A DNA stretch of 55,229 nt, taken from the NCBI RefSeq assembly GCF_003946335.1, contig NZ_RHNX01000021.1, positions 1 through 55,229 on the forward strand, read 5' to 3'. The notes under the pieces are model-generated. The model saw only the letters and a program-made list of their open reading frames with translations. It searched no databases and was not told the origin of the DNA. Both the position numbers and the translations under genes were made by a program. Shown here piece after piece: positions 1 to 55,229 of the stretch (the first letter of the stretch is position 1; each line of letters starts with the position of its first letter). The stretch is from Levilactobacillus fujinensis. Lineage in GTDB: Bacteria; Bacillota; Bacilli; Lactobacillales; Lactobacillaceae.

Positions 1-6
1 TCATAC

Positions 7-40
7 AAAAAGAGCCCTAATCACCAAGTGATTAGAACTC
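7..40 (-). terminator. Terminator of serS
   Basis: Read on the minus strand, GAG-tt-CTAATCAC pairs with GTGATTAG-gg-CTC across a 3-nt loop and is followed by five T residues. It lies about 145 nt past the serS stop codon and is a typical intrinsic terminator. Confidence 0.85.
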
Positions 41-185
41 CAATATTTTGTTCACCAACAACAGTTGACGAAGAACCTCTAATCATGCTCTTTATTTTCG
101 CTAGTAACCCTATTACCTGGGGAATTCGTCCTGTCTGTACTGTGATGATTTATCCGGTTGATAATAGATTATTCTCATAATAATT

Positions 186-1457
186 TTATTTTATTACTTG
201 TTGACCGTGCATGTACTTCTGCAAAACCTCCGGAATCTTAACGGTGCCATCTGCTTGTTGATAATTTTCCAAAATCGCAGCAACGGTCCGACCAACGGCC
301 AAACCAGACCCGTTTAACGTGTGGACGTAAGCCACGCTACCATCAGCCTTGCGATAGCGAATCATGGCCCGCCGTGCTTGGAAGTCCAGGCAGTTTGAAC
401 AAGAACTGATTTCACGGTAGATGCCTTGCTCTGGCATCCAAACTTCGACGTCATAGGTCTTGGCGGAAGAGAAGCCCGTGTCCCCAGTGGATAACTTGAT
501 TACGTGATAGGGCAGGTTAAGTTCCCGCAGAACTTCTTCAGCGTTATCGGTCAATTTTTCCAATTCGGCGTATGAGTTTTCTGGCTTGCAGTACTTGACC
601 ATTTCGACCTTGTGAAATTGGTGCATCCGAATCAAGCCCCGAGTATCGCGACCAGCACTCCCCGCTTCGGAACGGAAGCAAGGGGTCATTGCAGTAAAGT
701 AAGTTGGTAATTGATCTTCGCTAAGAATTTCGTCAGCGTAGTAGTTGGTCAATGGGACTTCAGCCGTTGGAATCAGTGTCATACCAGTCGATTCAACCGT
801 GTAGACGTCTTCCTTAAACTTAGGGAATTGACCGGTTCCAAACATGGTCTTACCGGTAACCAAGTATGGTGGAATAATTTCGTGGTACCCCTGCTTTTGC
901 GTGTGCAGGTCTAGCATAAAGCAGTAAACGGCCCGTTCTAGCAGCGCACCGGCATCCTTGTAGTAAACGAAGCGGGCACCAGAAACCTTAGCAGCACGGT
1001 CGAAGTCGAGGATTCCCAAGTTCTCCCCGATTTCCCAGTGGGCTTTCGGTTCGAAGTTGAACTTTGGAAATTCACCCCAGGTCCGCATTTCAACGTTGCT
1101 GTCTTCGTCAGGTCCGATCGGAACATCGTCGGCTGGCAGGTTCGGGAAACGAACGGCTAAATAGTGGAGGCGTTCGGCGACTTCTTCTTGCGCCGTTTCG
1201 GTACTCTTAATATCGTCATTGATCTTCTTAACGTCGTTGATCAACTTTTGACCGGCTTCTGACTTGGGGTCGCTCTGGCTGATTTGCTGCGTCAATTGAT
1301 TTTTTTGGGCCTTGATTTTTTCAACTTTGGTTAGGGCATCGCGATTTTGTTGATCGAGTTGGAGGTATTCATCCACTTCAGCTGGATCTACTTTCCGTGT
1401 CTTCAACTTTTCTTTGACTAATTCTTGATTATTCCGAACAAATTTTGGATCTAACAT
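186..1457 (-). CDS. serS: Seryl-tRNA synthetase
   Basis: This cytoplasmic class II aminoacyl-tRNA synthetase charges tRNA-Ser with serine. The 423-residue product has the usual family length. It starts [10 protein letters not shown], has the N-terminal coiled-coil arm (about residues 30-105, rich in K, Q and E), and then the class II catalytic core. Visible core motifs are [10 protein letters not shown], the motif-2 region [20 protein letters not shown], the serine-site segment [15 protein letters not shown], and the motif-3 region [20 protein letters not shown]. It is transcribed alone, preceded by a T-box leader on the same strand, so expression should respond to uncharged tRNA-Ser. A clear intrinsic terminator follows. 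Identification is essentially certain. Confidence 0.98.
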
Positions 1458-1493
1458 ATGAAAATCCCCTTTGCTAAATAGAATAGACTGAGA

Positions 1494-1745
1494 AAAAATA
1501 AAAACGCCTCATAACCCGGTTAATCCAGGTTATGGGACGTTAGTTTATTAACGTGGTACCACCCAACTTGACACAAGAATGATTGTGTCCTCTGCGAGTA
1601 TAACGCCTCACCGTGTCTCCTTCGAACGGAAACAAACGCTAAGTGGCGGATTCACTGGCAACTCCCGCTAACTTCCACCGACCGTTAGCTCTCTAGGATG
1701 AAGTAACCAGCTACTGTTCACTATGACTGCGCTTTCATATTACAT
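1494..1745 (-). ncRNA. T-box leader of serS
   Basis: The minus strand carries the T-box core GGGTGGTACCACG (1552-1564), followed by a strong terminator stem (1497-1541; CATAACC pairs with GGGTTATG) and a T-rich tail, immediately upstream of serS. The region 5' to it can fold into the long Stem I expected for the class. A UCC triplet at 1648-1650 (minus strand) is a candidate serine specifier codon, but I could not fold the RNA to confirm it. T-box RNAs bind uncharged tRNA and then prevent termination, so serS would be induced when serine charging is low. Confidence 0.93.
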
Positions 1746-1749
1746 TCTT

Positions 1750-1778
1750 AAGGTACTTCTTTTCCGCAGACTTGTCAA
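1750..1778 (-). promoter_or_regulatory. Probable promoter of the serS T-box transcript
   Basis: A consensus -35 box TTGACA (minus strand, 1773-1778) is followed after 17 nt by TACCTT (1750-1755), a weak -10 box. The position fits the 5' end of the T-box leader. Confidence 0.55.
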
Positions 1779-1888
1779 TAACTTTTTATCATTCTAGTAA
1801 TCATTTCTCAATTATTTTAACTTACTAATCCGGTGTGATACCGGGGCTGCCCGGCATTGTGGTCAGGCCAAAAAATTATTTAAATATT

Positions 1889-1975
1889 ATAGCCTAGTGG
1901 CGCAATCCATGTCTATTTTTGTACAGTAAAGGCCCGGCGCACCGGGCCTTTACTGTACATTTTTAACTTTCAACC
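1889..1975. repeat. Perfect 18-bp palindrome ending in the shared repeat terminus
   Basis: Positions 1920-1937 and 1942-1959 form a perfect 18-bp inverted repeat, TGTACAGTAAAGGCCCGG with its complement, around the 4-nt loop CGCA. It is followed on the plus strand by TTTTTAACTTTCAACCTCG. The last part matches the terminus of the intergenic repeat family described elsewhere. A degraded relative with TGTACA, AAGG, CCTTTACTGTACA and AACTTTCAGTCTCG lies near 43438-43498. The stem with its plus-strand T-run could terminate transcription, but no plus-strand gene precedes it. Confidence 0.75.
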
Positions 1976-2077
1976 TCGTTATAGCCTCAAAGTATTTATT
2001 ACGACCACTGGCGCAATGCTACTAAGATTCAAATTAGACAGCGTGATTCCGTCATTGCCTCACTGGTCAGCAAATAT

Positions 2078-2148
2078 GAGACGCCTGAACTTGACGCCTT
2101 TCAGGCAGTCGAAAGCCCCGTCCTTTGGTTGGTGGCATCCCGCCAGCT
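2078..2148 (+). repeat. Fragment of intergenic repeat, module A
   Basis: The segment starts GAGACGCCTGAACTTGACG and contains CCCCGTCCTTTGGTTGG, matching the central part of the module seen at 38140-38332 and 41091-41391. Both ends are missing. It sits just past the end of the secreted-protein gene. Confidence 0.7.
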
Positions 2149-2175
2149 AATCGTCTTTTGTCCCCCTCTGCAATC

Positions 2176-2817
2176 CTAATCCGCATCCTGGGCAACTTTG
2201 ACCGTGGTATCGGCTGTGGTGCCGCTAACCTTGTAGACTTGTTTCCCGTTCTGCCAAGTCACCGAATTGGCTTCATCATCGTCGGTTTGACTATAAACCG
2301 TAATGGCCCCAGTGTCAGCACCTTTCGGCAGGCTTGTCTCGGTAATTTGCTGGTTGACCTGCTTAGCGAACTGTTTCGGTGTCCCAGCCGCATCGGCATT
2401 ACTGGTAACGGCCGTGACCGACCAGCCGCCTTTATTCCAATGCACGTAGGTATGGCCCATCGTGCCTTGAACCACCGCTGTCGTATTTTTATTCAATTTT
2501 ACCGAAGCACCGTCTGTGTTTCCACCAACGTAATCGACTTGTTTTTCCGCCGTTGTGCTGGTGCCATACGTCTTTTTCTGAAAGGTGGCTGACTGGTCAC
2601 TATTGCCATCATACTTAACCGTGTAATTCTGTTTTGTTCCACTAGTACTAGTAGCCGTCAGCGTGGTCCCATCCGTTTTGGCCGATGTTGGCGCCACTGT
2701 CTGGCCAACTGAACTTACATCGTTGGCCGCATGCATCTGAACTACGGTGCCTGAACCTAACGTGAGGACGGCTAAAGCGACCGTAACCGCCGTCACGATT
2801 TTTGTTTTTTGTTGCAT
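2176..2817 (-). CDS. Secreted protein of unknown function
   Basis: I do not recognise a family. The 213-residue product has a clear signal peptide (MQQKTK, then a hydrophobic run up to about residue 29, ending near MHAAND), so it should be exported. The mature part is rich in Thr, Gly, Ser and Asp, with few charged helices and no cysteines. The segment GHTYVHWNKGGWSVTAVTSN suggests a small beta-rich domain. The start has an AAGGAG ribosome binding site about 10 nt upstream. It lies only 23 nt downstream of the lysozyme gene on the same strand and is probably co-transcribed, which hints at a cell-wall role. That role is inferred from context only. Confidence 0.75.
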   Translation of the reverse strand: MQQKTKIVTAVTVALAVLTLGSGTVVQMHAANDVSSVGQTVAPTSAKTDGTTLTATSTSGTKQNYTVKYDGNSDQSATFQKKTYGTSTTAEKQVDYVGGNTDGASVKLNKNTTAVVQGTMGHTYVHWNKGGWSVTAVTSNADAAGTPKQFAKQVNQQITETSLPKGADTGAITVYSQTDDDEANSVTWQNGKQVYKVSGTTADTTVKVAQDAD

Positions 2818-2840
2818 ATTTATTCAGCTCCTTTTCCTTA

Positions 2841-4196
2841 TTATTCAGTGACGTACGCCATCTGTGCCGTGACATATTTACCATTACTTAACACGAAATA
2901 ACGTGATCCGGTCAACCGTTTTTTAACCGCGGTGACCGTAAGGGTCGTTCCCTTTGCCACCTTAGTTGCCCGGTTGGCCTTCTTAAAGGAACTACTCGTG
3001 TATTCATAAACCGGCTTCTTACTGGTGATGACCTTATTGGTGCCTAACGACTCATAGTACGCGTGGTCGGAAAATTGTGTATTCGCTGACAGGTAGCCCA
3101 GTTTCGTCTTAATCCGGTATGACTTGCCACTTGAGGCCTTAACGACCTTTCCGGCAACTGTATCACCAGCGACATAGTAACTCCCCGTCTTCTTGGTCAG
3201 ACTTGCGTTCGAATAAACGTACAACTTCTTTTTCAGGTTAAAGGAACCGTGTTGCCCAACCCAGTAGCCAGTAACGTCCTCAGACAGGACCCATTTGTTC
3301 AGGCCCTCTAAGTAAATTGCCTGTTGCGACTTCGACTGTGTGACCGACTTGACCTGCGTCACCTGATAAAACTTTTGCCGGTCGCTTGCCGCAATGGCAT
3401 TGCCGTCCGCATCCTTAGTCGCACCCGTATGTAAATAGACGTGCTGGCCCTTTTTATAGCTGCTATACGCATAAGTCGTGGTCGTCGTGTGCGTTAATGC
3501 CGTGGTCACGCCATCGGTCCACCAGGAGACGGGCTGAACCGATGTCACAGCCTTACTGTTGTCGGTATATTCACCCAACGCCGATAAGTAATTGTGGTCT
3601 GTATACTGCCACAGTGCATGCGCAATCGTTGGCGTATAGGAGTAATTCGCAATCCACTGGGCGTCAAAACTTTGACGCGCCGTATTCGCATAACTGGTCG
3701 CAAATGATTGGTAAGAGTAGAAGACTAACTTTTTATTGGTCAACGCACTCATTTCGTCATACCAGGCCTTAACGGCAGCGTTGGTAGTCCCAGATGTCAC
3801 GTCATTTTCTTCAAAATCTAGAACGTAAAATTGCGCACTCTTATTCGACCGATTGTAGAAATCCTTAGCCTCCTGTTTGGCACTGGTTGCGCTGGTGAAT
3901 CGTGCGTAATCATATTCGCCAAACGGAATCCCGTACTTCACGTAAAGCGCGGTATTATTGGCCGCGTACAGGTCTTGGTAGGATGACCCATACTGCCGTC
4001 GATTAATGACAAACGAAACCTGACTCTTCAGATTGGCGACCTGACTAGCCGTTAACTTCCCCTGCCATTCAGAAATATCCGGAATGGCTAAGGTGCTCGC
4101 GTTGGCAACGGTTTGACCGCCCCATGCGATTCCCATGAGGGCACTAACAGCAATGGCTGCTTGTGCCACCCGTTTGGCCCATAGATGTGTTGACAT
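2841..4196 (-). CDS. Secreted GH25-family lysozyme (N-acetylmuramidase) with SLAP-like C-terminus
   Basis: The protein should hydrolyse peptidoglycan glycan strands outside the cell. From the chosen ATG (AGGGAAG ribosome binding site, 8-nt spacer) it has 451 residues; a GTG three codons earlier overlaps that site and is less likely. A signal peptide occupies about residues 1-33. The GH25 domain follows, with the conserved start IPDISEWQG and the acidic catalytic segment YVLDFEEND, and later WIANYSYTPTIAHALWQYTD, typical of the family. The remaining roughly 230 residues are Lys/Tyr/Ser-rich repeats resembling the SLAP or SH3-like wall-binding modules of lactobacilli (for example KKKLYVYSNASLTKKTGSYY). 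It is the first gene of a probable two-gene unit with the secreted protein at 2176-2817. Confidence 0.93.
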   Translation of the reverse strand: MSTHLWAKRVAQAAIAVSALMGIAWGGQTVANASTLAIPDISEWQGKLTASQVANLKSQVSFVINRRQYGSSYQDLYAANNTALYVKYGIPFGEYDYARFTSATSAKQEAKDFYNRSNKSAQFYVLDFEENDVTSGTTNAAVKAWYDEMSALTNKKLVFYSYQSFATSYANTARQSFDAQWIANYSYTPTIAHALWQYTDHNYLSALGEYTDNSKAVTSVQPVSWWTDGVTTALTHTTTTTYAYSSYKKGQHVYLHTGATKDADGNAIAASDRQKFYQVTQVKSVTQSKSQQAIYLEGLNKWVLSEDVTGYWVGQHGSFNLKKKLYVYSNASLTKKTGSYYVAGDTVAGKVVKASSGKSYRIKTKLGYLSANTQFSDHAYYESLGTNKVITSKKPVYEYTSSSFKKANRATKVAKGTTLTVTAVKKRLTGSRYFVLSNGKYVTAQMAYVTE

Positions 4197-4366
4197 ACTT
4201 GGCACTTCCCTATTTAGATTTGGTGAGTTCGTTTGCTTTCTATCAGAAACGTCCTTGATTCTTTCACCACCTCATCTCTCAACCACATTCTACTTTAAGC
4301 CACTAAAATGTAGATTACGTGTCAGGGGGATTGCAGTTCAGTTACCGGCCTTTACAATTATATTTA

Positions 4367-4540
4367 TTACAGAAACGCCGCTAAATCAACGATAGTCGTG
4401 ATAATCCAAGCGTAAAATGGTTGGTAGTTTGAACCGACCAAGATGCCGACTGACCACCATTGCGTCCAGTTCAAATTGGGAAAGGTCGGGTCATAACCGT
4501 CATTAGTCAGAATGTTCAGCTCTCGTAATCGTTCAAATAG
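4367..4540 (-). pseudogene. C-terminal remnant of a membrane protein
   Basis: An open frame of 57 codons directly follows an in-frame TAA and ends at a TAA. It reads LFERLRELNILTNDGYDP, continues through NLNWTQWWSVGILVG, and ends in a hydrophobic YAWIITTIVDLAAFL. There is no start codon and no ribosome binding site, and the composition looks like real membrane-protein sequence, so I read it as the tail of a deleted gene. I cannot name the parent family. The rest of the 4197-4669 gap holds only the purH control region. Confidence 0.5.
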
Positions 4541-4573
4541 TTAAGTGACCAATCAATGCGTCTTTTCCTCCGG

Positions 4574-4617
4574 CTATACGAATATTTATATTTTGTTCCC
4601 GTTGATTGTTCGGTTAA
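4574..4617 (+). promoter_or_regulatory. PurR operator (pair of PurBoxes) upstream of purH
   Basis: ATTGTTCGGTTAA at 4605-4617 matches 12 of 13 positions of the inverted PurBox consensus AWWGTTCGGWWWT of Gram-positive PurR. CTATACGAATATT at 4574-4586 matches 10 of 13 positions of the direct PurBox AWWWCCGAACWWT. The gap is 18 nt, close to the usual 16-17. PurR with PRPP would control purH from here. Confidence 0.65.
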
Positions 4618-4669
4618 GAACACGTATGATGGACATATCTTAGGAAGACTTAAATTAGGAGGTTCTCTC

Positions 4670-6199
4670 ATGCGCCGTGCATTGCTTAGCGTTTCTGATA
4701 AAACTGGTCTGGTCGAATTTGCCCAAAATCTGATTGCTCAAAACTTCGAAATTGTCTCCACTGGCGGCACCCAAGCCTTTTTAGCTGCGGCTGATGTCCC
4801 AGTCATCCCGATTGAAGAGGTGACGCACTTTCCAGAAATGCTGGATGGACGCGTTAAAACCCTAAATCCGCTGGTCTTCGGTGGTATTCTAGCAAAGCGT
4901 GAGAACCCCGTTCACCGACAAACGTTAGTTGAACACAACATTACGCCCATCGACTTGGTCTGCGTCAATCTGTACCCCTTTGCACAAACGATTCAAGAAC
5001 CCAACGTCACCCTCGCTGCGGCCGTTGAACAGATCGATATCGGTGGCCCCTCTTTGATTCGCGCTGCCGCTAAGAACTACAATGACGTGCTGGTCGTCTG
5101 TGATCCCGACGACTACGATCAAGTCAGTCACGCCTTGGCTGAACATACCGATGACACCCGTCTGCGCAAGCACTTAGCCGCCAAGGTCTTCCATCACACA
5201 GCTCACTATGATGCCGTCATCGCCAACTACTTGACCGATGATACTAAGCCAGAAACGTTGACACTGACCTATGAACGGAAGCAAGCACTGCGTTATGGTG
5301 AAAATCCCCAACAAACGGCGACCTTCTACCAAGACTGTCAGCCAGCGCCCTTCTCAATTGCGGCAGCTAAGCAGCTCCACGGGAAGCCGCTTTCCTTTAA
5401 CAACATCAAAGACGCCGATGCCGCACTGGGTTTAATTCGCGAATTCGACGATCCAACCGTCGTGGCCTTAAAACACATGAACCCTTGTGGTATTGGCTCA
5501 GCCAACACGTTGGAAGCCGCTTGGGACAAATGTTACGCGGCCGATTCCATGTCCATCTTCGGCGGCATCATTGTCCTCAACCGCCGTGTTGACTTGGCAA
5601 CCGCAACCAAGATGCATCAACTCTTCCTAGAGATCATCATTGCACCAGCCTTCGATGATGATGCGTACGCCGTACTCGCTAAGAAGAAAAACCTCCGTCT
5701 CTTAACGGTCGATTTTTCCAATGCCAAAGCACCGGAAGACGACGAATTGATCAGTGTCCGTGGCGGCCTGTTGCGTCAAGAACGGGATAATATTGTCGAT
5801 GATCCGGCTGAATTTCAGGTGGTGACGACCGCTCAGCCGACCGCTGAACAAATGTCCGCGATTACCTTTGGTCTCAAGGCCATCAAATTCATTAAGAGTA
5901 ACGCCATCGTCATCAACACACCGGATCAAACGCTTGGCGTTGGTCCTGGTCAAATGAACCGAATCGATGCGGTGAAGATTGCCGTCGGAAAGGCCGAGGT
6001 CAAGGAGCACTATGCTCAAGCCGTTTTAGTCTCTGATGCCTTCTTCCCCATGGATGACTGTGTCGCATTTGCCGCTGAACACGGTATCAAGGTTATTGCC
6101 GAACCCGGTGGCAGTATCCGCGACAAGGACTCCATCGCCATGGCCGAAAAACATGGCGTGGCCCTCGTCTTCACGGGCAACCGTCATTTCCGCCACTAA
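4670..6199 (+). CDS. purH: Bifunctional AICAR formyltransferase / IMP cyclohydrolase
   Basis: The enzyme carries out the last two steps of IMP synthesis: formylation of AICAR, then cyclisation of FAICAR. The chosen ATG has the ribosome binding site AGGAGG, giving 509 residues, the usual length. The cyclohydrolase domain (about 1-195) has [25 protein letters not shown] and [15 protein letters not shown]. The transformylase domain has GENPQQ, the catalytic ALKHMNPCG (Lys-His), [26 protein letters not shown] and the C-terminal FTGNRHFRH. Where most family members have RVKTLHPxxHGG this one reads [12 protein letters not shown], losing two normally conserved histidines. No other purine gene is adjacent, so it may serve AICAR recycling or act with a pathway located elsewhere. 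Confidence 0.96.
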
Positions 6200-6214
6200 A
6201 CCAACACCACGCAA

Positions 6215-6633
6215 AGAGAGTGGGATAAAAGGCGCTTAGCTGGCGAGCTGGAAGCCCGTCCTTTGGCTGGAAGCGTTCCCCACAGCCAGCGGAATCCCTG
6301 GCAGCCGGAGTGCGGCTGTTTTCACTAATTTAGCCGTAATAATTCCTACTGTCGCAAGAGCAACGTAAACAATTTGGCTTTCAACCTTCAAGTTATCAGT
6401 TTTAAGCGGAGTCAGCTGCCTTTTGTCCCACGTTTCAGCAACGTAAATTCGGAGATACCAAAAGAGCCTGGGGGTATCCCAGACTCTTTTATTTACGCCA
6501 TTATAATGTCGAAACGTGCGCCATAAGGCAGTTTGTTGCGCTTAACCCGATAGCAAAAATTATGCCAAAGTCAGGCATAATCCCTGCTATCACGTTAATA
6601 CTCGCAAACTAATCGCCTTATGTCCCACTCTCT
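6215..6633. repeat. Composite intergenic repeat bounded by 20-bp inverted repeats
   Basis: The gap between purH and the SDR gene is framed by AGAGAGTGGGATAAAAGGCG (6215-6234) and the inverted CGCCTTATGTCCCACTCTCT (6614-6633), 18 of 20 bases matching. Inside lies a module A copy (about 6238-6391) with CCCGTCCTTTGGCTGG, CCACAGCCAGCGGAATCCC and the end GGCTTTCAACCTTC. After it come a second inverted GCCTTTTGTCCCACGTTTC (about 6419-6437) and a terminator hairpin. The later part recurs in opposite orientation at 35319-35415. Confidence 0.7.
6460..6491. terminator. Bidirectional terminator hairpin within the repeat
   Basis: AAAAGAG-c-CTGGG pairs with CCCAG-a-CTCTTTT and is followed by TTATTT. It can terminate purH (plus) and the SDR gene (minus). 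A near copy ends the RelB/toxin unit at 35319-35347. Confidence 0.7.
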
Positions 6634-6641
6634 AACTAAAA

Positions 6642-7376
6642 TTACTGTGCTGAAATACCACCATCCACGACAAATTCAGACCCCGTTGCGTAACTGGCGT
6701 CGTCTGATGCCAAGTATAAGACCAGCTTAGAAACTTCTTCTGGCTTGGCGATTCGCCGTAACGGAATCGTTTTCGCAAATTGCTTAACGGCTTCCTCCGT
6801 TCCGGGCTGCGAGATCATGGGCGTTTCGATGACTCCAGGATGGACCGAGTTCACACGAACACCGGCGGGGGCTAATTCTAACGCGGCTGCCTTGGTCATC
6901 CCTCGTACCGCAAACTTGGTATCGGTGTACCCCACGGCACCACCGACCAGACCATTCAGCGACGAAATATTAACAATAGACCCAAAACCTTGTTCTGTCA
7001 TGGGCTTCGCCACGGTCTTTACTCCCAGGAACGTTCCCAATTGGTTGATTTTGAAGATCTTCACGTAGTCGTCCACGCTAATATCCTGCAGCGCTTTGGC
7101 AAAGGTAATGCCAGCGTTATTGACCAGAATATCGACCTTCCCAAACTTCGCTAATGTTTGCGCCAGTACTTCCTGCCAGCCACGCTCACTCGAAACGTCA
7201 TGCTTTACGAACAAAGCGTTCTTTCCCAATTCCGCAACTAATTGCTGGCCCTCAGCTTCCTTAATATCCGTAACAACGACCTTAGCACCTTCACTGACAA
7301 ACAAACGTGCATGCGCAGCACCCATTCCCTGAGCAGCACCCGTAATAATTGCGACTTTATCCGCTAATCTTCCCAT
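6642..7376 (-). CDS. Short-chain dehydrogenase/reductase (SDR)
   Basis: This is an NAD(P)-dependent oxidoreductase of the classical SDR family; the substrate cannot be read from sequence. The ATG chosen has GGAGG with an 8-nt spacer and gives 244 residues. Diagnostic motifs are the cofactor loop GAAQGMGAA (TGxxxGxG-type) near residue 13, NNAG, NISSLNG with the catalytic serine, and YTDTK with the Tyr-x-x-x-Lys pair. The end YATGSEFVVDGGISAQ is very like lactobacillar R-specific alcohol dehydrogenases and 3-alpha/20-beta-type hydroxysteroid dehydrogenases. An upstream in-frame ATG at 7493 would add 39 residues unlike the family and lacks a good ribosome binding site. Confidence 0.92.
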   Translation of the reverse strand: MGRLADKVAIITGAAQGMGAAHARLFVSEGAKVVVTDIKEAEGQQLVAELGKNALFVKHDVSSERGWQEVLAQTLAKFGKVDILVNNAGITFAKALQDISVDDYVKIFKINQLGTFLGVKTVAKPMTEQGFGSIVNISSLNGLVGGAVGYTDTKFAVRGMTKAAALELAPAGVRVNSVHPGVIETPMISQPGTEEAVKQFAKTIPLRRIAKPEEVSKLVLYLASDDASYATGSEFVVDGGISAQ

Positions 7377-7423
7377 TGAAAAAGCCTCCATTTCATCAAA
7401 ATAGGTATAAGAGGCAGTATAGT

Positions 7424-7437
7424 CGAATGCGCTTTCA
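7424..7437 (-). promoter_or_regulatory. cre-like site upstream of the SDR gene
   Basis: On the minus strand TGAAAGCGCATTCG matches 12 of 14 positions of the CcpA operator consensus TGWAARCGYTWNCW. It lies about 48 nt upstream of the SDR start codon, a position compatible with carbon catabolite control. Confidence 0.45.
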
Positions 7438-7546
7438 TTAGCATCTAATTTGCCTACCATTATAGTTAATCCTACTAAAGAATCTTTAAACATTGAGCGT
7501 TCTGGGTACCCTTTACTTCCTCACAGGCCTATCATTTGAACTACAT

Positions 7547-7593
7547 CGTAAGGCTTCATGGGGTGAAGTTCTTACGTCCACCATTGCTGGTGG
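7547..7593 (+). other. Two adjacent hairpins in the leader of the glycosyltransferase gene
   Basis: CGTAAG (7547-7552) pairs with CTTACG (7571-7576), enclosing an inner CTTCA/TGAAG stem. The next bases, CCACC-attgct-GGTGG (7578-7593), form a second hairpin. There is no T-run after either, so they look like leader structure rather than terminators. The rest of the 7377-7712 gap shows only the cre-like site and the ribosome binding site GGGGAGGAA before 7713. Confidence 0.4.
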
Positions 7594-7712
7594 GACTAAT
7601 TGATTATGCCTATCCGAAAGATAGCTAAAGTTTTGAGCCAGTTAGTTGTCTTGGCTTCTTATTTTCTAGCTTCGAGTGGGCACACATCTACTTTCTTTGG
7701 GGAGGAACCAAC

Positions 7713-8726
7713 ATGATAACAACAACTTTGCCAAGTCTGACCATTGTGTCTCCATGCTATAACGAGGAACCCATGTTGCCAGCCAGTGCTCCTATTTTAC
7801 AGAATATTATGACGCACTTAATTCGCGACCATCAAATTGCAGAAAATAGTAAGATTCTCTTCGTTGACGATGGGAGCCAGGATAACACTTGGCAACTCAT
7901 TTGCGATTTACAACAGAAAGACCCGCTATTTACGGGTCTGCGCTTTAGCCGTAATTACGGGCAAGAGGCTGCCTTGATGGCTGGCATGCAAACGGCTCAC
8001 CGACATGCCGACCTGGTCATTACCATTGACGCTGACCTGCAAGACGACCCGACGTTGATTCCTGCCATGGTCGCGCAGGCCCAGCGCGGCTTCGATATCG
8101 TTTACGGCGTTCGTAATGACCGCTCGACCGATTCCTGGTTCAAACGAACCACCGCCAACGGCTTCTACTGGACGATGGGTAAGCTCGGCGTTAATCTCGT
8201 ACCGAATCATTCCGACTTTCGTTTACTGACTAAACGCGTCATCACCGCTCTCATGCAGTGTCATGAAAGCAAACCATTCCTGCGGGGAATTATTCCACAA
8301 TTGGGATTCCCGTCCACTAGACTCTACTATAAACGGCAGCCTCGTCAGGCCGGCGTCTCCAAGTACCCCCTAAATAAAATGTTGCGATTCGCGTTAGATG
8401 GCATCTTATCCTTTTCTATTGCCCCCATTCGTGCCGTGCTGTACGCGGGAACCGTTATTTGTGGCACTGCCCTCCTTATGTTGATTTGGATTCTGGTCCA
8501 ACACCTCCGTGGCGCCGTCATCACTGGCTGGAGCTCCATCATGGCTTCCCTATGGTTTCTCGGTGGTTTTCAGTTAATTGCTATCAGTATTATTGGTGAA
8601 TACGTTGGCCGGACCTTCACTGAAGTCAAACACCGGCCACGCTACATCGTTCAAACGGATACCTATTCTGCAACCTTTCATGTCTCGACCCCTGCATTGA
8701 CTTTGGCGCATCGCTCCGTTAAATGA
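7713..8726 (+). CDS. Family 2 glycosyltransferase, polyprenyl-phosphate sugar transferase type
   Basis: The protein resembles GtrB/DPM1-like enzymes that load a sugar from a nucleotide donor onto undecaprenyl phosphate at the cytoplasmic face. It has 337 residues. The GT2 fold shows VSPCYNEE near the N-terminus, FVDDGSQDNTW, FSRNYGQEAALMAG, the metal-binding TIDADLQDDP (DxD type), and RGIIPQLGFP. Two membrane helices (about residues 232-260 and 275-295) precede IIGEYVGRTFTEVKHRPRYIV, the usual end of this subgroup. The membrane glycosyltransferase 107 nt downstream would be the natural user of the lipid-linked sugar, giving a two-component system that decorates a wall polymer or lipoteichoic acid. 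That pairing is inference from order and family. Confidence 0.92.
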   Translation: MITTTLPSLTIVSPCYNEEPMLPASAPILQNIMTHLIRDHQIAENSKILFVDDGSQDNTWQLICDLQQKDPLFTGLRFSRNYGQEAALMAGMQTAHRHADLVITIDADLQDDPTLIPAMVAQAQRGFDIVYGVRNDRSTDSWFKRTTANGFYWTMGKLGVNLVPNHSDFRLLTKRVITALMQCHESKPFLRGIIPQLGFPSTRLYYKRQPRQAGVSKYPLNKMLRFALDGILSFSIAPIRAVLYAGTVICGTALLMLIWILVQHLRGAVITGWSSIMASLWFLGGFQLIAISIIGEYVGRTFTEVKHRPRYIVQTDTYSATFHVSTPALTLAHRSVK

Positions 8727-8816
8727 GGCGATGACTGGACTATGTCGCCTAGTTTAAATCTCAGTATTGCTGTTACAACAGTCATACTAGGTGTTTTAGA
8801 ACTTTCAATCTTTAGT
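8727..8816 (+). repeat. Intergenic repeat, right end of module B
   Basis: The segment GGCGATGACTGG, then CTCAGTATTGCTGTTACAAC, then GTGTTTTAGAACTTTCAATC aligns base for base with the right end of module B at 21560-21655. It fills the gap between the two glycosyltransferase genes, ending just before the AGGAGGAGG ribosome binding site of the second. Confidence 0.7.
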
Positions 8817-8833
8817 AAGGAGGAGGTCTCACC

Positions 8834-10903
8834 ATGTCCATTCGGCAGCACACCATGACCTTATTTGGGGGTCTGATTAGTATCACCCTTCTGCTTACGG
8901 GCGGACTGGCGCTCCTTTTCCCCGTCACGTTTCGGATCGACCATAATTGGCTGAGCCCCTTAGCAATTGCTTTAGGCACCGGCATCTATTTAGGCACCTT
9001 AGGCCTCAGCTTTCGCGCATTACACCGCATCAGTTCCCGTCAAAGTCAGTGGGTCGCCGTTGGCCTTTGGCTCCTGCTTTTGACCATTCAAGGCTGGGTT
9101 GCCGTCTCCTGGGTCGCAGCCCCACGTGCCGACCTCTACTTCGTTCATCAGCAAGCTCTAGATCTCCTCCACGGCAGTACCAGTTGGCCCGCCTATTTCC
9201 AAACGTATGCCAATAATGTCAGCTTTACCATTTTGCTCAGCGGCCTGTTGCGACTGGGTCAAGGCATCATCTCTAATTCTGGGGTCTGGCTCAACCTACT
9301 TCAGTTTATCTGGCTTGATTGTGGCCTTTTAGTGGTCTGGCTAGCGCTACGCAAACGAAATCCAGCCCGGGCCAACCTCTGGATCGGCATGCTAATCACC
9401 ACTGTTCCTCTGTACGCGTACGCGCTAAACGCTTATACCGACGTCTATGTTTTACCGTTCATGCTCTTTGCCATAGTCGCCTTTACCCAGCTTAAACGCA
9501 GTCTGCGAGGGCCCGCCATCTTCGGTTGGGCACTCCTCCTTGGTCTGTCACTAACAGGGGCTTACCTATTTAAGGCCAACTATATTGTATTGACCATTGC
9601 TGCCTTATTGTTGCTCTGGCTTATCCCTCTCGCCCATCCTCGTCACTGGCTGGTGCGACTGGGAACGACTGTATTGATCGTTGGTCTCTTATTTGCTGGG
9701 ATTGCTGGTAACCATAACCTCCAACAGGCTAACGGTTACCACCCTAATGCTGATCAAGCACTTCCTGCCATGAGCTGGGTTGCAATGAGTTGGAACCCCG
9801 CACACTACGGCGAATACAATCGTCAAGATGCCACCACGGTCATTCACCAGCCCACAGTAGCAGCTAAAAAAGAGACGGCCACAGGACTCTTACACGACCA
9901 TTTGCAACAGCTGGGACCCATCGGCATCTTAGGTCATCTTTTTCGCAAGGCCCGCCTCTTCCTCGCAACTGGCACGTTTGATGCCTTTCAAATCAACTCG
10001 GCATTTGATCGCGCCCCGCACTGGTATCGCCAGCACCGCAGCACAGCCGACTGGCTACTGGCCAATTGGTGTCAGGTCTCCTACCTGGCACTCATCTTGG
10101 TCAACCTGGGCTGGGGGATACAACAGTTACGGCGGCGCCACTTATCATCGGCCTACCTACTAGGTGGCATCTTTATGATGGGACTCGTTGCCTTTCACGT
10201 CGTCTTCTGGGAAACAGAGGAGCGCTACGCCCTACCACTACTCCTGCTCCTGTTAGCTGGTGCCGCGTCGGGTTACCGCCAGCCACGTAACTTGTTGCGC
10301 TGGTCACGTAACCGCCTGACTTGGTTACCACTCGCCATGGCGGGCGCTTTCACGCTTACTTTAGGGCTCGTCGCCTGGCAGAATAGTGCGTTGACCACCC
10401 ACCAGTGGGTTCAACCCTTAAATGCAGTTAGCCAAAACGAGGGCCGCTATTACCAAAATCATAAATTGGCGATTAAACCTCATCACGCCTTAAGTCAGCC
10501 CATTACAGCAACCATTGCTTTTAACAAAATCATCATCGACCGGGGTGAACAGATTACCGGTCATCTACGTTTAACGAATGCACAAGGCAAAGTTGTGTGG
10601 CGCTCTCAAGGGACCAAAACTCTGCTGGCACAATCCATTCCAGACCAACCAGCTGGTCGCTATACGTTGACCCTCACAAACCAAGGGACACACAATCTCC
10701 GAGTCGTCACGGCCCCGGCGACGTTCCCACTATTGCCTAAGTCCTTGTTGGGGCATCCCAATCAATATCTCCGGCTCACCGTCCAGCAATACCGCGTCGG
10801 CCCCATCCTCACACAGAATAAGTTCTGGCTCCTATTTGCCACGATTTGGTTAGGTGGCCTGCTTATCATCGATCGGTTTTACTGGTATCGCCGACAAATT
10901 TGA
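8834..10903 (+). CDS. Multi-membrane-spanning glycosyltransferase-like protein (GT-C type)
   Basis: A 689-residue integral membrane protein with about 11-12 predicted helices in the first 500 residues and a C-terminal extracytoplasmic beta-rich segment (about 525-660) before a final helix and the tail RFYWYRRQI. The first loop holds APRADLYFVHQQALDLL, with the acidic/aromatic character expected of the donor site in GT-C (GT39/ArnT/PMT-like) enzymes that use polyprenyl-phosphate sugars. Pairing with the GT2 gene immediately upstream supports a role in glycosylating a surface polymer or protein. Exact acceptor and sugar are unknown. The start has a strong AAGGAGGAGG ribosome binding site. Confidence 0.78.
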   Translation: MSIRQHTMTLFGGLISITLLLTGGLALLFPVTFRIDHNWLSPLAIALGTGIYLGTLGLSFRALHRISSRQSQWVAVGLWLLLLTIQGWVAVSWVAAPRADLYFVHQQALDLLHGSTSWPAYFQTYANNVSFTILLSGLLRLGQGIISNSGVWLNLLQFIWLDCGLLVVWLALRKRNPARANLWIGMLITTVPLYAYALNAYTDVYVLPFMLFAIVAFTQLKRSLRGPAIFGWALLLGLSLTGAYLFKANYIVLTIAALLLLWLIPLAHPRHWLVRLGTTVLIVGLLFAGIAGNHNLQQANGYHPNADQALPAMSWVAMSWNPAHYGEYNRQDATTVIHQPTVAAKKETATGLLHDHLQQLGPIGILGHLFRKARLFLATGTFDAFQINSAFDRAPHWYRQHRSTADWLLANWCQVSYLALILVNLGWGIQQLRRRHLSSAYLLGGIFMMGLVAFHVVFWETEERYALPLLLLLLAGAASGYRQPRNLLRWSRNRLTWLPLAMAGAFTLTLGLVAWQNSALTTHQWVQPLNAVSQNEGRYYQNHKLAIKPHHALSQPITATIAFNKIIIDRGEQITGHLRLTNAQGKVVWRSQGTKTLLAQSIPDQPAGRYTLTLTNQGTHNLRVVTAPATFPLLPKSLLGHPNQYLRLTVQQYRVGPILTQNKFWLLFATIWLGGLLIIDRFYWYRRQI

Positions 10904-11145
10904 ACAAATGACTTGCCTTAAGCCCACTCGAAGGTACTAGAATGAATAGTATAGATAAAATATTGACGCTGCCTAATGGATTTTAAATCGGTCTTGGCGC
11001 GTCAGTCGTTTCATCCAAAAGCCTGTTTGCGCAGCGGAACAGTTGTTACTTCCCTATCATCATAGGCAGTAACGCATTTTCGTTCCATCCCCAGACGGTG
11101 CCCACAATCTAGCCACTTAATCGGACAAAAGGAGTCGAATTCAAT

Positions 11146-12006
11146 TTGAAATTTGAAATCAATCAGCAAACTTTAACCGGGGAACGAGCCCTCTTTCAGG
11201 CCCACGACCTTCACATCACGAACAGCACCTTCGTCGACGGGGAATCCCCCTTGAAACACGGGAAGAATCTAGCCATCGATCACACTATTTTCAAATGGAA
11301 GTACCCCCTGTGGTACACGCACCATGCACAACTAAATCACACCACCTGGCAGGCAGACGCCCACGCCGGCATCTGGTATACCGACGATCTGACCATGGCT
11401 AACTCTCTCGTTCGGGCAACCAAAACGTTCCGTCACGCTAGCAATATCCACCTCGACAATGTCACCTTTTCTGACGCCGGTGAGACCCTCTGGTGGTGTA
11501 ACAACGTCGAGCTCAACAACGTCACGGCGACTGGCGATTACTTCGGGATGAACAACGAAAACGTTGTCGCTCACAACCTGAAGGTGACCGGGAACTACGC
11601 CTTTGACGGGAGTAAGAACGTCGAAGTCCACGACTCAACATTTATCACACACGATGCCTTCTGGAACTGCGACAACGTGACCATCTATGACTCGACCATC
11701 ATTGGCGAATACCTTGCTTGGAACGCGAAGAACATTACCTTCGTCAATTGTTGGCTCGAAAGTGACCAGGGATTGTGTTACGTCGACCACCTGACCATGC
11801 AGAACTGTTCACTGATCAACACCGACCTCGCCTTTGAATACTGCAGTGATATCGACGCCACCATCAACACTGAAATTGACAGTGTGAAGAACCCCATTAG
11901 TGGTAAGATTATTGCACCGGCCATTGGTAAAGTCATCTTCGACGATGACCAGATCGACCCAGCAAACACGACCATCAAGTTGACCAAGGAGGTCCTCAAG
12001 CGATGA
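11146..12006 (+). CDS. DUF3737 family protein, right-handed beta-helix
   Basis: The 286-residue protein matches the DUF3737 family: the start MKFEINQQTLTGERALF, followed by many short repeats of the type NxTxxxxxxLWWCNNVELNNVT that build a pectin-lyase-like beta helix. The family is common next to aminotransferase or C-S lyase genes in Firmicutes. Its function is unknown; a sugar- or polymer-binding role would be a guess. The start is TTG with AAAAGGAG upstream. There is no signal peptide. The stop overlaps the next gene by 4 bp (ATGA), so the two are translationally coupled. Confidence 0.88.
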   Translation: MKFEINQQTLTGERALFQAHDLHITNSTFVDGESPLKHGKNLAIDHTIFKWKYPLWYTHHAQLNHTTWQADAHAGIWYTDDLTMANSLVRATKTFRHASNIHLDNVTFSDAGETLWWCNNVELNNVTATGDYFGMNNENVVAHNLKVTGNYAFDGSKNVEVHDSTFITHDAFWNCDNVTIYDSTIIGEYLAWNAKNITFVNCWLESDQGLCYVDHLTMQNCSLINTDLAFEYCSDIDATINTEIDSVKNPISGKIIAPAIGKVIFDDDQIDPANTTIKLTKEVLKR

Positions 12007-13172
12007 GTTATAACTTTTCTGAAATGATCGACCGGCGACACACCAATTCCGTCAAATGGGACGTGAAGGATAACGAGCTCCCCATGTGGGTGGCGGACAT
12101 GGACTTCCGGACCGCACCCGGAATCGTTGACGCCATTAAACGCAAGGCCGATACCGGCATCTTCGGGTATGAAGAGGTCCCGCAAGACTACTTCGAAGCC
12201 GTTCAGCACTGGTATGCAACCGAACATGACTGGGCACCCAACACGGATTGGATGCGTTTCGTCACGGGCGTCGTGCCCGCCATCTCATCGGCCGTTCGTC
12301 GTGTCAGTCACGTGGGCGATAACGTCTTAGTACAAGCGCCGGTCTACAACATTTTCTACAACTCCATCGTTAACAACGGCCGCCACGTTCTCTCGAGCGA
12401 CCTCGTCTATCAAGATGGCAACTACACGGTCGATTGGGACGACCTTGCCGCAAAAATGGCAGCGCCCCTAACGACCATGATGATTCTATGTAACCCCCAC
12501 AATCCAGTGGGTCACGTTTGGCAACCGGACGAACTTCGTCGCATCGCCGACCTCGCCGCGGCCAACCACGTTACCGTCTTCAGCGATGAGATTCACGGTG
12601 ACATCACCGACGCCGGCCACGGTTACACACCATTCGCAGCCGTCAGTGATACAGCCGCACAGAATAGCATTACGGCAGTGTCACCCAGCAAGACCTTCAA
12701 TGTCGCGGCCTTACACGCAGCGACCATCATCATCCCCAACGAAGGCCTTAGAAATGTGGTCGACCGGGGCATCAACACCGATGAGTTGGCCGAACCCAAC
12801 GCCTTTGCCATCGACGGCAGCATTGCCGCCTACACAACGGGTAGTGAGTGGGTCCACGAACTCAACGCGACCATTACGACCAACAAGCAGACGTTGACGG
12901 CATTCGTTAAGAAAAACTTACCCGCCCTACACGTTATCAAGGGCCACGCCACTTACCTGGTCTGGATCGATTGCCACAAACTGACGACCGATACCAAAAC
13001 ACTGTGTGACACCATTCGCCAAAACACCGGTCTCTTCATCTCGGCCGGCGAGGTTTACGGCGGTGACGGCCACGACTTTGTCCGCATCAACGTTGCCTGC
13101 CCGGCAAAACGCCTGCAAGATGGATTGGACCGGTTAGCGACTGGCATTAACCAGTTTGAAGAAGATAAGTAA
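12003..13172 (+). CDS. PLP-dependent C-S lyase / aminotransferase (PatB/MalY type)
   Basis: This cytoplasmic fold-type I PLP enzyme most likely cleaves cystathionine or related C-S substrates (beta-lyase). The 389-residue product begins with the family signature region RRHTNSVKWD and LPMWVADMDF. It has the cofactor-binding LCNPHNPVGHVW, the acidic VFSDEIHGDI, and the Schiff-base lysine in SPSKTFNVAALH. The C-terminal part FISAGEVYGGDGHDFVRINVACP binds the substrate carboxylate. The ribosome binding site AAGGAGG lies inside the upstream DUF3737 gene. A terminator follows at 13208-13245. Whether cystathionine or another thioether is the true substrate cannot be told. Confidence 0.93.
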   Translation: MSYNFSEMIDRRHTNSVKWDVKDNELPMWVADMDFRTAPGIVDAIKRKADTGIFGYEEVPQDYFEAVQHWYATEHDWAPNTDWMRFVTGVVPAISSAVRRVSHVGDNVLVQAPVYNIFYNSIVNNGRHVLSSDLVYQDGNYTVDWDDLAAKMAAPLTTMMILCNPHNPVGHVWQPDELRRIADLAAANHVTVFSDEIHGDITDAGHGYTPFAAVSDTAAQNSITAVSPSKTFNVAALHAATIIIPNEGLRNVVDRGINTDELAEPNAFAIDGSIAAYTTGSEWVHELNATITTNKQTLTAFVKKNLPALHVIKGHATYLVWIDCHKLTTDTKTLCDTIRQNTGLFISAGEVYGGDGHDFVRINVACPAKRLQDGLDRLATGINQFEEDK

Positions 13173-13207
13173 TGGCCTGCACCATTTAAACTAAATTGGA
13201 ATCGGTC

Positions 13208-13245
13208 GAGGGAATATCATTCACGCATGGTATTCTCTTTTTTTT
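13208..13245 (+). terminator. Terminator of the DUF3737-C-S lyase operon
   Basis: AGGGAATATCAT pairs imperfectly with ATGGTATTCTCT around the loop TCACGC and is followed by a run of eight T residues. Confidence 0.85.
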
Positions 13246-13258
13246 AGAATAAATGGGT

Positions 13259-13412
13259 GGCTTTCAGGCGAACTGGCGGTCCGTCCTTTAGCTGGAGACG
13301 TTCCCCACAGCCAGCGGAATCCCTTGCAGTCGGAATGCGGTCATTGCCACTGATTAGTCGTGACAATTCCCACGCTCACAAGCGTATTTTGACTTTCACC
13401 CTTTAGCTTTAA
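13259..13412 (+). repeat. Intergenic repeat, module A copy
   Basis: Shows CTTTCAGGCGAACTGG, CCGTCCTTTAGCTGG, CCACAGCCAGCGGAATCCC and the end GACTTTCACCCTTTAGC, the shared right terminus with one change. It occupies most of the gap before the small membrane protein. Confidence 0.75.
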
Positions 13413-13436
13413 CATCAACCAGTAACACGTTATTAT

Positions 13437-13450
13437 TGAAAGCGTTAATC
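13437..13450 (+). promoter_or_regulatory. cre-like site
   Basis: TGAAAGCGTTAATC matches 12 of 14 positions of the CcpA consensus and lies 29 nt upstream of the start codon of the small membrane protein. Confidence 0.4.
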
Positions 13451-13478
13451 CAAGACCTTTTGCGAGGAGGATGCGCAT

Positions 13479-13673
13479 TTGAAACGCATATTGCAGAATT
13501 GTCTAATCATTTACACCATCATGTTTGTCGGCTTAATCGCTTTACCAATCCTATGGCCAAACAGTTTTAGTTTTAAGTGGTCAACGATTTTATGGATCGT
13601 CATTGGGTCAGTAATTGGCTTCACTGCCATCTTTATATCTGAAAGACTAAGGCGGATCAGAAAGACTAAATAA
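13479..13673 (+). CDS. Small two-helix membrane protein
   Basis: A 64-residue protein with two hydrophobic helices (about residues 7-26 and 35-54) and a strongly basic end, SERLRRIRKTK, typical of a cytoplasmic C-terminus. The start is TTG, 8 nt after GCGAGGAGG; a nearby ATG at 13471 runs into a stop after three codons and can be excluded. A terminator follows at once, so it is a single-gene unit. I do not recognise a family. Confidence 0.7.
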   Translation: MKRILQNCLIIYTIMFVGLIALPILWPNSFSFKWSTILWIVIGSVIGFTAIFISERLRRIRKTK

Positions 13674-13680
13674 TCGCCAA

Positions 13681-13711
13681 AACCCGTGTTGGCTGGTGCC
13701 CACGGGTTTTT
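13681..13711 (+). terminator. Terminator of the small membrane protein gene
   Basis: AACCCGTG pairs with CACGGGTT, followed by TTTTAATTT. Confidence 0.88.
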
Positions 13712-13864
13712 AATTTACCCGATCAAACGTTACTGGTGAAAGCCTTTGCATCCCGATAATACGGCTAAGCATGCTATACTAATAAAGATATCCAGTGTGT
13801 ATTTTGTGGAGCGATTGGGTCTAACGATTGTCTTCACAACAATCAATGAGGAGGAATCTTTACC

Positions 13865-14818
13865 ATGACGATTAATCCAGCCGATGCGCAAGACGTCTAC
13901 CGCGACGCCGGCGACAACATTATGTTCACCACGTACCTAATCGACCACGACCACCTTGACAGTGACCGCGACGCGCTGGCCGAGTTCGCCGACCGGTTAG
14001 CGGCCATTGAACGTAGTATGGCCATCCGCTCCCCTGACGCCAACCTCCGAGTGGCCTTTGGTATCGGGTCAACGGCCTGGGATCTGCTTTTCCCAGACGC
14101 CAACAAACCCAAGGAACTCGTGGACTTTGCCGAAATCAAGGGGCCTAAGTACACGGCACCAGCCACACCGGGCGATTTATTCATGCACGTTCGCGCTAAG
14201 GACATGGCCGTCGTCTACGAAGTCATGGACCAAGCACGCGAATTTCTTCGCGACTGGACGACCGTGGTCGATGAGACGCCGGGCTTCCGCTACTTTGAAG
14301 GCCGAGCTATCATTGGCTTTATCGATGGCACGGAAAATCCGGCCGGTCCCGACGCCACGCAGTACGCCTTAATTGGCGATGAAGACCCCGAATTTGAAAA
14401 TGGGTCCTACGCCTTTGCTCAGAAATACACGCACAACATGGACGCCTGGAATAAACTCAAGACCGAGGATCAGGAGAAATCGATTGGTCGTCACAAGTTT
14501 AGTGACCGCGAACTCAACGACGATGAAAAAATGCCAAACGCGCACAACATTGCGTCACAGGACAACGCTGATGGCATCGAACACAAAATTGTGCGAATGA
14601 ACGTCCCCTACGCTAAACCCGGTCAAGGCATCGTTGGCACCTACTTTATTGGTTACGCGCGACACTTTACGGTAACGCAGCGGATGCTGGACAACATGTT
14701 CAGTCAAAGCGACCGGCTGTTAGACTTCAGTACACCAATCACCGGGGCGACATTCTTTATCCCTTCCCGCCGCCTGCTCGAGCGCATCGCTGACGGCGAA
14801 CTGTTTCCACAAAAATAA
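13865..14818 (+). CDS. DyP-type heme peroxidase
   Basis: A dye-decolorising peroxidase: a heme protein that reduces hydrogen peroxide while oxidising an organic or dye substrate. The 317-residue protein is typical of the short class. It has the family GxxDG motif in GFIDGTENP (about residue 155), with the catalytic aspartate; a histidine in IGRHKF that is the likely proximal heme ligand; and the distal-side ARHFTVTQRML region near the C-terminus. It has no signal peptide and no adjacent encapsulin gene. The ribosome binding site is TGAGGAGGAA. It is monocistronic, ending in a strong terminator. The sequence TATACT at 13778-13783 may be the -10 box. Confidence 0.95.
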   Translation: MTINPADAQDVYRDAGDNIMFTTYLIDHDHLDSDRDALAEFADRLAAIERSMAIRSPDANLRVAFGIGSTAWDLLFPDANKPKELVDFAEIKGPKYTAPATPGDLFMHVRAKDMAVVYEVMDQAREFLRDWTTVVDETPGFRYFEGRAIIGFIDGTENPAGPDATQYALIGDEDPEFENGSYAFAQKYTHNMDAWNKLKTEDQEKSIGRHKFSDRELNDDEKMPNAHNIASQDNADGIEHKIVRMNVPYAKPGQGIVGTYFIGYARHFTVTQRMLDNMFSQSDRLLDFSTPITGATFFIPSRRLLERIADGELFPQK

Positions 14819-14844
14819 GTGACTGTCATTTAACCTGAACGTCA

Positions 14845-14882
14845 AAAAACGTGTCCCTCGGCAGTACGGGGGACACGTTTTT
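14845..14882 (+). terminator. Terminator of the DyP peroxidase gene
   Basis: AAAACGTGTCCC pairs with GGGGACACGTTTT, with a T-run at the 3' end. Confidence 0.9.
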
Positions 14883-14885
14883 CAA

Positions 14886-14981
14886 TTACAGTCTGCCTAC
14901 GCCAAAAACGTTCCCAATTCCCACTAGACCAATCAATATTGCAATAATCGAAAATAATTTTCGTAATTGCCAATCCCCTTT
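14886..14981 (-). other. Possible small hydrophobic peptide without a normal start codon
   Basis: A minus-strand frame reads KGDWQLRKLFSIIAILIG and then LVGIGNVFGVGRL before a TAA. It looks like a single membrane helix with a basic N-terminal side. An AAAAGGGG sequence sits where a ribosome binding site would be, but the frame has a TGA just upstream and no ATG, GTG or TTG before the helix. It could be a decayed small membrane peptide, or chance. The rest of the 14819-15145 gap shows nothing else beyond the terminator. Confidence 0.3.
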
Positions 14982-15145
14982 TCACTAAACGATTGCGAGC
15001 GCATACAACTAAGTGCTAAGTGTTGACGTTTCGCCGGCATGCGGGTAATGTAGTGGTCGTTACCATCACGAATAATGGTCAAATCGAGGGGCGTCACAAG
15101 CGGTGATTCCGTCGATTAATTCACAAAATAAGGAGTTGAACCACT

Positions 15146-16375
15146 TTGGATGAAGCTGAAAGAGAGAGCGGCCCATGGCGGCGTAATTTACGCGTGCTGT
15201 GGTTCTGTACGTTCGTGGCCGGCATGGCCTTCAGCGAAATCATGCCCTTTTTATCCCTTTATATCAGTAGTTTAGGTGATTTTACTAAGTCACAGGTCAC
15301 CATGTATAGTGGTCTGGTCTACGCTGCCGACTTCTTCGTCAGTGCGATTGCGTCCCCACTCTGGGGCATGGTCGCCGATCGTAAAGGGCGAAAATTAATG
15401 CTACTACGGTCCTCATTGGGGACGGCATTTGCCATGGCCCTGATGGGGTTTGCCACCAACGTTTGGCAACTCGTCGCATTGCGGGCCCTTCAGGGAGTCT
15501 TCGCTGGCTTCATTTCCAACGCCCAAGCCTTGGTTGCTTCCCAAACGCCACGAAAACACAGTGGCGCGTCGCTCAGTACGTTGATGACCGGAGTGACCAG
15601 TGGGATGTTACTGGGCCCCGTTATCGGTGGGGTCCTAGCGCAAGTCTTCTCCATTCGCCTGACCTTCTTCATCACGGCCGCCTTGCTCTTCTCCACGTTC
15701 ATTTTGAGTTGGGTCCTGGTTGAGGAAAAATTCAAACCGGTCGCACCCAAACCTGCTGGCGAACGCAGCCACAATCCACTGGCCGCCTTTCCCAATCCGA
15801 AATTGATTCTGGTACTCCTATCTTCCACGTTGATCGTTCAATTTGGGAACATCTCTATCTCGCCCATTATCAGTCTGTACGTCAAAGAACTGATGCACAA
15901 CGTCGGCCCCATTACCGTGGTCGCCGGCATCATCGCGGCTTTACCGGGGATCTCCAACATCTTCGCCTCGCCACGACTCGGTCGTTATGGCGATCAGCAT
16001 GGGTCCGGGAAAGTTCTGATTTTTGGCTACGTCTTCGCCTTTCTGATGTACCTACCACAAGGCTTCGTTACCAGTATCTGGATGCTCGGGGTCCTTCGCT
16101 TCATGATCGGTATTTCCGATGGCGCCTTGTTCCCCGAAATTCAAACACTGTTGACCAAAAACTCGCCGGTCGAATTGACGTCGACGGTCTTCAGTTGGAA
16201 CCAGTCCTTCCAAGCCATTGGCAACATGATGGGGTCGCTACTTGGCGGCTGGATCGCCGGGGTATTCAATTATAACGCGGTGTTCTTCTCCACAGCGCTA
16301 CTCATGTTGGTCAACTTGGCCCTCGTCTGGTGGCTCGTCCCCGAAATCCGTCGCAGCAAAACCCAACCAGCTTAA
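15146..16375 (+). CDS. MFS drug-exporter-like transporter (DHA1 type)
   Basis: A 409-residue, 12-helix major facilitator, probably a proton-driven exporter. Helix 1 contains FVAGMAFSEIMPFLSLYI. The loop between helices 2 and 3 has GMVADRKGRKLMLLRS, the MFS motif A; LMTGVTSGMLLGPVIGGVLA in helix 5 is motif C of drug:H+ antiporters; and the second-half counterpart of motif A is PRLGRYGDQHGSGK. It resembles MdtG/PmrA-like exporters. The start is TTG with AAGGAG upstream. It is monocistronic. The substrate is unknown. Confidence 0.9.
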   Translation: MDEAERESGPWRRNLRVLWFCTFVAGMAFSEIMPFLSLYISSLGDFTKSQVTMYSGLVYAADFFVSAIASPLWGMVADRKGRKLMLLRSSLGTAFAMALMGFATNVWQLVALRALQGVFAGFISNAQALVASQTPRKHSGASLSTLMTGVTSGMLLGPVIGGVLAQVFSIRLTFFITAALLFSTFILSWVLVEEKFKPVAPKPAGERSHNPLAAFPNPKLILVLLSSTLIVQFGNISISPIISLYVKELMHNVGPITVVAGIIAALPGISNIFASPRLGRYGDQHGSGKVLIFGYVFAFLMYLPQGFVTSIWMLGVLRFMIGISDGALFPEIQTLLTKNSPVELTSTVFSWNQSFQAIGNMMGSLLGGWIAGVFNYNAVFFSTALLMLVNLALVWWLVPEIRRSKTQPA

Positions 16376-16396
16376 TAGAAGATATGACGTGCCTGT

Positions 16397-16446
16397 GGTT
16401 GCCAAATGGTGTTCCAACTACTTCTAATTGGCAACCCAGGTCATAA
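16397..16446. other. Long-loop inverted repeat after the MFS gene
   Basis: GGTTGCCAA at 16397-16405 and TTGGCAACC at 16438-16446 form a perfect 9-bp stem with a 32-nt loop. No T-run follows. Just beyond, the minus strand reads YDGLVIGVGLDALLPATE then stop (about 16457-16513), which may be a scrap of a lost gene. Confidence 0.35.
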
Positions 16447-16513
16447 GCCAACCTATTCAGTCGCCGGTAGCAAGGCATCCAAGCCTACACCGATGACCAG
16501 CCCGTCATACAAC

Positions 16514-16569
16514 AAAAAAGACGCTGTCGACCAGCCCAAATTTTTGGACTCGCCGACAACGTCTTTTTT
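16514..16569 (+). terminator. Terminator downstream of the MFS gene
   Basis: AAAAAAGACGCTGTCG pairs with CGACAACGTCTTTTTT, giving a strong stem that can work in both directions. The following stretch to 16789 holds only degraded repeat-like sequence (CCACTGCCGGAATGCCGCC). Confidence 0.8.
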
Positions 16570-16789
16570 CTATTCTGCTGGAACTTGTAAGCTTTCTATT
16601 CATCTATAGTCCTATAACTGACACTAACGGGAATTTCGTAGTGGTCTTTTCAATCGGCACAACAGTCTTATGGTCTCGCTGAGTACCCGTGAGTCGCCTG
16701 CGTTTTCCACGGGCTAGCCCTCTGGCGCAACATCCCACTGCCGGAATGCCGCCATTTTAAGCGACACCTTCCTACACTCTAAGCCTGTT

Positions 16790-17266
16790 TTACCCCGCCA
16801 AACCATCTAACGGAATGCCGGCTGAAGTTGCGGTAAAAACACGGGGCGTCTCCAACGCCATCAGCGTGCTGATGCCGGCGAAACCTTCGACCAGATCAAA
16901 GTTGATGCCCGCCGTCATCAAGGTGCGCCGGGCATCCCGAATTTCACCCGGTAACTCAACGATATCGTCGGTGCGGCTGACGATGACTTGACCGGCGCCG
17001 GCTGCGGCAGCCGCAGTGGCTAACGTCCGGGCCATTTGTGCCAAGTGAATCGTGGGTACTAACGCCACGACCACATCTTGATCCAACATCGCTGCGGTCA
17101 GGCCGCCTTCGTCAATGGCCTCACCGGTCAGTGCGGTCACCGTCGTTGGCAACGTGACCGCACTCGGGGTGTACACCGTCAGCTCTAACTGACTATTTTG
17201 GCTTAATTGGCGGACAAATGTTTTGCTAGCGGCGTCCAGCGCCCCAGCGAGTAAGATTCGTTTCAA
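16790..17266 (-). CDS. Short NAD(P)-binding Rossmann-like protein
   Basis: The 158-residue product begins LKRILLAGALDAASKTFVRQ, which resembles the first beta-alpha unit of NmrA/SDR-like NAD(P)-binding proteins, though the glycine-rich loop is poor. It is shorter than the usual 200-plus residues and ends soon after IPLDGLAG, so it may be a reduced or truncated family member. The TTG start (17266) is preferred because AGGGAG lies 8 nt upstream; an ATG 10 codons earlier has no such site. It stands alone between the MFS gene and the opuC operon, on the opposite strand. Confidence 0.65.
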   Translation of the reverse strand: MKRILLAGALDAASKTFVRQLSQNSQLELTVYTPSAVTLPTTVTALTGEAIDEGGLTAAMLDQDVVVALVPTIHLAQMARTLATAAAAAGAGQVIVSRTDDIVELPGEIRDARRTLMTAGINFDLVEGFAGISTLMALETPRVFTATSAGIPLDGLAG

Positions 17267-17503
17267 GGTCGTAACTCCCTTTCGTTTTTTGATCATGTTT
17301 TAGATTATAAAGGGTTCTAGTAGGTCGAAGGCAACCCCTTTTTTAAAATAATTTCGATTAAAATAAATAAGGTTTTTCTTATCTGAAACACATTCTTTTA
17401 TGTTACGTTGAGAAGAGTGGTTAACCCGCATACCCGCGGGCTTAAGCACTAATTACGAATTCATTTACACCTGAGTATTATCAACGTCGGCAATAGTTTT
17501 TCT

Positions 17504-17532
17504 TTGGAAAGTCCCTCTAACTCGTGTACAAT
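17504..17532 (+). promoter_or_regulatory. Promoter of the opuC operon
   Basis: TTGGAA (17504-17509), a 17-nt spacer, then TACAAT (17527-17532). Transcription should start near 17539, about 285 nt before the first start codon. Confidence 0.7.
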
Positions 17533-17539
17533 GGGCGTA

Positions 17540-17800
17540 ATTACAGGCTGACATTCACATACGACCGGTCTCCAGGATGCCCCTTCTTCAGGCGCTTCTC
17601 GGCACACCGATCGTTATTTTTATAGCGTGCAGGTCGTGAGTCGTTCACGCTGTGCGATTTCTGTCTGGCCGCTGTGCCCCTCAACCAACACTTACTTATG
17701 CTGTGGTTGGTTGTGAATAGTCGTAGCGCTGCGCTACGCCGGTAAGCCGGTCTTGAAACTTCTCAGGGCGACCGGCTTTCTCGAAACAGCTTCAAAAAAC
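17540..17800 (+). ncRNA. Long structured leader of the opuC operon
   Basis: Nested stems are visible: GGCACA (17601-17606) with TGTGCC (17673-17678), enclosing AGCGTG (17624-17629) with CACGCT (17646-17651) and ATCG with CGAT. Then come CAACCAAC (17682-17689) with GTTGGTTG (17706-17713), and CGTAGCG-ctg-CGCTACG (17722-17738). AAGCCGGTC (17744-17752) pairs with GACCGGCTT (17770-17778), a terminator-like 9-bp stem followed by only a short pyrimidine tract. The same CCGGTC can instead pair with GACCGG at 17563-17568. This fits a cis-acting regulatory RNA, but I recognise no known class. Confidence 0.55.
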
Positions 17801-17824
17801 CGTAAAATTACAGGAGGTTAATCA

Positions 17825-19030
17825 ATGCTACTTTCAATGGAACATCTACGCAAAGAATATCCCAATGGTAAGGTTGCCGTCGACGACTTCAATTTACAGG
17901 TCGACCGCGGCGAGTTCATCGCCTTCATCGGCACATCTGGTTCTGGGAAGACCACGACCATGCGGATGATCAACCGGATGCTCAACCAGACCTCCGGTAC
18001 CATCACAATCGACGGTAAGGACATTTCTAAAATGGACCCGGTCAAGCTCCGACGCTCCATCGGCTACGTGATTCAAAACACCGGGTTAATGCCGCACATG
18101 ACGATTCAAGAAAACATCGAAATCGTCCCCAAGTTGCTCGGCTGGTCAAAGGAAAAACGGGCCGAACAAGCGCACAAAATGATTGAACTGGCCCAATTGC
18201 CAGACGACATGTTGCAACGCTATCCCGGTGAGCTTTCCGGTGGCCAACAGCAACGAATCGGTGTCGTGCGGGCCTTAGCCGCCGACCAACAGATCATTTT
18301 GATGGACGAACCCTTCGGTGCCTTGGACCCCATCACCCGAGAATCCTTGCAGGACCTGGTCAAGCATCTCCAAGAGGATCTCGGCAAGACCTTTATCTTC
18401 GTGACCCATGATATGGACGAGGCCTTGCACCTCGCCACCCGTGTTGTCATTATGAGCCATGGTAAACAGGTCCAAGTCGACACGCCCGAAAATATCCTGC
18501 GGCACCCGGCCAACGAATTCGTGACCAACCTCATCGGTGAGGAACGACTAATTCGGGCCCAACCGAACATTTTAACGGTCAGCCAAATCATGTTGAAGAC
18601 CCCCGTGTCCATCACGCCTGACAAGACGCTGGATGACGCCATCGACCTGATGCATGACCGACGCGTTGATACGTTGCTGGTCACCGACGATAAGGGTGTG
18701 CTCCAAGGCTTCGTTGACTTGGACGACATCAACCGAATCACCGATGGCACCACGCCCATCAGTCGTTTCACCAACCGCAAAGTCTTTTACGTGCAGGCCA
18801 ACTCCCTCATCGGGGACACGGTCGATCGGATCTTGAAACAGGGGGTTAAAAACGTTCCCGTAGTCGATGCCAAGAAGCACTTAGTCGGCATCGTTACCAG
18901 AACGGCCTTAGTTGACATCGTGTACGATGCACTACGAGGAGCGCCAGACGCCGATGAAGAACCAGCTTCACCGATCAACGCTGACATCCATGCCGCCGCC
19001 AATCATGAAGGAGGCGACACTGCCGAATGA
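17825..19030 (+). CDS. opuCA: Osmoprotectant ABC transporter, ATP-binding subunit
   Basis: The ATPase of an OpuC-type importer for glycine betaine, carnitine, choline or similar osmolytes. The 401-residue protein has Walker [11 protein letters not shown] (about residue 37), signature [11 protein letters not shown], Walker [13 protein letters not shown] and the switch histidine in VTHDMDEA. Two CBS domains follow (about residues 250-375), as in other OpuCA proteins, where they can sense ionic strength or bind c-di-AMP. The gene begins after TACAGGAGG and overlaps opuCB by 4 bp. Order and sizes match the opuCA-CB-CC-CD operon of Bacillus subtilis. Confidence 0.95.
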
Positions 19031-19653
19031 CCCATTTCTTAGCCACATACGGCTGGCAACTCGTTGCCAAGACCGGCCAACATTTATACATCTCAGCCGC
19101 TGCACTGGCCCTCGGGGTCATTGTGGCCGTGCCATTAGGCATTCTGCTGACGCGGATGAAGCACGGAGCCAACTTTGTGATCACCCTCGCTGGTGTCTTG
19201 CAAACGATCCCGGCCATGGCGTTACTGGCGATGATGATTCCCATCTTCGGGATTGGCTCCACACCGGCCATTGTCGCCCTGTTCATCTACTCCCTCCTGC
19301 CCATCCTGCGCAACACTTACCTCGGAATGCAGGGCGTCTCCCCGACCGTGCGTGATGCGGCCAAGGGGATGGGGATGACCTGGTGGCAAATGATGGTCCG
19401 CGCCGAGATTCCACTGGCCGCGCCCGTCATCATGGCTGGTATCCGGCTGTCCGCAACTTACGTGATTGCTTGGGCCACGCTGGCGTCTTACATTGGCGCT
19501 GGTGGCCTCGGGGACTTTATCTTTAACGGTTTAAACCTCTACCGGTCCGACCTGATTCTCGGCGGCTCGATTCCCGTTATCCTCTTAGCCCTATTGGTGG
19601 ACTACTTACTGGGTAAAGTGGAATGGGCCGTCACGCCACGACCCTTACGATAG
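19027..19653 (+). CDS. opuCB: Osmoprotectant ABC transporter, permease subunit
   Basis: A 208-residue inner membrane permease with about five or six helices and the binding-protein-dependent permease (EAA) loop, [22 protein letters not shown], which contacts the ATPase. It overlaps the end of opuCA (ATGA) and is followed after 9 nt by opuCC. Its sequence is closely related to the fourth gene, as expected for a heterodimeric channel. Confidence 0.94.
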
Positions 19654-19662
19654 GAGGTTCGT

Positions 19663-20595
19663 TTGATGCGAAATAAATTACGTAAATGGCTCGCCGCATT
19701 TCTGGTTGCCGTCGTCCTCCTTCCGTTAGGAGGTTGCGCGCTGCCAGGATTAGCCGGCTCCGGCAATAACACCGTCCGGATTGCCTCACAGAATACGACC
19801 GAACAGCAGATCATGGCCTACATGATTGCTGGTATGATCAGTCACTATACCAACTTACACACCTCAATTATTAATAACTTAGGATCCGGGAACGTCAGCT
19901 TCAACGCCCTCAAGAATAACAACGCGGACATCAGTTCCATTCGTTTCAACGGGACCGATCTGACGACCATCCTAGATGAAAAGTTTGAACGCGATCCCGC
20001 TAAGGTCAACACCATCGTCACCCAGGAGTTTCAAAAACGCTACCAGATGACTTACTTCAAGTCTTACGGGTTTGCCGATACCTATGCCTGGATGGTTAAG
20101 CAGAGCTACGCGAAAAAGCACCACCTAGAAACCGTCAGTGACTTAAAAAAGTTGGCGCCAAACATGACCGTCGGGATCGACCAAATTTGGCAAAACCGGC
20201 AAGGCGACGGCTATCCTGCCTTCCAAAAAATGTACGGTTACAGCTTTGGCAAGGTCTTACCGATGCAGACCGGGTTGCTTTACGACGCGCTGTCCGCCGA
20301 TAAGATGGACGCCATTCTAGGCTACTCCACCGATGGCCGGGTCGGCAGTTACCATCTGAAATTACTAAAAGACGACCGGCAGTTCTTCCCACCATACGAC
20401 GCCAGCCCCGTCGCTACGGATGCTATTTTAAAGCAGCATCCCGCGTTGAAGGGCGTGCTGAATCGTTTGGTTGGCAAGATTTCACTGACGACCATGCAAA
20501 AGTTAAACTACCAGGTCGACGACCAACTCGAAGAACCACAGACGGTCGCGACGAATTTCTTGAAACAACACCACTATTTCGAAGGGGGCAAGTAA
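19663..20595 (+). CDS. opuCC: Osmoprotectant-binding lipoprotein
   Basis: The extracytoplasmic solute-binding subunit. The 310-residue precursor has a basic N-terminus, a hydrophobic signal and the lipobox LGGC (Cys about residue 27), so it should be lipid-anchored outside the membrane. The mature part, VRIASQNTTEQQIMAYMIAG and later GYSTDGRVGSYHLKLLKDD, is typical of the OpuAC/ProX-like quaternary-amine binders. The ribosome binding site is AGGAGG. The next gene starts one base after its stop codon. Confidence 0.94.
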   Translation: MMRNKLRKWLAAFLVAVVLLPLGGCALPGLAGSGNNTVRIASQNTTEQQIMAYMIAGMISHYTNLHTSIINNLGSGNVSFNALKNNNADISSIRFNGTDLTTILDEKFERDPAKVNTIVTQEFQKRYQMTYFKSYGFADTYAWMVKQSYAKKHHLETVSDLKKLAPNMTVGIDQIWQNRQGDGYPAFQKMYGYSFGKVLPMQTGLLYDALSADKMDAILGYSTDGRVGSYHLKLLKDDRQFFPPYDASPVATDAILKQHPALKGVLNRLVGKISLTTMQKLNYQVDDQLEEPQTVATNFLKQHHYFEGGK

Positions 20596-20596
20596 C

Positions 20597-21259
20597 GTGA
20601 AAGACTTAGGCTTATGGGGTCAATTAATCTACTACTTCTCCCACAACGGGATGTACGTGTTGAGTCAATTTAACCAAACGTTTCTGGTCTCCATCTACGG
20701 TGTCCTGTTGGGCGCCATTGTTGGGATTCCACTGGGTATCTGGATTTCACAGTACCGGCGGCTCTCGCCAGTGATCATTGGAGCGGCCAATGTGATTCAG
20801 ACCGTACCTTCCCTGGCAATGCTGTCCATTCTGATGCTGGGACTAGGGCTGGGGCAAACGACCGTCGTGGTCACCGTCTTCCTGTACTCCCTACTACCAA
20901 TCATCAAGAACACCTACACCGGCATGCTGAGCGTCGATCCAGACGTCTTGGACGCCGGTAAGGGAATGGGGATGACCCGCTGGCAAGTCATGATGACCAT
21001 CCGGATTCCCCTCTCGCTGTCCGTCATTATCGCTGGCATCCGTAACGCGCTGGTCATCGGTATTGGGATTACCGTGATCGGCTCGTTCATCGGTTCCGGC
21101 GGTCTGGGCGACATCATCATCCGTGGGACCAACGCGACGAACGGTGGTGCAATTATTCTGGCGGGAGCGTTACCGACCGCGTTAATGGCGATTATCACCG
21201 ACTTGGTCCTCTCCTTCATCGAAAAGCGTCTTACTCCCAAGACGTCTTCGGAACACTAA
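20597..21259 (+). CDS. opuCD: Osmoprotectant ABC transporter, permease subunit
   Basis: A 220-residue permease with the EAA loop DAGKGMGMTRWQVMMTIRIPL and about six helices. The start is GTG, one base after opuCC, with GAAGGGGG as ribosome binding site. It completes the four-gene transporter; the terminator lies 430 nt downstream at 21686-21731, beyond an inserted repeat. Confidence 0.94.
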   Translation: MKDLGLWGQLIYYFSHNGMYVLSQFNQTFLVSIYGVLLGAIVGIPLGIWISQYRRLSPVIIGAANVIQTVPSLAMLSILMLGLGLGQTTVVVTVFLYSLLPIIKNTYTGMLSVDPDVLDAGKGMGMTRWQVMMTIRIPLSLSVIIAGIRNALVIGIGITVIGSFIGSGGLGDIIIRGTNATNGGAIILAGALPTALMAIITDLVLSFIEKRLTPKTSSEH

Positions 21260-21311
21260 TCGGTTGGTCGCGTTATCCTTTGTTATCATTTAATTCTGAT
21301 TTCTTTGTTAC

Positions 21312-21490
21312 TAAAAAAGCTTAAAACAGCTGGTGTCGTCCCGATTGGACGCGTACCGGCTGTTTGTCTCTGTTCCTTTGTTAGCACTCATTTCACTTCC
21401 GCTGATTGCTTGGCAAGGTTTCATCGAACAAGCGGTGAACGACATTTTAATTTCGACCATCACCTTCTTTTGGCTGCGCAGTTACTTACA
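21312..21490 (+). pseudogene. Membrane-protein remnant abutting a repeat copy
   Basis: One plus-strand frame reads SSRLDAYRLFVSVPLLALIS, then LPLIAWQGFIEQAVNDILIS and TITFFWLRSYLQ, which looks like two membrane helices. It has no ribosome binding site and runs straight into the repeat that begins at 21491. It may be part of a small membrane protein gene disrupted by the repeat. I cannot name the family, and chance coding is possible. Confidence 0.35.
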
Positions 21491-21657
21491 AAAACCAAGC
21501 TTGGAGACTCGGTATTTTCGAGGCTTCAAGTTGTGTTCGCACCGATTCAGCCCATATCTGCCGGCCGGTAAGGCGATGGTTGGACAACGTTGCCTAATTT
21601 TAGACCCAGTATCGTTGTGACAACGGTCATAATGTGTGTTTTGGAACTTTCAACCTC
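21491..21657 (+). repeat. Intergenic repeat, right half of module B
   Basis: Aligns with the reverse complement of 37785-37950 with about a dozen differences over roughly 163 bases (counted by eye). It starts AAAACCAAGCTTGGAGACTC, includes CAGCCCATATCTGCCGGCCG and ends TTTTGGAACTTTCAACCTC. The small CGTTG-tga-CAACG hairpin near its end is kept in other copies. Confidence 0.85.
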
Positions 21658-21685
21658 AGCTGTAAGTCTAAGTTCAACTAAACAT

Positions 21686-21731
21686 AACGCCACAGTAAGC
21701 CTGAACCAACTTACCTACCGCGGCGTTTTTT
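21686..21731 (+). terminator. Terminator downstream of the opuC operon
   Basis: AACGCC-aca-GTAAG pairs with CTTAC-ctaccgc-GGCGTT, with a run of six T residues. Confidence 0.75.
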
Positions 21732-21875
21732 AGTCTACGCGACCAATTCAGATAGCCCCAATAGACCAGTCATCCCCCCAACCATAAAATCCCAACAATT
21801 ATCACCGCAACAAAACCACTAGCACGCCATCAGAGCCGGAACGCGGTCATTTTTCATCCAACCTAATCACTATGC

Positions 21876-21881
21876 TATACT
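21876..21881 (+). promoter_or_regulatory. Extended -10 promoter element
   Basis: TATGC-TATACT is an extended -10 (TGn) box. Transcription from about 21888 would leave no room for translation from the ATG at 21891 and supports the GTG start at 21915. Confidence 0.6.
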
Positions 21882-21914
21882 GGGTTGTAAATGATTAATA
21901 GAGGAGATGGTCGG

Positions 21915-23267
21915 GTGAACCGGCTGAGACAAAGTGGCATCGACTTTTCTGTGGGCACCCTGAACTTTCTGGCAAATATCGGCATTATGTTGCCCTACGT
22001 GCTGATTCTAACCAAGTACCAGACGACCCACAGTGAAACGTTTCTGATTGCCCTGGTAGCATTTTATATTTCCCGTGCCGCCAGCATTTTTTATACCAAA
22101 CGCCTGAACTTGAGATCCACGACGTACCTGATTCTGAGTCTGGTGCTCGGCGCCTTGGGAAGTCTGACCTTTGCGCTAACCGATGCCGTCGGGTGGCTGA
22201 TCATCGGCAGCCTTCTCTGGGGCTATAGCGCCGCCACAATTTGGCCGTACTTTTTGACCGTGAAACTTCACCTAAGTGCAACCACCGAATTTCGTATGAA
22301 GCGGCTCTACTGGGCCATTTTCGCTGGACTAGCACTGGTCATCGGCGTGGACCTATTGGCGAAGTTGAGCTACACGTTGACCTTTGTCCTACTGGCCCTG
22401 CTGTACCTCGCCGCGGTTCCCGGGGGCATTCTGTTAGATAACTTTACCAACGACTTCTACCAGAATCGGCCCCATCATCTGCATGGCATCACACAGACTT
22501 GGCGCTGGATTCTGTCAGTGATTGGCTTTGCCGTCATCGCCGTGCTGACGACGTTGCGTAAGGCTAGTGTCAGTATTCCCAGTGGCATCGTGCTCGCCAT
22601 TATTGGTGTGGCGCTAGTCATCCTCGCTATTGAGCTCTATAGCGACCGTCACGTTCTCCCTAACTACAAGGTACGTCTCCTGAACCGAGGATTTCTGGTA
22701 AGTCTCGTACTCCTGTTCAACAGTTTCTTCGCCTACTTCTATCTCGGTAGCGGTGGCATGTATGCCGTCTTTGCCCTCTACCTGGTTGGCTTTGAAACGG
22801 GCTACCCGGTCTTCAAGGCCCTTGGGAAACACGATGAGGCCCGCGCCCTGCGCCTTAGTCAAATCAGTCTGGTGGCTGGTCACGTGCTCCTGTTGGTTCC
22901 GTGGGTCGGCAGCTACCCGGTTGGCCTCCTACTGATTACGCTGTACGTGGGCTACGATAACCCAACCATCAACGAAACGCTGTACGGCTCGGCGGAAATT
23001 GATAGTGACACTGCCATCGTCAATAAATACCGTTTCTCCACGTACGGTGGGTTGCTCTGCCAGCTGGCCATGTTTGGTCTGCTGGTCGCCGTTAGTGCCG
23101 TGACCCATACGCACATTCTGGACTTCTTTAAGCCTAGCAATGCCGGGAATTTCTGGCTGTATACGTTGACGATGAGTTGGCCGTTAGTGCTGATTTCACT
23201 TGGGATTTCGATTGGAAATATTTTGCATGAACCGAAGACCCGTGACGTGACTCGGTCCGTAGATTAA
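21915..23267 (+). CDS. MFS-like 12-helix membrane protein of unknown substrate
   Basis: A 450-residue polytopic membrane protein with about 12 hydrophobic helices in two halves, resembling major facilitator transporters, but without a clear motif A. The N-terminus has a basic RLRQSG before helix 1. Other recognisable parts are YISRAASIFYTKRLNLRS and the paired SYPVGLLLITLYVGYDNPT. The GTG start has AGAGGAG 8 nt upstream, whereas the in-frame ATG at 21891 has none. A very strong terminator follows. Function is unknown. Confidence 0.75.
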   Translation: MNRLRQSGIDFSVGTLNFLANIGIMLPYVLILTKYQTTHSETFLIALVAFYISRAASIFYTKRLNLRSTTYLILSLVLGALGSLTFALTDAVGWLIIGSLLWGYSAATIWPYFLTVKLHLSATTEFRMKRLYWAIFAGLALVIGVDLLAKLSYTLTFVLLALLYLAAVPGGILLDNFTNDFYQNRPHHLHGITQTWRWILSVIGFAVIAVLTTLRKASVSIPSGIVLAIIGVALVILAIELYSDRHVLPNYKVRLLNRGFLVSLVLLFNSFFAYFYLGSGGMYAVFALYLVGFETGYPVFKALGKHDEARALRLSQISLVAGHVLLLVPWVGSYPVGLLLITLYVGYDNPTINETLYGSAEIDSDTAIVNKYRFSTYGGLLCQLAMFGLLVAVSAVTHTHILDFFKPSNAGNFWLYTLTMSWPLVLISLGISIGNILHEPKTRDVTRSVD

Positions 23268-23371
23268 CGGTCAATTTCGCATTAAAAATAAACTCATAAT
23301 CAGTCACCCGTTTCACTGAGCGTTTCCCTACCCTAATCCCTTAGCCAATGCTATACTTCATCACGAATCAC

Positions 23372-23420
23372 AAACCACCGGCCACGTCTTCGTTAGGGAA
23401 GATGTGGCCGGTGGTTTTTA
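23372..23420 (+). terminator. Strong terminator
   Basis: AAACCACCGGCCACgTCTTC pairs with GAAGATGTGGCCGGTGGTTT, followed by TTTACC. The remaining gap to 23692 shows no further feature except the GGAGG ribosome binding site of the antitoxin. Confidence 0.93.
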
Positions 23421-23692
23421 CCTATTTTAGACATTATATTACGCTTGATGCTAGTTGATTAAAAAGGAATTACGATTACGCCAGCTTCCATTCATGACAT
23501 CAACATGGTAAAAATAGTGGTAGACCAATCCGCTTGATCATATACTCTAGCTGACGTTGGTTATTTCAAAACAACTTCTGTTCTACAAACAATGGCTATA
23601 TACCAAGCCACTATCTTTGCTATTAGGTACGTAATCTTATACATTGAGTCGAGACTGGAAGATATCACTTTGTCGCATTGGAGGAAATAATA

Positions 23693-23956
23693 ATGGAAGC
23701 CACAACTTATTCAGATTTCAGAAAAAAGCTCAGATTTTACTTAGATCGTGCTACTGATGACTTTGAACCGATCACTGTCACTCGCAAAAATAACCGTAAT
23801 GCCATCGTAATTTCCGAGGAAGAGTATAACAATATGTTGGAGAACCAATTTGTCCTAGGAAATCCAGCAAATTTGGCTTGGCTCGATAAATCCAAGAAAC
23901 AATTCGAAACTGGACACACTGAATGCCACACTCTTATTGAACCTAGAGAAAAATAA
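23693..23956 (+). CDS. yefM: Antitoxin of the Phd/YefM family
   Basis: This 87-residue protein should bind and neutralise the YoeB toxin encoded next to it and repress its own promoter. It has the Phd/YefM pattern: an N-terminal DNA-binding part (MEATTYSDFRKKLRFYLDRA), the segment TVTRKNNRNAIVISEEEYN typical of the family, and an extended acidic C-terminal region that wraps the toxin. The ATG chosen has GGAGG with an 8-nt spacer. The stop codon overlaps the toxin ATG by one base. Confidence 0.93.
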   Translation: MEATTYSDFRKKLRFYLDRATDDFEPITVTRKNNRNAIVISEEEYNNMLENQFVLGNPANLAWLDKSKKQFETGHTECHTLIEPREK

Positions 23957-24219
23957 TGAACAATAACTTTTCTGAAAATGTTTGGACAGACTATCAATGG
24001 CTTCTAAAAAACAACAAACCATCATTAAAACGAGTTAATAACTTGCTCAGAGACATTGCCCGCCACCCTTTTACTGGCATTGGTAAACCAGAACCCTTAC
24101 ACGGAAATTATGCGGGTACCTGGTCACGGCGTGTGAACCATAAAGATCGCCTTATCTACACTATTAAAGACAATGATATTTTGATATATATTTGTCGGAC
24201 ACATTACTCTCAGAAGTAA
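23956..24219 (+). CDS. yoeB: YoeB-type mRNA interferase toxin
   Basis: A RelE-superfamily ribosome-dependent endoribonuclease of 87 residues. The YoeB active-site set is complete: a glutamate in GKPEPL, an arginine in WSRRVNHKDRLIY, and the C-terminal His-Tyr in RTHYSQK. It is coupled to the upstream antitoxin (TAATG overlap). A hairpin terminator ends the unit. Confidence 0.95.
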   Translation: MNNNFSENVWTDYQWLLKNNKPSLKRVNNLLRDIARHPFTGIGKPEPLHGNYAGTWSRRVNHKDRLIYTIKDNDILIYICRTHYSQK

Positions 24220-24234
24220 CGTAATATTAAACCC

Positions 24235-24277
24235 AGCGATCACGCTCTTCAAACGAAGACGTGACCGCTGATTTTTT
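24235..24277. terminator. Terminator of the YefM-YoeB unit
   Basis: AGCG-at-CACG-ct-CTTC pairs with GAAG-ac-GTG-ac-CGCT, then TTTTTT. It may also serve the converging membrane-protein gene. Confidence 0.85.
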
Positions 24278-24713
24278 ACGCAATTAATTTCAAAATTCCA
24301 TACGTTCCACTCAAAACAATTAGTAGTACTGGCGCCAACACAATCCCCATCGCCATTAGTAAAATGCTCACCCCTAACCGGCTGCTTGGGTCCCAGCTGG
24401 CACTCGGTACTAGGTTGAAGTAAGACGCCCACAGCCGCTGGACCGGCTTGTCAATGTGAAAGACCATCTTCTGGTTCAGCTTGGCCAGCAGAATACGCAC
24501 CACCGGCAATAACAGCCAAAAGCTCAGCGTAAAGTACCACGACGTCGTGTCCCAGTTAAAGATAAATTTGCCAACAATGAAGCGACAGTTGAGGACAATC
24601 AAAATGAGATACGCTGGCAAGCCGACAATATAGGTAATTTCGTAATTGGTCCAACGCGTTAGGCTCGGCGTGATGGTGACCAGCGTTTGCAACAAAGATG
24701 GTTTCCGACTCAC
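24276..24713 (-). CDS. Membrane protein of unknown function
   Basis: A 145-residue protein with about four hydrophobic helices (near residues 25-45, 57-75 and 110-140). It begins with GTG after an AAGGGAGGGG stretch. Between helices it has a basic loop, KLNQKMVFHIDKPVQRLW. I do not recognise the family. It is convergent with the toxin-antitoxin pair and divergent from nothing obvious; the decayed MFS genes upstream are on the same strand. Confidence 0.65.
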   Translation of the reverse strand: MSRKPSLLQTLVTITPSLTRWTNYEITYIVGLPAYLILIVLNCRFIVGKFIFNWDTTSWYFTLSFWLLLPVVRILLAKLNQKMVFHIDKPVQRLWASYFNLVPSASWDPSSRLGVSILLMAMGIVLAPVLLIVLSGTYGILKLIA

Positions 24714-24805
24714 GATGACCCGCCCCTCCCTTGAAAAGTGCTCTCAGTATACGCACTTTTCAGCGAGAGGTAGTTGCCAACGACGCCGTTTTCTCCATGA
24801 ACAAA

Positions 24806-25320
24806 CTAAGGCCGGGCTAGCCGCCGCCGTAAAACCTCTGCGTACAGCAAGCCAACGACGATGGCAGCCACTAAGCCAATCCACGCGATAGCCATCGTCC
24901 ACCCGTTCGCAAGGAAAGCAAACACGACCGCACCACCCGGTACCGTCAGCTGAATCACGGTATAAAACACGCTTAGAATCGACCCAATCGCCTCTTCCGG
25001 CAACTCTGTAATCATTTCCGCTTGGATTCGTGGATTGAGTAAACCAATCAGGACCCCGTTGACCAAGATGCAGGCGACCAGGATGTAGCGGTTCTGCAGC
25101 CACAGTAGATTGGCACTGATGACGCCACTTACACCGATCACCAGCGTCAGGTTAGTCGGAATCGACAGCCAGGCCACCCGCTTCATCGGCGTAAATGACC
25201 CCAGAATTATCCCCACGCGTAAATCACGAAAACAATATTGAATAGCGTCGACCCCAACATACTGACAAACGTTGCCAGTGTCAGCAGGCGATAGCGCCTG
25301 TTGTGTAGAAAGACCATCAT
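24806..25320 (-). pseudogene. Decayed MFS transporter with internal deletion and frameshift
   Basis: The ATG at 25320 (ribosome binding site GAGAGGAG) opens a typical MFS N-terminus, MMVFLHNRRYRLLTLATFVS then MLGSTLFNIVFVIYA, but stops at TAA near 25217. A second frame, shifted by one base in the GGGG run there, continues IILGSFTPMKRVAWLSIPTN to the end VLRRRLARP at 24806. The join skips roughly helices 2-6 of a normal ~400-residue MFS protein, so both a deletion and a frameshift have occurred. It lies directly behind another broken MFS gene. Confidence 0.8.
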
Positions 25321-25336
25321 GCCGGTCAGCTCCTCT

Positions 25337-26542
25337 CTAGTCGAACTCGGCGTGCTGGATAACGACTAGAAAATACATCCCCGTCAGCACCGTCACTCCC
25401 CCATAGAGCACTTGCGGCCAAATGACCGCCCAATGTGTCACCATGACTCCGCCCAACACTGAGCCAAATGGAATCATGGCTGAGAGTAGACTTTCGTTAA
25501 TCGTTGAAATGCGGCCCAAGATTTCACTGGGAAAGGCCGACTGAACGTAAGCGATAAAATTGATGTTCATCATGCTGACAAACAGCGCGCTCACTGAGAT
25601 CAAGAGGACCGCCAAACCCCCTTGCCGACTCACGACTAATAGCAGGCGACAGCCGCCACCTAAGATCAGGCAACCACCGGCAAAGGTAATCAACCGATTC
25701 CCCGTGAGCCTCAATTTCTGTACCAACAATGCGCCTAACAAGCCGCCAACGGCAATTCCCGTCAGCAGGGCGCCGTACCCCCACGCCTGCCTGCTCAGAT
25801 AGACCCGTGCGAACCGTGGCAAACCGGCATCGGCAGCCCCATAGAAGAGGTTGACTAGCGCAAATGGCACCAATACTTTCAGCATAAATGGGTGTTGCGC
25901 AAGTGTTTGTCATCCCAATCTCAGCGACTGCCCGTAGTGCTCATCGGTTGTGGGTCCTGGACTAGCTTGACTAAGCCGCAGAAACTTGAAGACCAACAGG
26001 GCGATGCCAAAGACCGGTACCGCTAACAGGAGCGTGTGCTGCACGGAGAGAACCGATAGGAGGCCCAGGACAGCCCCGTTGAGAATCAGGTCCAGTACCT
26101 GATAGCTCATCTGAAACAGCCCGTTGACGTGCAACAGGTCGACGCCACTGACAAGCAGCGGCAGGAGTTTGTCCTCGGTGGGATAAATCAATGCTGAACT
26201 GATGGTCGATAGCAGGAGGAAACCTAATAAGAGGCCACCTAGGAACCTTCCATTTAGTCGTAGTGCTAGAACGACGACCAATGCCAGGGCCAGAATAACC
26301 TGGCTACCAGTTGCCCCAACCAACACGCGTTTTACTCGCACCCGATCCAAGATGGGGCCGAGCAAAAATGAGAGTGCATCCACTCCAGACGTGATCACAA
26401 AGACTGCCGTGACAAACCACGCCGACTGATAGCGTGTATTAAAGTCCCACAATACAGACATATAGATCAGGCTGTCGCCGACGTTGGTGAGTATGCGGCC
26501 AGCTAGCAGTTGACGAATGGTTTGGGTGTTGGTGGTTGTCAT
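25337..26542 (-). pseudogene. MFS transporter gene interrupted by an in-frame TGA
   Basis: The frame is full length for an MFS exporter (402 codons) except for one TGA at 25910-25912. Before it the product reads MTTTNTQTIRQLLAGRILTN (start) to GQSLRLG; after the stop the same frame continues QTLAQHPFMLKVLVPFALVN through twelve-helix-type sequence to VIQHAEFD. A single C-to-T change of CGA (Arg) would explain it. The N-terminal GRILTNVGDSLIYMSVLW is like macrolide-efflux-type MFS proteins. A sequencing error or a recent mutation are both possible. Confidence 0.85.
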
Positions 26543-26600
26543 GGGCGCCTCGCTGTCTTAATTACATTATTTTTAACCGCGCAATATAGGAATAAACGTA

Positions 26601-26783
26601 TTATATCACCTTTTTCTCATCTGATTTTAATCTTTCTAAAACAAAGATGGTATCTCTTCTAACCCTCCCATCTACCGCCCATTTCTGGATATTCCAGTTT
26701 GGCCGGTCACTAAACAATAGACCCAGCGTCTGGCCCACTAAGAGACTTTCGGTCATTTGCAGGCCAATACCGTTTAACAACAA
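26601..26783 (-). other. Short open frame of uncertain status in the gap after the WxL terminator
   Basis: A 60-codon frame, reading GLQMTESLLVGQTLGLLFSD and then RPNWNIQKWAVDGRVRRDTI, has protein-like composition but starts with TTG without a ribosome binding site, right behind a terminator. It may be the C-terminal relic of a regulator once linked to the MFS genes downstream. I cannot assign it. Confidence 0.3.
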
Positions 26784-26789
26784 TTATAC

Positions 26790-26842
26790 AAAAAAAGTCA
26801 CCTTGCTTTCTCACCCTAGAATTGGTAAGGAAGCAAAGTGAC
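26790..26842 (-). terminator. Terminator of the WxL surface-protein cluster
   Basis: Minus strand: GTCAC-t-TTGCTT pairs with AAGCAAG-GTGAC and is followed by seven T residues. Confidence 0.9.
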
Positions 26843-26858
26843 CTATATTCATTCTAAT

Positions 26859-28748
26859 TTAACCGAAAGCATTGTAGACGGATGAACTGGTAGAGCTGGT
26901 TTGGGTGCTGTCACCACCACCCAAACTGCCAGTCTCTCCACCACTCTCATTACCGCTTTCATTACTGCTTTCATCACTACTACTGCCGCTATTACTACTA
27001 CTGCTGCTATCACTGGTATCAGGACCGCTGTTATCCGTGCCAATGGCGTCCGGCGTATTCTCGAGTAACCAGGTAATCGTTCCCGTGTACTGCGTGGACG
27101 TACTTCCGGAATAAATGCTTGGTAACGCATCAAGATACATGCCATTAGCTGGACTGGTCAGACTTTGATTGGTCGTTGACCAACCTTTAGCAGTATTGAG
27201 CGGATAAGTGATACTCCGATCACGCTGCCCTGCCGCAACTAATACGGCACTCGACATGGACTGCTTATTGCCATCGCTGTCGACGTAGACCATGTGACCG
27301 TTCAGCGTCCGACCATCATTAGACGTCAGCTCGCTGGCTTGTGCCGTGACGTACCACGGCGTGCCAGAAGCCTGCGTATCAGTGATGGAAACATCCGGTG
27401 TCGTTGTCGGCGCGAACAAGGTTTCTTTAGATGGTACGGCTACTGAGCCGAAGTCCATGAGTGAGCTGATACTGCTAAATCTAAGTTCACCAGTCGTCCG
27501 TGTAAGAGTAATATTAGAAGTTCCATCCGTTGTGACACCATCTGAGTTAGTTGCACCCATCTTCACAATTAAAGAATCACCATTCGCTAAAGCAGCAATT
27601 TTGGCACCCAACCCGGTTTGGTCAGACTTCAATGTAACATCACTCAAATTATAATGGGTATCCAAATAAGAAACGGACACACCCGCCTGTTTAGCAATCC
27701 AACTTAAAATTTCACTATCAGATTCACCTTTTAAGTCTTCACTCGTATTGGGATCAATATCGAGGTTAGCCTCATCTGGAGAAATATCTAAAGTCTTTAC
27801 ATAGTTAGCCGAAACAGAAACTTTGTCTCCCATATCATCATACTCAGTAACCATAGCAGCAGTCCTTCCAGTACTTGCATCTGCCATGTTCGCAAGGTAA
27901 TCACTAAGATTAAACGTAAATGTACCATCTGGGTCTATTACACCATAATAAGTATTATCATTACCATCTTTGCTTAGTGACAGCTCTGTCTTCAATCCTG
28001 GCTGACCGGCACCGCCAGTAATAGTCTTATCTGAACCTCTAAGTTGCTTAACATTACCGCCTTGGGTAGCTTTATAAGTTCCATTTAAATAGAAAACAGG
28101 GTCAAACGTGGTACCGCCCCAAGCTGCTTCAAGAGCAGAATCCACATCAACTCTCGCGTATATTAGATAATCAGTAGTAGACGTATTACTATATGTCACT
28201 GCAAAACCAAAGTTTAACGGCAGTGAATTGCGGAGATCAGATAAATCAACATCCATCTCGTAATAGTTCGATGACACCGTCAAACTCGAAGTAGACGTGG
28301 TACTGCCAAGCAAATTTGTCCCTTCGGCAACTTTTCTCGCTGGATTTACATTTGAAGCCATAACTACCGGCTTAATACTAGTAATTTTGGTACTTCCATA
28401 ACTTGGAACCCCAAAAGAACCACTCAGCAGAATATAGATCTTGGTCGTTTTATCTGTAATTCGACCATTGCTGGAACGACCATTGGCCGCAATTGGTGCC
28501 TGTAGCTTCGGTCTTGTAGAAATCGTCCAAGCAGGGGAAGTTTGCCCTGTCGTAGACCCAATAGAGGTTTGCCCAATATACATGGGAGCATTATCCGTTC
28601 GCGCCTCATAATAAGCGGATTGCGTACTTAATGGCCCAACGCCAGCTGGCAACGATGCTGCTTCCACTGATTTTTCACCAATCAAACCAACGCCCAGCAC
28701 CACGGCAAGCAATAAGCCAAGTTGTCGCATGAATTTACGTAGCTTCAT
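26859..28748 (-). CDS. Large WxL-domain cell-surface protein with Ser/Gly-rich tail
   Basis: A secreted 629-residue protein with a signal peptide (about 1-31, ending VEAAS). The first 230 or so residues look like a beta-rich extracellular domain; a second region (about 330-410) has acidic repeats. The WxL domain (about 425-570), which binds peptidoglycan non-covalently, shows LMDFGSVAVPSKE and the two Trp motifs in TPWYVTAQAS and TITWLLENTPDAIG. Unusually, the WxL domain is not terminal: about 60 residues of Ser/Asn/Gly/Glu low-complexity sequence follow, ending SSVYNAFG. It is the last gene of the WxL cluster. Confidence 0.88.
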   Translation of the reverse strand: MKLRKFMRQLGLLLAVVLGVGLIGEKSVEAASLPAGVGPLSTQSAYYEARTDNAPMYIGQTSIGSTTGQTSPAWTISTRPKLQAPIAANGRSSNGRITDKTTKIYILLSGSFGVPSYGSTKITSIKPVVMASNVNPARKVAEGTNLLGSTTSTSSLTVSSNYYEMDVDLSDLRNSLPLNFGFAVTYSNTSTTDYLIYARVDVDSALEAAWGGTTFDPVFYLNGTYKATQGGNVKQLRGSDKTITGGAGQPGLKTELSLSKDGNDNTYYGVIDPDGTFTFNLSDYLANMADASTGRTAAMVTEYDDMGDKVSVSANYVKTLDISPDEANLDIDPNTSEDLKGESDSEILSWIAKQAGVSVSYLDTHYNLSDVTLKSDQTGLGAKIAALANGDSLIVKMGATNSDGVTTDGTSNITLTRTTGELRFSSISSLMDFGSVAVPSKETLFAPTTTPDVSITDTQASGTPWYVTAQASELTSNDGRTLNGHMVYVDSDGNKQSMSSAVLVAAGQRDRSITYPLNTAKGWSTTNQSLTSPANGMYLDALPSIYSGSTSTQYTGTITWLLENTPDAIGTDNSGPDTSDSSSSSNSGSSSDESSNESGNESGGETGSLGGGDSTQTSSTSSSVYNAFG

Positions 28749-28754
28749 CTCGAC

Positions 28755-29249
28755 TCACTCCCTCTCCCTTAGCAGGCGTGCTTGGTGATATACGACCAAT
28801 CCTAAGATCAAGACCATCAACAGTAGAATCCCTACTAAATCTGCTAAAATACTTTGAACTTCACCCGTTTGGGGCAACCGACCAGCTGCCAACGCTGCCA
28901 TAGTCGATTTGACTGCCGCAACGCCGGAACCACCCTTCCTTGGTGACGCCGTGCTTGTACTTACTGGCGTCACCGTGTCAGCGGCACTCCCCGTTTTAGG
29001 CGTTGACGTTTTGGTAACCTTGGTCCCATCCGGAATTGTATCATTGATGGCATCCCCGTCACTACCGTCCTTAACCGTAGGGGTTACCGGAGTCGTTGTA
29101 CTGGTTCTCGAGTTATTTCCTGTAAAAGTAATCCCCACACTGGTCGAACCAGTGTCTGTCGTCTGAGCCTTAGCGAGCGTTGATGTCCCCATGCCTAGTC
29201 CAAGAACCAGTGTGAGCACCAACATTAGCTGCTTAAGTGTCTTGTTCAT
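28755..29249 (-). CDS. LPxTG-anchored small surface protein of the WxL cluster
   Basis: A 164-residue protein with a signal peptide (MNKTLKQLMLVLTLVLGLGM, cleaved near AKAQ), a Thr/Ser/Pro-rich stalk, and a C-terminal sorting signal: LPQTG, a hydrophobic helix and the basic tail RLLRERE. Sortase A would link it to peptidoglycan. Such small LPxTG proteins (CscD-like) are regular members of lactobacillar csc/WxL clusters. The ATG at 29249 is preferred (GGAGAGGGGG upstream); an upstream in-frame start would add 21 residues before the signal peptide. Confidence 0.88.
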   Translation of the reverse strand: MNKTLKQLMLVLTLVLGLGMGTSTLAKAQTTDTGSTSVGITFTGNNSRTSTTTPVTPTVKDGSDGDAINDTIPDGTKVTKTSTPKTGSAADTVTPVSTSTASPRKGGSGVAAVKSTMAALAAGRLPQTGEVQSILADLVGILLLMVLILGLVVYHQARLLRERE

Positions 29250-29283
29250 GAGCAACGCCCCCTCTCCACAACGATTTAACTCG

Positions 29284-30342
29284 TTATTCAGTTTCATCCT
29301 CGTCATCATCACGACGACGGCGACGAATCAAGTAAATAATCAATAGAATCAAAAGAATCAGTAACAACATCCCTAACGCACCTAAAGCGACTAATAACCA
29401 AATACTGATGCCCGACGTTTCAACGGATCCTTTATTAACATTGTTAGCTTGCGTTTGCGTAATCGTAAAGTTCCGGTCAAAAACCCATTTATGATCAGTG
29501 TTCTTGACTACCATATGGAGATGATAACTACCAGCCTTCATCGGCGTCTTCCCATAAAGTAAAGCATAATTGAAAGTCGTGTTAGGTGCCATTTGAACAT
29601 TTTTTAGTTTGGCATGCTTAACAACTGCACCCCCATCACGGTTCGTAATAGTCGTATCCATCTTCAAGTTAGGAATAATAACCGCCGTCGTATTCCGCAA
29701 GTCAGAGATAACCCCACGGTGATAGTCTCCTAGACCAGCAGTAACCTTGCCTAGACTCATCGATGGGCTAGGTACCTTACCCATTGTGTACTTCATACCA
29801 ATGACATAAGAATACTTGTTGGTCATATTATTAGCGCCCTTAACGGTACCAGTGACCTTACTATCAGCACGTTCAAAATACCAACCACCTAAGATGACCC
29901 CATTGAAGTTTGTCTTAGGAATCTTAACAGTGGCCGTCACAACTTTTGAGCCCTTGGCAGGAATCGTAAATGTTTGTTTTCCCTGAATCTTACTAATATC
30001 ACTCATCTTGTAACGTAACGATGAATCGAATGTTTTTCCCGGCTTAACATATTCAATCGCACCACCTGAACTAGTCCAAGCTGTATGAATGGCTGATCTG
30101 ACGGTCACATCTTGATTGCTTACGTTGAATACTTTTACTTTCAGTGTTTCGGTCTGACCAGATTTCATCCGTAAATCATAAAATGTATTTTTTTTATTGA
30201 TTTGATTCTTAGGAATCTGAGCTGAAACGTTGAAACCAATCTCACCAGCTGAAGCAGCGCTCGCAATCAGTGGGACACTACCCCCAACAATCATACCAAC
30301 AACCAATAGAAACATGAGTTGAATCTTCTTAAACCCGCGCAT
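29284..30342 (-). CDS. DUF916/DUF3324 membrane-anchored protein (WxL-interacting)
   Basis: A 352-residue protein with a signal peptide (about 1-30), the DUF916 domain starting GEIGFNVSAQIPKNQINKKN, the DUF3324 domain (about 160-305), a C-terminal helix (SIWLLVALGALGMLLLILLI) and the charged cytoplasmic tail RRRRRDDDEDETE. Proteins of this architecture are known to accompany WxL proteins and to bind both them and peptidoglycan. It is followed after 34 nt by the LPxTG gene and preceded by a small WxL gene, giving the full cluster set. Confidence 0.93.
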   Translation of the reverse strand: MRGFKKIQLMFLLVVGMIVGGSVPLIASAASAGEIGFNVSAQIPKNQINKKNTFYDLRMKSGQTETLKVKVFNVSNQDVTVRSAIHTAWTSSGGAIEYVKPGKTFDSSLRYKMSDISKIQGKQTFTIPAKGSKVVTATVKIPKTNFNGVILGGWYFERADSKVTGTVKGANNMTNKYSYVIGMKYTMGKVPSPSMSLGKVTAGLGDYHRGVISDLRNTTAVIIPNLKMDTTITNRDGGAVVKHAKLKNVQMAPNTTFNYALLYGKTPMKAGSYHLHMVVKNTDHKWVFDRNFTITQTQANNVNKGSVETSGISIWLLVALGALGMLLLILLILLIIYLIRRRRRDDDEDETE

Positions 30343-30416
30343 CCTACACCCCTACTTACCCTAGTTAAGTTATTTGATAAATTCTGTAATACCTTAATGG
30401 TACTACTATGTAAGCG

Positions 30417-30451
30417 AAAAAGGTGCTCATTTTTAAGATATGAACACCTTT
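30417..30451 (-). terminator. Terminator within the WxL cluster
   Basis: Minus strand: AAAGGTG-t-TCAT pairs with ATGA-g-CACCTTTTT. It lies between the small WxL gene and the DUF916 gene, so the first gene is probably made in excess over the rest by partial termination. Confidence 0.82.
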
Positions 30452-30465
30452 GCCGTCTTTAAATA

Positions 30466-31242
30466 TTAAGCACCTGGTGTGTCAGTTAAAGTCCAGTTCA
30501 GGTTGCCCGTGTAAGTCCCGGCCTTAACGTTGGCTGGAATTGAGCCTAATGTAATATTTTCTGGAGCCAGCTGGAAAGCAGTAACTAACATCCCGCTACC
30601 AGCTTGTGCTGAGTAAATCGTGTGGGTTGCTGTGTCGGTACTAATTGTCCCATCACTACCGACAATTCCGGCAGGTAAATTTTGATCGCCTTTGTTGTAC
30701 CCGGTACTTGTATCAGAAACAGCCGAATTCGTAATGGTTGCATTGCTGGCATCCAGCTGCAAGGTAGCACCCTTTAAGACATCTCCGGCCGTATCCTTCA
30801 TTTGGTCAGCAGTTACGTTGACTGTCCAACCTGCGTTAGTCCCACGAGTATCTTGAACTTCAGTAAGAAGATTTGCATTAGTCTTCGTAGTCCCTAAGTC
30901 GGCAGTTGTTACTGTTGGCTTGTTTGAACTCGTCACGGACGTTGCAGACACATGTGAGCCAAAGTCCATGTTAGGAGAAACATATAAGAAGGTTAAATCA
31001 CCTGTCTTAGTAGGATCTGGTGTATCAACACCACCATTGCCGCCATTAGGATCCTTAGTTCCAGGATTGTTAGGGTCAGCAGGGTCAACGTTAGTCCCAT
31101 CTGGCTTAGTAAATGTAATTGTGTTTTCAGTTTGACCAGTTTTACCTGTATCGTCTCCGGTTGCCGCATTGGCAACTACTGGCGCAACGGAACCTAATAA
31201 CAATGCCCCGGCTAATAATAAACTACTTACTGTTTTGTTCAT
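30466..31242 (-). CDS. Small WxL-domain surface protein
   Basis: A 258-residue exported protein with a signal peptide (MNKTVSSLLLAGALLLGSVA, cleaved near ANAAT), a Pro/Asn/Gly-rich linker (TNVDPADPNNPGTKDPNGG), then a WxL domain (about 85-258) with LTFLYVSPNMDFGSH, the first Trp motif AGWTVNVTA and the terminal LNWTLTDTPGA. This is the standard length and order for the family. It is the first gene of the cluster, behind a consensus-like promoter and a 165-nt leader. Confidence 0.93.
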   Translation of the reverse strand: MNKTVSSLLLAGALLLGSVAPVVANAATGDDTGKTGQTENTITFTKPDGTNVDPADPNNPGTKDPNGGNGGVDTPDPTKTGDLTFLYVSPNMDFGSHVSATSVTSSNKPTVTTADLGTTKTNANLLTEVQDTRGTNAGWTVNVTADQMKDTAGDVLKGATLQLDASNATITNSAVSDTSTGYNKGDQNLPAGIVGSDGTISTDTATHTIYSAQAGSGMLVTAFQLAPENITLGSIPANVKAGTYTGNLNWTLTDTPGA

Positions 31243-31419
31243 GATTCATGCACCCCTCTTGTATGATTTCCGTAACAGCTAAACTTTTCAACGATAGTCT
31301 TTACTGTGGCCCTTAACTAATTACCACTCCCATAGTAGTGATGAATTAGTCGTTTGTCTCAGTAGTAAATGCTTAGGTTCGCAATACCCGTTACATTTGC
31401 TTAACTATGTAACAACATC

Positions 31420-31448
31420 ATTATATGGCTAAGCAGTTAACTTGTAAA
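31420..31448 (-). promoter_or_regulatory. Promoter of the WxL cluster
   Basis: On the minus strand TTTACA (31443-31448), a 17-nt spacer and TATAAT (31420-31425). The downstream GTTACA...TGTAAC inverted repeat (about 31390-31413) overlaps the start of transcription and may be an operator. Confidence 0.75.
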
Positions 31449-31496
31449 CCTTTTTCGACCAAAAAATAAAAGTTTTTTTAAAATAAACTTAAAACA

Positions 31497-31527
31497 GTCT
31501 AAAAGCCTTCTAAATCAGCTTTTAGAC
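31497..31527. other. Perfect 10-bp hairpin upstream of the WxL promoter
   Basis: GTCTAAAAGC (31497-31506) and GCTTTTAGAC (31518-31527) flank an 11-nt loop, with another GTCTAAAA at about 31579. It lies some 50 bp upstream of the -35 box and could be an activator site. The remainder of the 1-kb gap to 32251 is AT-rich and shows no gene. Confidence 0.4.
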
Positions 31528-32251
31528 GGATTTTAAGTGTGTTCCACATCGAATATTGGCTATTTTGTACGCCCCACAGTTCAATTATCGTCTAAAAAAC
31601 GAGTTTAATAGTTATTTGTGCCTTAACGCCTGAGGTAATGGCGTTTGTAGCACTTCCAAACCCCGGATTATTATTCACAGTATGTCGTATCTAGCGTACC
31701 CCCTATAAACGACTAAACCGTATTTTTGGCAATTACCAAGTCATTTTTCTATCATACGATAGATTTAAATATTGTTTGACATTGTTCCAACTCCTTACGG
31801 CTCTAGCTTTTATCTCACACTTTATCATTTCTGTTACCCAACACCTGTTTGCCACACCCACCAAATTCTGGCAATCTCACACTCGTTAAAAAAAACGGTC
31901 AATTTTCTATTGCTAGCAATTAATCACTAGTATTTTTTAACCTCACATTCTCAAAATTTAACTATCTTCTTGATAATTATCAATTTTGACCGTTAATTTT
32001 TCTGTCAACTAAGGTCATCAGATTGTAACGGTCATTGCCCACAGAAAACCTATTAGGTCATAATCTTCCCCTCTTAATTAATCCTGTCGTTTACGAGACA
32101 TATCCAAACATCGCCAGCACTGGTGTCGTCCTGCCCGACGTGCCATGAGCCACCATTCAACTCACGTGACTTTCCCCATCACAGTTGGTAAAATCAGGGC
32201 GCTCAACCAATTGTCGTCGTCCATTTTGGTTCTCTATTAGGAGGAAAACTT

Positions 32252-32644
32252 ATGCCGTTAATGCGAGTAGATATGTACCGTGGCCGCAGTAAGGCCGAAA
32301 TCAAGAATATCCTGGATATCGCTTATCAGGTCGCTACCGAAGAACTTCACCTGCTGCCGCGCGACCGCTATCAGATTGTGACGCAACACGATCCAGAAGA
32401 AATGATCATCCTCGACGTGGGCTTGGGTCTCGACCGGACCAAAGACGTCATGGTCTTTAGCCTCACCTCCAGTCCCCGCGAGGAAGCCGATAAGGAGCGC
32501 TTTTACGCCCGACTCGTCAAGGAGCTGGAAGCTCGTGCGAACGTGGCACCCGCGGATGTCATGGTCAACATCACCACCAACACCAAGGCCGATTGGAGTT
32601 TTGGAAATGGTGAAGCACAGTTTATGAATGGAAAGCTAAAGTAA
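32252..32644 (+). CDS. Tautomerase-family protein
   Basis: A 130-residue member of the tautomerase superfamily. Mature members use the N-terminal proline, here Pro2 in MPLMRVDMYRGRS, as general base. The length (two fused beta-alpha-beta units) fits the ~130-residue subgroup common in lactobacilli. Other recognisable parts are VATEELHLLPRDRYQIVTQH and the C-terminal VNITTNTKADWSFGNGEAQF. Ribosome binding site AGGAGG. It is monocistronic; the physiological substrate is unknown. Confidence 0.88.
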   Translation: MPLMRVDMYRGRSKAEIKNILDIAYQVATEELHLLPRDRYQIVTQHDPEEMIILDVGLGLDRTKDVMVFSLTSSPREEADKERFYARLVKELEARANVAPADVMVNITTNTKADWSFGNGEAQFMNGKLK

Positions 32645-32649
32645 GCGTC

Positions 32650-32690
32650 AAAAAAGACTAGTCCTTGAAAAAAATCAGACTAGCCTTTTT
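32650..32690. terminator. Terminator between converging genes
   Basis: AAAAAAGACTAGTC and GACTAGCCTTTTT form a stem with T-runs on both strands, serving the tautomerase gene and possibly the opposing gene. Confidence 0.7.
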
Positions 32691-32740
32691 CATTTACACT
32701 CACCAAAGATTTAGTATTTATGGTGTTAAAAAATAATCGT

Positions 32741-34267
32741 CTATTTTTCTAATAGTTGCTCCACCAACCGTTGTGTCGCTGCCGTTCGTTTCTCCTGTTG
32801 ATCTTGCACGGTTAAATAATAGTGAGCTAGTGCTGACAACGTCACGTCCGCTTCAGCCTGTGGTAGCGCGTATAGCCGGTGAAACTGCGCCGTGACCTGT
32901 TCAAAATCCGTCTTCGATTCCACTAACTGCCGCAACTGCTGTGGCGTCACATGATTCTTTCGTGCCGGCACCCATCCCGCCTGTGGTTGCCGGTCGAGTC
33001 GTTGCTGAAAGGCCCGGGTCACTGCTGCCGGCCACTGTGGTAATGCCTGGCCTTGTGCTAATCGTTCTTTGAGCGTCATCAGGTCCGCGTACACGCTCGC
33101 CGGAACTTGGCGACCTTCCCAACTATTCTGGAGCAGCACTACCGCTTTTTGTCGTTGTGCCGGCGTCAGGTCAAATCCAACTGCCACATTGAACACTTCG
33201 TCGTCCCAGTCGCGTTGGCGTTGGGCAGCAAGGTGGCGACTCACCCGATTCAAGTCCGCCACCAGATACCGGGGCACAATTTGCAACCGTACGGCGGTAA
33301 TCTCGCCACGCTGTGCGAATTCTGTGGCCATCACACCCAGCTGATACGAGTTTATTAATTTTTGGAGACTGCGCGGCATAGTCAATTTTGCCAACTGGGC
33401 CTTGAACGCTGTCAGCGATAAACGCTGAACGATCAGTGCCCCCACCGCCGTTAGATACGCTTGGTAGTCCGCAGACGCCCGCAACTGTTTCTCAGTAGCC
33501 GTTTGGGCTGCGTCCGCCGCGGCCCAGGCGGCTTGCTCATCGTGCTCGGCGACCTGCTGGGCTTGCCGTTTCCGCTGTTGTTGCTGTTCCACTAACGCTG
33601 CCGTTGCTTGGCGGTCAGCAGTCTGTAAGTCCGAGTATGCCGTTAAGTAAGGAGAGAGCTGATTGTCAGGAACCACTGTCGACCGATACTTCAGGTAGCC
33701 GGTCACCGTACTGCGCGTCCCTTTTTGGACCCATCGATGGCGCTGATGCTGCTGCTTGGGCAGGTTGGGCAAGGCTTCCTGGTCCCACATGATCTCCGGA
33801 ACCTGCGGATAGTGGGCGGTCAAATCGTCGTACTGCGCCACCGCATGGATGTTGTCCTCCGTGGTGATGGTCATCAGGTACTGCATCTCGTCGCTCATAA
33901 ACTTCTTGACGCACTCCGAACCAACCACGATTTTATGGCCATCCTGACGCAACACCACGTGATATTCGTAGCGCACCGGCTTGTGGCACAAGGCACAGTG
34001 ACGCCAGTCCGTCCGCTGATTACTGGGATTGATGACATATGGCGACTCTGCTAATAACTTCCACGCGTCACTGCCGGCCACTAGCCAGTCCACTCGCTGG
34101 TCCAATAACGCTTGTCTGGCCGAGCGTGGCAAAAAGTCACTGGTATCCTTGATGGTGGGATGGTCGCGTAACAGCGGCATTAATCGCGTTAAATCGGGTA
34201 GCTTCAGCGCCCGTTGACTAAGCTGAAGAAATCGGTTTTCGGCGGGAGTCAGAATAGTGGTCGGCAT
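32741..34267 (-). CDS. Unknown protein with a CxxC...GSEC zinc-finger-like motif
   Basis: I do not recognise a named family. The 508-residue protein has a helical N-terminal part, then WRHCALCHKPVRYEYHVV followed about ten residues later by KIVVGSECVKKFM (about residues 91-130). This CxxC-x(n)-GxxC arrangement resembles treble-clef zinc fingers found in phage and plasmid proteins. Residues about 215-280 are Gln/Ala/Lys-rich and probably coiled coil. There is no signal peptide or membrane helix. The ATG at 34267 is chosen because AAAGG lies 9 nt upstream. A LexA-box-like sequence (34329-34342) lies about 60 nt upstream, so DNA-damage induction is possible. Confidence 0.72.
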   Translation of the reverse strand: MPTTILTPAENRFLQLSQRALKLPDLTRLMPLLRDHPTIKDTSDFLPRSARQALLDQRVDWLVAGSDAWKLLAESPYVINPSNQRTDWRHCALCHKPVRYEYHVVLRQDGHKIVVGSECVKKFMSDEMQYLMTITTEDNIHAVAQYDDLTAHYPQVPEIMWDQEALPNLPKQQHQRHRWVQKGTRSTVTGYLKYRSTVVPDNQLSPYLTAYSDLQTADRQATAALVEQQQQRKRQAQQVAEHDEQAAWAAADAAQTATEKQLRASADYQAYLTAVGALIVQRLSLTAFKAQLAKLTMPRSLQKLINSYQLGVMATEFAQRGEITAVRLQIVPRYLVADLNRVSRHLAAQRQRDWDDEVFNVAVGFDLTPAQRQKAVVLLQNSWEGRQVPASVYADLMTLKERLAQGQALPQWPAAVTRAFQQRLDRQPQAGWVPARKNHVTPQQLRQLVESKTDFEQVTAQFHRLYALPQAEADVTLSALAHYYLTVQDQQEKRTAATQRLVEQLLEK

Positions 34268-34328
34268 AGGAAACATCCTTTCTGGGAAAAATTCAGTGCT
34301 TTTAGTCTACCATAACTTCGTCGAAAAG

Positions 34329-34342
34329 CGAACATGTGTTTT
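34329..34342. promoter_or_regulatory. LexA-box-like site upstream of the zinc-finger-like protein
   Basis: CGAACATGTGTTTT matches 13 of 14 positions of the Gram-positive LexA consensus CGAACRNRYGTTYC. A second candidate, CAAACGTATGTTTC (34523-34536), also 13 of 14, lies nearer the RelB antitoxin. Apart from these and a TTAAAGAC/GTCTTTAA hairpin near 34444-34467, the gap 34268-34671 holds nothing I can name. Confidence 0.5.
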
Positions 34343-34671
34343 GTACTTCAACTTGAAGAAATTGATTTCTAAAACCATTGGACTAGCCATCTTGATTGGT
34401 AGGAGCCATTATGATGGTCAATATTTAACGGCAAATAAATCCGTTTAAAGACGAATATTATGTCTTTAATTAAGATACACTTTTCCGAAAGAATCACAGC
34501 ATTTAGCATAAGCCACTCTAGACAAACGTATGTTTCGATACTTCTGATCGACTATCCTGTATGCTTAAGTGATACCTATTTTGTTCTTTGAATTGGGCCT
34601 TGCTAGTTTAAAAAACACTATAGTTACTTTGTCTGTTAAACAACGTAAAATACACTTTGGAGGCAACCATT

Positions 34672-34947
34672 ATGCAAAATGAAGACCTGGAACAGATTAC
34701 AATTAATATTCAATCTGACATTAGCGCCCGTGCGCAAAAAGTATTAGAACACGATGGCTTTACACTCTCTGAGTACCTGCAACTCGTATTAACCTCTGTA
34801 GCCAATAACGGCTTACCCGAAGACTTTTTAGAACCCAACTCTGAAGTGACAGCCTCCATCCTAGAAATGGTCGACCATATGGCTAAAAATAAACCACTTT
34901 CCGGTGGGCATACCTCTGAAGAATTTGAACGTGCTTTGAACGAGTGA
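34672..34947 (+). CDS. RelB/DinJ-type antitoxin
   Basis: A 91-residue antitoxin with the RelB/DinJ pattern: ITINIQSDISARAQKVLEHD for a ribbon-helix-helix N-terminus, then FTLSEYLQLVLTSVANNGLP, and an acidic toxin-binding tail. The ATG follows GGAGG by 8 nt. It overlaps a YafQ-like toxin gene by 4 bp (GTGA), but that toxin is frameshifted, so the antitoxin appears to be an orphan. Confidence 0.87.
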   Translation: MQNEDLEQITINIQSDISARAQKVLEHDGFTLSEYLQLVLTSVANNGLPEDFLEPNSEVTASILEMVDHMAKNKPLSGGHTSEEFERALNE

Positions 34948-35304
34948 GTCATGTTCTAAATGCAACAACCCATTTCAAAAAACAGTTTAAGCGGGTTAAA
35001 AATGATTCGCGCTGGTCCCCAATTTTCAACGTTCAAGTCCCTTTTGATTCTCAGCAACGTTCTCCATGGGACTACATTAAACATTGTTTTTTAAGCGGAA
35101 AACCAATTCTTGTCTATTTCTATGTTCATCCACTCCACCTGGCGAAAACAACTCAAAAGGCGATTCGTTTTCGACCAAAATATTAAAATTCAGGTTCTCG
35201 AGCTGCACTTTGATGGTCATAGTGGTGATCATCTACTAGTCTTCTATCATGATAAAGAAATGACAATCTATATCGCAATTGGGACGCACAGTTCCCTATT
35301 CTAA
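34944..35304 (+). pseudogene. YafQ/RelE-like toxin gene, frameshifted
   Basis: The GTG start opens a frame reading HVLNATTHFKKQFKRVKND and SRWSPIFNVQVPFDSQQRSP to about 35186. The family-typical remainder, VLELHFDGHSGDHLLVFYHD and the end AIGTHSSLF with the toxin's terminal histidine motif, is in the next frame (to 35304). The shift lies between about 35150 and 35185. All segments are otherwise well preserved, so inactivation looks recent, unless it is a sequencing error. Confidence 0.82.
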
Positions 35305-35318
35305 TCGCATCAAAAATC

Positions 35319-35415
35319 GAGCCTGGGACAAAACCCCAGACTCTTTTCGTATTTTCAAGTCTATATTGCTGAAACGTGGGATAAAAAACAGCTAATCGCC
35401 CTTTGTCCCACTTTC
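35319..35415 (-). repeat. Repeat with terminator hairpin and GTGGGA inverted ends
   Basis: GAG-c-CTGGG/CCCAG-a-CTC with TTTTC (35319-35347) ends the toxin-antitoxin unit. It is followed by GCTGAAACGTGGGATAAAA and CGCCCTTTGTCCCACTTTC, which form an inverted pair. The whole is an inverted copy of 6419-6491 with related flanks. Confidence 0.6.
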
Positions 35416-35424
35416 AATTTCTAC

Positions 35425-37695
35425 TCAATTTTCATTAATCCACTGTTTCAACGCCACTCCAGTCCGCGAGTCAGCGACCTTAATCGCCTCGCGTGGCGTA
35501 CCGCTATACTGGATTCGACCGCCATAACGACCGGCATCCGGCCCCACGTCGATCAACCAGTCTGCCTGACTAATGACGGCCAGGTTGTGTTCGATGATGA
35601 TCAGTGAGTTCCCCGCTGCAACCAAGTCATTGAAGAGCGTCATTAATCGCGCCGTATCCTTTAAGTGCAACCCAGCTGTGGGTTCATCCAGCAGGTAAAT
35701 CGTCCCCTGCTTCCCTAATTCAACCGCCAATTTCAACCGTTGCAGTTCACCACCCGACAGCGTCGTCAGGGGTTGGGCCAGTGTCAAATAGCCCAGACCA
35801 ACACGATCCAAATTAGCCAACTTCGCCGCTAATTTTGGCGTATCCTGGAAGAAATCCGCGGCTGCCTTGACCGACAGTTGGAGGACTTCCGCAATATTTT
35901 TACCCCGATAAGCGTATTGCAGTGCCTCTTCACTGTACCGTTTGCCCTGACACAGCTCGCAGGTCTGGACGACGGGGTCCATGAACGCCATGTTAGTAAT
36001 CGTGACGCCCTTGCCCTTACACCGCGGACAGGCGCCCTTACCGTTATAACTGAACCAACTAGTCCCTACGCGGCCGTTCGCCTGGCTAAATAGCTTCCGA
36101 ATATCGTCCAAAATTCCCAGGTAAGTGGCCGGTGTCGAGCGAATGTTGATGCCCACTGGTGTCTGTGCCAAATCGATGTACGCCTCGTGGAGCTGGTCCT
36201 TCAACGCCGTCACCAATGAAGATTTCCCCGACCCAGCGACCCCGGAAATCACGGTCATCACGCCCAGGGGCACGTCGACGTTAACGTCTTGTAGATTGTT
36301 CCGGGTCACGTGCCGCAACGCCAGTTCTCCACTGGCATGACGTTCCGTACCCCAATGATGCGCCTTGCGTAACCAGGTTCCAGTCAACGTCTCCGATGCC
36401 AATAGTTCAGAGACCGTTCCAGTAAACGTGACGGTTCCACCGCCCTGACCGGCCTGCGGGCCCATTTCAACCACGTAATCGGCAAAGGTGATCATCGCCG
36501 GATTATGTTCAACCACTAAAATGGTGTTACCTTTTTCCTTTAACTTGGTCAATGCTTGTTTGATCAACTGAATGTCATGTGGATGCAGGCCCACACTGGG
36601 TTCGTCTAGGATGTAGACCATGTCGACCAGTGCACTCGTCAGGTATTTAGCAATCTTGATACGCTGCGCCTCACCACCGGACAATGAGCTGGTTCCCCGG
36701 TCGAGCGTCAGATAACCCAGACCAATGTCGACCAGCGATTGTATCTTGGTGCTGAGCTCCCGAACCACGTCGGTCGCTAGTGGCGCGGTGATAGCCTGTA
36801 AAAATGTCAGCACATGCCGCAGATCCATCGCACTGATTTCAGCAATGTTATGGCCATTAATGTGGTTAGTCAAGACTTCTGGCTTTAACCGTGTCCCGTG
36901 ACAAACGGGACATGGTTTGCGGGTCACAATCTCAGCGATGGCGTCGCGGTGATGTTCCGCTTCCTTTTTGCCGATCACCGACCGCCGAATCCGTGGCACG
37001 ACACCTTCGTACAAGGCCGTACGCGGAAACCCTTTGCCCGGATGTTTCAGATTCTGTTGTGGGGCATGCATCAGGAGGTCGTATTCCTCGGCCGTATAGT
37101 CCTTGATGGGCTTGTCGTCGTCGAACAGGCCACTCGTCGCGTACCGCCGCCAACGCCAGGTATTTGGCCCAAAACTGACAAAGGTAATTGCACCCTGATT
37201 CAGCGACTTCTCTGGGTCGATCAGCTTGTCCTCATCGATGTCATCCACGTACCCTAGGCCCTGACAAGCCGGACACATCCCCTGTGGCAGGTTAAACGAA
37301 AAGCTGTCTGAATATCCGATAAACGGCTTGCCAATCCGTGAGAACAACAGGCGCAACAGGGAATAAATGCCGGTGTACGTTGCCAGTGTGGACCGTGCGT
37401 TTTTACCCAGCCGTTGTTGCGCGATGACAATGGCAACCGGCAAGTGTTCGATATCTTTCACGTGGGGTTGCCCGAATTTCGGCAGATATTGCTGGGTGAA
37501 ACTAGGAAACGTCTCATTCAGTTCTCGCCGCGAGGCCGCCGCAATCGTGTCGAACACCAGCGACGATTTTCCCGACCCCGACAGGCCGACAAACACCGTC
37601 GTCTGGTACTTGGGTACCCGTAAGTTCACGTGTTGCAAGTTGTTCTGGGTGGCATCTTTGATGTCGATATAACCTGACTTAAAAGTTGGTTGCAT
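35425..37695 (-). CDS. UvrA-like double ABC ATPase (drug-resistance type excinuclease paralogue)
   Basis: A 756-residue UvrA paralogue, about 190 residues shorter than UvrA proper. First ATPase: Walker A GLSGSGKSSLVFDT, signature SLSGGEAQRIKIA, Walker B YILDEPSVGLHP. Second: GVAGSGKSSLV, TLSGGELQRLKLA, YLLDEPTAGLH. Zinc-binding CxxC pairs are retained (CPACQGLG, CPVCHGTR, CPRCKGKG with CELCQGKR). The missing length corresponds to the UvrB-interaction and insertion domains, as in UvrA2/DrrC-type proteins linked to resistance to DNA-binding drugs. The ATG at 37695 has AGAGGAG 7 nt upstream. It is monocistronic. Confidence 0.92.
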   Translation of the reverse strand: MQPTFKSGYIDIKDATQNNLQHVNLRVPKYQTTVFVGLSGSGKSSLVFDTIAAASRRELNETFPSFTQQYLPKFGQPHVKDIEHLPVAIVIAQQRLGKNARSTLATYTGIYSLLRLLFSRIGKPFIGYSDSFSFNLPQGMCPACQGLGYVDDIDEDKLIDPEKSLNQGAITFVSFGPNTWRWRRYATSGLFDDDKPIKDYTAEEYDLLMHAPQQNLKHPGKGFPRTALYEGVVPRIRRSVIGKKEAEHHRDAIAEIVTRKPCPVCHGTRLKPEVLTNHINGHNIAEISAMDLRHVLTFLQAITAPLATDVVRELSTKIQSLVDIGLGYLTLDRGTSSLSGGEAQRIKIAKYLTSALVDMVYILDEPSVGLHPHDIQLIKQALTKLKEKGNTILVVEHNPAMITFADYVVEMGPQAGQGGGTVTFTGTVSELLASETLTGTWLRKAHHWGTERHASGELALRHVTRNNLQDVNVDVPLGVMTVISGVAGSGKSSLVTALKDQLHEAYIDLAQTPVGINIRSTPATYLGILDDIRKLFSQANGRVGTSWFSYNGKGACPRCKGKGVTITNMAFMDPVVQTCELCQGKRYSEEALQYAYRGKNIAEVLQLSVKAAADFFQDTPKLAAKLANLDRVGLGYLTLAQPLTTLSGGELQRLKLAVELGKQGTIYLLDEPTAGLHLKDTARLMTLFNDLVAAGNSLIIIEHNLAVISQADWLIDVGPDAGRYGGRIQYSGTPREAIKVADSRTGVALKQWINEN

Positions 37696-37784
37696 CCCGT
37701 TACTCCTCTCTTCGTCTCGTCTCAATCCCTACGTTTTCCACCTTACCATATTCTAAAATTTTCCGCTTAACGTTGGGTTCTAAA

Positions 37785-38115
37785 GATTGAAAGTTCCAAA
37801 ACACACATTATGATCGTTGGCACAACGATATTGGGTCTAAGACTAGGCAACGTCGGCCAACCATCGCCTTACCGGCCGGCAGATATGGGCTGGAACGGTG
37901 CGAACACAACTTGAAGCCTCGAAAGGACCGAGTCTCCAAGCTTGGTTTTCTACTAAGCCAGCAGGAAACCCACCTGCCGACTAAGTAGAACGACGCGCCT
38001 GAGCCCATATCTGCCGACCTCTCGGCTGACCTAGTTGGTTTGAGGCGACATGAATCATGCCGCTAGGATCGCTGTTGAATTATGCTTAAACTTTAGCAAC
38101 CACTTGGAATTTAGT
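37785..38115 (-). repeat. Intergenic repeat, longest module B copy
   Basis: Reading on the minus strand, this copy runs from CCACTTGG...AAGTTTAAGCATAATTCAAC to the shared end TTTTGGAACTTTCAATC. It contains an 18-bp imperfect hairpin (TTCTACTAAGCCAGCAGG, 37956-37973, with CCTGCCGACTAAGTAGAA, 37981-37998) inside a larger inverted repeat CGGCAGATATGGGCT / AGCCCATATCTGCCG. The copy at 52665-52924 is the same element with about 105 bp deleted between those arms. Confidence 0.8.
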
Positions 38116-38139
38116 GATTGGAATTACCTGCACAATCAG

Positions 38140-38332
38140 AGCCGAAGGCAGCCAGGGATGGAGCTAGCCGTGTCAACGATGTTAGTCGGAGTTTTCCCGG
38201 CTTACATCGTGGGACGACCTGGGAGACGCCTGATCTTGGCGGCTTTCAGGCGAGCTGGAAGCCCGTCCTTTGGCTGGAAGCGTTCCCCACAGCAAGCGGA
38301 ATCCCTGGCAGCCGCAGTGCGACCAGCTCCCA
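38140..38332 (+). repeat. Intergenic repeat, module A core
   Basis: Contains the hairpin CGATGT-taGTCGG...CCGGCtt-ACATCG, then GGAGACGCCTGATCTTGGCG, CCCGTCCTTTGGCTGG and GCGGAATCCCTGGCAGCC. The usual right end is missing. It lies head to head with the module B copy. Confidence 0.8.
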
Positions 38333-38444
38333 GCCACTCTCAGGCCATAGATTCTGTGTATCACGCTACAAGCTTATTTTCACCCAAACTATCTTGAGAG
38401 GCCTATACTCTAACCTGTGATTAACATTGAAGGAGGAATTACTT

Positions 38445-38975
38445 ATGTCCTTATTTAAATCTAAAAATCGACATCCCCTCGATTTGAAGGCTGCCGTAAT
38501 TGCTGGCGGTGCTGCCGGCGTTATTTCTGGTTTGGTCAAACTCGGGTGGGAGAATGTCTTGCCCCCACGGACTGAAGCACGCGACGCGACCAATCCACCA
38601 CAGACCTTACTCGAGCAGTTCGGCGTCCCCACTAAGGTGACCCACGCCACCTATCACTACTCCGGTCATGAACTACCGTGGGTCAGTTATGTGATTCACT
38701 TTGGCTTCTCAACCACCTTTGCCGTCCTCTATCAACTCATCGGTGAGAAGATTCCCGCCGTTAAGAAGGACGCTGGCACCTGGTTCGGCCTCGCCATCTG
38801 GGTCGCCTTTCACCTCGGCATCATGCCACTCATGGGCACCGTTCCCGCTCCCGAGAATCAACCCAAAGAGGAACACATCTCCGAATCTCTCGGCCACATT
38901 GCGTGGATGGTCACCAACGATTTAGTTGGCGCCGAAGTCTACCGTCGTTTGGTCGCCGAGAAAAACAAAAAGTAA
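38445..38975 (+). CDS. YagU family (DUF1440) membrane protein
   Basis: A 176-residue protein of the YagU/DUF1440 family, linked in Escherichia coli to acid resistance. The N-terminal helix AAVIAGGAAGVISGLVKLGWE, the following VLPPRTEARDATNPP, and the later helices (about 85-105 and 112-135) match the family. The C-terminal HIAWMVTNDLVGAEVYRRLV is also typical. AAGGAGGA precedes the start. It is probably single-gene, with a terminator right after. Confidence 0.88.
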   Translation: MSLFKSKNRHPLDLKAAVIAGGAAGVISGLVKLGWENVLPPRTEARDATNPPQTLLEQFGVPTKVTHATYHYSGHELPWVSYVIHFGFSTTFAVLYQLIGEKIPAVKKDAGTWFGLAIWVAFHLGIMPLMGTVPAPENQPKEEHISESLGHIAWMVTNDLVGAEVYRRLVAEKNKK

Positions 38976-38984
38976 TCACGTCAC

Positions 38985-39029
38985 GGGCCAACCGGACACG
39001 ACCATATCGCCTCGTCAGTTGGCCCTTTT
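38985..39029 (+). terminator. Terminator of the YagU gene
   Basis: GGGCCAAC pairs with GTTGGCCC, followed by TTTT. Confidence 0.82.
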
Positions 39030-39074
39030 GCATCCCTTAATTTCAGTGCTTGTAAACTTTAGGAGGCTTGCCCT

Positions 39075-40391
39075 TTGAATCACACTTGGCAAACAAAATG
39101 GCCGGAACGTATCAGCTACGGTCTCAGCGACGCGGCCGACAACCTGGTCTTTCAGATGATGACCACTTACCTACTTTTCTTTTACACCGACGTCTACGGC
39201 CTGTCCGCTAGTGCCGCCGCCATTCTCTTCATCGTGGCCCGTCTCGCCGACGTGGTCGAAAGCCTCGTCATTGGCCTCATGATTGACCGGACGCATTCCA
39301 AATGGGGCAAGAGTCGGCCGTTCTTTCTCTGGTACGCACTCCCCTACGTGCTCTTCGCCGTCCTGACCTTTGTCACCCCACCATTTAGCGGCAGTGGCAA
39401 ATTGATCTGGGCCTATGTGACCTATCTGGGACTGGGCTTCTTCTACACCGCCGTCAACCTCCCCATCACGTCGATTCTACCAACCATGACCCAAAACACA
39501 CAGGAACTGACTCTGCTTGGTGTCATTCGCCAATTCGGTGGCAGTTCCGTACAAATCATCGTAGCCATTTTCACCCTGCCCCTGGTCGCCTTCTTTGGCC
39601 ATGGTAGCCAACAACGCGGATTTTTGTTGACTATCGCCTTGTTTGGCCTGATTTCTCTCGCACTCATCTGGAACACCTTTTTCCACGTCCGCGAGCGTTT
39701 CACCAACCCCGAACGGTCGCATCAATCCTGGCGAGCGGTTGGGACCATGTTGCGTAAAAATCAGCCGTGGCTGGTCATTTCCGTGGTCATCTTACTCTAC
39801 TGGCTGACTACCGCGATTAAAAATCAAACCACTATTTACTATTTCAAATACATTCAACACAGTGAGGCGCTGGTCCCATGGGCCAACAGCTTTACCTTTG
39901 CCGCGTTGATCGGCGTGCTACTCATTATTCACGTCTCCGACCGCTGGGGCAAAAAGCACACCATGCTCGGTGGCATCGCCCTGGCTGCTTTGGGCCAACT
40001 GATTCTGACGATTGGCGTCTTACTCAACCAACTCATCGTCTTATTTACCGGCATCCTAATCAATTCGATCGGCAATGGCCTGATCATCGGCCTCGTCTCT
40101 ATCATGATTGCCGATACGATTCGCTACGGGATGGCGATGGGCATTCAGGCTGAGGGCATCCTGGCGTCAACTGACGATTTCGGCGTCAACGTTGGGCTGG
40201 GCTTAGGCGGTCTGGTAACCGCGGGCCTCTTTCATTTCTCGGGTTACGTCGCTAATCACACACAAAATGTCGCGACCCAACACATGATCACACTCAACTA
40301 CGCGTGGTTGCCGTTGATTCTTTACATCGTGATGTTCGTCATTCTCCTGTTGTATAATGAACGTAGACTAATGGCTGCGATTGACGCGTAA
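39075..40391 (+). CDS. Sugar:cation symporter of the GPH family
   Basis: A 438-residue 12-helix transporter of the glycoside-pentoside-hexuronide:cation symporter family. Typical segments are RISYGLSDAADNLVFQMM at the start, VARLADVVESLVIGLMIDRT with the conserved Asp/Arg loop, and SKWGKSRPFFLW. It starts with TTG after AGGAGG. A sugar O-acetyltransferase gene follows 36 nt downstream, suggesting an operon for uptake and handling of a glycoside or pentose. The sugar cannot be read from sequence. Confidence 0.9.
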   Translation: MNHTWQTKWPERISYGLSDAADNLVFQMMTTYLLFFYTDVYGLSASAAAILFIVARLADVVESLVIGLMIDRTHSKWGKSRPFFLWYALPYVLFAVLTFVTPPFSGSGKLIWAYVTYLGLGFFYTAVNLPITSILPTMTQNTQELTLLGVIRQFGGSSVQIIVAIFTLPLVAFFGHGSQQRGFLLTIALFGLISLALIWNTFFHVRERFTNPERSHQSWRAVGTMLRKNQPWLVISVVILLYWLTTAIKNQTTIYYFKYIQHSEALVPWANSFTFAALIGVLLIIHVSDRWGKKHTMLGGIALAALGQLILTIGVLLNQLIVLFTGILINSIGNGLIIGLVSIMIADTIRYGMAMGIQAEGILASTDDFGVNVGLGLGGLVTAGLFHFSGYVANHTQNVATQHMITLNYAWLPLILYIVMFVILLLYNERRLMAAIDA

Positions 40392-40427
40392 TGCCAGTCG
40401 GCAAGCCACCCGAAAGGATCCGTTCAC

Positions 40428-41039
40428 ATGGAAAAAGACAAACTGCACACCGTTGACCTCTACCTGCCTGGAGACGATAGTATCGCCATCGAACAGCAGA
40501 AATGTTTAGACCAGCTCTACGACTTCAATCAGACTCGCCCGACAGAAGGTGCCAAACGTCAGGCTCTGCTCAAGGATATGTTCGCTAGTATCGGCCCGGA
40601 TTGCTATATTGAACCACCATTTCACAGTAACTTTGGTGGGCACCACGTCCACTTTGGCGCACACATCTACGCCAACTTTAATCTCACCATGGTCGATGAC
40701 ACCTACATCTACGTCGGGGATCACACCATGTTCGGTCCGAACGTGACCATTGCTACGGCCGGTCACCCCATCCTACCCGAGTTACGTCAACAGGAATACC
40801 AGTACAATGCCTCGGTCCATATTGGTAAAAATTGTTGGCTCGGTGCAGGCGTCATCGTCCTTCCCGGCATCACGATCGGTGACAACGTCGTCATCGGCGC
40901 TGGTAGCATCGTCACCAAGGATCTCCCGGACAACGTGGTGGCGGTCGGCAACCCTTGCCACGTCATGCGTCCGGTCAACGACCACGACCGTGAGTTCTAC
41001 TTCAAGGACCACCGGATCAATCCGGATCTTTTAAACTAG
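40428..41039 (+). CDS. Sugar O-acetyltransferase (maltose/galactoside acetyltransferase type)
   Basis: A 203-residue left-handed beta-helix acetyltransferase that transfers acetyl from acetyl-CoA to a sugar. It has the N-terminal Maa/LacA helical part, [20 protein letters not shown], the catalytic histidine in [11 protein letters not shown], and hexapeptide repeats in [20 protein letters not shown]. Members detoxify non-metabolisable sugars by acetylation. The ribosome binding site is GAAAGGATC. It is co-oriented with the GPH symporter. Confidence 0.93.
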
Positions 41040-41090
41040 TCTCTGCCAACATCTTACCAGGTAGTCAAATAGACTGGTTTTAGCTGCCCT

Positions 41091-41391
41091 GCTGAAGGTT
41101 GAAATTGACGGACACAATCGTATAATCGTATCCGGACGCCATCAGGGATGCAATTAGCCATGTCGACAATGTTAGTCGGGGGTCTCCAGCTTACATCGTG
41201 GGACGATCTGAGAGACACCTGAACTTGGTAGCTTTCAGTCGAATTGGAGGCCCGTCCTTTGGCTGGAGGCATTCTCCACCATAGCAAGTGGCGTCCCCGG
41301 CGGTTGGCGTGCGACTATTTTCACTAGTTTCACCGTGACAATTCCTACTGTCGTAAGAGTAACGCAAACATTTTGGCTTTCAACCTTTAGC
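41091..41391 (+). repeat. Best-bounded copy of the intergenic repeat, with terminal inverted repeats
   Basis: The left end GCTGAAGGTTGAAA (41091-41104) and right end TTTCAACCTTTAGC (41378-41391) are inverted repeats matching at 13 of 14 positions. Between them is a module A core (CGACAATGTTAGTCGG, CTTACATCGTGGGACG, CCCGTCCTTTGGCTGG) and a tail (TTCACTAGTTTCACCGTGAC, CCTACTGTCGTAAGAGTAAC). No reading frame of plausible protein exists inside. I see no clear target-site duplication. Confidence 0.85.
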
Positions 41392-41421
41392 TGAACTGTC
41401 TGATTTCGACTGCTAAATAAT

Positions 41422-41470
41422 AAACGCTAGAATTGTCTGCATTGACGGGGACAGTTCCTAGCGTTTTTTT
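41422..41470 (+). terminator. Terminator after the acetyltransferase gene
   Basis: AAACGCTAG-a-A-TTGTC pairs with GGACA-gTT-CCTAGCGTTT, with a T-run of seven. Confidence 0.85.
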
Positions 41471-41615
41471 CGTGACATGAAAAGCGATTACAGAAACCGA
41501 TTGCGTGAATCCACCACATCGTTGCTAAGCGAGCGAGAAGACTGAAGCGCCCCCACAGCAGACGAAATCCCTGGCAGCTGCAGTGCCAACACGCTTAACC
41601 AAGCTCGTCAGCTAC

Positions 41616-41652
41616 AAAAAAAGACGACCGATCATTTTACCGGGTCGTCGTC
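41616..41652 (-). terminator. Terminator of the MarR gene
   Basis: Minus strand: GACGACC pairs with GGTCGTC, then seven T residues. A small degraded repeat piece (CCCCACAGCAGACGAAATCC) lies at about 41549-41600 between the two terminators. Confidence 0.85.
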
Positions 41653-41669
41653 TCAGAAATTTTATTTGA

Positions 41670-42194
41670 TTAACTCCGGCGGCTCCGGTTAGAGTTCCGC
41701 CGTTTATCATGTAGGCTATCAAAACCGACAAAGCCAGCCGCAATGGCACGTTCGTTCGCCTTGTGGAGCACCTCGATGAAGTGCTCAGCTTCGTCCTTGC
41801 CGAAGAAACCTAGCCATCGGTGGAACCGTTCGTCCGTAGCTTGGGCCAAGTTCCGTTGAACCCGACTCCCGGCAGCCGTTAAGGTAATATACTTCACCCG
41901 CCGGTCGTTAGGATCAACCTTTTGCATCACGTAATTTTCTTTCAGCAAAACGTTGACTTGCCGTGCAATCGCACTCTTAGAGACGCCCTCTAACTTAGCT
42001 AACTCAACTAAGGTTTGGCCGTTCTTGCTTCGGGCCACGTTGTCCATTACCATGTAGGCTTCAAAAGTCAGATTGTACTTCTGAGTGGGAATGGAAACGA
42101 AGTCGCCGATGTACTTGAAGATATGCATGTACAAATCGTCAAATTCTTTTTTCAGTTGGGCTTCCGTTACAGCCTCATTAGTCGTTTCAGTCAT
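41670..42194 (-). CDS. MarR-family transcriptional regulator
   Basis: A 174-residue winged-helix repressor. The recognition region is QTLVELAKLEGVSKSAIARQ followed by VNVLLKENYVMQKVDPNDRR, the MarR wing with the Asp-Arg pair. N- and C-terminal helices provide the dimer. It ends in an unusual basic DKRRNSNRSRRS tail. It starts with ATG after AAGGAG. No neighbouring gene is an obvious target, so it may act elsewhere or on itself. Confidence 0.92.
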   Translation of the reverse strand: MTETTNEAVTEAQLKKEFDDLYMHIFKYIGDFVSIPTQKYNLTFEAYMVMDNVARSKNGQTLVELAKLEGVSKSAIARQVNVLLKENYVMQKVDPNDRRVKYITLTAAGSRVQRNLAQATDERFHRWLGFFGKDEAEHFIEVLHKANERAIAAGFVGFDSLHDKRRNSNRSRRS

Positions 42195-42379
42195 TATCAG
42201 TCCATTACTCCTTCTAAGACAGCGGTAGGCACTGCCTTTTCCCTTAAGAATTGCACAGCTACGGGACTTAATTGTAGCCGATAATCATAGCTACGTCACC
42301 AACCAATATTTCTAAAGTGGATAACCATACATATATTTTACCATTAAATTAAATAACTGGGTGAAATGAAATTTTAGAC

Positions 42380-42407
42380 TTGCAAAAACGAACATCCGTT
42401 CTATAAT
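42380..42407 (+). promoter_or_regulatory. LexA-controlled promoter of the YolD-like gene
   Basis: The -35 box TTGCAA (42380-42385), a 16-nt spacer and -10 box TATAAT (42402-42407) enclose CGAACATCCGTTCT (42389-42402), a perfect GAAC-N4-GTTC core of the Gram-positive LexA box. Binding would block RNA polymerase directly, so the gene should belong to the SOS regulon. Confidence 0.75.
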
Positions 42408-42432
42408 GGAATTAATCTTTTCCGAGGACGTG

Positions 42433-42684
42433 ATGACGTTTATGCAACTTGCTAGCCAACAAATTCGGCCCCTACTACGAGCCGCTTACCAAAACAATCA
42501 AATAACTTCCCTAATCTTTCATGACGTGATGTACACGGGAACCGTTGACTATCTCACCGAATCGACCGTTTATTTAGGTCTTACCGCAGGGAGATCTCGT
42601 CAAATTCCGCTGACTCAAATCACGCAGGTCGACTTACACCAATCGCAACCTTGGTGGCACCTGTACGAAAACGGTACCAAGTAG
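42433..42684 (+). CDS. YolD-like protein, probable SOS gene
   Basis: An 83-residue protein with the YolD-like pattern: a helical start (MTFMQLASQQIRPLLRAAYQ), then a small beta domain, SLIFHDVMYTGTVDYLTEST, and the family end IPLTQITQVDLH. YolD-like proteins usually accompany Y-family DNA polymerases and are DNA-damage inducible; no polymerase is next to this one. The start at 42433 is fixed by the promoter, since the upstream ATG at 42406 lies inside the -10 box; GAGG precedes it. Confidence 0.75.
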   Translation: MTFMQLASQQIRPLLRAAYQNNQITSLIFHDVMYTGTVDYLTESTVYLGLTAGRSRQIPLTQITQVDLHQSQPWWHLYENGTK

Positions 42685-42699
42685 CTTCCCCTAGTATCA

Positions 42700-43580
42700 C
42701 CTCTCCCGCCATAAAAAGAAACCCTTTTTTCGAAATTGTTGCTTTTTTATTTACAATTAGCAACAAACGTTACCTTTATTGAACCCGTTCGGCTTTTTTC
42801 ATGTATTCTATGCGAAGAAAAGCCCTTTTAGTTAGTCCTAGTCTACCCTGATTATACCGCACCCACCGGCTCGCGCTATACCCCATTTTGAGTGAACTGG
42901 TAACAATCAAAAAATTATACAGATTGATTAATTGAGGGGATAAGAGTGTAAACCCACGCGCTGTTTTCATCAATAAACGTCTAGTCGTGTAATTATCCGC
43001 AAACGCTAATGTTATCGGCTATGGTCAGACTAAACTGGCTGGTATTAGCCTAGCATGTGAGCCGCCACTTTCACCAGATAATTTTTGTTCTCACGCTTCA
43101 CGTTCAAAGTTACTTTACCAACATCAAATTAATGGTTTGTCGTGCTAAAACATGCTTTCATTTTTCGGCTATCATCTGTAACTGCGTGTAAATTCGTCAA
43201 TTTATTGGACTCTCTTTGTTCACGGCCTGATAGTTAATTCGCCTTATTAACTGAAAATTTCTTTTCATAAAACCAAAAAAACCGGATTATTTATCAACAA
43301 GCCTCCCCCGATTTAGATTTCTCCTTTTTCGTTGGAATTTTGTTGCTACATAATCCAGGTGTTCATGTGTTATCAATATATAATTGTGTTCTGTGGTGCT
43401 GAGTCATCTCGTGCCGTAGTCCAATTCCTATCTACTTTGTACACCGAAGGCCCATCACACGCTACCTTTACTGTACACGCTTAACTTTCAGTCTCGTCTT
43501 TAGAGAAGCTATTCACTCTCCACTAACCGTAGCGGTCCTAAAAAGACAAGTGCATACTACCGTTGTCTCCATAAGCCATT
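42700..43580. other. Long gap with gene scraps
   Basis: About 0.9 kb without a convincing gene. The minus strand has a 65-codon frame at 42776-42973 (ARGFTLLSPQLINLYNFLIV) and a 27-codon frame near 43060-43140 (FDVGKVTLNVKRENKNYLVK then VAAHMLG and stop). Neither has a ribosome binding site. At 43438-43498 there is a degraded copy of the TGTACAGTAAAGG palindrome followed by AACTTTCAGTCTCG. Confidence 0.4.
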
Positions 43581-44258
43581 CTACTCTGACGTCTGATCCA
43601 TCACATGACCCACAAACGCTTGCAGAGCCCGCTGTTTCAGTTGGCTCACACTCGCCTGTGGGTCTTGCTTGAGCCGCCGAGCAACGTACTTGGTTGTGTA
43701 GGTCTGCGCCTGCTGTTGCGTCACTTGTCGGTGGAGGTTCGTCTCTACTCGTTTGACAGCGGCCTTGGTCAGTACGTGCCAGCGCGGCGTCAGGCGGTAA
43801 ATGACCGTCTGTTGCTTCAGCTGCCCGGCATTCGTCACGCCGGTGAAGAACCACTTTGCCCACTGATTCGTGTAGACGTAGCGGTTATTTTGTGTTTCTC
43901 GTACAGCCTTAGTCGCGCTGAACGTGACCCTGATGCGTTTATGCTTATTCACGACCACCGCCGTTTTACCATCGTTACCATCGGCTCGCTGACTAGCATA
44001 AGCGGTATAAGTCGTTTTGCCTTCCTTAATCGCCTTGGTCATCAGCACGTGGTTACCGCGAATACTCCCGACTGGTCGAATCGCCACTTGGTGCGTCGAC
44101 AGTCGTTCGGTGGTACCGTAATGATTCTGTGAATCCAGCAATAATAAGCCTTGCCCGCAGATGATCACCACCGTCATGACAACCGCCCACGCCAGCCGCC
44201 GACTGATAAATAGCCAGCCAGCCGCGATGACACTCAATACAATCACGCCTAATAACAT
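43581..44258 (-). CDS. DUF4811 membrane protein
   Basis: A 225-residue protein with two N-terminal membrane helices (about residues 2-17 and 22-41) and a large soluble part with GTTERLSTHQVAIRPVGSIR and RGNHVLMTKAIKEGKTTYTA. DUF4811 proteins are found almost always directly downstream of LmrB-like drug exporters in lactic acid bacteria, as here (1-nt spacing). The function is unknown; an accessory role for the exporter is inferred. Confidence 0.88.
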   Translation of the reverse strand: MLLGVIVLSVIAAGWLFISRRLAWAVVMTVVIICGQGLLLLDSQNHYGTTERLSTHQVAIRPVGSIRGNHVLMTKAIKEGKTTYTAYASQRADGNDGKTAVVVNKHKRIRVTFSATKAVRETQNNRYVYTNQWAKWFFTGVTNAGQLKQQTVIYRLTPRWHVLTKAAVKRVETNLHRQVTQQQAQTYTTKYVARRLKQDPQASVSQLKQRALQAFVGHVMDQTSE

Positions 44259-44259
44259 G

Positions 44260-45687
44260 TTAAGCCGCCTCCTGACTCTTGGAACTCAAGAAAAACGCTG
44301 GCAGCACACCTACCAAGGTACCAATGCTAATCCACATGAACGTGTGGAAGTAAGCCGTGTGTAGCATCGCCGTGGTCGCCAAGTTGTTTCCCTCATAACT
44401 AGCAATGACCGCAGCCAAGACCGCCGTTGCGACCGAACCGCCGATATTTTGCGCCATCCGGGTAGCCACCGTCGCCTCCGCAATTAGGCCGTGATCGATA
44501 CCCGAATAGCTGTCAGACATCACTGGAATCGTGATACCACTGCGGCTGAGGCCCATCAAGAAGAGCATGATCAGAATCAACCAGGTTGGCGTTCCCTTGT
44601 CAAAGTAGGCAAAGGGCACCGTGGTAATGGCCGCAAATAGTAAGGAAATGATGACCACCCATTTTGCCCCGTACTGGTCGGTCAGTTTCCCCGCCTGCGT
44701 CCGGGTAACCAGCATACCCGCACCCAACGCAATTAGGTACAGTCCGGTATCAATGACGCTCAAACCGCGAATATTTTGCAAGAAAAGTGGTAAGGCAAAC
44801 ATCGCCCCGTTTACCAGCAGGCCTGAGAGAAACAAAAGGGCGGTCGACGCGGAAAAGTTGGGCGTGTGGAATAACTTCAGGGGCACCAGCGCCCGCGTCG
44901 GCTGCTCGAACGCGTAGACCACGTAGCCCAATAGACAGTCCAGCCCAATGAAGACTGGCAGGAGCACACTAAACTTGCCAAACACGTCATCTGTACTGAA
45001 GTTTGTGACCCCGATTACCAAACCGGAGAACAGACCCACTAAGAGTAAGAAGCCCATGAAGTCAAACGGCTTGCGCTGCCCCGCCGTCGGTTCAAACGCC
45101 GGTAGGAAAACCACATCTAGGATCAAGGCGACCAGTACCAGCGGAATGTTGATATAAAACAGCCAGTGCCAGTTGAGGAATTTAATCAGTGCACCCCCAA
45201 TCGTCGGTCCCAGAATGGGCGCAAACACAATTGGTAAGCCAACCACAGACATCAACTGGCCCAGGCCTTGACCACCGGCGGCTCGAATTCCCAGCGTGGT
45301 GACCAGGGGAACAATGATACCGGCCGCGGCCCCCTGAATAATCCGACCGATCAATAGGAACGTGAGGCTGTCGGCTAACCCAGACATCACGGAACCAATC
45401 AAAAAAATAATCAGTGATAGCTCCGTTAACAAACGACCCGACATTTGGTTCACCAGCCAACCGGCAAGTGGTACGGCCAATCCTAAGGCCAGCACGTAGG
45501 CCGTCGTCACCCACTGGATAGTGTTGACAGTTGCGTCTAAATCTTTCAGAATAGTGTTAAGGCCAATGTTAGTCATGGTTGTGTCGAGCATTGGTGCCAT
45601 TAATCCCAGGACCAGAATCAAGGCCATCTGAGTAACCGAAACCTTGGGTTGTTGCCCGGTTTGGTTCATGTTAAGTTGTTTCGTCAT
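44260..45687 (-). CDS. Multidrug MFS exporter of the DHA2 type (LmrB/EmrB-like)
   Basis: A 475-residue, 14-helix proton-driven drug exporter. It has LVLGLMAPMLDTTMTNIGLN in helix 1 (motif D1 of the DHA2 family), WVTTAYVLALGLAVPLAGWL, and helix 5 APILGPTIGGALIKFLNWHW (motif C). It is transcribed divergently from the TetR gene, and the intergenic palindrome GGTACTAGTAGTACC sits just downstream of its promoter, so repression relieved by a drug or similar ligand is expected. Confidence 0.94.
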   Translation of the reverse strand: MTKQLNMNQTGQQPKVSVTQMALILVLGLMAPMLDTTMTNIGLNTILKDLDATVNTIQWVTTAYVLALGLAVPLAGWLVNQMSGRLLTELSLIIFLIGSVMSGLADSLTFLLIGRIIQGAAAGIIVPLVTTLGIRAAGGQGLGQLMSVVGLPIVFAPILGPTIGGALIKFLNWHWLFYINIPLVLVALILDVVFLPAFEPTAGQRKPFDFMGFLLLVGLFSGLVIGVTNFSTDDVFGKFSVLLPVFIGLDCLLGYVVYAFEQPTRALVPLKLFHTPNFSASTALLFLSGLLVNGAMFALPLFLQNIRGLSVIDTGLYLIALGAGMLVTRTQAGKLTDQYGAKWVVIISLLFAAITTVPFAYFDKGTPTWLILIMLFLMGLSRSGITIPVMSDSYSGIDHGLIAEATVATRMAQNIGGSVATAVLAAVIASYEGNNLATTAMLHTAYFHTFMWISIGTLVGVLPAFFLSSKSQEAA

Positions 45688-45706
45688 GGATTATCTCTCC
45701 TTTTAA

Positions 45707-45759
45707 GGTACTAGTAGTACCCAATTGGAGATACTAAACCTTTTATTTGTGATTTGCAA
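45707..45759 (-). promoter_or_regulatory. Promoter and operator of the drug exporter
   Basis: On the minus strand TTGCAA (45754-45759), a 17-nt spacer and TAGTAT (45731-45736) form the promoter. GGTACT-agt-AGTACC (45707-45721), a perfect palindrome, covers the early transcribed region and is the best candidate binding site of the divergent TetR regulator. Confidence 0.7.
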
Positions 45760-45775
45760 GGGAGGGTCATTTATT

Positions 45776-46378
45776 TTGGAAAAAAATCATCGTCGCCGGG
45801 GGAAGGAATTAGAAAATGCCATTCTGGACGCCGCGTGGCAGACCATGCAAGCTCAAGGCTACGCACAGCTCACCATGGACGACATTGCGGCGGCCGCCCA
45901 TACCAATAAGAACGCCATTTATCGCCGCTGGGACACCAAGTTGGCAGTCATCAGTGACGCCGGAAAACGCGCCCTCAGTCAGGGCAATTACGTCAGCCCA
46001 CTGACTTTTGTGGAACCCAATACGGGGAAGCTGCGGGACGACTTGATTGCCCTACTTAGCATTCCCCTGCCCATCACCGAACAGATTGGCCGGGAAAATC
46101 TCAAGGCTTTCATCCAGGATTATCTCCCCCATCTAACGTTGAAAACGACTGAATTCCTCTTGAGCGATAGTTTTCTCCAGCGCTATCTGACGGGGATCCT
46201 GGACCACGCCTATGCCCGTGGCGATATTCCCACGGCCCCAGCCGACATTCCCGTGGTGGTCAAACGCCAGCCCGCGATTCAGTTATTAGCCAACATTTTG
46301 AGCGACGAGCCCTATGATACGGCAACCATCGTGCTGTGGGTCGATCGGATTCTGTTACCCCTGTTCAAAACACCTTAA
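45776..46378 (+). CDS. TetR/AcrR-family repressor
   Basis: A 200-residue TetR regulator. The N-terminal helix-turn-helix is AILDAAWQTMQAQGYAQLTM, DDIAAAAHTNKNAIYRRWDT. The C-terminal domain has the TetR_C-like sequence typical of drug-pump repressors. The TTG start at 45776 is preferred (GGGAGGG upstream); the ATG 17 codons earlier would overlap the exporter's promoter. It is divergent from the exporter and probably represses it. Confidence 0.9.
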   Translation: MEKNHRRRGKELENAILDAAWQTMQAQGYAQLTMDDIAAAAHTNKNAIYRRWDTKLAVISDAGKRALSQGNYVSPLTFVEPNTGKLRDDLIALLSIPLPITEQIGRENLKAFIQDYLPHLTLKTTEFLLSDSFLQRYLTGILDHAYARGDIPTAPADIPVVVKRQPAIQLLANILSDEPYDTATIVLWVDRILLPLFKTP

Positions 46379-46495
46379 CGATTGGGGGCAACTTTACTGC
46401 TAGACCAGCGAAAATAAGCCGAAAATAAGCCAAGGCTGGATCGGTTTGATCGCCCTATCTGCCAGCTAATAAGACCACGGCTAGGCAATTCTAGC

Positions 46496-46704
46496 TGGGA
46501 GGCCTTTCCGACTTACATCGTGGAACGACCTGAGAGACGCGTAATCTTGGCATTTTTAGGCGAGCCGGCAGCCCGTTCTTTGGTTGGAGGCGTTCCTCAC
46601 AGCCAGCGGAATCCCTGGCAGCCGGCGTGCGACTGTTTCAACTACTTTAGCGGTGGCAACTCCTATTGTCGCAAGAACAACATAACCATTTTAACTTTCA
46701 GGCT
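46496..46704 (+). repeat. Intergenic repeat, module A copy
   Basis: Contains CTTACATCGTGGAACGACC, CCCGTTCTTTGGTTGGAGG, CCAGCGGAATCCCTGGCAGC and the tail CCTATTGTCGCAAGAACAAC ending TTTTAACTTTCAGG. Its left end is unclear. It fills most of the gap after the TetR gene. Confidence 0.75.
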
Positions 46705-46717
46705 TTCTTTAGAACCC

Positions 46718-46756
46718 AAAAACCGTCGAACACGGATTAAGTGTTCGACGGTTTTT
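46718..46756. terminator. Perfect bidirectional terminator
   Basis: AAAAACCGTCGAACAC and its exact complement flank a 7-nt loop (16-bp stem), with T-runs on both strands. It can end the TetR gene and the opposing DUF4097 operon. Confidence 0.92.
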
Positions 46757-46844
46757 GCTATACTTTTGGATTTTACAGGTACCACGCTGACATGAAGGGG
46801 TCATGCCAGCACACCGGAATTCGCCAGATTTTCAGCTTGAGGAG

Positions 46845-48347
46845 TTAGCTGATATGGACGCTGCCGTTCTTGGTATGCGCAATCACATTGGCTGCCGGCT
46901 GGTCACCAACCTGACCAATTTTATGATGCTTGTCACCCAACGTTAGAGTTGCTTCTTCTGGTACCTCAACGTGACTATCATCGTTCTTGGCGTCGAACGT
47001 GTAATCGGTCAGGATCGGCATTTGCACAGTCACACTGCTATTATTGCTCTTGGCGGTGATGTCACCGGTCAGTTGACTGACCTGCACGTTGATACTGCCA
47101 TTCTTCGACTGGAACACGCCACTCCCGTTCAAGTTCTGTGCCCGCACCGAGCCATCTGCTGAATGACCTTCAACATGACCCGTTACGTTCTCAAATTTGA
47201 CAGCGCCGTTACGACTGTTAACAATGGCGTTCCCCACGGACTCACTCAGCTTAACGCTGCCGTTCGTGGATTCAACGGCGCTAGCCCCGGTCGTCTGCTT
47301 CAGCTTGACGCTCCCGTTACGACTGTAGATGTTGAATTTATCCGCGCTACTCTGATCGATTCTGACCGACCCGTTCATTGAATTCATATTTAAGAGCTGG
47401 ACGTGGTCGTCAAATGCCCGCATACCACCATTAGTTGCCTTGGCATCCACAATCAGAGGCGTGTTCAAATCACTGACTTCCAGGCTACCATTGCCAGCAT
47501 GGACGCTCACCTTACCTTTCAGTTGTGTTGGCAGAAAAATTTCGGCCCGCATGTGGACTGGCCAGAGGTGCGGCCGGTCACCCTGCTTGATATCGAGCTC
47601 ACTGCCCCGTCGCGTAGAATGTAGGTAGAAACGGCTGTTGTCACGGCTCATATACTCGTTGACCACGATATTATTGCCAGCGGCCGGCCCGATTTTAACA
47701 GCGGCGTCGCGATAATCGATGGCCAAAAGATTCAAGTCCGCTGGTGAAAATGAGGTGGTGTTGACCAGCCGTAAGGACTCCACGTAAGTCCGCCGGGGCC
47801 GTTCGCCGTTGATCCGCACATCATCGCCATTTACATCGACAATACCATTCGCAACTGTGACGTGGTCCCCATCGACCTTGACCAAGCCGCCAAGGTCAAC
47901 CTTGTCGTTGTCGCCATCAACGATGACGTGGTCGCCCCAGCTAATTTTGTCGCCGACGATTTTCAACTTACCGATTTGAACGCGGTCTTCTCCATTCTCT
48001 TCGTCGATATGAATCGTGGTATCGTGGTCGTCGTCAGCGGTATCATCCGCTTGATCGTCGGCCTGCCCCTGCTTCTCATCGGCTCCAGTCTCAGCATCGG
48101 CATTGGCCGCCTGCTGATTACTATTTTCTGCCGCCACATCCTTGAGCAACGTGTCGATGTCGCCCAATTGGTCCATGGCCTCGTCTAACGCTGCATCCGT
48201 GGCCATTCCCTGATTCATTTTTTCCGTCACGGCCTCAGTCAGGTCGCCCACCAATTCTTCTTTAAGTTCAGTCAATGCCCGTGATGGCTGGTATTGGCTG
48301 AAAAGTTGATCGAGCCGCGTCCGTACTTCCATTGTCATATTATCCAT
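46845..48347 (-). CDS. DUF4097 beta-strand-repeat protein with HAAS-like N-terminus
   Basis: A 500-residue protein. The first 75 residues (MDNMTMEVRTRLDQLFSQYQ then LDEAMDQLGDIDTLLKDVAA) resemble the HAAS/DUF1700 signalling domain. An acidic linker (about 80-115, rich in D, Q, A) follows. The rest is DUF4097/DUF4098-type beta repeats, with many short NGSV or NGAV turns (SMNGSVRIDQ, SRNGSVKLKQ, STNGSVKLSE). There is no signal peptide or membrane helix. It starts 2 nt after the PadR gene. Such PadR-HAAS-DUF4097 pairs occur widely in Firmicutes and are thought to act in envelope-stress sensing; that role is inference. Confidence 0.88.
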   Translation of the reverse strand: MDNMTMEVRTRLDQLFSQYQPSRALTELKEELVGDLTEAVTEKMNQGMATDAALDEAMDQLGDIDTLLKDVAAENSNQQAANADAETGADEKQGQADDQADDTADDDHDTTIHIDEENGEDRVQIGKLKIVGDKISWGDHVIVDGDNDKVDLGGLVKVDGDHVTVANGIVDVNGDDVRINGERPRRTYVESLRLVNTTSFSPADLNLLAIDYRDAAVKIGPAAGNNIVVNEYMSRDNSRFYLHSTRRGSELDIKQGDRPHLWPVHMRAEIFLPTQLKGKVSVHAGNGSLEVSDLNTPLIVDAKATNGGMRAFDDHVQLLNMNSMNGSVRIDQSSADKFNIYSRNGSVKLKQTTGASAVESTNGSVKLSESVGNAIVNSRNGAVKFENVTGHVEGHSADGSVRAQNLNGSGVFQSKNGSINVQVSQLTGDITAKSNNSSVTVQMPILTDYTFDAKNDDSHVEVPEEATLTLGDKHHKIGQVGDQPAANVIAHTKNGSVHIS

Positions 48348-48349
48348 AG

Positions 48350-48703
48350 CTAATCCTCCTCGGTTGTAATCTTTCCGGTGATCAAATCGTCAATAATTGG
48401 CTTAGCAAACTGCCAGGCCGTCGTATTTTCTGCAAGTAGCTCACGACCCGCATCGGTCACATGATAGTACTTGCGCCGGGACCCCTGTGTTTCATCGCCC
48501 CAATAGTCAGTCAACGCACCGTTCTTTTCCAGTCGGCGAAAGACCGTGTACAGCGTGGCTTCATTCAATTCATAGTGTCCTGCGCTGAGTTCCTTCACCC
48601 GCTTGGCCACCTGGTACCCGTAGCTATCCCCCTGTTGCAAGATATTCAAGATGATGGTATCCGTATGGCCCCGGATTAAATCTTTGGAAATAATCTCAGC
48701 CAT
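48350..48703 (-). CDS. PadR-family transcriptional regulator
   Basis: A 117-residue winged-helix repressor with the PadR core GHTDTIILNILQQGDSYGYQ, LNEATLYTVFRRLEKNGALT and GSRRKYYHVTDAGRELL. The C-terminal part is short, as in the PadR-s1 group. The ATG has AAAGGAAG 7 nt upstream. It is the first gene of the operon with the DUF4097 protein and likely autoregulates the pair. Confidence 0.93.
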   Translation of the reverse strand: MAEIISKDLIRGHTDTIILNILQQGDSYGYQVAKRVKELSAGHYELNEATLYTVFRRLEKNGALTDYWGDETQGSRRKYYHVTDAGRELLAENTTAWQFAKPIIDDLITGKITTEED

Positions 48704-48825
48704 GCTGCCACTTCCTTTCCTTTTCGATGGTCTTAATGTATCACATACTACTGTGTGTGTCAAAGTAATTTGTTCAGAATAGTATTTTAAAGTGTTAAGT
48801 ACGTTAAAAAACACGTCAGCAGTTC

Positions 48826-49046
48826 GCCTGCAGCTACCAGAATTACGCCTGTCATGGGGAACGCCTCCAGCCTGTGAAGCGGGCTTCCAGCTCGCATGGA
48901 AACTGCGCTCCCAGGGCGGCATCTCACGATACAGACTGGGGCCGAAGGTTGAAAGGTCTGAAATGTCCATCATGACCGTTGTCGCAACGATACTGATACT
49001 AAAATTAGGCAACGTTGTCCAACCATCGTCTTACCGGCCGCCTCCG
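48826..49046 (-). repeat. Intergenic repeat, module B end joined to a degraded module A
   Basis: On the minus strand, the B end runs from GGCCGGTAAGACGATGGTTG (49046) to GACCTTTCAACCTTC (48943), with CGTTGCGACAACG hairpin. A diverged module A (GAGCTGGAAGCCCG, GGCTGGAGGCGTTCCCC) follows in the same orientation. A further scrap (CCCCATAGCGAGTGACCCC) lies near 49123-49145. Confidence 0.65.
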
Positions 49047-49191
49047 GCTTTGGATAGTTTGTTAATCTGATATGCTTTGGAACTGGAACTGTTAGTGGAA
49101 ATTAGGCATGTAGCCGAACCGTCCCCATAGCGAGTGACCCCTGGCAACCGAAGTGCGGCATTTCTACATAATTTGCAATTTAGCCTACGAC

Positions 49192-49225
49192 AAAAAGGGC
49201 GGTCATCTTAAAAATGATGATCGCC
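49192..49225 (-). terminator. Terminator of cdd
   Basis: Minus strand: GGCG-a-TCATC pairs with GATGA-c-CGCC, followed by CTTTTTG. Confidence 0.85.
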
Positions 49226-49260
49226 AAAATAACAAATTTAAATGCAAGTGCTGAAACGTT

Positions 49261-49653
49261 TTACTTCAAGTCGGTAAAGGCACCAGGGAGAACGCCTTCC
49301 ACCGTGGTTTCGGTGAACGCACCCTTTTGGTTGGTCAGATAAACTGGGGCGTCGGCGTCGAAGAATTCGGCGATGACTTGGCGACAAATACCACATGGTG
49401 CAATGGGACCGTCTGTATTTCCAGTGACCAGCAGTGCTGTGAAGCGTTTTTCACCGGCTGCGATCCCTGAGAAAATCGCCGTTCTTTCCGCACAGTTAGT
49501 CGCCCCATACGACGCATTTTCGATGTTACAGCCACCATAGATTTTGCCGCTAGCACCGACTGCTGCCGCGCCAACGTGGAAATGTGAGTAAGGCGTGTAA
49601 GCTTTGTCGAGCATTGCCGTTGCAACTGCCAGTAATTCTTTTTGATCTGCCAT
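49261..49653 (-). CDS. cdd: Cytidine deaminase
   Basis: A 130-residue zinc enzyme that converts cytidine and deoxycytidine to uridine forms in pyrimidine salvage. It has YTPYSHFHVGAA for ribose binding, the active-site NCAERTAIFSG with the zinc-binding Cys and catalytic Glu, and PCGICRQV with the other two zinc cysteines. The size fits the homotetrameric class. GAGGAGG precedes the start. A perfect cre site lies about 65 nt upstream. Confidence 0.96.
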   Translation of the reverse strand: MADQKELLAVATAMLDKAYTPYSHFHVGAAAVGASGKIYGGCNIENASYGATNCAERTAIFSGIAAGEKRFTALLVTGNTDGPIAPCGICRQVIAEFFDADAPVYLTNQKGAFTETTVEGVLPGAFTDLK

Positions 49654-49717
49654 GTTGTTTCCTCCTCGTATTACCTGTTGTGAACTGTTCTGCTTCTTTA
49701 TTGTTACATATTTTCAT

Positions 49718-49731
49718 TGAAAGCGCTACCT
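49718..49731. promoter_or_regulatory. cre site upstream of cdd
   Basis: TGAAAGCGCTACCT matches all 14 positions of the CcpA operator consensus TGWAARCGYTWNCW and is close to the cdd start. Carbon catabolite control of nucleoside salvage is known in related bacteria. Confidence 0.7.
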
Positions 49732-49880
49732 TTTGCACAAACTTTCTCGTCATTTTACTTAAGATTTTGCTAAACGAGCTAAGAACGAGATGGGCTATGC
49801 TAAAATAAAACTTAAATATTGGCCTGTAATGTTACTGTAAGCGGCCGTGTCAACTTTAGCTTGGGGGAGTTTGAATCGTC

Positions 49881-50465
49881 ATGAAAATTTTACGCAGTAT
49901 TTTAAGCTGGATTGTGCCCGTCCTGGTGGCCCTCCTGGTCGTGCTAGTCGTGCGCACCTATTTATTCGAAATCGTTAAGGTCTCCGGTGGATCCATGGAA
50001 CCCAACTTGGCCGACAAGGAACGAATGGTCGTCGTCAAGCCGCTCAAATTAAAACGGCTCAGCGTCATCGTCTTTGACGCTTATGGGGAAGATCCGACTG
50101 CCGCGCCGAACACCAACTACGTCAAGCGTGTGATCGGTCTACCTGGTGACAAGGTCGTCAGCAAGAACGGCTACATCTACGTCAACAATCGGCCCATCAA
50201 GCAATCTTTTATCAGTACCACCGAACGCACAACGGGTACCGGTAACTGGACGCTGGGCAGTCTCGCCAAAGCTGGCAATTGGAAATACCAAGGTAACACG
50301 GTCCCCGCGAACCACTATTTCGTGCTGGGTGACCACCGCAGTATTTCCGAAGACGGCCGTGCCTGGGGCTACGTGGACGCCAACAAGGTCATGGGGGTCG
50401 TCAAGGTACCGTTCTGGCAAGGCACCAAGACACATCGGGTCAATGTGAACGATATGGCGAGTTAA
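49881..50465 (+). CDS. lepB: Type I signal peptidase
   Basis: A 194-residue membrane-bound serine protease that removes signal peptides of exported proteins. It has one N-terminal membrane helix (about 8-28), the catalytic serine in SGGSMEPNL, the lysine in YVKRVIGLPGDKV, and the conserved GDHRSISEDGRAWG box. GGGGGAG precedes the start. It is transcribed alone; a TGC-TAAAAT extended -10 box lies near 49798. Confidence 0.95.
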   Translation: MKILRSILSWIVPVLVALLVVLVVRTYLFEIVKVSGGSMEPNLADKERMVVVKPLKLKRLSVIVFDAYGEDPTAAPNTNYVKRVIGLPGDKVVSKNGYIYVNNRPIKQSFISTTERTTGTGNWTLGSLAKAGNWKYQGNTVPANHYFVLGDHRSISEDGRAWGYVDANKVMGVVKVPFWQGTKTHRVNVNDMAS

Positions 50466-50478
50466 ACAGATATGTGCT

Positions 50479-50526
50479 AAAAGGGATTAAGTAGCCCCAC
50501 ATTGGCTGCTACTTAATCCCTTTTGA
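50479..50526 (+). terminator. Terminator of lepB
   Basis: A perfect 17-bp stem, AAAAGGGATTAAGTAGC with its complement, around a 12-nt loop, ending in TTTT. Confidence 0.93.
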
Positions 50527-50616
50527 TTCTAATGAACTTTGAGAAAAGCATGCATCACTTTTACAGCACACAAGCATATCCAGGGACGACCATCACAACC
50601 TAATTTTATCTCAAAC

Positions 50617-50647
50617 AAAAAAGGCAGCCATTTCTGACTGTCTTTTT
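50617..50647. terminator. Terminator of the oleate hydratase gene
   Basis: AAAAAAGGCAG and CTGTCTTTTT form a stem with T-runs on both strands, about 95 nt past the oleate hydratase stop codon. Confidence 0.65.
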
Positions 50648-50739
50648 ATGCTTGGGGTAAAGGTGCCCACAGCACATCATGATTGGCGTCGCAAGGAAGA
50701 CTATCCGCACACGGCTCTTTACCCCAAAGGCTTCAATTT

Positions 50740-52434
50740 TTAACTAAACATCCGCTTCGTTGCCTTCAACAAGGTCTTAGGATCCTTGTCGTAACGCGGC
50801 GTATCAACCAAGTTGTCCATGGAAATACCGGTAAAGTGGTAAGCTGCAATTTCCCCAGAACGAACCGCACTTTGTTCCGTGAAGATCATCTGGTAAGGTT
50901 GTTCCGCAAATTCACCGGTGAAGGCTAAGTTGGTGGAATGCGCTGGAATAACTTCTGGTCGATCTGACTTTGCCCGGTTGTTGAACAGCGCAGAAGCGTA
51001 TGGCATGTAAACTGGAATATTGTTGATGATACTGTCCAGAATTTCAGGTTCCTTATCCTTAATGTTGTTGGGACCTGGGTCGACCTTGGACAGTTGTCCA
51101 ATCAATTCCTGAGCCATTTCCTTCCCGGTCATCTTGATGTATTGCTTGTGGACGAACTCACCGGTCCGACGTGGGTACAGGAAGTAGCCCCAGATAACAG
51201 ATTCATTAGGCTTCTGGGTCGTAAAGTGAGGTTGGTGGTGAACCACGATTGACATGTTAATATCCTTTTGACCTAACGGCGTGATTGGCGTCGTGGACAG
51301 GAAGGAGTTCAACGCGTTCCCAGGAACTTGCGTGGTGATCCGTGTGATTTCGTTTAACAGCAGGTGATTCTTCGTCGTCAACGTGAAGCTGACCCATTCG
51401 GAATTCTTCCGATCGTTAAAGAACTTATCCGGTGTCCCCAAGTTGTAGAACCGTTCCGTAGCTTTCTTCCAAAGGGCAGCACTGATACCATATTCCATGT
51501 TTTCTCTGGCTGGCGTGTTGTAGTCACCCATCGTGGCAGAATCGGTGATCGACCCATTAGTAAAGATAACTGCGGTATCGTCGTCGATGTCCACTAACTC
51601 TTCGCTCTCAGTCTCCAAGTTCTTCACGTGCAAGCCAGTAACGGTAATTTCGTCTTGCAGTGGACTGTCGGCAAATTCCCAATCCGTGACGATCCGGTTG
51701 TCGAGGAAGGTGACCCCTTGATCCTTTAAGTAGGTAATCAATGGGAGCATGATACTGTCGAACTGGTTGTAACGGGTCCGGTTAACCCCGACTAAATGTT
51801 CAATTTGCGTAAATTCATAAATCATTTGGTGCATGTAGCGCCGCAACTCTTGAACGGAGCTTTCAATGCGGAAGGCAAAGGTCGTTTCCCACATGTACCA
51901 GAAATTAGTTTGAAACATATGGGGATCGTCTTTGAAGTATTCAGCAATTGTAACATTGTCGAGCTTGGTTTCTTCCTCATCAGGCATCAGAACTAACTTG
52001 GAGAGTAAGACCCGGTCTTTATTGTTGAGGCCCAGCTTACCACCGTCGATGATTCCCTTACCGCCTTGCAACAGCCGTGCCTTGTCGTAGGTCCGGTGAT
52101 GCGAGTCGAAATCGTGGGTATCTTCGGCCGCCGTCATCCCCTCTTCAGTAACAGAAGGAATCCGGTCGAGTAAGTCCATCAAATCAACGTACGTCCGGTA
52201 ATTCAGCATCCGTCCACCACGAGCAACGTAACCTGTTTGGTTGGCTAACGGGTGATTCTTGTTCCAGTATTCGTCGCCGAATTCACTGGTTTCGCCACCA
52301 TCGTTAGCACCGTGCATGTCAGCACCGTAGAACGTAATTTGTTCTCCGCGCCAGTGGGCTTCTTGAATCAGGTAAACCGCTGCGGCCATATTTCCTAAAC
52401 CTGCACCGATCATTACTGCTTTTGTTTTAACCAT
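50740..52434 (-). CDS. ohyA: Oleate hydratase (fatty acid double-bond hydratase)
   Basis: A 564-residue FAD protein that adds water across a cis double bond of oleate, linoleate or similar fatty acids, giving hydroxy fatty acids and reducing their toxicity. The FAD-binding start is MIGAGLGNMAAAVYLIQ. Other family parts are YGADMHGANDGGE, NYRTYVDLMDLLDRIPSV, MWETTFAFR, and FTGEFAEQPYQMIFTEQSAV near the C-terminus. In most oleate hydratases the loop after FAD contact reads RGGRE with a catalytic glutamate; this one reads RGGRML, as in a lactobacillar subgroup reported to act at carbon 13. The promoter TTTACA-17-CATAAT is overlapped by a cre-like site. Confidence 0.95.
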   Translation of the reverse strand: MVKTKAVMIGAGLGNMAAAVYLIQEAHWRGEQITFYGADMHGANDGGETSEFGDEYWNKNHPLANQTGYVARGGRMLNYRTYVDLMDLLDRIPSVTEEGMTAAEDTHDFDSHHRTYDKARLLQGGKGIIDGGKLGLNNKDRVLLSKLVLMPDEEETKLDNVTIAEYFKDDPHMFQTNFWYMWETTFAFRIESSVQELRRYMHQMIYEFTQIEHLVGVNRTRYNQFDSIMLPLITYLKDQGVTFLDNRIVTDWEFADSPLQDEITVTGLHVKNLETESEELVDIDDDTAVIFTNGSITDSATMGDYNTPARENMEYGISAALWKKATERFYNLGTPDKFFNDRKNSEWVSFTLTTKNHLLLNEITRITTQVPGNALNSFLSTTPITPLGQKDINMSIVVHHQPHFTTQKPNESVIWGYFLYPRRTGEFVHKQYIKMTGKEMAQELIGQLSKVDPGPNNIKDKEPEILDSIINNIPVYMPYASALFNNRAKSDRPEVIPAHSTNLAFTGEFAEQPYQMIFTEQSAVRSGEIAAYHFTGISMDNLVDTPRYDKDPKTLLKATKRMFS

Positions 52435-52482
52435 ATCAAAAACACCTCCGTAGATTCTTCGTGCCTTTACGACTCCATTATG

Positions 52483-52514
52483 CTTGCTTTGTCATACATT
52501 GTAAAGCGTTTACT
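52483..52514 (-). promoter_or_regulatory. Promoter and cre-like site of oleate hydratase
   Basis: Minus strand: TTTACA, a 17-nt spacer, CATAAT. The symmetric GTAAAGCGTTTAC (52501-52513 plus strand) overlaps the -35 box and matches 12 of 14 cre positions. Confidence 0.55.
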
Positions 52515-52664
52515 TTTAGACCTTATCAAGTTCTAAGAAACGTTAGGAAACCTTAATCTGCCGGCCATTGCAACAGGTCGTGTTCCGTTTACACGTGGTC
52601 TCAAATATTGTAAATAGGTCACTTCAAATGCGGGGGATTTTAGATCAAGATTTGAAGATTGAAA

Positions 52665-52924
52665 GCTGAAGGTTGAAAGCCAAAATTTTTGCGTTACTCT
52701 TGCGACAGTAAGAACTATCACGGCCAAATTAGTGAATCCCAAGTGGCTGCTAAAGTTTAAGCATAATTCAACAGCGTTCCTAGCGGCATGATCCATGTCA
52801 CCTCAGACTAACTAGGTCAGCCGAGAGGTCGGCAGATATGGGCTCAGGTGCGTCATTCTACTAAGCCAGCCCATATCTGCTGGCCGGTAAGACGATGGTT
52901 GGACAACATTGCCTAATTTTAGTT
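52665..52924 (+). repeat. Intergenic repeat, left end plus shortened module B
   Basis: Starts with the terminal repeat GCTGAAGGTTGAAA, carries the inverted tail (GCGTTACTCTTGCGACAG, CACGGCCAAATTAGTGAA), then module B (CTGCTAAAGTTTAAGCATAA, CAGCCGAGAGGTCGGCAG) and stops at GCCTAATTTTAG. Compared with 37785-38115 it lacks about 105 bp between the AGCCCATATCTG arms. The following bases to about 53060 may encode a scrap (TTVFATKAREDGRGPLCDSL). Confidence 0.8.
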
Positions 52925-53155
52925 GACTGTCACTGACTACTGTGTTTGCAACCAAAGCCAGAGAAGATGGCCGCGGTCCGTTATGCGACAGCCTTTTTGA
53001 TTGGCTCCATTGTACAACCAATAGCACGTTAGACGGGTTACAAATACTCTTATAGCAAGGCTAACTAAACGAAAACGCTCAGTATGGAATAATGTAGCGT
53101 CTAACCTCATAGCCGCTAACCCCCAACCTACATTTTGACGTTATGACAGTACGTC

Positions 53156-53210
53156 AAAAAAAGCAGTAGTTATTAGATGAATTATATAACCTCATCTGAT
53201 AACCACTGCT
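53156..53210 (-). terminator. Terminator of the DinJ-YoeB pair
   Basis: Minus strand: AGCAGT-g-GTTAT-c-AGATGA pairs with TCATCT-a-ATAAC-t-ACTGCT, followed by seven T residues. Confidence 0.92.
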
Positions 53211-53234
53211 GGCCCATAATATTTGTTGTTTGCC

Positions 53235-53492
53235 TTAATCATAATGATTTCTGCAGGCCACAATAATCAAATGATTGTTTTTAAAGGTATAGACCAATCT
53301 ATTCTTACTATCAATTCTTCTTGACCAACCATCTTGATATTTCAATCGTTCTGGCTTTTCCAGGCCCAGTTCTAAACCATCTCGTTGAATGGACTTAATA
53401 AGATTATTGATACACTTTAATGTTTTATGGTCTTCGCCTTGCCAAAAAAAATATTCAGCCCAGGCATCATCTAAAAACTCGATTCCCATCAT
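53235..53492 (-). CDS. YoeB-type toxin
   Basis: An 85-residue RelE-superfamily mRNA interferase. The YoeB set is present: glutamate in EKPERLKY, arginines in GWSRRIDSKNRLVY, and the terminal CRNHYD with the His-Tyr pair. It starts directly after the antitoxin stop codon (TAG-ATG). Here the partner is of the DinJ/RelB type, unlike the YefM-type partner of the toxin at 23956-24219. Confidence 0.94.
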   Translation of the reverse strand: MMGIEFLDDAWAEYFFWQGEDHKTLKCINNLIKSIQRDGLELGLEKPERLKYQDGWSRRIDSKNRLVYTFKNNHLIIVACRNHYD

Positions 53493-53771
53493 CTATTGTT
53501 TACCATCGTCTAAAAGCTGGTGAGACTGAATATCCTGATTGTTAGCCACCTTTTGGAAACGTCGATTAAGTTCTGCCTGATTTGCCTCGCTATAAAATGG
53601 ATCTTTAACTTCAAATGGCAAGCCACCTTCCGCAATACTCTTTTTGATAAAGATATTAATGGCAGTAGAGAGGTTAAGACCTAAGCCATCAAATATTTCT
53701 GCAGCCCTTTTCTTATCCGCTTGACTGGTTTTGACAGAAATTGAAACCTTCTTTTTTTCAGCTTCTAACAT
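53493..53771 (-). CDS. DinJ/RelB-type antitoxin
   Basis: A 92-residue antitoxin with the DinJ ribbon-helix-helix pattern KVSISVKTSQADKKRAAEIF, LGLNLSTAINIFIKKSIAEG and GLPFEV, then a toxin-binding tail. The ATG at 53771 has GAGGTG 6 nt upstream; a GTG three codons earlier is less likely. It abuts the YoeB-like toxin. The pairing of families is mixed but known for type II modules. Confidence 0.9.
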   Translation of the reverse strand: MLEAEKKKVSISVKTSQADKKRAAEIFDGLGLNLSTAINIFIKKSIAEGGLPFEVKDPFYSEANQAELNRRFQKVANNQDIQSHQLLDDGKQ

Positions 53772-53930
53772 GATGCTCACCTCACAGATATAATAACACG
53801 AAACACATCCATTGTATGTTAATCAGACTTATATTTGCGCAAAAACAATCCGAATATTACGCAAAATTCTCTGCTGGAAGAAAAACGCAGCTGAAACATG
53901 CGCTTTAACTCTCAATTTTTCGTTCTAAAC

Positions 53931-53957
53931 AAAAAGCGAGCCACCGTAGTAGCTCGC
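53931..53957 (-). terminator. Terminator of the Lys/Ala-rich secreted protein gene
   Basis: Minus strand: GCGAGC pairs with GCTCGC around a 10-nt loop, followed by TTTTT. Confidence 0.82.
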
Positions 53958-53992
53958 CCAATCTGGAAGAGTATTCGTCTCAAATTAATTGC

Positions 53993-54913
53993 TTAAAATT
54001 TACCAGCAACTAATTTTGATGCCAGAACCCAGCCCTTGTTGGTAACCAAGAGGTACTGAACGTTCTTCTTGCTCTGCTTAACTGTGATCTTCTTGGTTGC
54101 ATAGTAAGTCTTGCCAGCAGCCAAAGTCCCCTTCTTAGTCAACGTCACCTTAGGTTGGTCAGCGGCAAATTTGCCGGTGAAGTAAGCTGGCTTCGTTCCC
54201 TTGAAGTGAAAAGCGGTCTTCTTGATGTTAACGGCCTTTGCTAAAGTATAAGTCTTACCCTTAACAGCCGCTTTCTTAGTGGTTGCCTTTTTGGCAGTGG
54301 CTTTCTTAGCCGTCGTCTTAGTCGTTACTTTCTTAGCAACGGCCTTCTTGGCTACAGTCTTCTTAGCAACAGCTTTCTTAGCTACTGTCTTCTTAGCAGT
54401 CGTCTTTTTAGCCGTTGTCTTAGCAGTCGCAGTTACCTTGGTCCCCGCCTTGACAGCATCAGCAGTCTTCGTAACAGCATTCTTGCCATCAGCCGCCATG
54501 AACTTGCCGGCGGTCAACTGGGATAACTTAGCCCAGCCAGAAGTTTTACCGCTCTTGACGAAGACTAAAGTTTCGCTCTTAGCCTTGGCCGTCTTGGTTG
54601 CCTTGGTTTTGATAACGATCTGCTTGGTTGCGTAGTAGGTCTTTTCGCCAGCTAACGTCCCCTTCTTAGTTAAGCTGACCGTTGACTTGTCTGCCGCAAA
54701 CAGTGCACTAAACAGTTCTGGTTTGCCACTCTTAACGTGGTAAGCAGCCTTTTTGACAGCTTTGCTGCTAGCCAACGTGTAGGTGACCTTCTTGGCAGCT
54801 GACTTAGTCGCCGCGAAAGCAGTAACTTCGGCATTAGCGGGAGCAATAGCTCCTAAACCTAATGGTAATACCATAGCTGCCGCAGCCGCGATCATTGCAA
54901 CTTTTTTCATCAT
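53993..54913 (-). CDS. Secreted protein: two SLAP-like modules joined by a histone-H1-like linker
   Basis: A 306-residue exported protein, with a signal peptide (MMKKVAMIAAAAAMVLPLGL, cleaved near ANAEV). Two similar modules, about 70-85 residues each, lie at the two ends: YTLASSKAVKKAAYHVKSGK...KKGTLAGEKTYYATKQIVIK and YTLAKAVNIKKTAFHFKGTK...KKGTLAAGKTYYATKKITVK. Between them lie about 60 residues made of K, A, T and V (AKKTVAKKAVAKK repeats), like the tail of histone H1. The net charge is strongly positive, so binding to teichoic acid or DNA at the wall is plausible. The ATG at 54913 is chosen; earlier in-frame codons add a non-signal-like stretch. Confidence 0.85.
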   Translation of the reverse strand: MMKKVAMIAAAAAMVLPLGLGAIAPANAEVTAFAATKSAAKKVTYTLASSKAVKKAAYHVKSGKPELFSALFAADKSTVSLTKKGTLAGEKTYYATKQIVIKTKATKTAKAKSETLVFVKSGKTSGWAKLSQLTAGKFMAADGKNAVTKTADAVKAGTKVTATAKTTAKKTTAKKTVAKKAVAKKTVAKKAVAKKVTTKTTAKKATAKKATTKKAAVKGKTYTLAKAVNIKKTAFHFKGTKPAYFTGKFAADQPKVTLTKKGTLAAGKTYYATKKITVKQSKKNVQYLLVTNKGWVLASKLVAGKF

Positions 54914-55092
54914 AACAATTACCCCCCAGTAGATTGTGTTGCTTGAATTCATCTTGAATTCATTGTCATAATACCACGCTACTTTTTTTTAGCCAGTCAA
55001 TAACCCTTGAATCGCTCAGTTTTGCGTAAATAAATCTAATCGAAGTGTAAATTCAGCCAACTTACGTTGAGGGGCCTTATTGGTGAAGAAAC

Positions 55093-55135
55093 AAAAAAGT
55101 CGTGAACCCTATCATATCAAGGATTGCACGACCTT
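55093..55135 (-). terminator. Terminator for a minus-strand unit beyond the window
   Basis: Minus strand: AAAGGTCGTG pairs with CACGACTTT, followed by TTTTG. The rest of 54914-55229 holds no gene; TGTATAAT near 55201 may be a -10 box for a gene to the right. Confidence 0.65.
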
Positions 55136-55229
55136 TGAAACGGTTTTGTTATGGTTCTATGATATTTGGTGTTGATAGAGAAATCTGTCGACGCCATTTT
55201 CTGTATAATAAAAGGGGCACACTGCCCCA

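Follow-up and report, generated by a model that had tools for sequence, protein, structure and literature searches.

A probable MITE family of Levilactobacillus with IS4-related ends and a twin structured, RNA-like body

The window considered here, i.e., the whole 55,229-nucleotide stretch of DNA that was analyzed, contains at positions 41092–41390 (+) a copy, shortened by internal deletion, of an element 621 bp in length, delimited by profile, consensus and terminus searches. The left terminal inverted repeat of this copy, CTGAAGGTTGAAAT, occupies 41092–41105 (+), and the right one occupies 41377–41390 (−), where CTAAAGGTTGAAAG is read on the minus strand. The two termini, CTGAAGGTTGAAAT and CTTTCAACCTTTAG, agree at 12 of 14 positions (13 of 15 counting a leading G), rather than at the 13 of 14 given in the preliminary description. 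The left terminus is joined to approximately position 337 of the element, from which the copy continues to position 620, with loss of approximately positions 15–336; the retained half includes a B-type structured module at 41123–41306 (+; 109.7 bits with the covariance model R1, see below). The 621-bp consensus was obtained from a profile of nine full copies, drawn from 13 long copies aligned on one strand, and has the ends CTRAAGGTTGAAAG...CTTTCAACCTTYAG. The unit is approximately 615–645 bp in length, lacks a transposase, and carries the 14-bp sequence CTRAAGGTTGAAAG at both ends as terminal inverted repeats. The 41092 copy is itself nested in the remains of an older, divergent copy (41040–41090 and 41391–41591), which three relatives keep in whole or in part. 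An 18-bp stem with a very different sequence closes the A module of that older copy.

The profile of full copies yields 14 matches at ten places in the window, 58 to 546 bp each. The most nearly complete copy lies at 37782–38325 (+), spans positions 3–548 with the right end lost, and contains an A-type module at 37870–38034 (−; 54.9 bits at E 3.9e-11 when scored with a model derived solely from B modules) and a B-type module at 38133–38317 (+; 194.3 bits). Left-end fragments were found by the same profile at 8724–8813 (−; positions 3–92), 21490–21657 (−; positions 4–171) and 48943–49040 (+; positions 2–99), and right-end fragments at 6232–6390 (+; positions 462–620) and 13254–13405 (+; positions 459–620). 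The remaining pieces are a right-half fragment at 46497–46705 (+; positions 409–618), a B-module fragment at 48813–48938 (−; positions 421–549), a degraded fragment at 1983–2148 (+; positions 13–108 and 446–517) and a rearranged copy at 52667–52923 (−; positions 620–552, 334–198 and 114–57). As judged by eye against the list of open reading frames, the pieces had been correctly placed between genes except for one, 48813–48938, which extends into the upstream portion of the ORF at 48350–49012; short ORFs also occur inside some copies. The view that no credible protein lies inside the element was borne out, the longest stop-to-stop frame being 74 codons in 41092–41390, 83 codons in a full copy and 77 codons in a full copy of a related genome, G030, and two ORFs (115 and 100 aa) overlapping the 37782 copy matched no Pfam family. 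An ORF at 8834–10903 (689 aa), beginning approximately 20 bp past a left-end fragment, had no Pfam match at E up to 0.001. Elsewhere in the window, imperfect internal repeats (families D6 and D7) occupy 54086–54700 within an ORF at 53993–54952.

The ends of the element recur far more often than expected. Allowing up to two mismatches, the terminus GCTRAAGGTTGAAAG occurs eight times in the window as compared to 0.24 expected, and none of 100 shuffles reached eight, which confirms that the repeat family noticed earlier is real. Inverted termini lie at 6378, 8802, 13393 and 41377. The orientations assigned previously stand in part: the termini at 8802 and 13393 are inverted as described, but those at 37779 and 48941 are plus-strand left ends and not inverted ones, and the terminus at 21657 has decayed too far to match the pattern, yet fits the element profile. 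In the Levilactobacillus genome from which the window derives, a search for CTRAAGGTTGAAAG with up to one mismatch gave 142 occurrences, as compared to two for the reversed control. This genome holds dozens of copies of the element, and BLAST queries with 41070–41400 and 37780–38340 returned at least 43 and at least 52 matching stretches (40 of 161 and 40 of 286 candidates scored, respectively), counts of stretches rather than of copies, as one copy may yield two. Variants with internal deletions of either half are present elsewhere in the genome (e.g., positions 2–369 joined to 533–620), in keeping with the expectation for a MITE. Exact termini were detected in 23 of 35 genomes of the genus, the count per genome ranging from 0 to 83 (83 in G030) and a control match being found in none of the 35; this variation among species genomes supports a non-autonomous mobile element. 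One 894-bp two-ended copy (L051:999–1892; G000:C10:4724–5617) has a perfect 7-bp duplication, TAAATTA, and approximately 350 bp of other DNA within module B, with GATTCC on both sides. This insert looks like a captured host fragment; no source for it was found among the loci compared.

Target duplications were assessed in two sets of two-ended copies. The first comprised 25 copies (21 from the window's genome and 4 from relatives), 18 of which (15 and 3) had both termini at 11 or more of 14 positions and were used. Identity of the 7-bp flanks was 0.556, as compared to 0.340 (SD 0.042) with shuffled partners; 5 of the 18 duplications were perfect, all five of them in the window's genome, and with the boundaries used no other length from 5 to 9 bp did as well. 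In the second set (16 two-ended copies of G030 and 2 of G015), 7-base agreement was 0.690 versus 0.357 (SD 0.040) for shuffled partners, and duplications were perfect at 7, 8 and 9 bp in 6, 4 and 1 copies, i.e., in 11 of 18 overall. These values lie 5 and 8 standard deviations over control in the two sets. The element generates 7–8-bp target duplications, and the presence of two-ended copies with such duplications indicates that the family has transposed. A perfect duplication is lacking at the 41091 copy (TGCCCTG versus CTGAACT), where CTGCCCTG and CTGAACTG match at six of eight positions. The preliminary description had proposed looking for sites occupied in one strain and empty in another; occupancy differs between species, but a clean empty site was found at none of three aligned sites. 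At the 41091 site, the older divergent copy is present, wholly or partly, in three relatives, with a junction shifted by approximately 20 bp; at two sites on contig C8, occupancy varies among species and the flanks have changed.

The unseen transposase with matching ends postulated at the outset has a counterpart in L. koreensis (G018, probably strain JCM 16448), in the form of an IS4-family insertion sequence (locus L296). This insertion sequence is 1559 bp in length, has CTAAAGGTTGAAAG at both ends, identical to the element termini at 14 of 14 positions, and is flanked on both sides by the 8-bp duplication CTGATTAA. It contains a frame of 488 codons without a stop, with the first Met at codon 39, in which Pfam DDE domains and a YREK signature, YARRWQIEGYFKVAK, at residue 367 (Y-(2)-R-(3)-E-(6)-K) are recognizable, and which matches NCBIfam IS4_4 (NF049925) over residues 54–486 with 469.9 bits (cut-off 250). 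Judged by these features, the L. koreensis insertion sequence looks intact. Members of the ISPepr1 subgroup of the IS4 family are, according to Table 1 of “IS4 family goes genomic” (PMC2266710), 1500–1600 bp in length with ends of the form YT-AA-YTT---A and duplications of 7–8 bp, and the same survey notes an apparent preference for AT-rich targets. The L. koreensis insertion sequence resembles this subgroup in its length of 1559 bp, its 5′-CT ends, its 8-bp duplication and its YREK signature, and eight of the nine conserved end positions fit CTAAAGGTTGAAA, with G at position 7 where Table 1 has Y (PMC2266710). By size, duplication and signature, it would be placed close to the ISPepr1 subgroup.

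Examination of ten termini without an element body, those near contig ends being left out, led to internally deleted copies of the insertion sequence in G012 and G026, which retain a transposase C terminus bearing YARRWQIEGYFK. A 104-aa query from the transposase C terminus matched 10 of the 35 genus genomes and gave no candidates in the window's genome (a draft of 103 contigs). The window does contain a remnant of an end of the IS4-family element at 1898–1976 (89.9% identity over 79 columns, E 8e-20, versus the L. koreensis insertion sequence) and an older, degraded remnant of the same end at 43416–43490 (72%, E 3.5e-5). The shared ends and the length of the duplications make it most likely that the element was moved in trans by an IS4 transposase of the L. 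koreensis type, which would bind the shared ends and mobilize the element by cut-and-paste. We infer that this partner is dead or absent in the window's own species, where the copies would have been left as fossils decaying by internal deletion. Mobilization in trans of a non-autonomous element, as first suggested, is favored by matching termini, 7–8-bp duplications, internal-deletion variants and an insertion sequence with identical 14-bp ends.

Other candidates for an autonomous element were rejected. Terminus pairs 0.65–5 kb apart with a duplication amounted, among the loci compared, to three rows representing two elements, neither with a visible transposase. Terminus pairs of 3.9 and 5.9 kb in G030 enclose ordinary genes, the six longest frames encoding a response regulator, a histidine kinase, an acetyltransferase, an adenylosuccinate synthetase, a GMP-reductase-type protein and an adenylosuccinate lyase. 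Apart from these candidates, a 224-bp terminus pair (L243:1501–1724; G007:C17), the right part of which is an end of the IS4 element, is an ordinary internally deleted insertion sequence. A second IS4-family element of 1562 bp, with the related ends CTGAAACTTGAAAG, is present in G010 and G019 (loci L298 and L301).

The body of the element consists of two homologous structured modules of approximately 190 nt in inverted order, A (approximately positions 93–246) and B (positions 361–541). R1, a covariance model for which only B modules (35 of them) were used, picks up A modules on the opposite strand, e.g., that at 37870–38034 noted above, which establishes the modules as homologous and inverted; a sequence profile of A alone does not detect B. 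What the preliminary description called mosaic modules is this inverted, homologous pair. In the alignment of B modules, 95.4% of cells are paired, as compared to 82.8% in shuffles and 31–40% with partners slid, and 31 of 46 pairs have changed on both sides; none of 500 shuffles reached any of five measures. Base pairing of the modules is kept by compensatory change. On the strand read outward from the center, G-U outnumbers C-A by 76 to 23 (23.6 to 10.0 upon down-weighting of relatives), a count somewhat favored by the structure having been predicted on that same strand and of a kind that single-stranded DNA would also give; with larger sets and pairs common to both strands, the ratios are 54 to 15 and 125 to 71. 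Candidate promoters within the element were unconvincing, with two and one promoter-like sites in two copies as compared to 0.4 and 0.3 expected. A search of the window against Rfam 15 returned, at gathering score, a single T-box and nothing on the element. With more permissive thresholds (E up to 5 for L032 and L035, and up to 1 for another seven loci), no match fell on any module. The T-box leader lies at 1530–1736 on the minus strand (104.5 bits).

Divergent pairing of the modules is the rule. Among neighboring modules less than 1 kb apart in 80 named loci (107 modules, i.e., 125 matches minus 18 antisense ones on stronger matches), 27 pairs are divergent, 9 same-direction and none convergent. 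A further 29 loci, with antisense matches left out and pairs read by hand from the table, gave 14 divergent, 1 same-direction and 0 convergent pairs; seven divergent pairs of this set come from outside the genus. In L. wangkuiensis, L. mulengensis and L. lanxiensis, two or three modules follow one another in the same direction, approximately 60–110 bp apart (L157:2523–3189, L156:2580–3001 and L195:14574–15052). The consensus elements of two species, G000 (the window's genome) and G030, share all 28 terminal bases and, within module B, 144 of 179, versus 35 of 78 in the left arm, 39 of 99 in the center and 32 of 66 in the right arm (39–48%); by plain alignment, module A agrees at 85 of 154 bases. 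The twin, and above all module B, is kept while the rest of the mobile unit drifts.

A DNA search matched 34 of the 35 genus genomes (the window's own included) and none of 23 genomes from other families of the order. Model R1 extends further, to at least 76 of 301 genomes and at least 10 of 40 genera of the family, with up to 163 bits outside the genus; these are lower bounds, as eight candidates were scored per genome under stricter filters. An order-wide draw gave matches in 12 of 295 genomes, all in the same family. R1 matches the window's own genome at least 96 times with E of 1e-3 or lower, 150 out of 988 candidates having been scored. Named loci with modules belong to Levilactobacillus, to entries recorded as Lactobacillus sp. 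(L167 and L171), Lactiplantibacillus (three species) and Lapidilactobacillus mulanensis, and a weak match was seen in Schleiferilactobacillus perolens. The alternative raised earlier of a spreading structured RNA gains support from very strong covariation together with the occurrence of modules in 10 of the 40 genera sampled. Termini are patchier than modules. In G003, strong modules are present but not a single exact terminus. Of the 27 divergent pairs from named loci outside the window's genome, none is flanked by both termini (11 or more of 14 positions) within 250 bp, and three are flanked by one. Modules so often without termini imply that a transposase of the L. koreensis type does not account for the spread of all modules. 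Blastn searches of plasmid and phage collections gave no match to the element.

This distribution is the starting point of the best-surviving alternative, in which the element is primarily a dispersed structured RNA with a function for the host (e.g., 3′-UTR or terminator-like), the twin having been captured between IS4 ends only in some lineages and the MITE being a late passenger arrangement. Beyond the many termini-free modules across the family, the alternative draws on modules at orthologous sites. The divergent pair at the site of 48907–49113 is also present in L. andaensis and L. koreensis, and in its two modules eight double changes keep pairing and none break it, with eight single changes breaking a pair. 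Over 31 module pairs matched by position (some modules being in two pairs, and some matches of the L. wangkuiensis group being doubtful), 66 double changes keep pairing as compared to three that break it. However, 45 single changes break a pair in these 31 as compared to 23 saved by G-U. The 16 pairs of the three better-supported groups (L. andaensis/koreensis, yonginensis/tongjiangensis and humaensis) gave 17 double changes that keep and 2 that break pairing, with 13 single changes saved by G-U and 25 breaking a pair. At a locus of L. yonginensis, all six modules align to L. tongjiangensis with 94.1% identity overall, versus 90.0% for other aligned DNA, which counts in favor of this alternative; across six species comparisons, however, module identity is above that of other aligned DNA in two and below it in four. 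The in-place pairing data thus speak against free decay, and strong constraint everywhere is not clearly supported. Gene conversion is a possible alternative explanation.

The distance of modules to genes also counts in favor of this alternative: the outer module edge is 10–35 bp away from a neighboring stop codon in 21 of 54 cases, but never (0 of 34) that close to the 5′ end of a gene (custom ORF calls, with orthologous sites counted more than once). Gene pairs with modules are tandem, convergent and divergent in 39, 16 and 9 cases, and those without in 133, 42 and 53, only a mild shift; both comparisons used 106 modules at 21 loci, with L198 left out and custom ORF calls. A primarily host-borne RNA is harder to reconcile with the G000 and G030 families, both bounded by terminal inverted repeats and both retaining the twin while losing similarity elsewhere, so that, in these two families at least, the modules are part of the mobile unit. 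Terminus counts also differ widely between genomes, and many of the window's copies are fragmentary. We therefore regard an origin as host RNA as a real but minority prospect.

The conserved fold may instead act as DNA: a hairpin, a cruciform, or a single DNA strand in the course of transposition. The arrangement of inverted, paired units in intergenic DNA is reminiscent of BIMEs, and a gyrase or IHF-type site has been proposed for REP/BIME pairs. Both strands of one full copy also fold well, with minimum free energy z-scores of −5.96 and −8.40 (20 shuffles each). However, a multi-helix junction of approximately 190 nt is far from the 20–40-bp REP, and the bias of G-U over C-A on one strand requires a strand-specific structure, with the proviso that G-T is milder than A-C in DNA. 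A role of the fold as DNA is accordingly considered unlikely. Least of all is to be expected of copying by gene conversion or recombination alone, with chance termini and no transposable element: some orthologous sites are common to species and rearranged copies exist (52667–52923), but the reading is contradicted by the excess of target duplications noted above (5 and 8 standard deviations), by an IS4-family element with identical termini and an open transposase frame, and by terminus counts far over controls, and its probability is very small.

Taken as a whole, the data are explained with high probability by a Levilactobacillus MITE family with IS4-related ends and a twin structured, RNA-like body. 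In the mechanism proposed for this family, the structured strand would be RNA read outward from the center, such that any transcript running through the element, from whichever side, would end in one correctly oriented folded module. This arrangement could render the element tolerable beside genes whichever way it is inserted, and the pair of modules might serve in shielding of mRNA 3′ ends or in insulation. A further-reaching proposal, put forward tentatively and with the odds somewhat against it, is that the divergent twin represents a new structured RNA class of Lactobacillaceae, ancient, present in high copy number and host-maintained, which would act in cis, in both orientations, at the 3′ ends of genes and would have been repeatedly dispersed between IS4 (ISPepr1-type) ends. 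If so, a functional RNA and a selfish element would be one unit. Bacterial MITEs are usually viewed as dead deletion derivatives of insertion sequences, and their folded transcripts may or may not matter. Here the fold is kept in mobile families and, apparently, at fixed sites between species, and the likely insertion sequence partner together with a covarying cargo makes it directly testable whether the structured RNA is a price of mobility, a host benefit, or both. The family is structured yet not recognized by Rfam release 15 in the loci tested, and the element provides a genome-plasticity marker for this genus of food bacteria.

In comparison with known systems, the element has several attributes of MITEs: it is short, multi-copy and without a transposase gene, with terminal inverted repeats, target duplications and ends common to an autonomous insertion sequence. 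Among other small repeats, BOX is modular and structured, though we know of no settled account of how it is mobilized, and inverted pairing of units is a feature of BIMEs. QMITE2 of Coxiella is described as a short, non-coding, intergenic element with terminal inverted repeats, 7–9-bp duplications and a stable predicted transcript fold (PMC10969869). The element studied here resembles such bacterial MITEs in being short, non-coding and intergenic with terminal inverted repeats and duplications, but differs from QMITE2 as portrayed there in consisting of two homologous modules with strong covariation that are also found without MITE ends and in other genera (PMC10969869). For Bacillus cereus, bcr1–bcr3 are reported to be MITE-like and often part of UTRs, and bcr10 and bcr18 to have conserved secondary structures suggestive of functional RNA (PMC3446304). 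The likeness to bcr1–bcr18 is one of description only, and the portion of that report available to us describes no divergent twin (PMC3446304). BOX, RUP and SPRITE are small interspersed repeats of Streptococcus pneumoniae, likened to the present element by description only and differing in that a partner insertion sequence has been identified here (PMC3049150). REP and BIME sequences are likewise structured repeats in many copies (PMC3733652), in which the REP is a 20–40-bp palindrome, as compared to the multi-helix module of approximately 190 nt and the IS4-type partner of the present element. A search of open-license literature on lactobacilli with MITEs or such RNAs gave no paper on the element among the matches listed. 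As far as these literature and database searches show, the MITE family is a new one of a known kind, and its twin covarying body is unusual.
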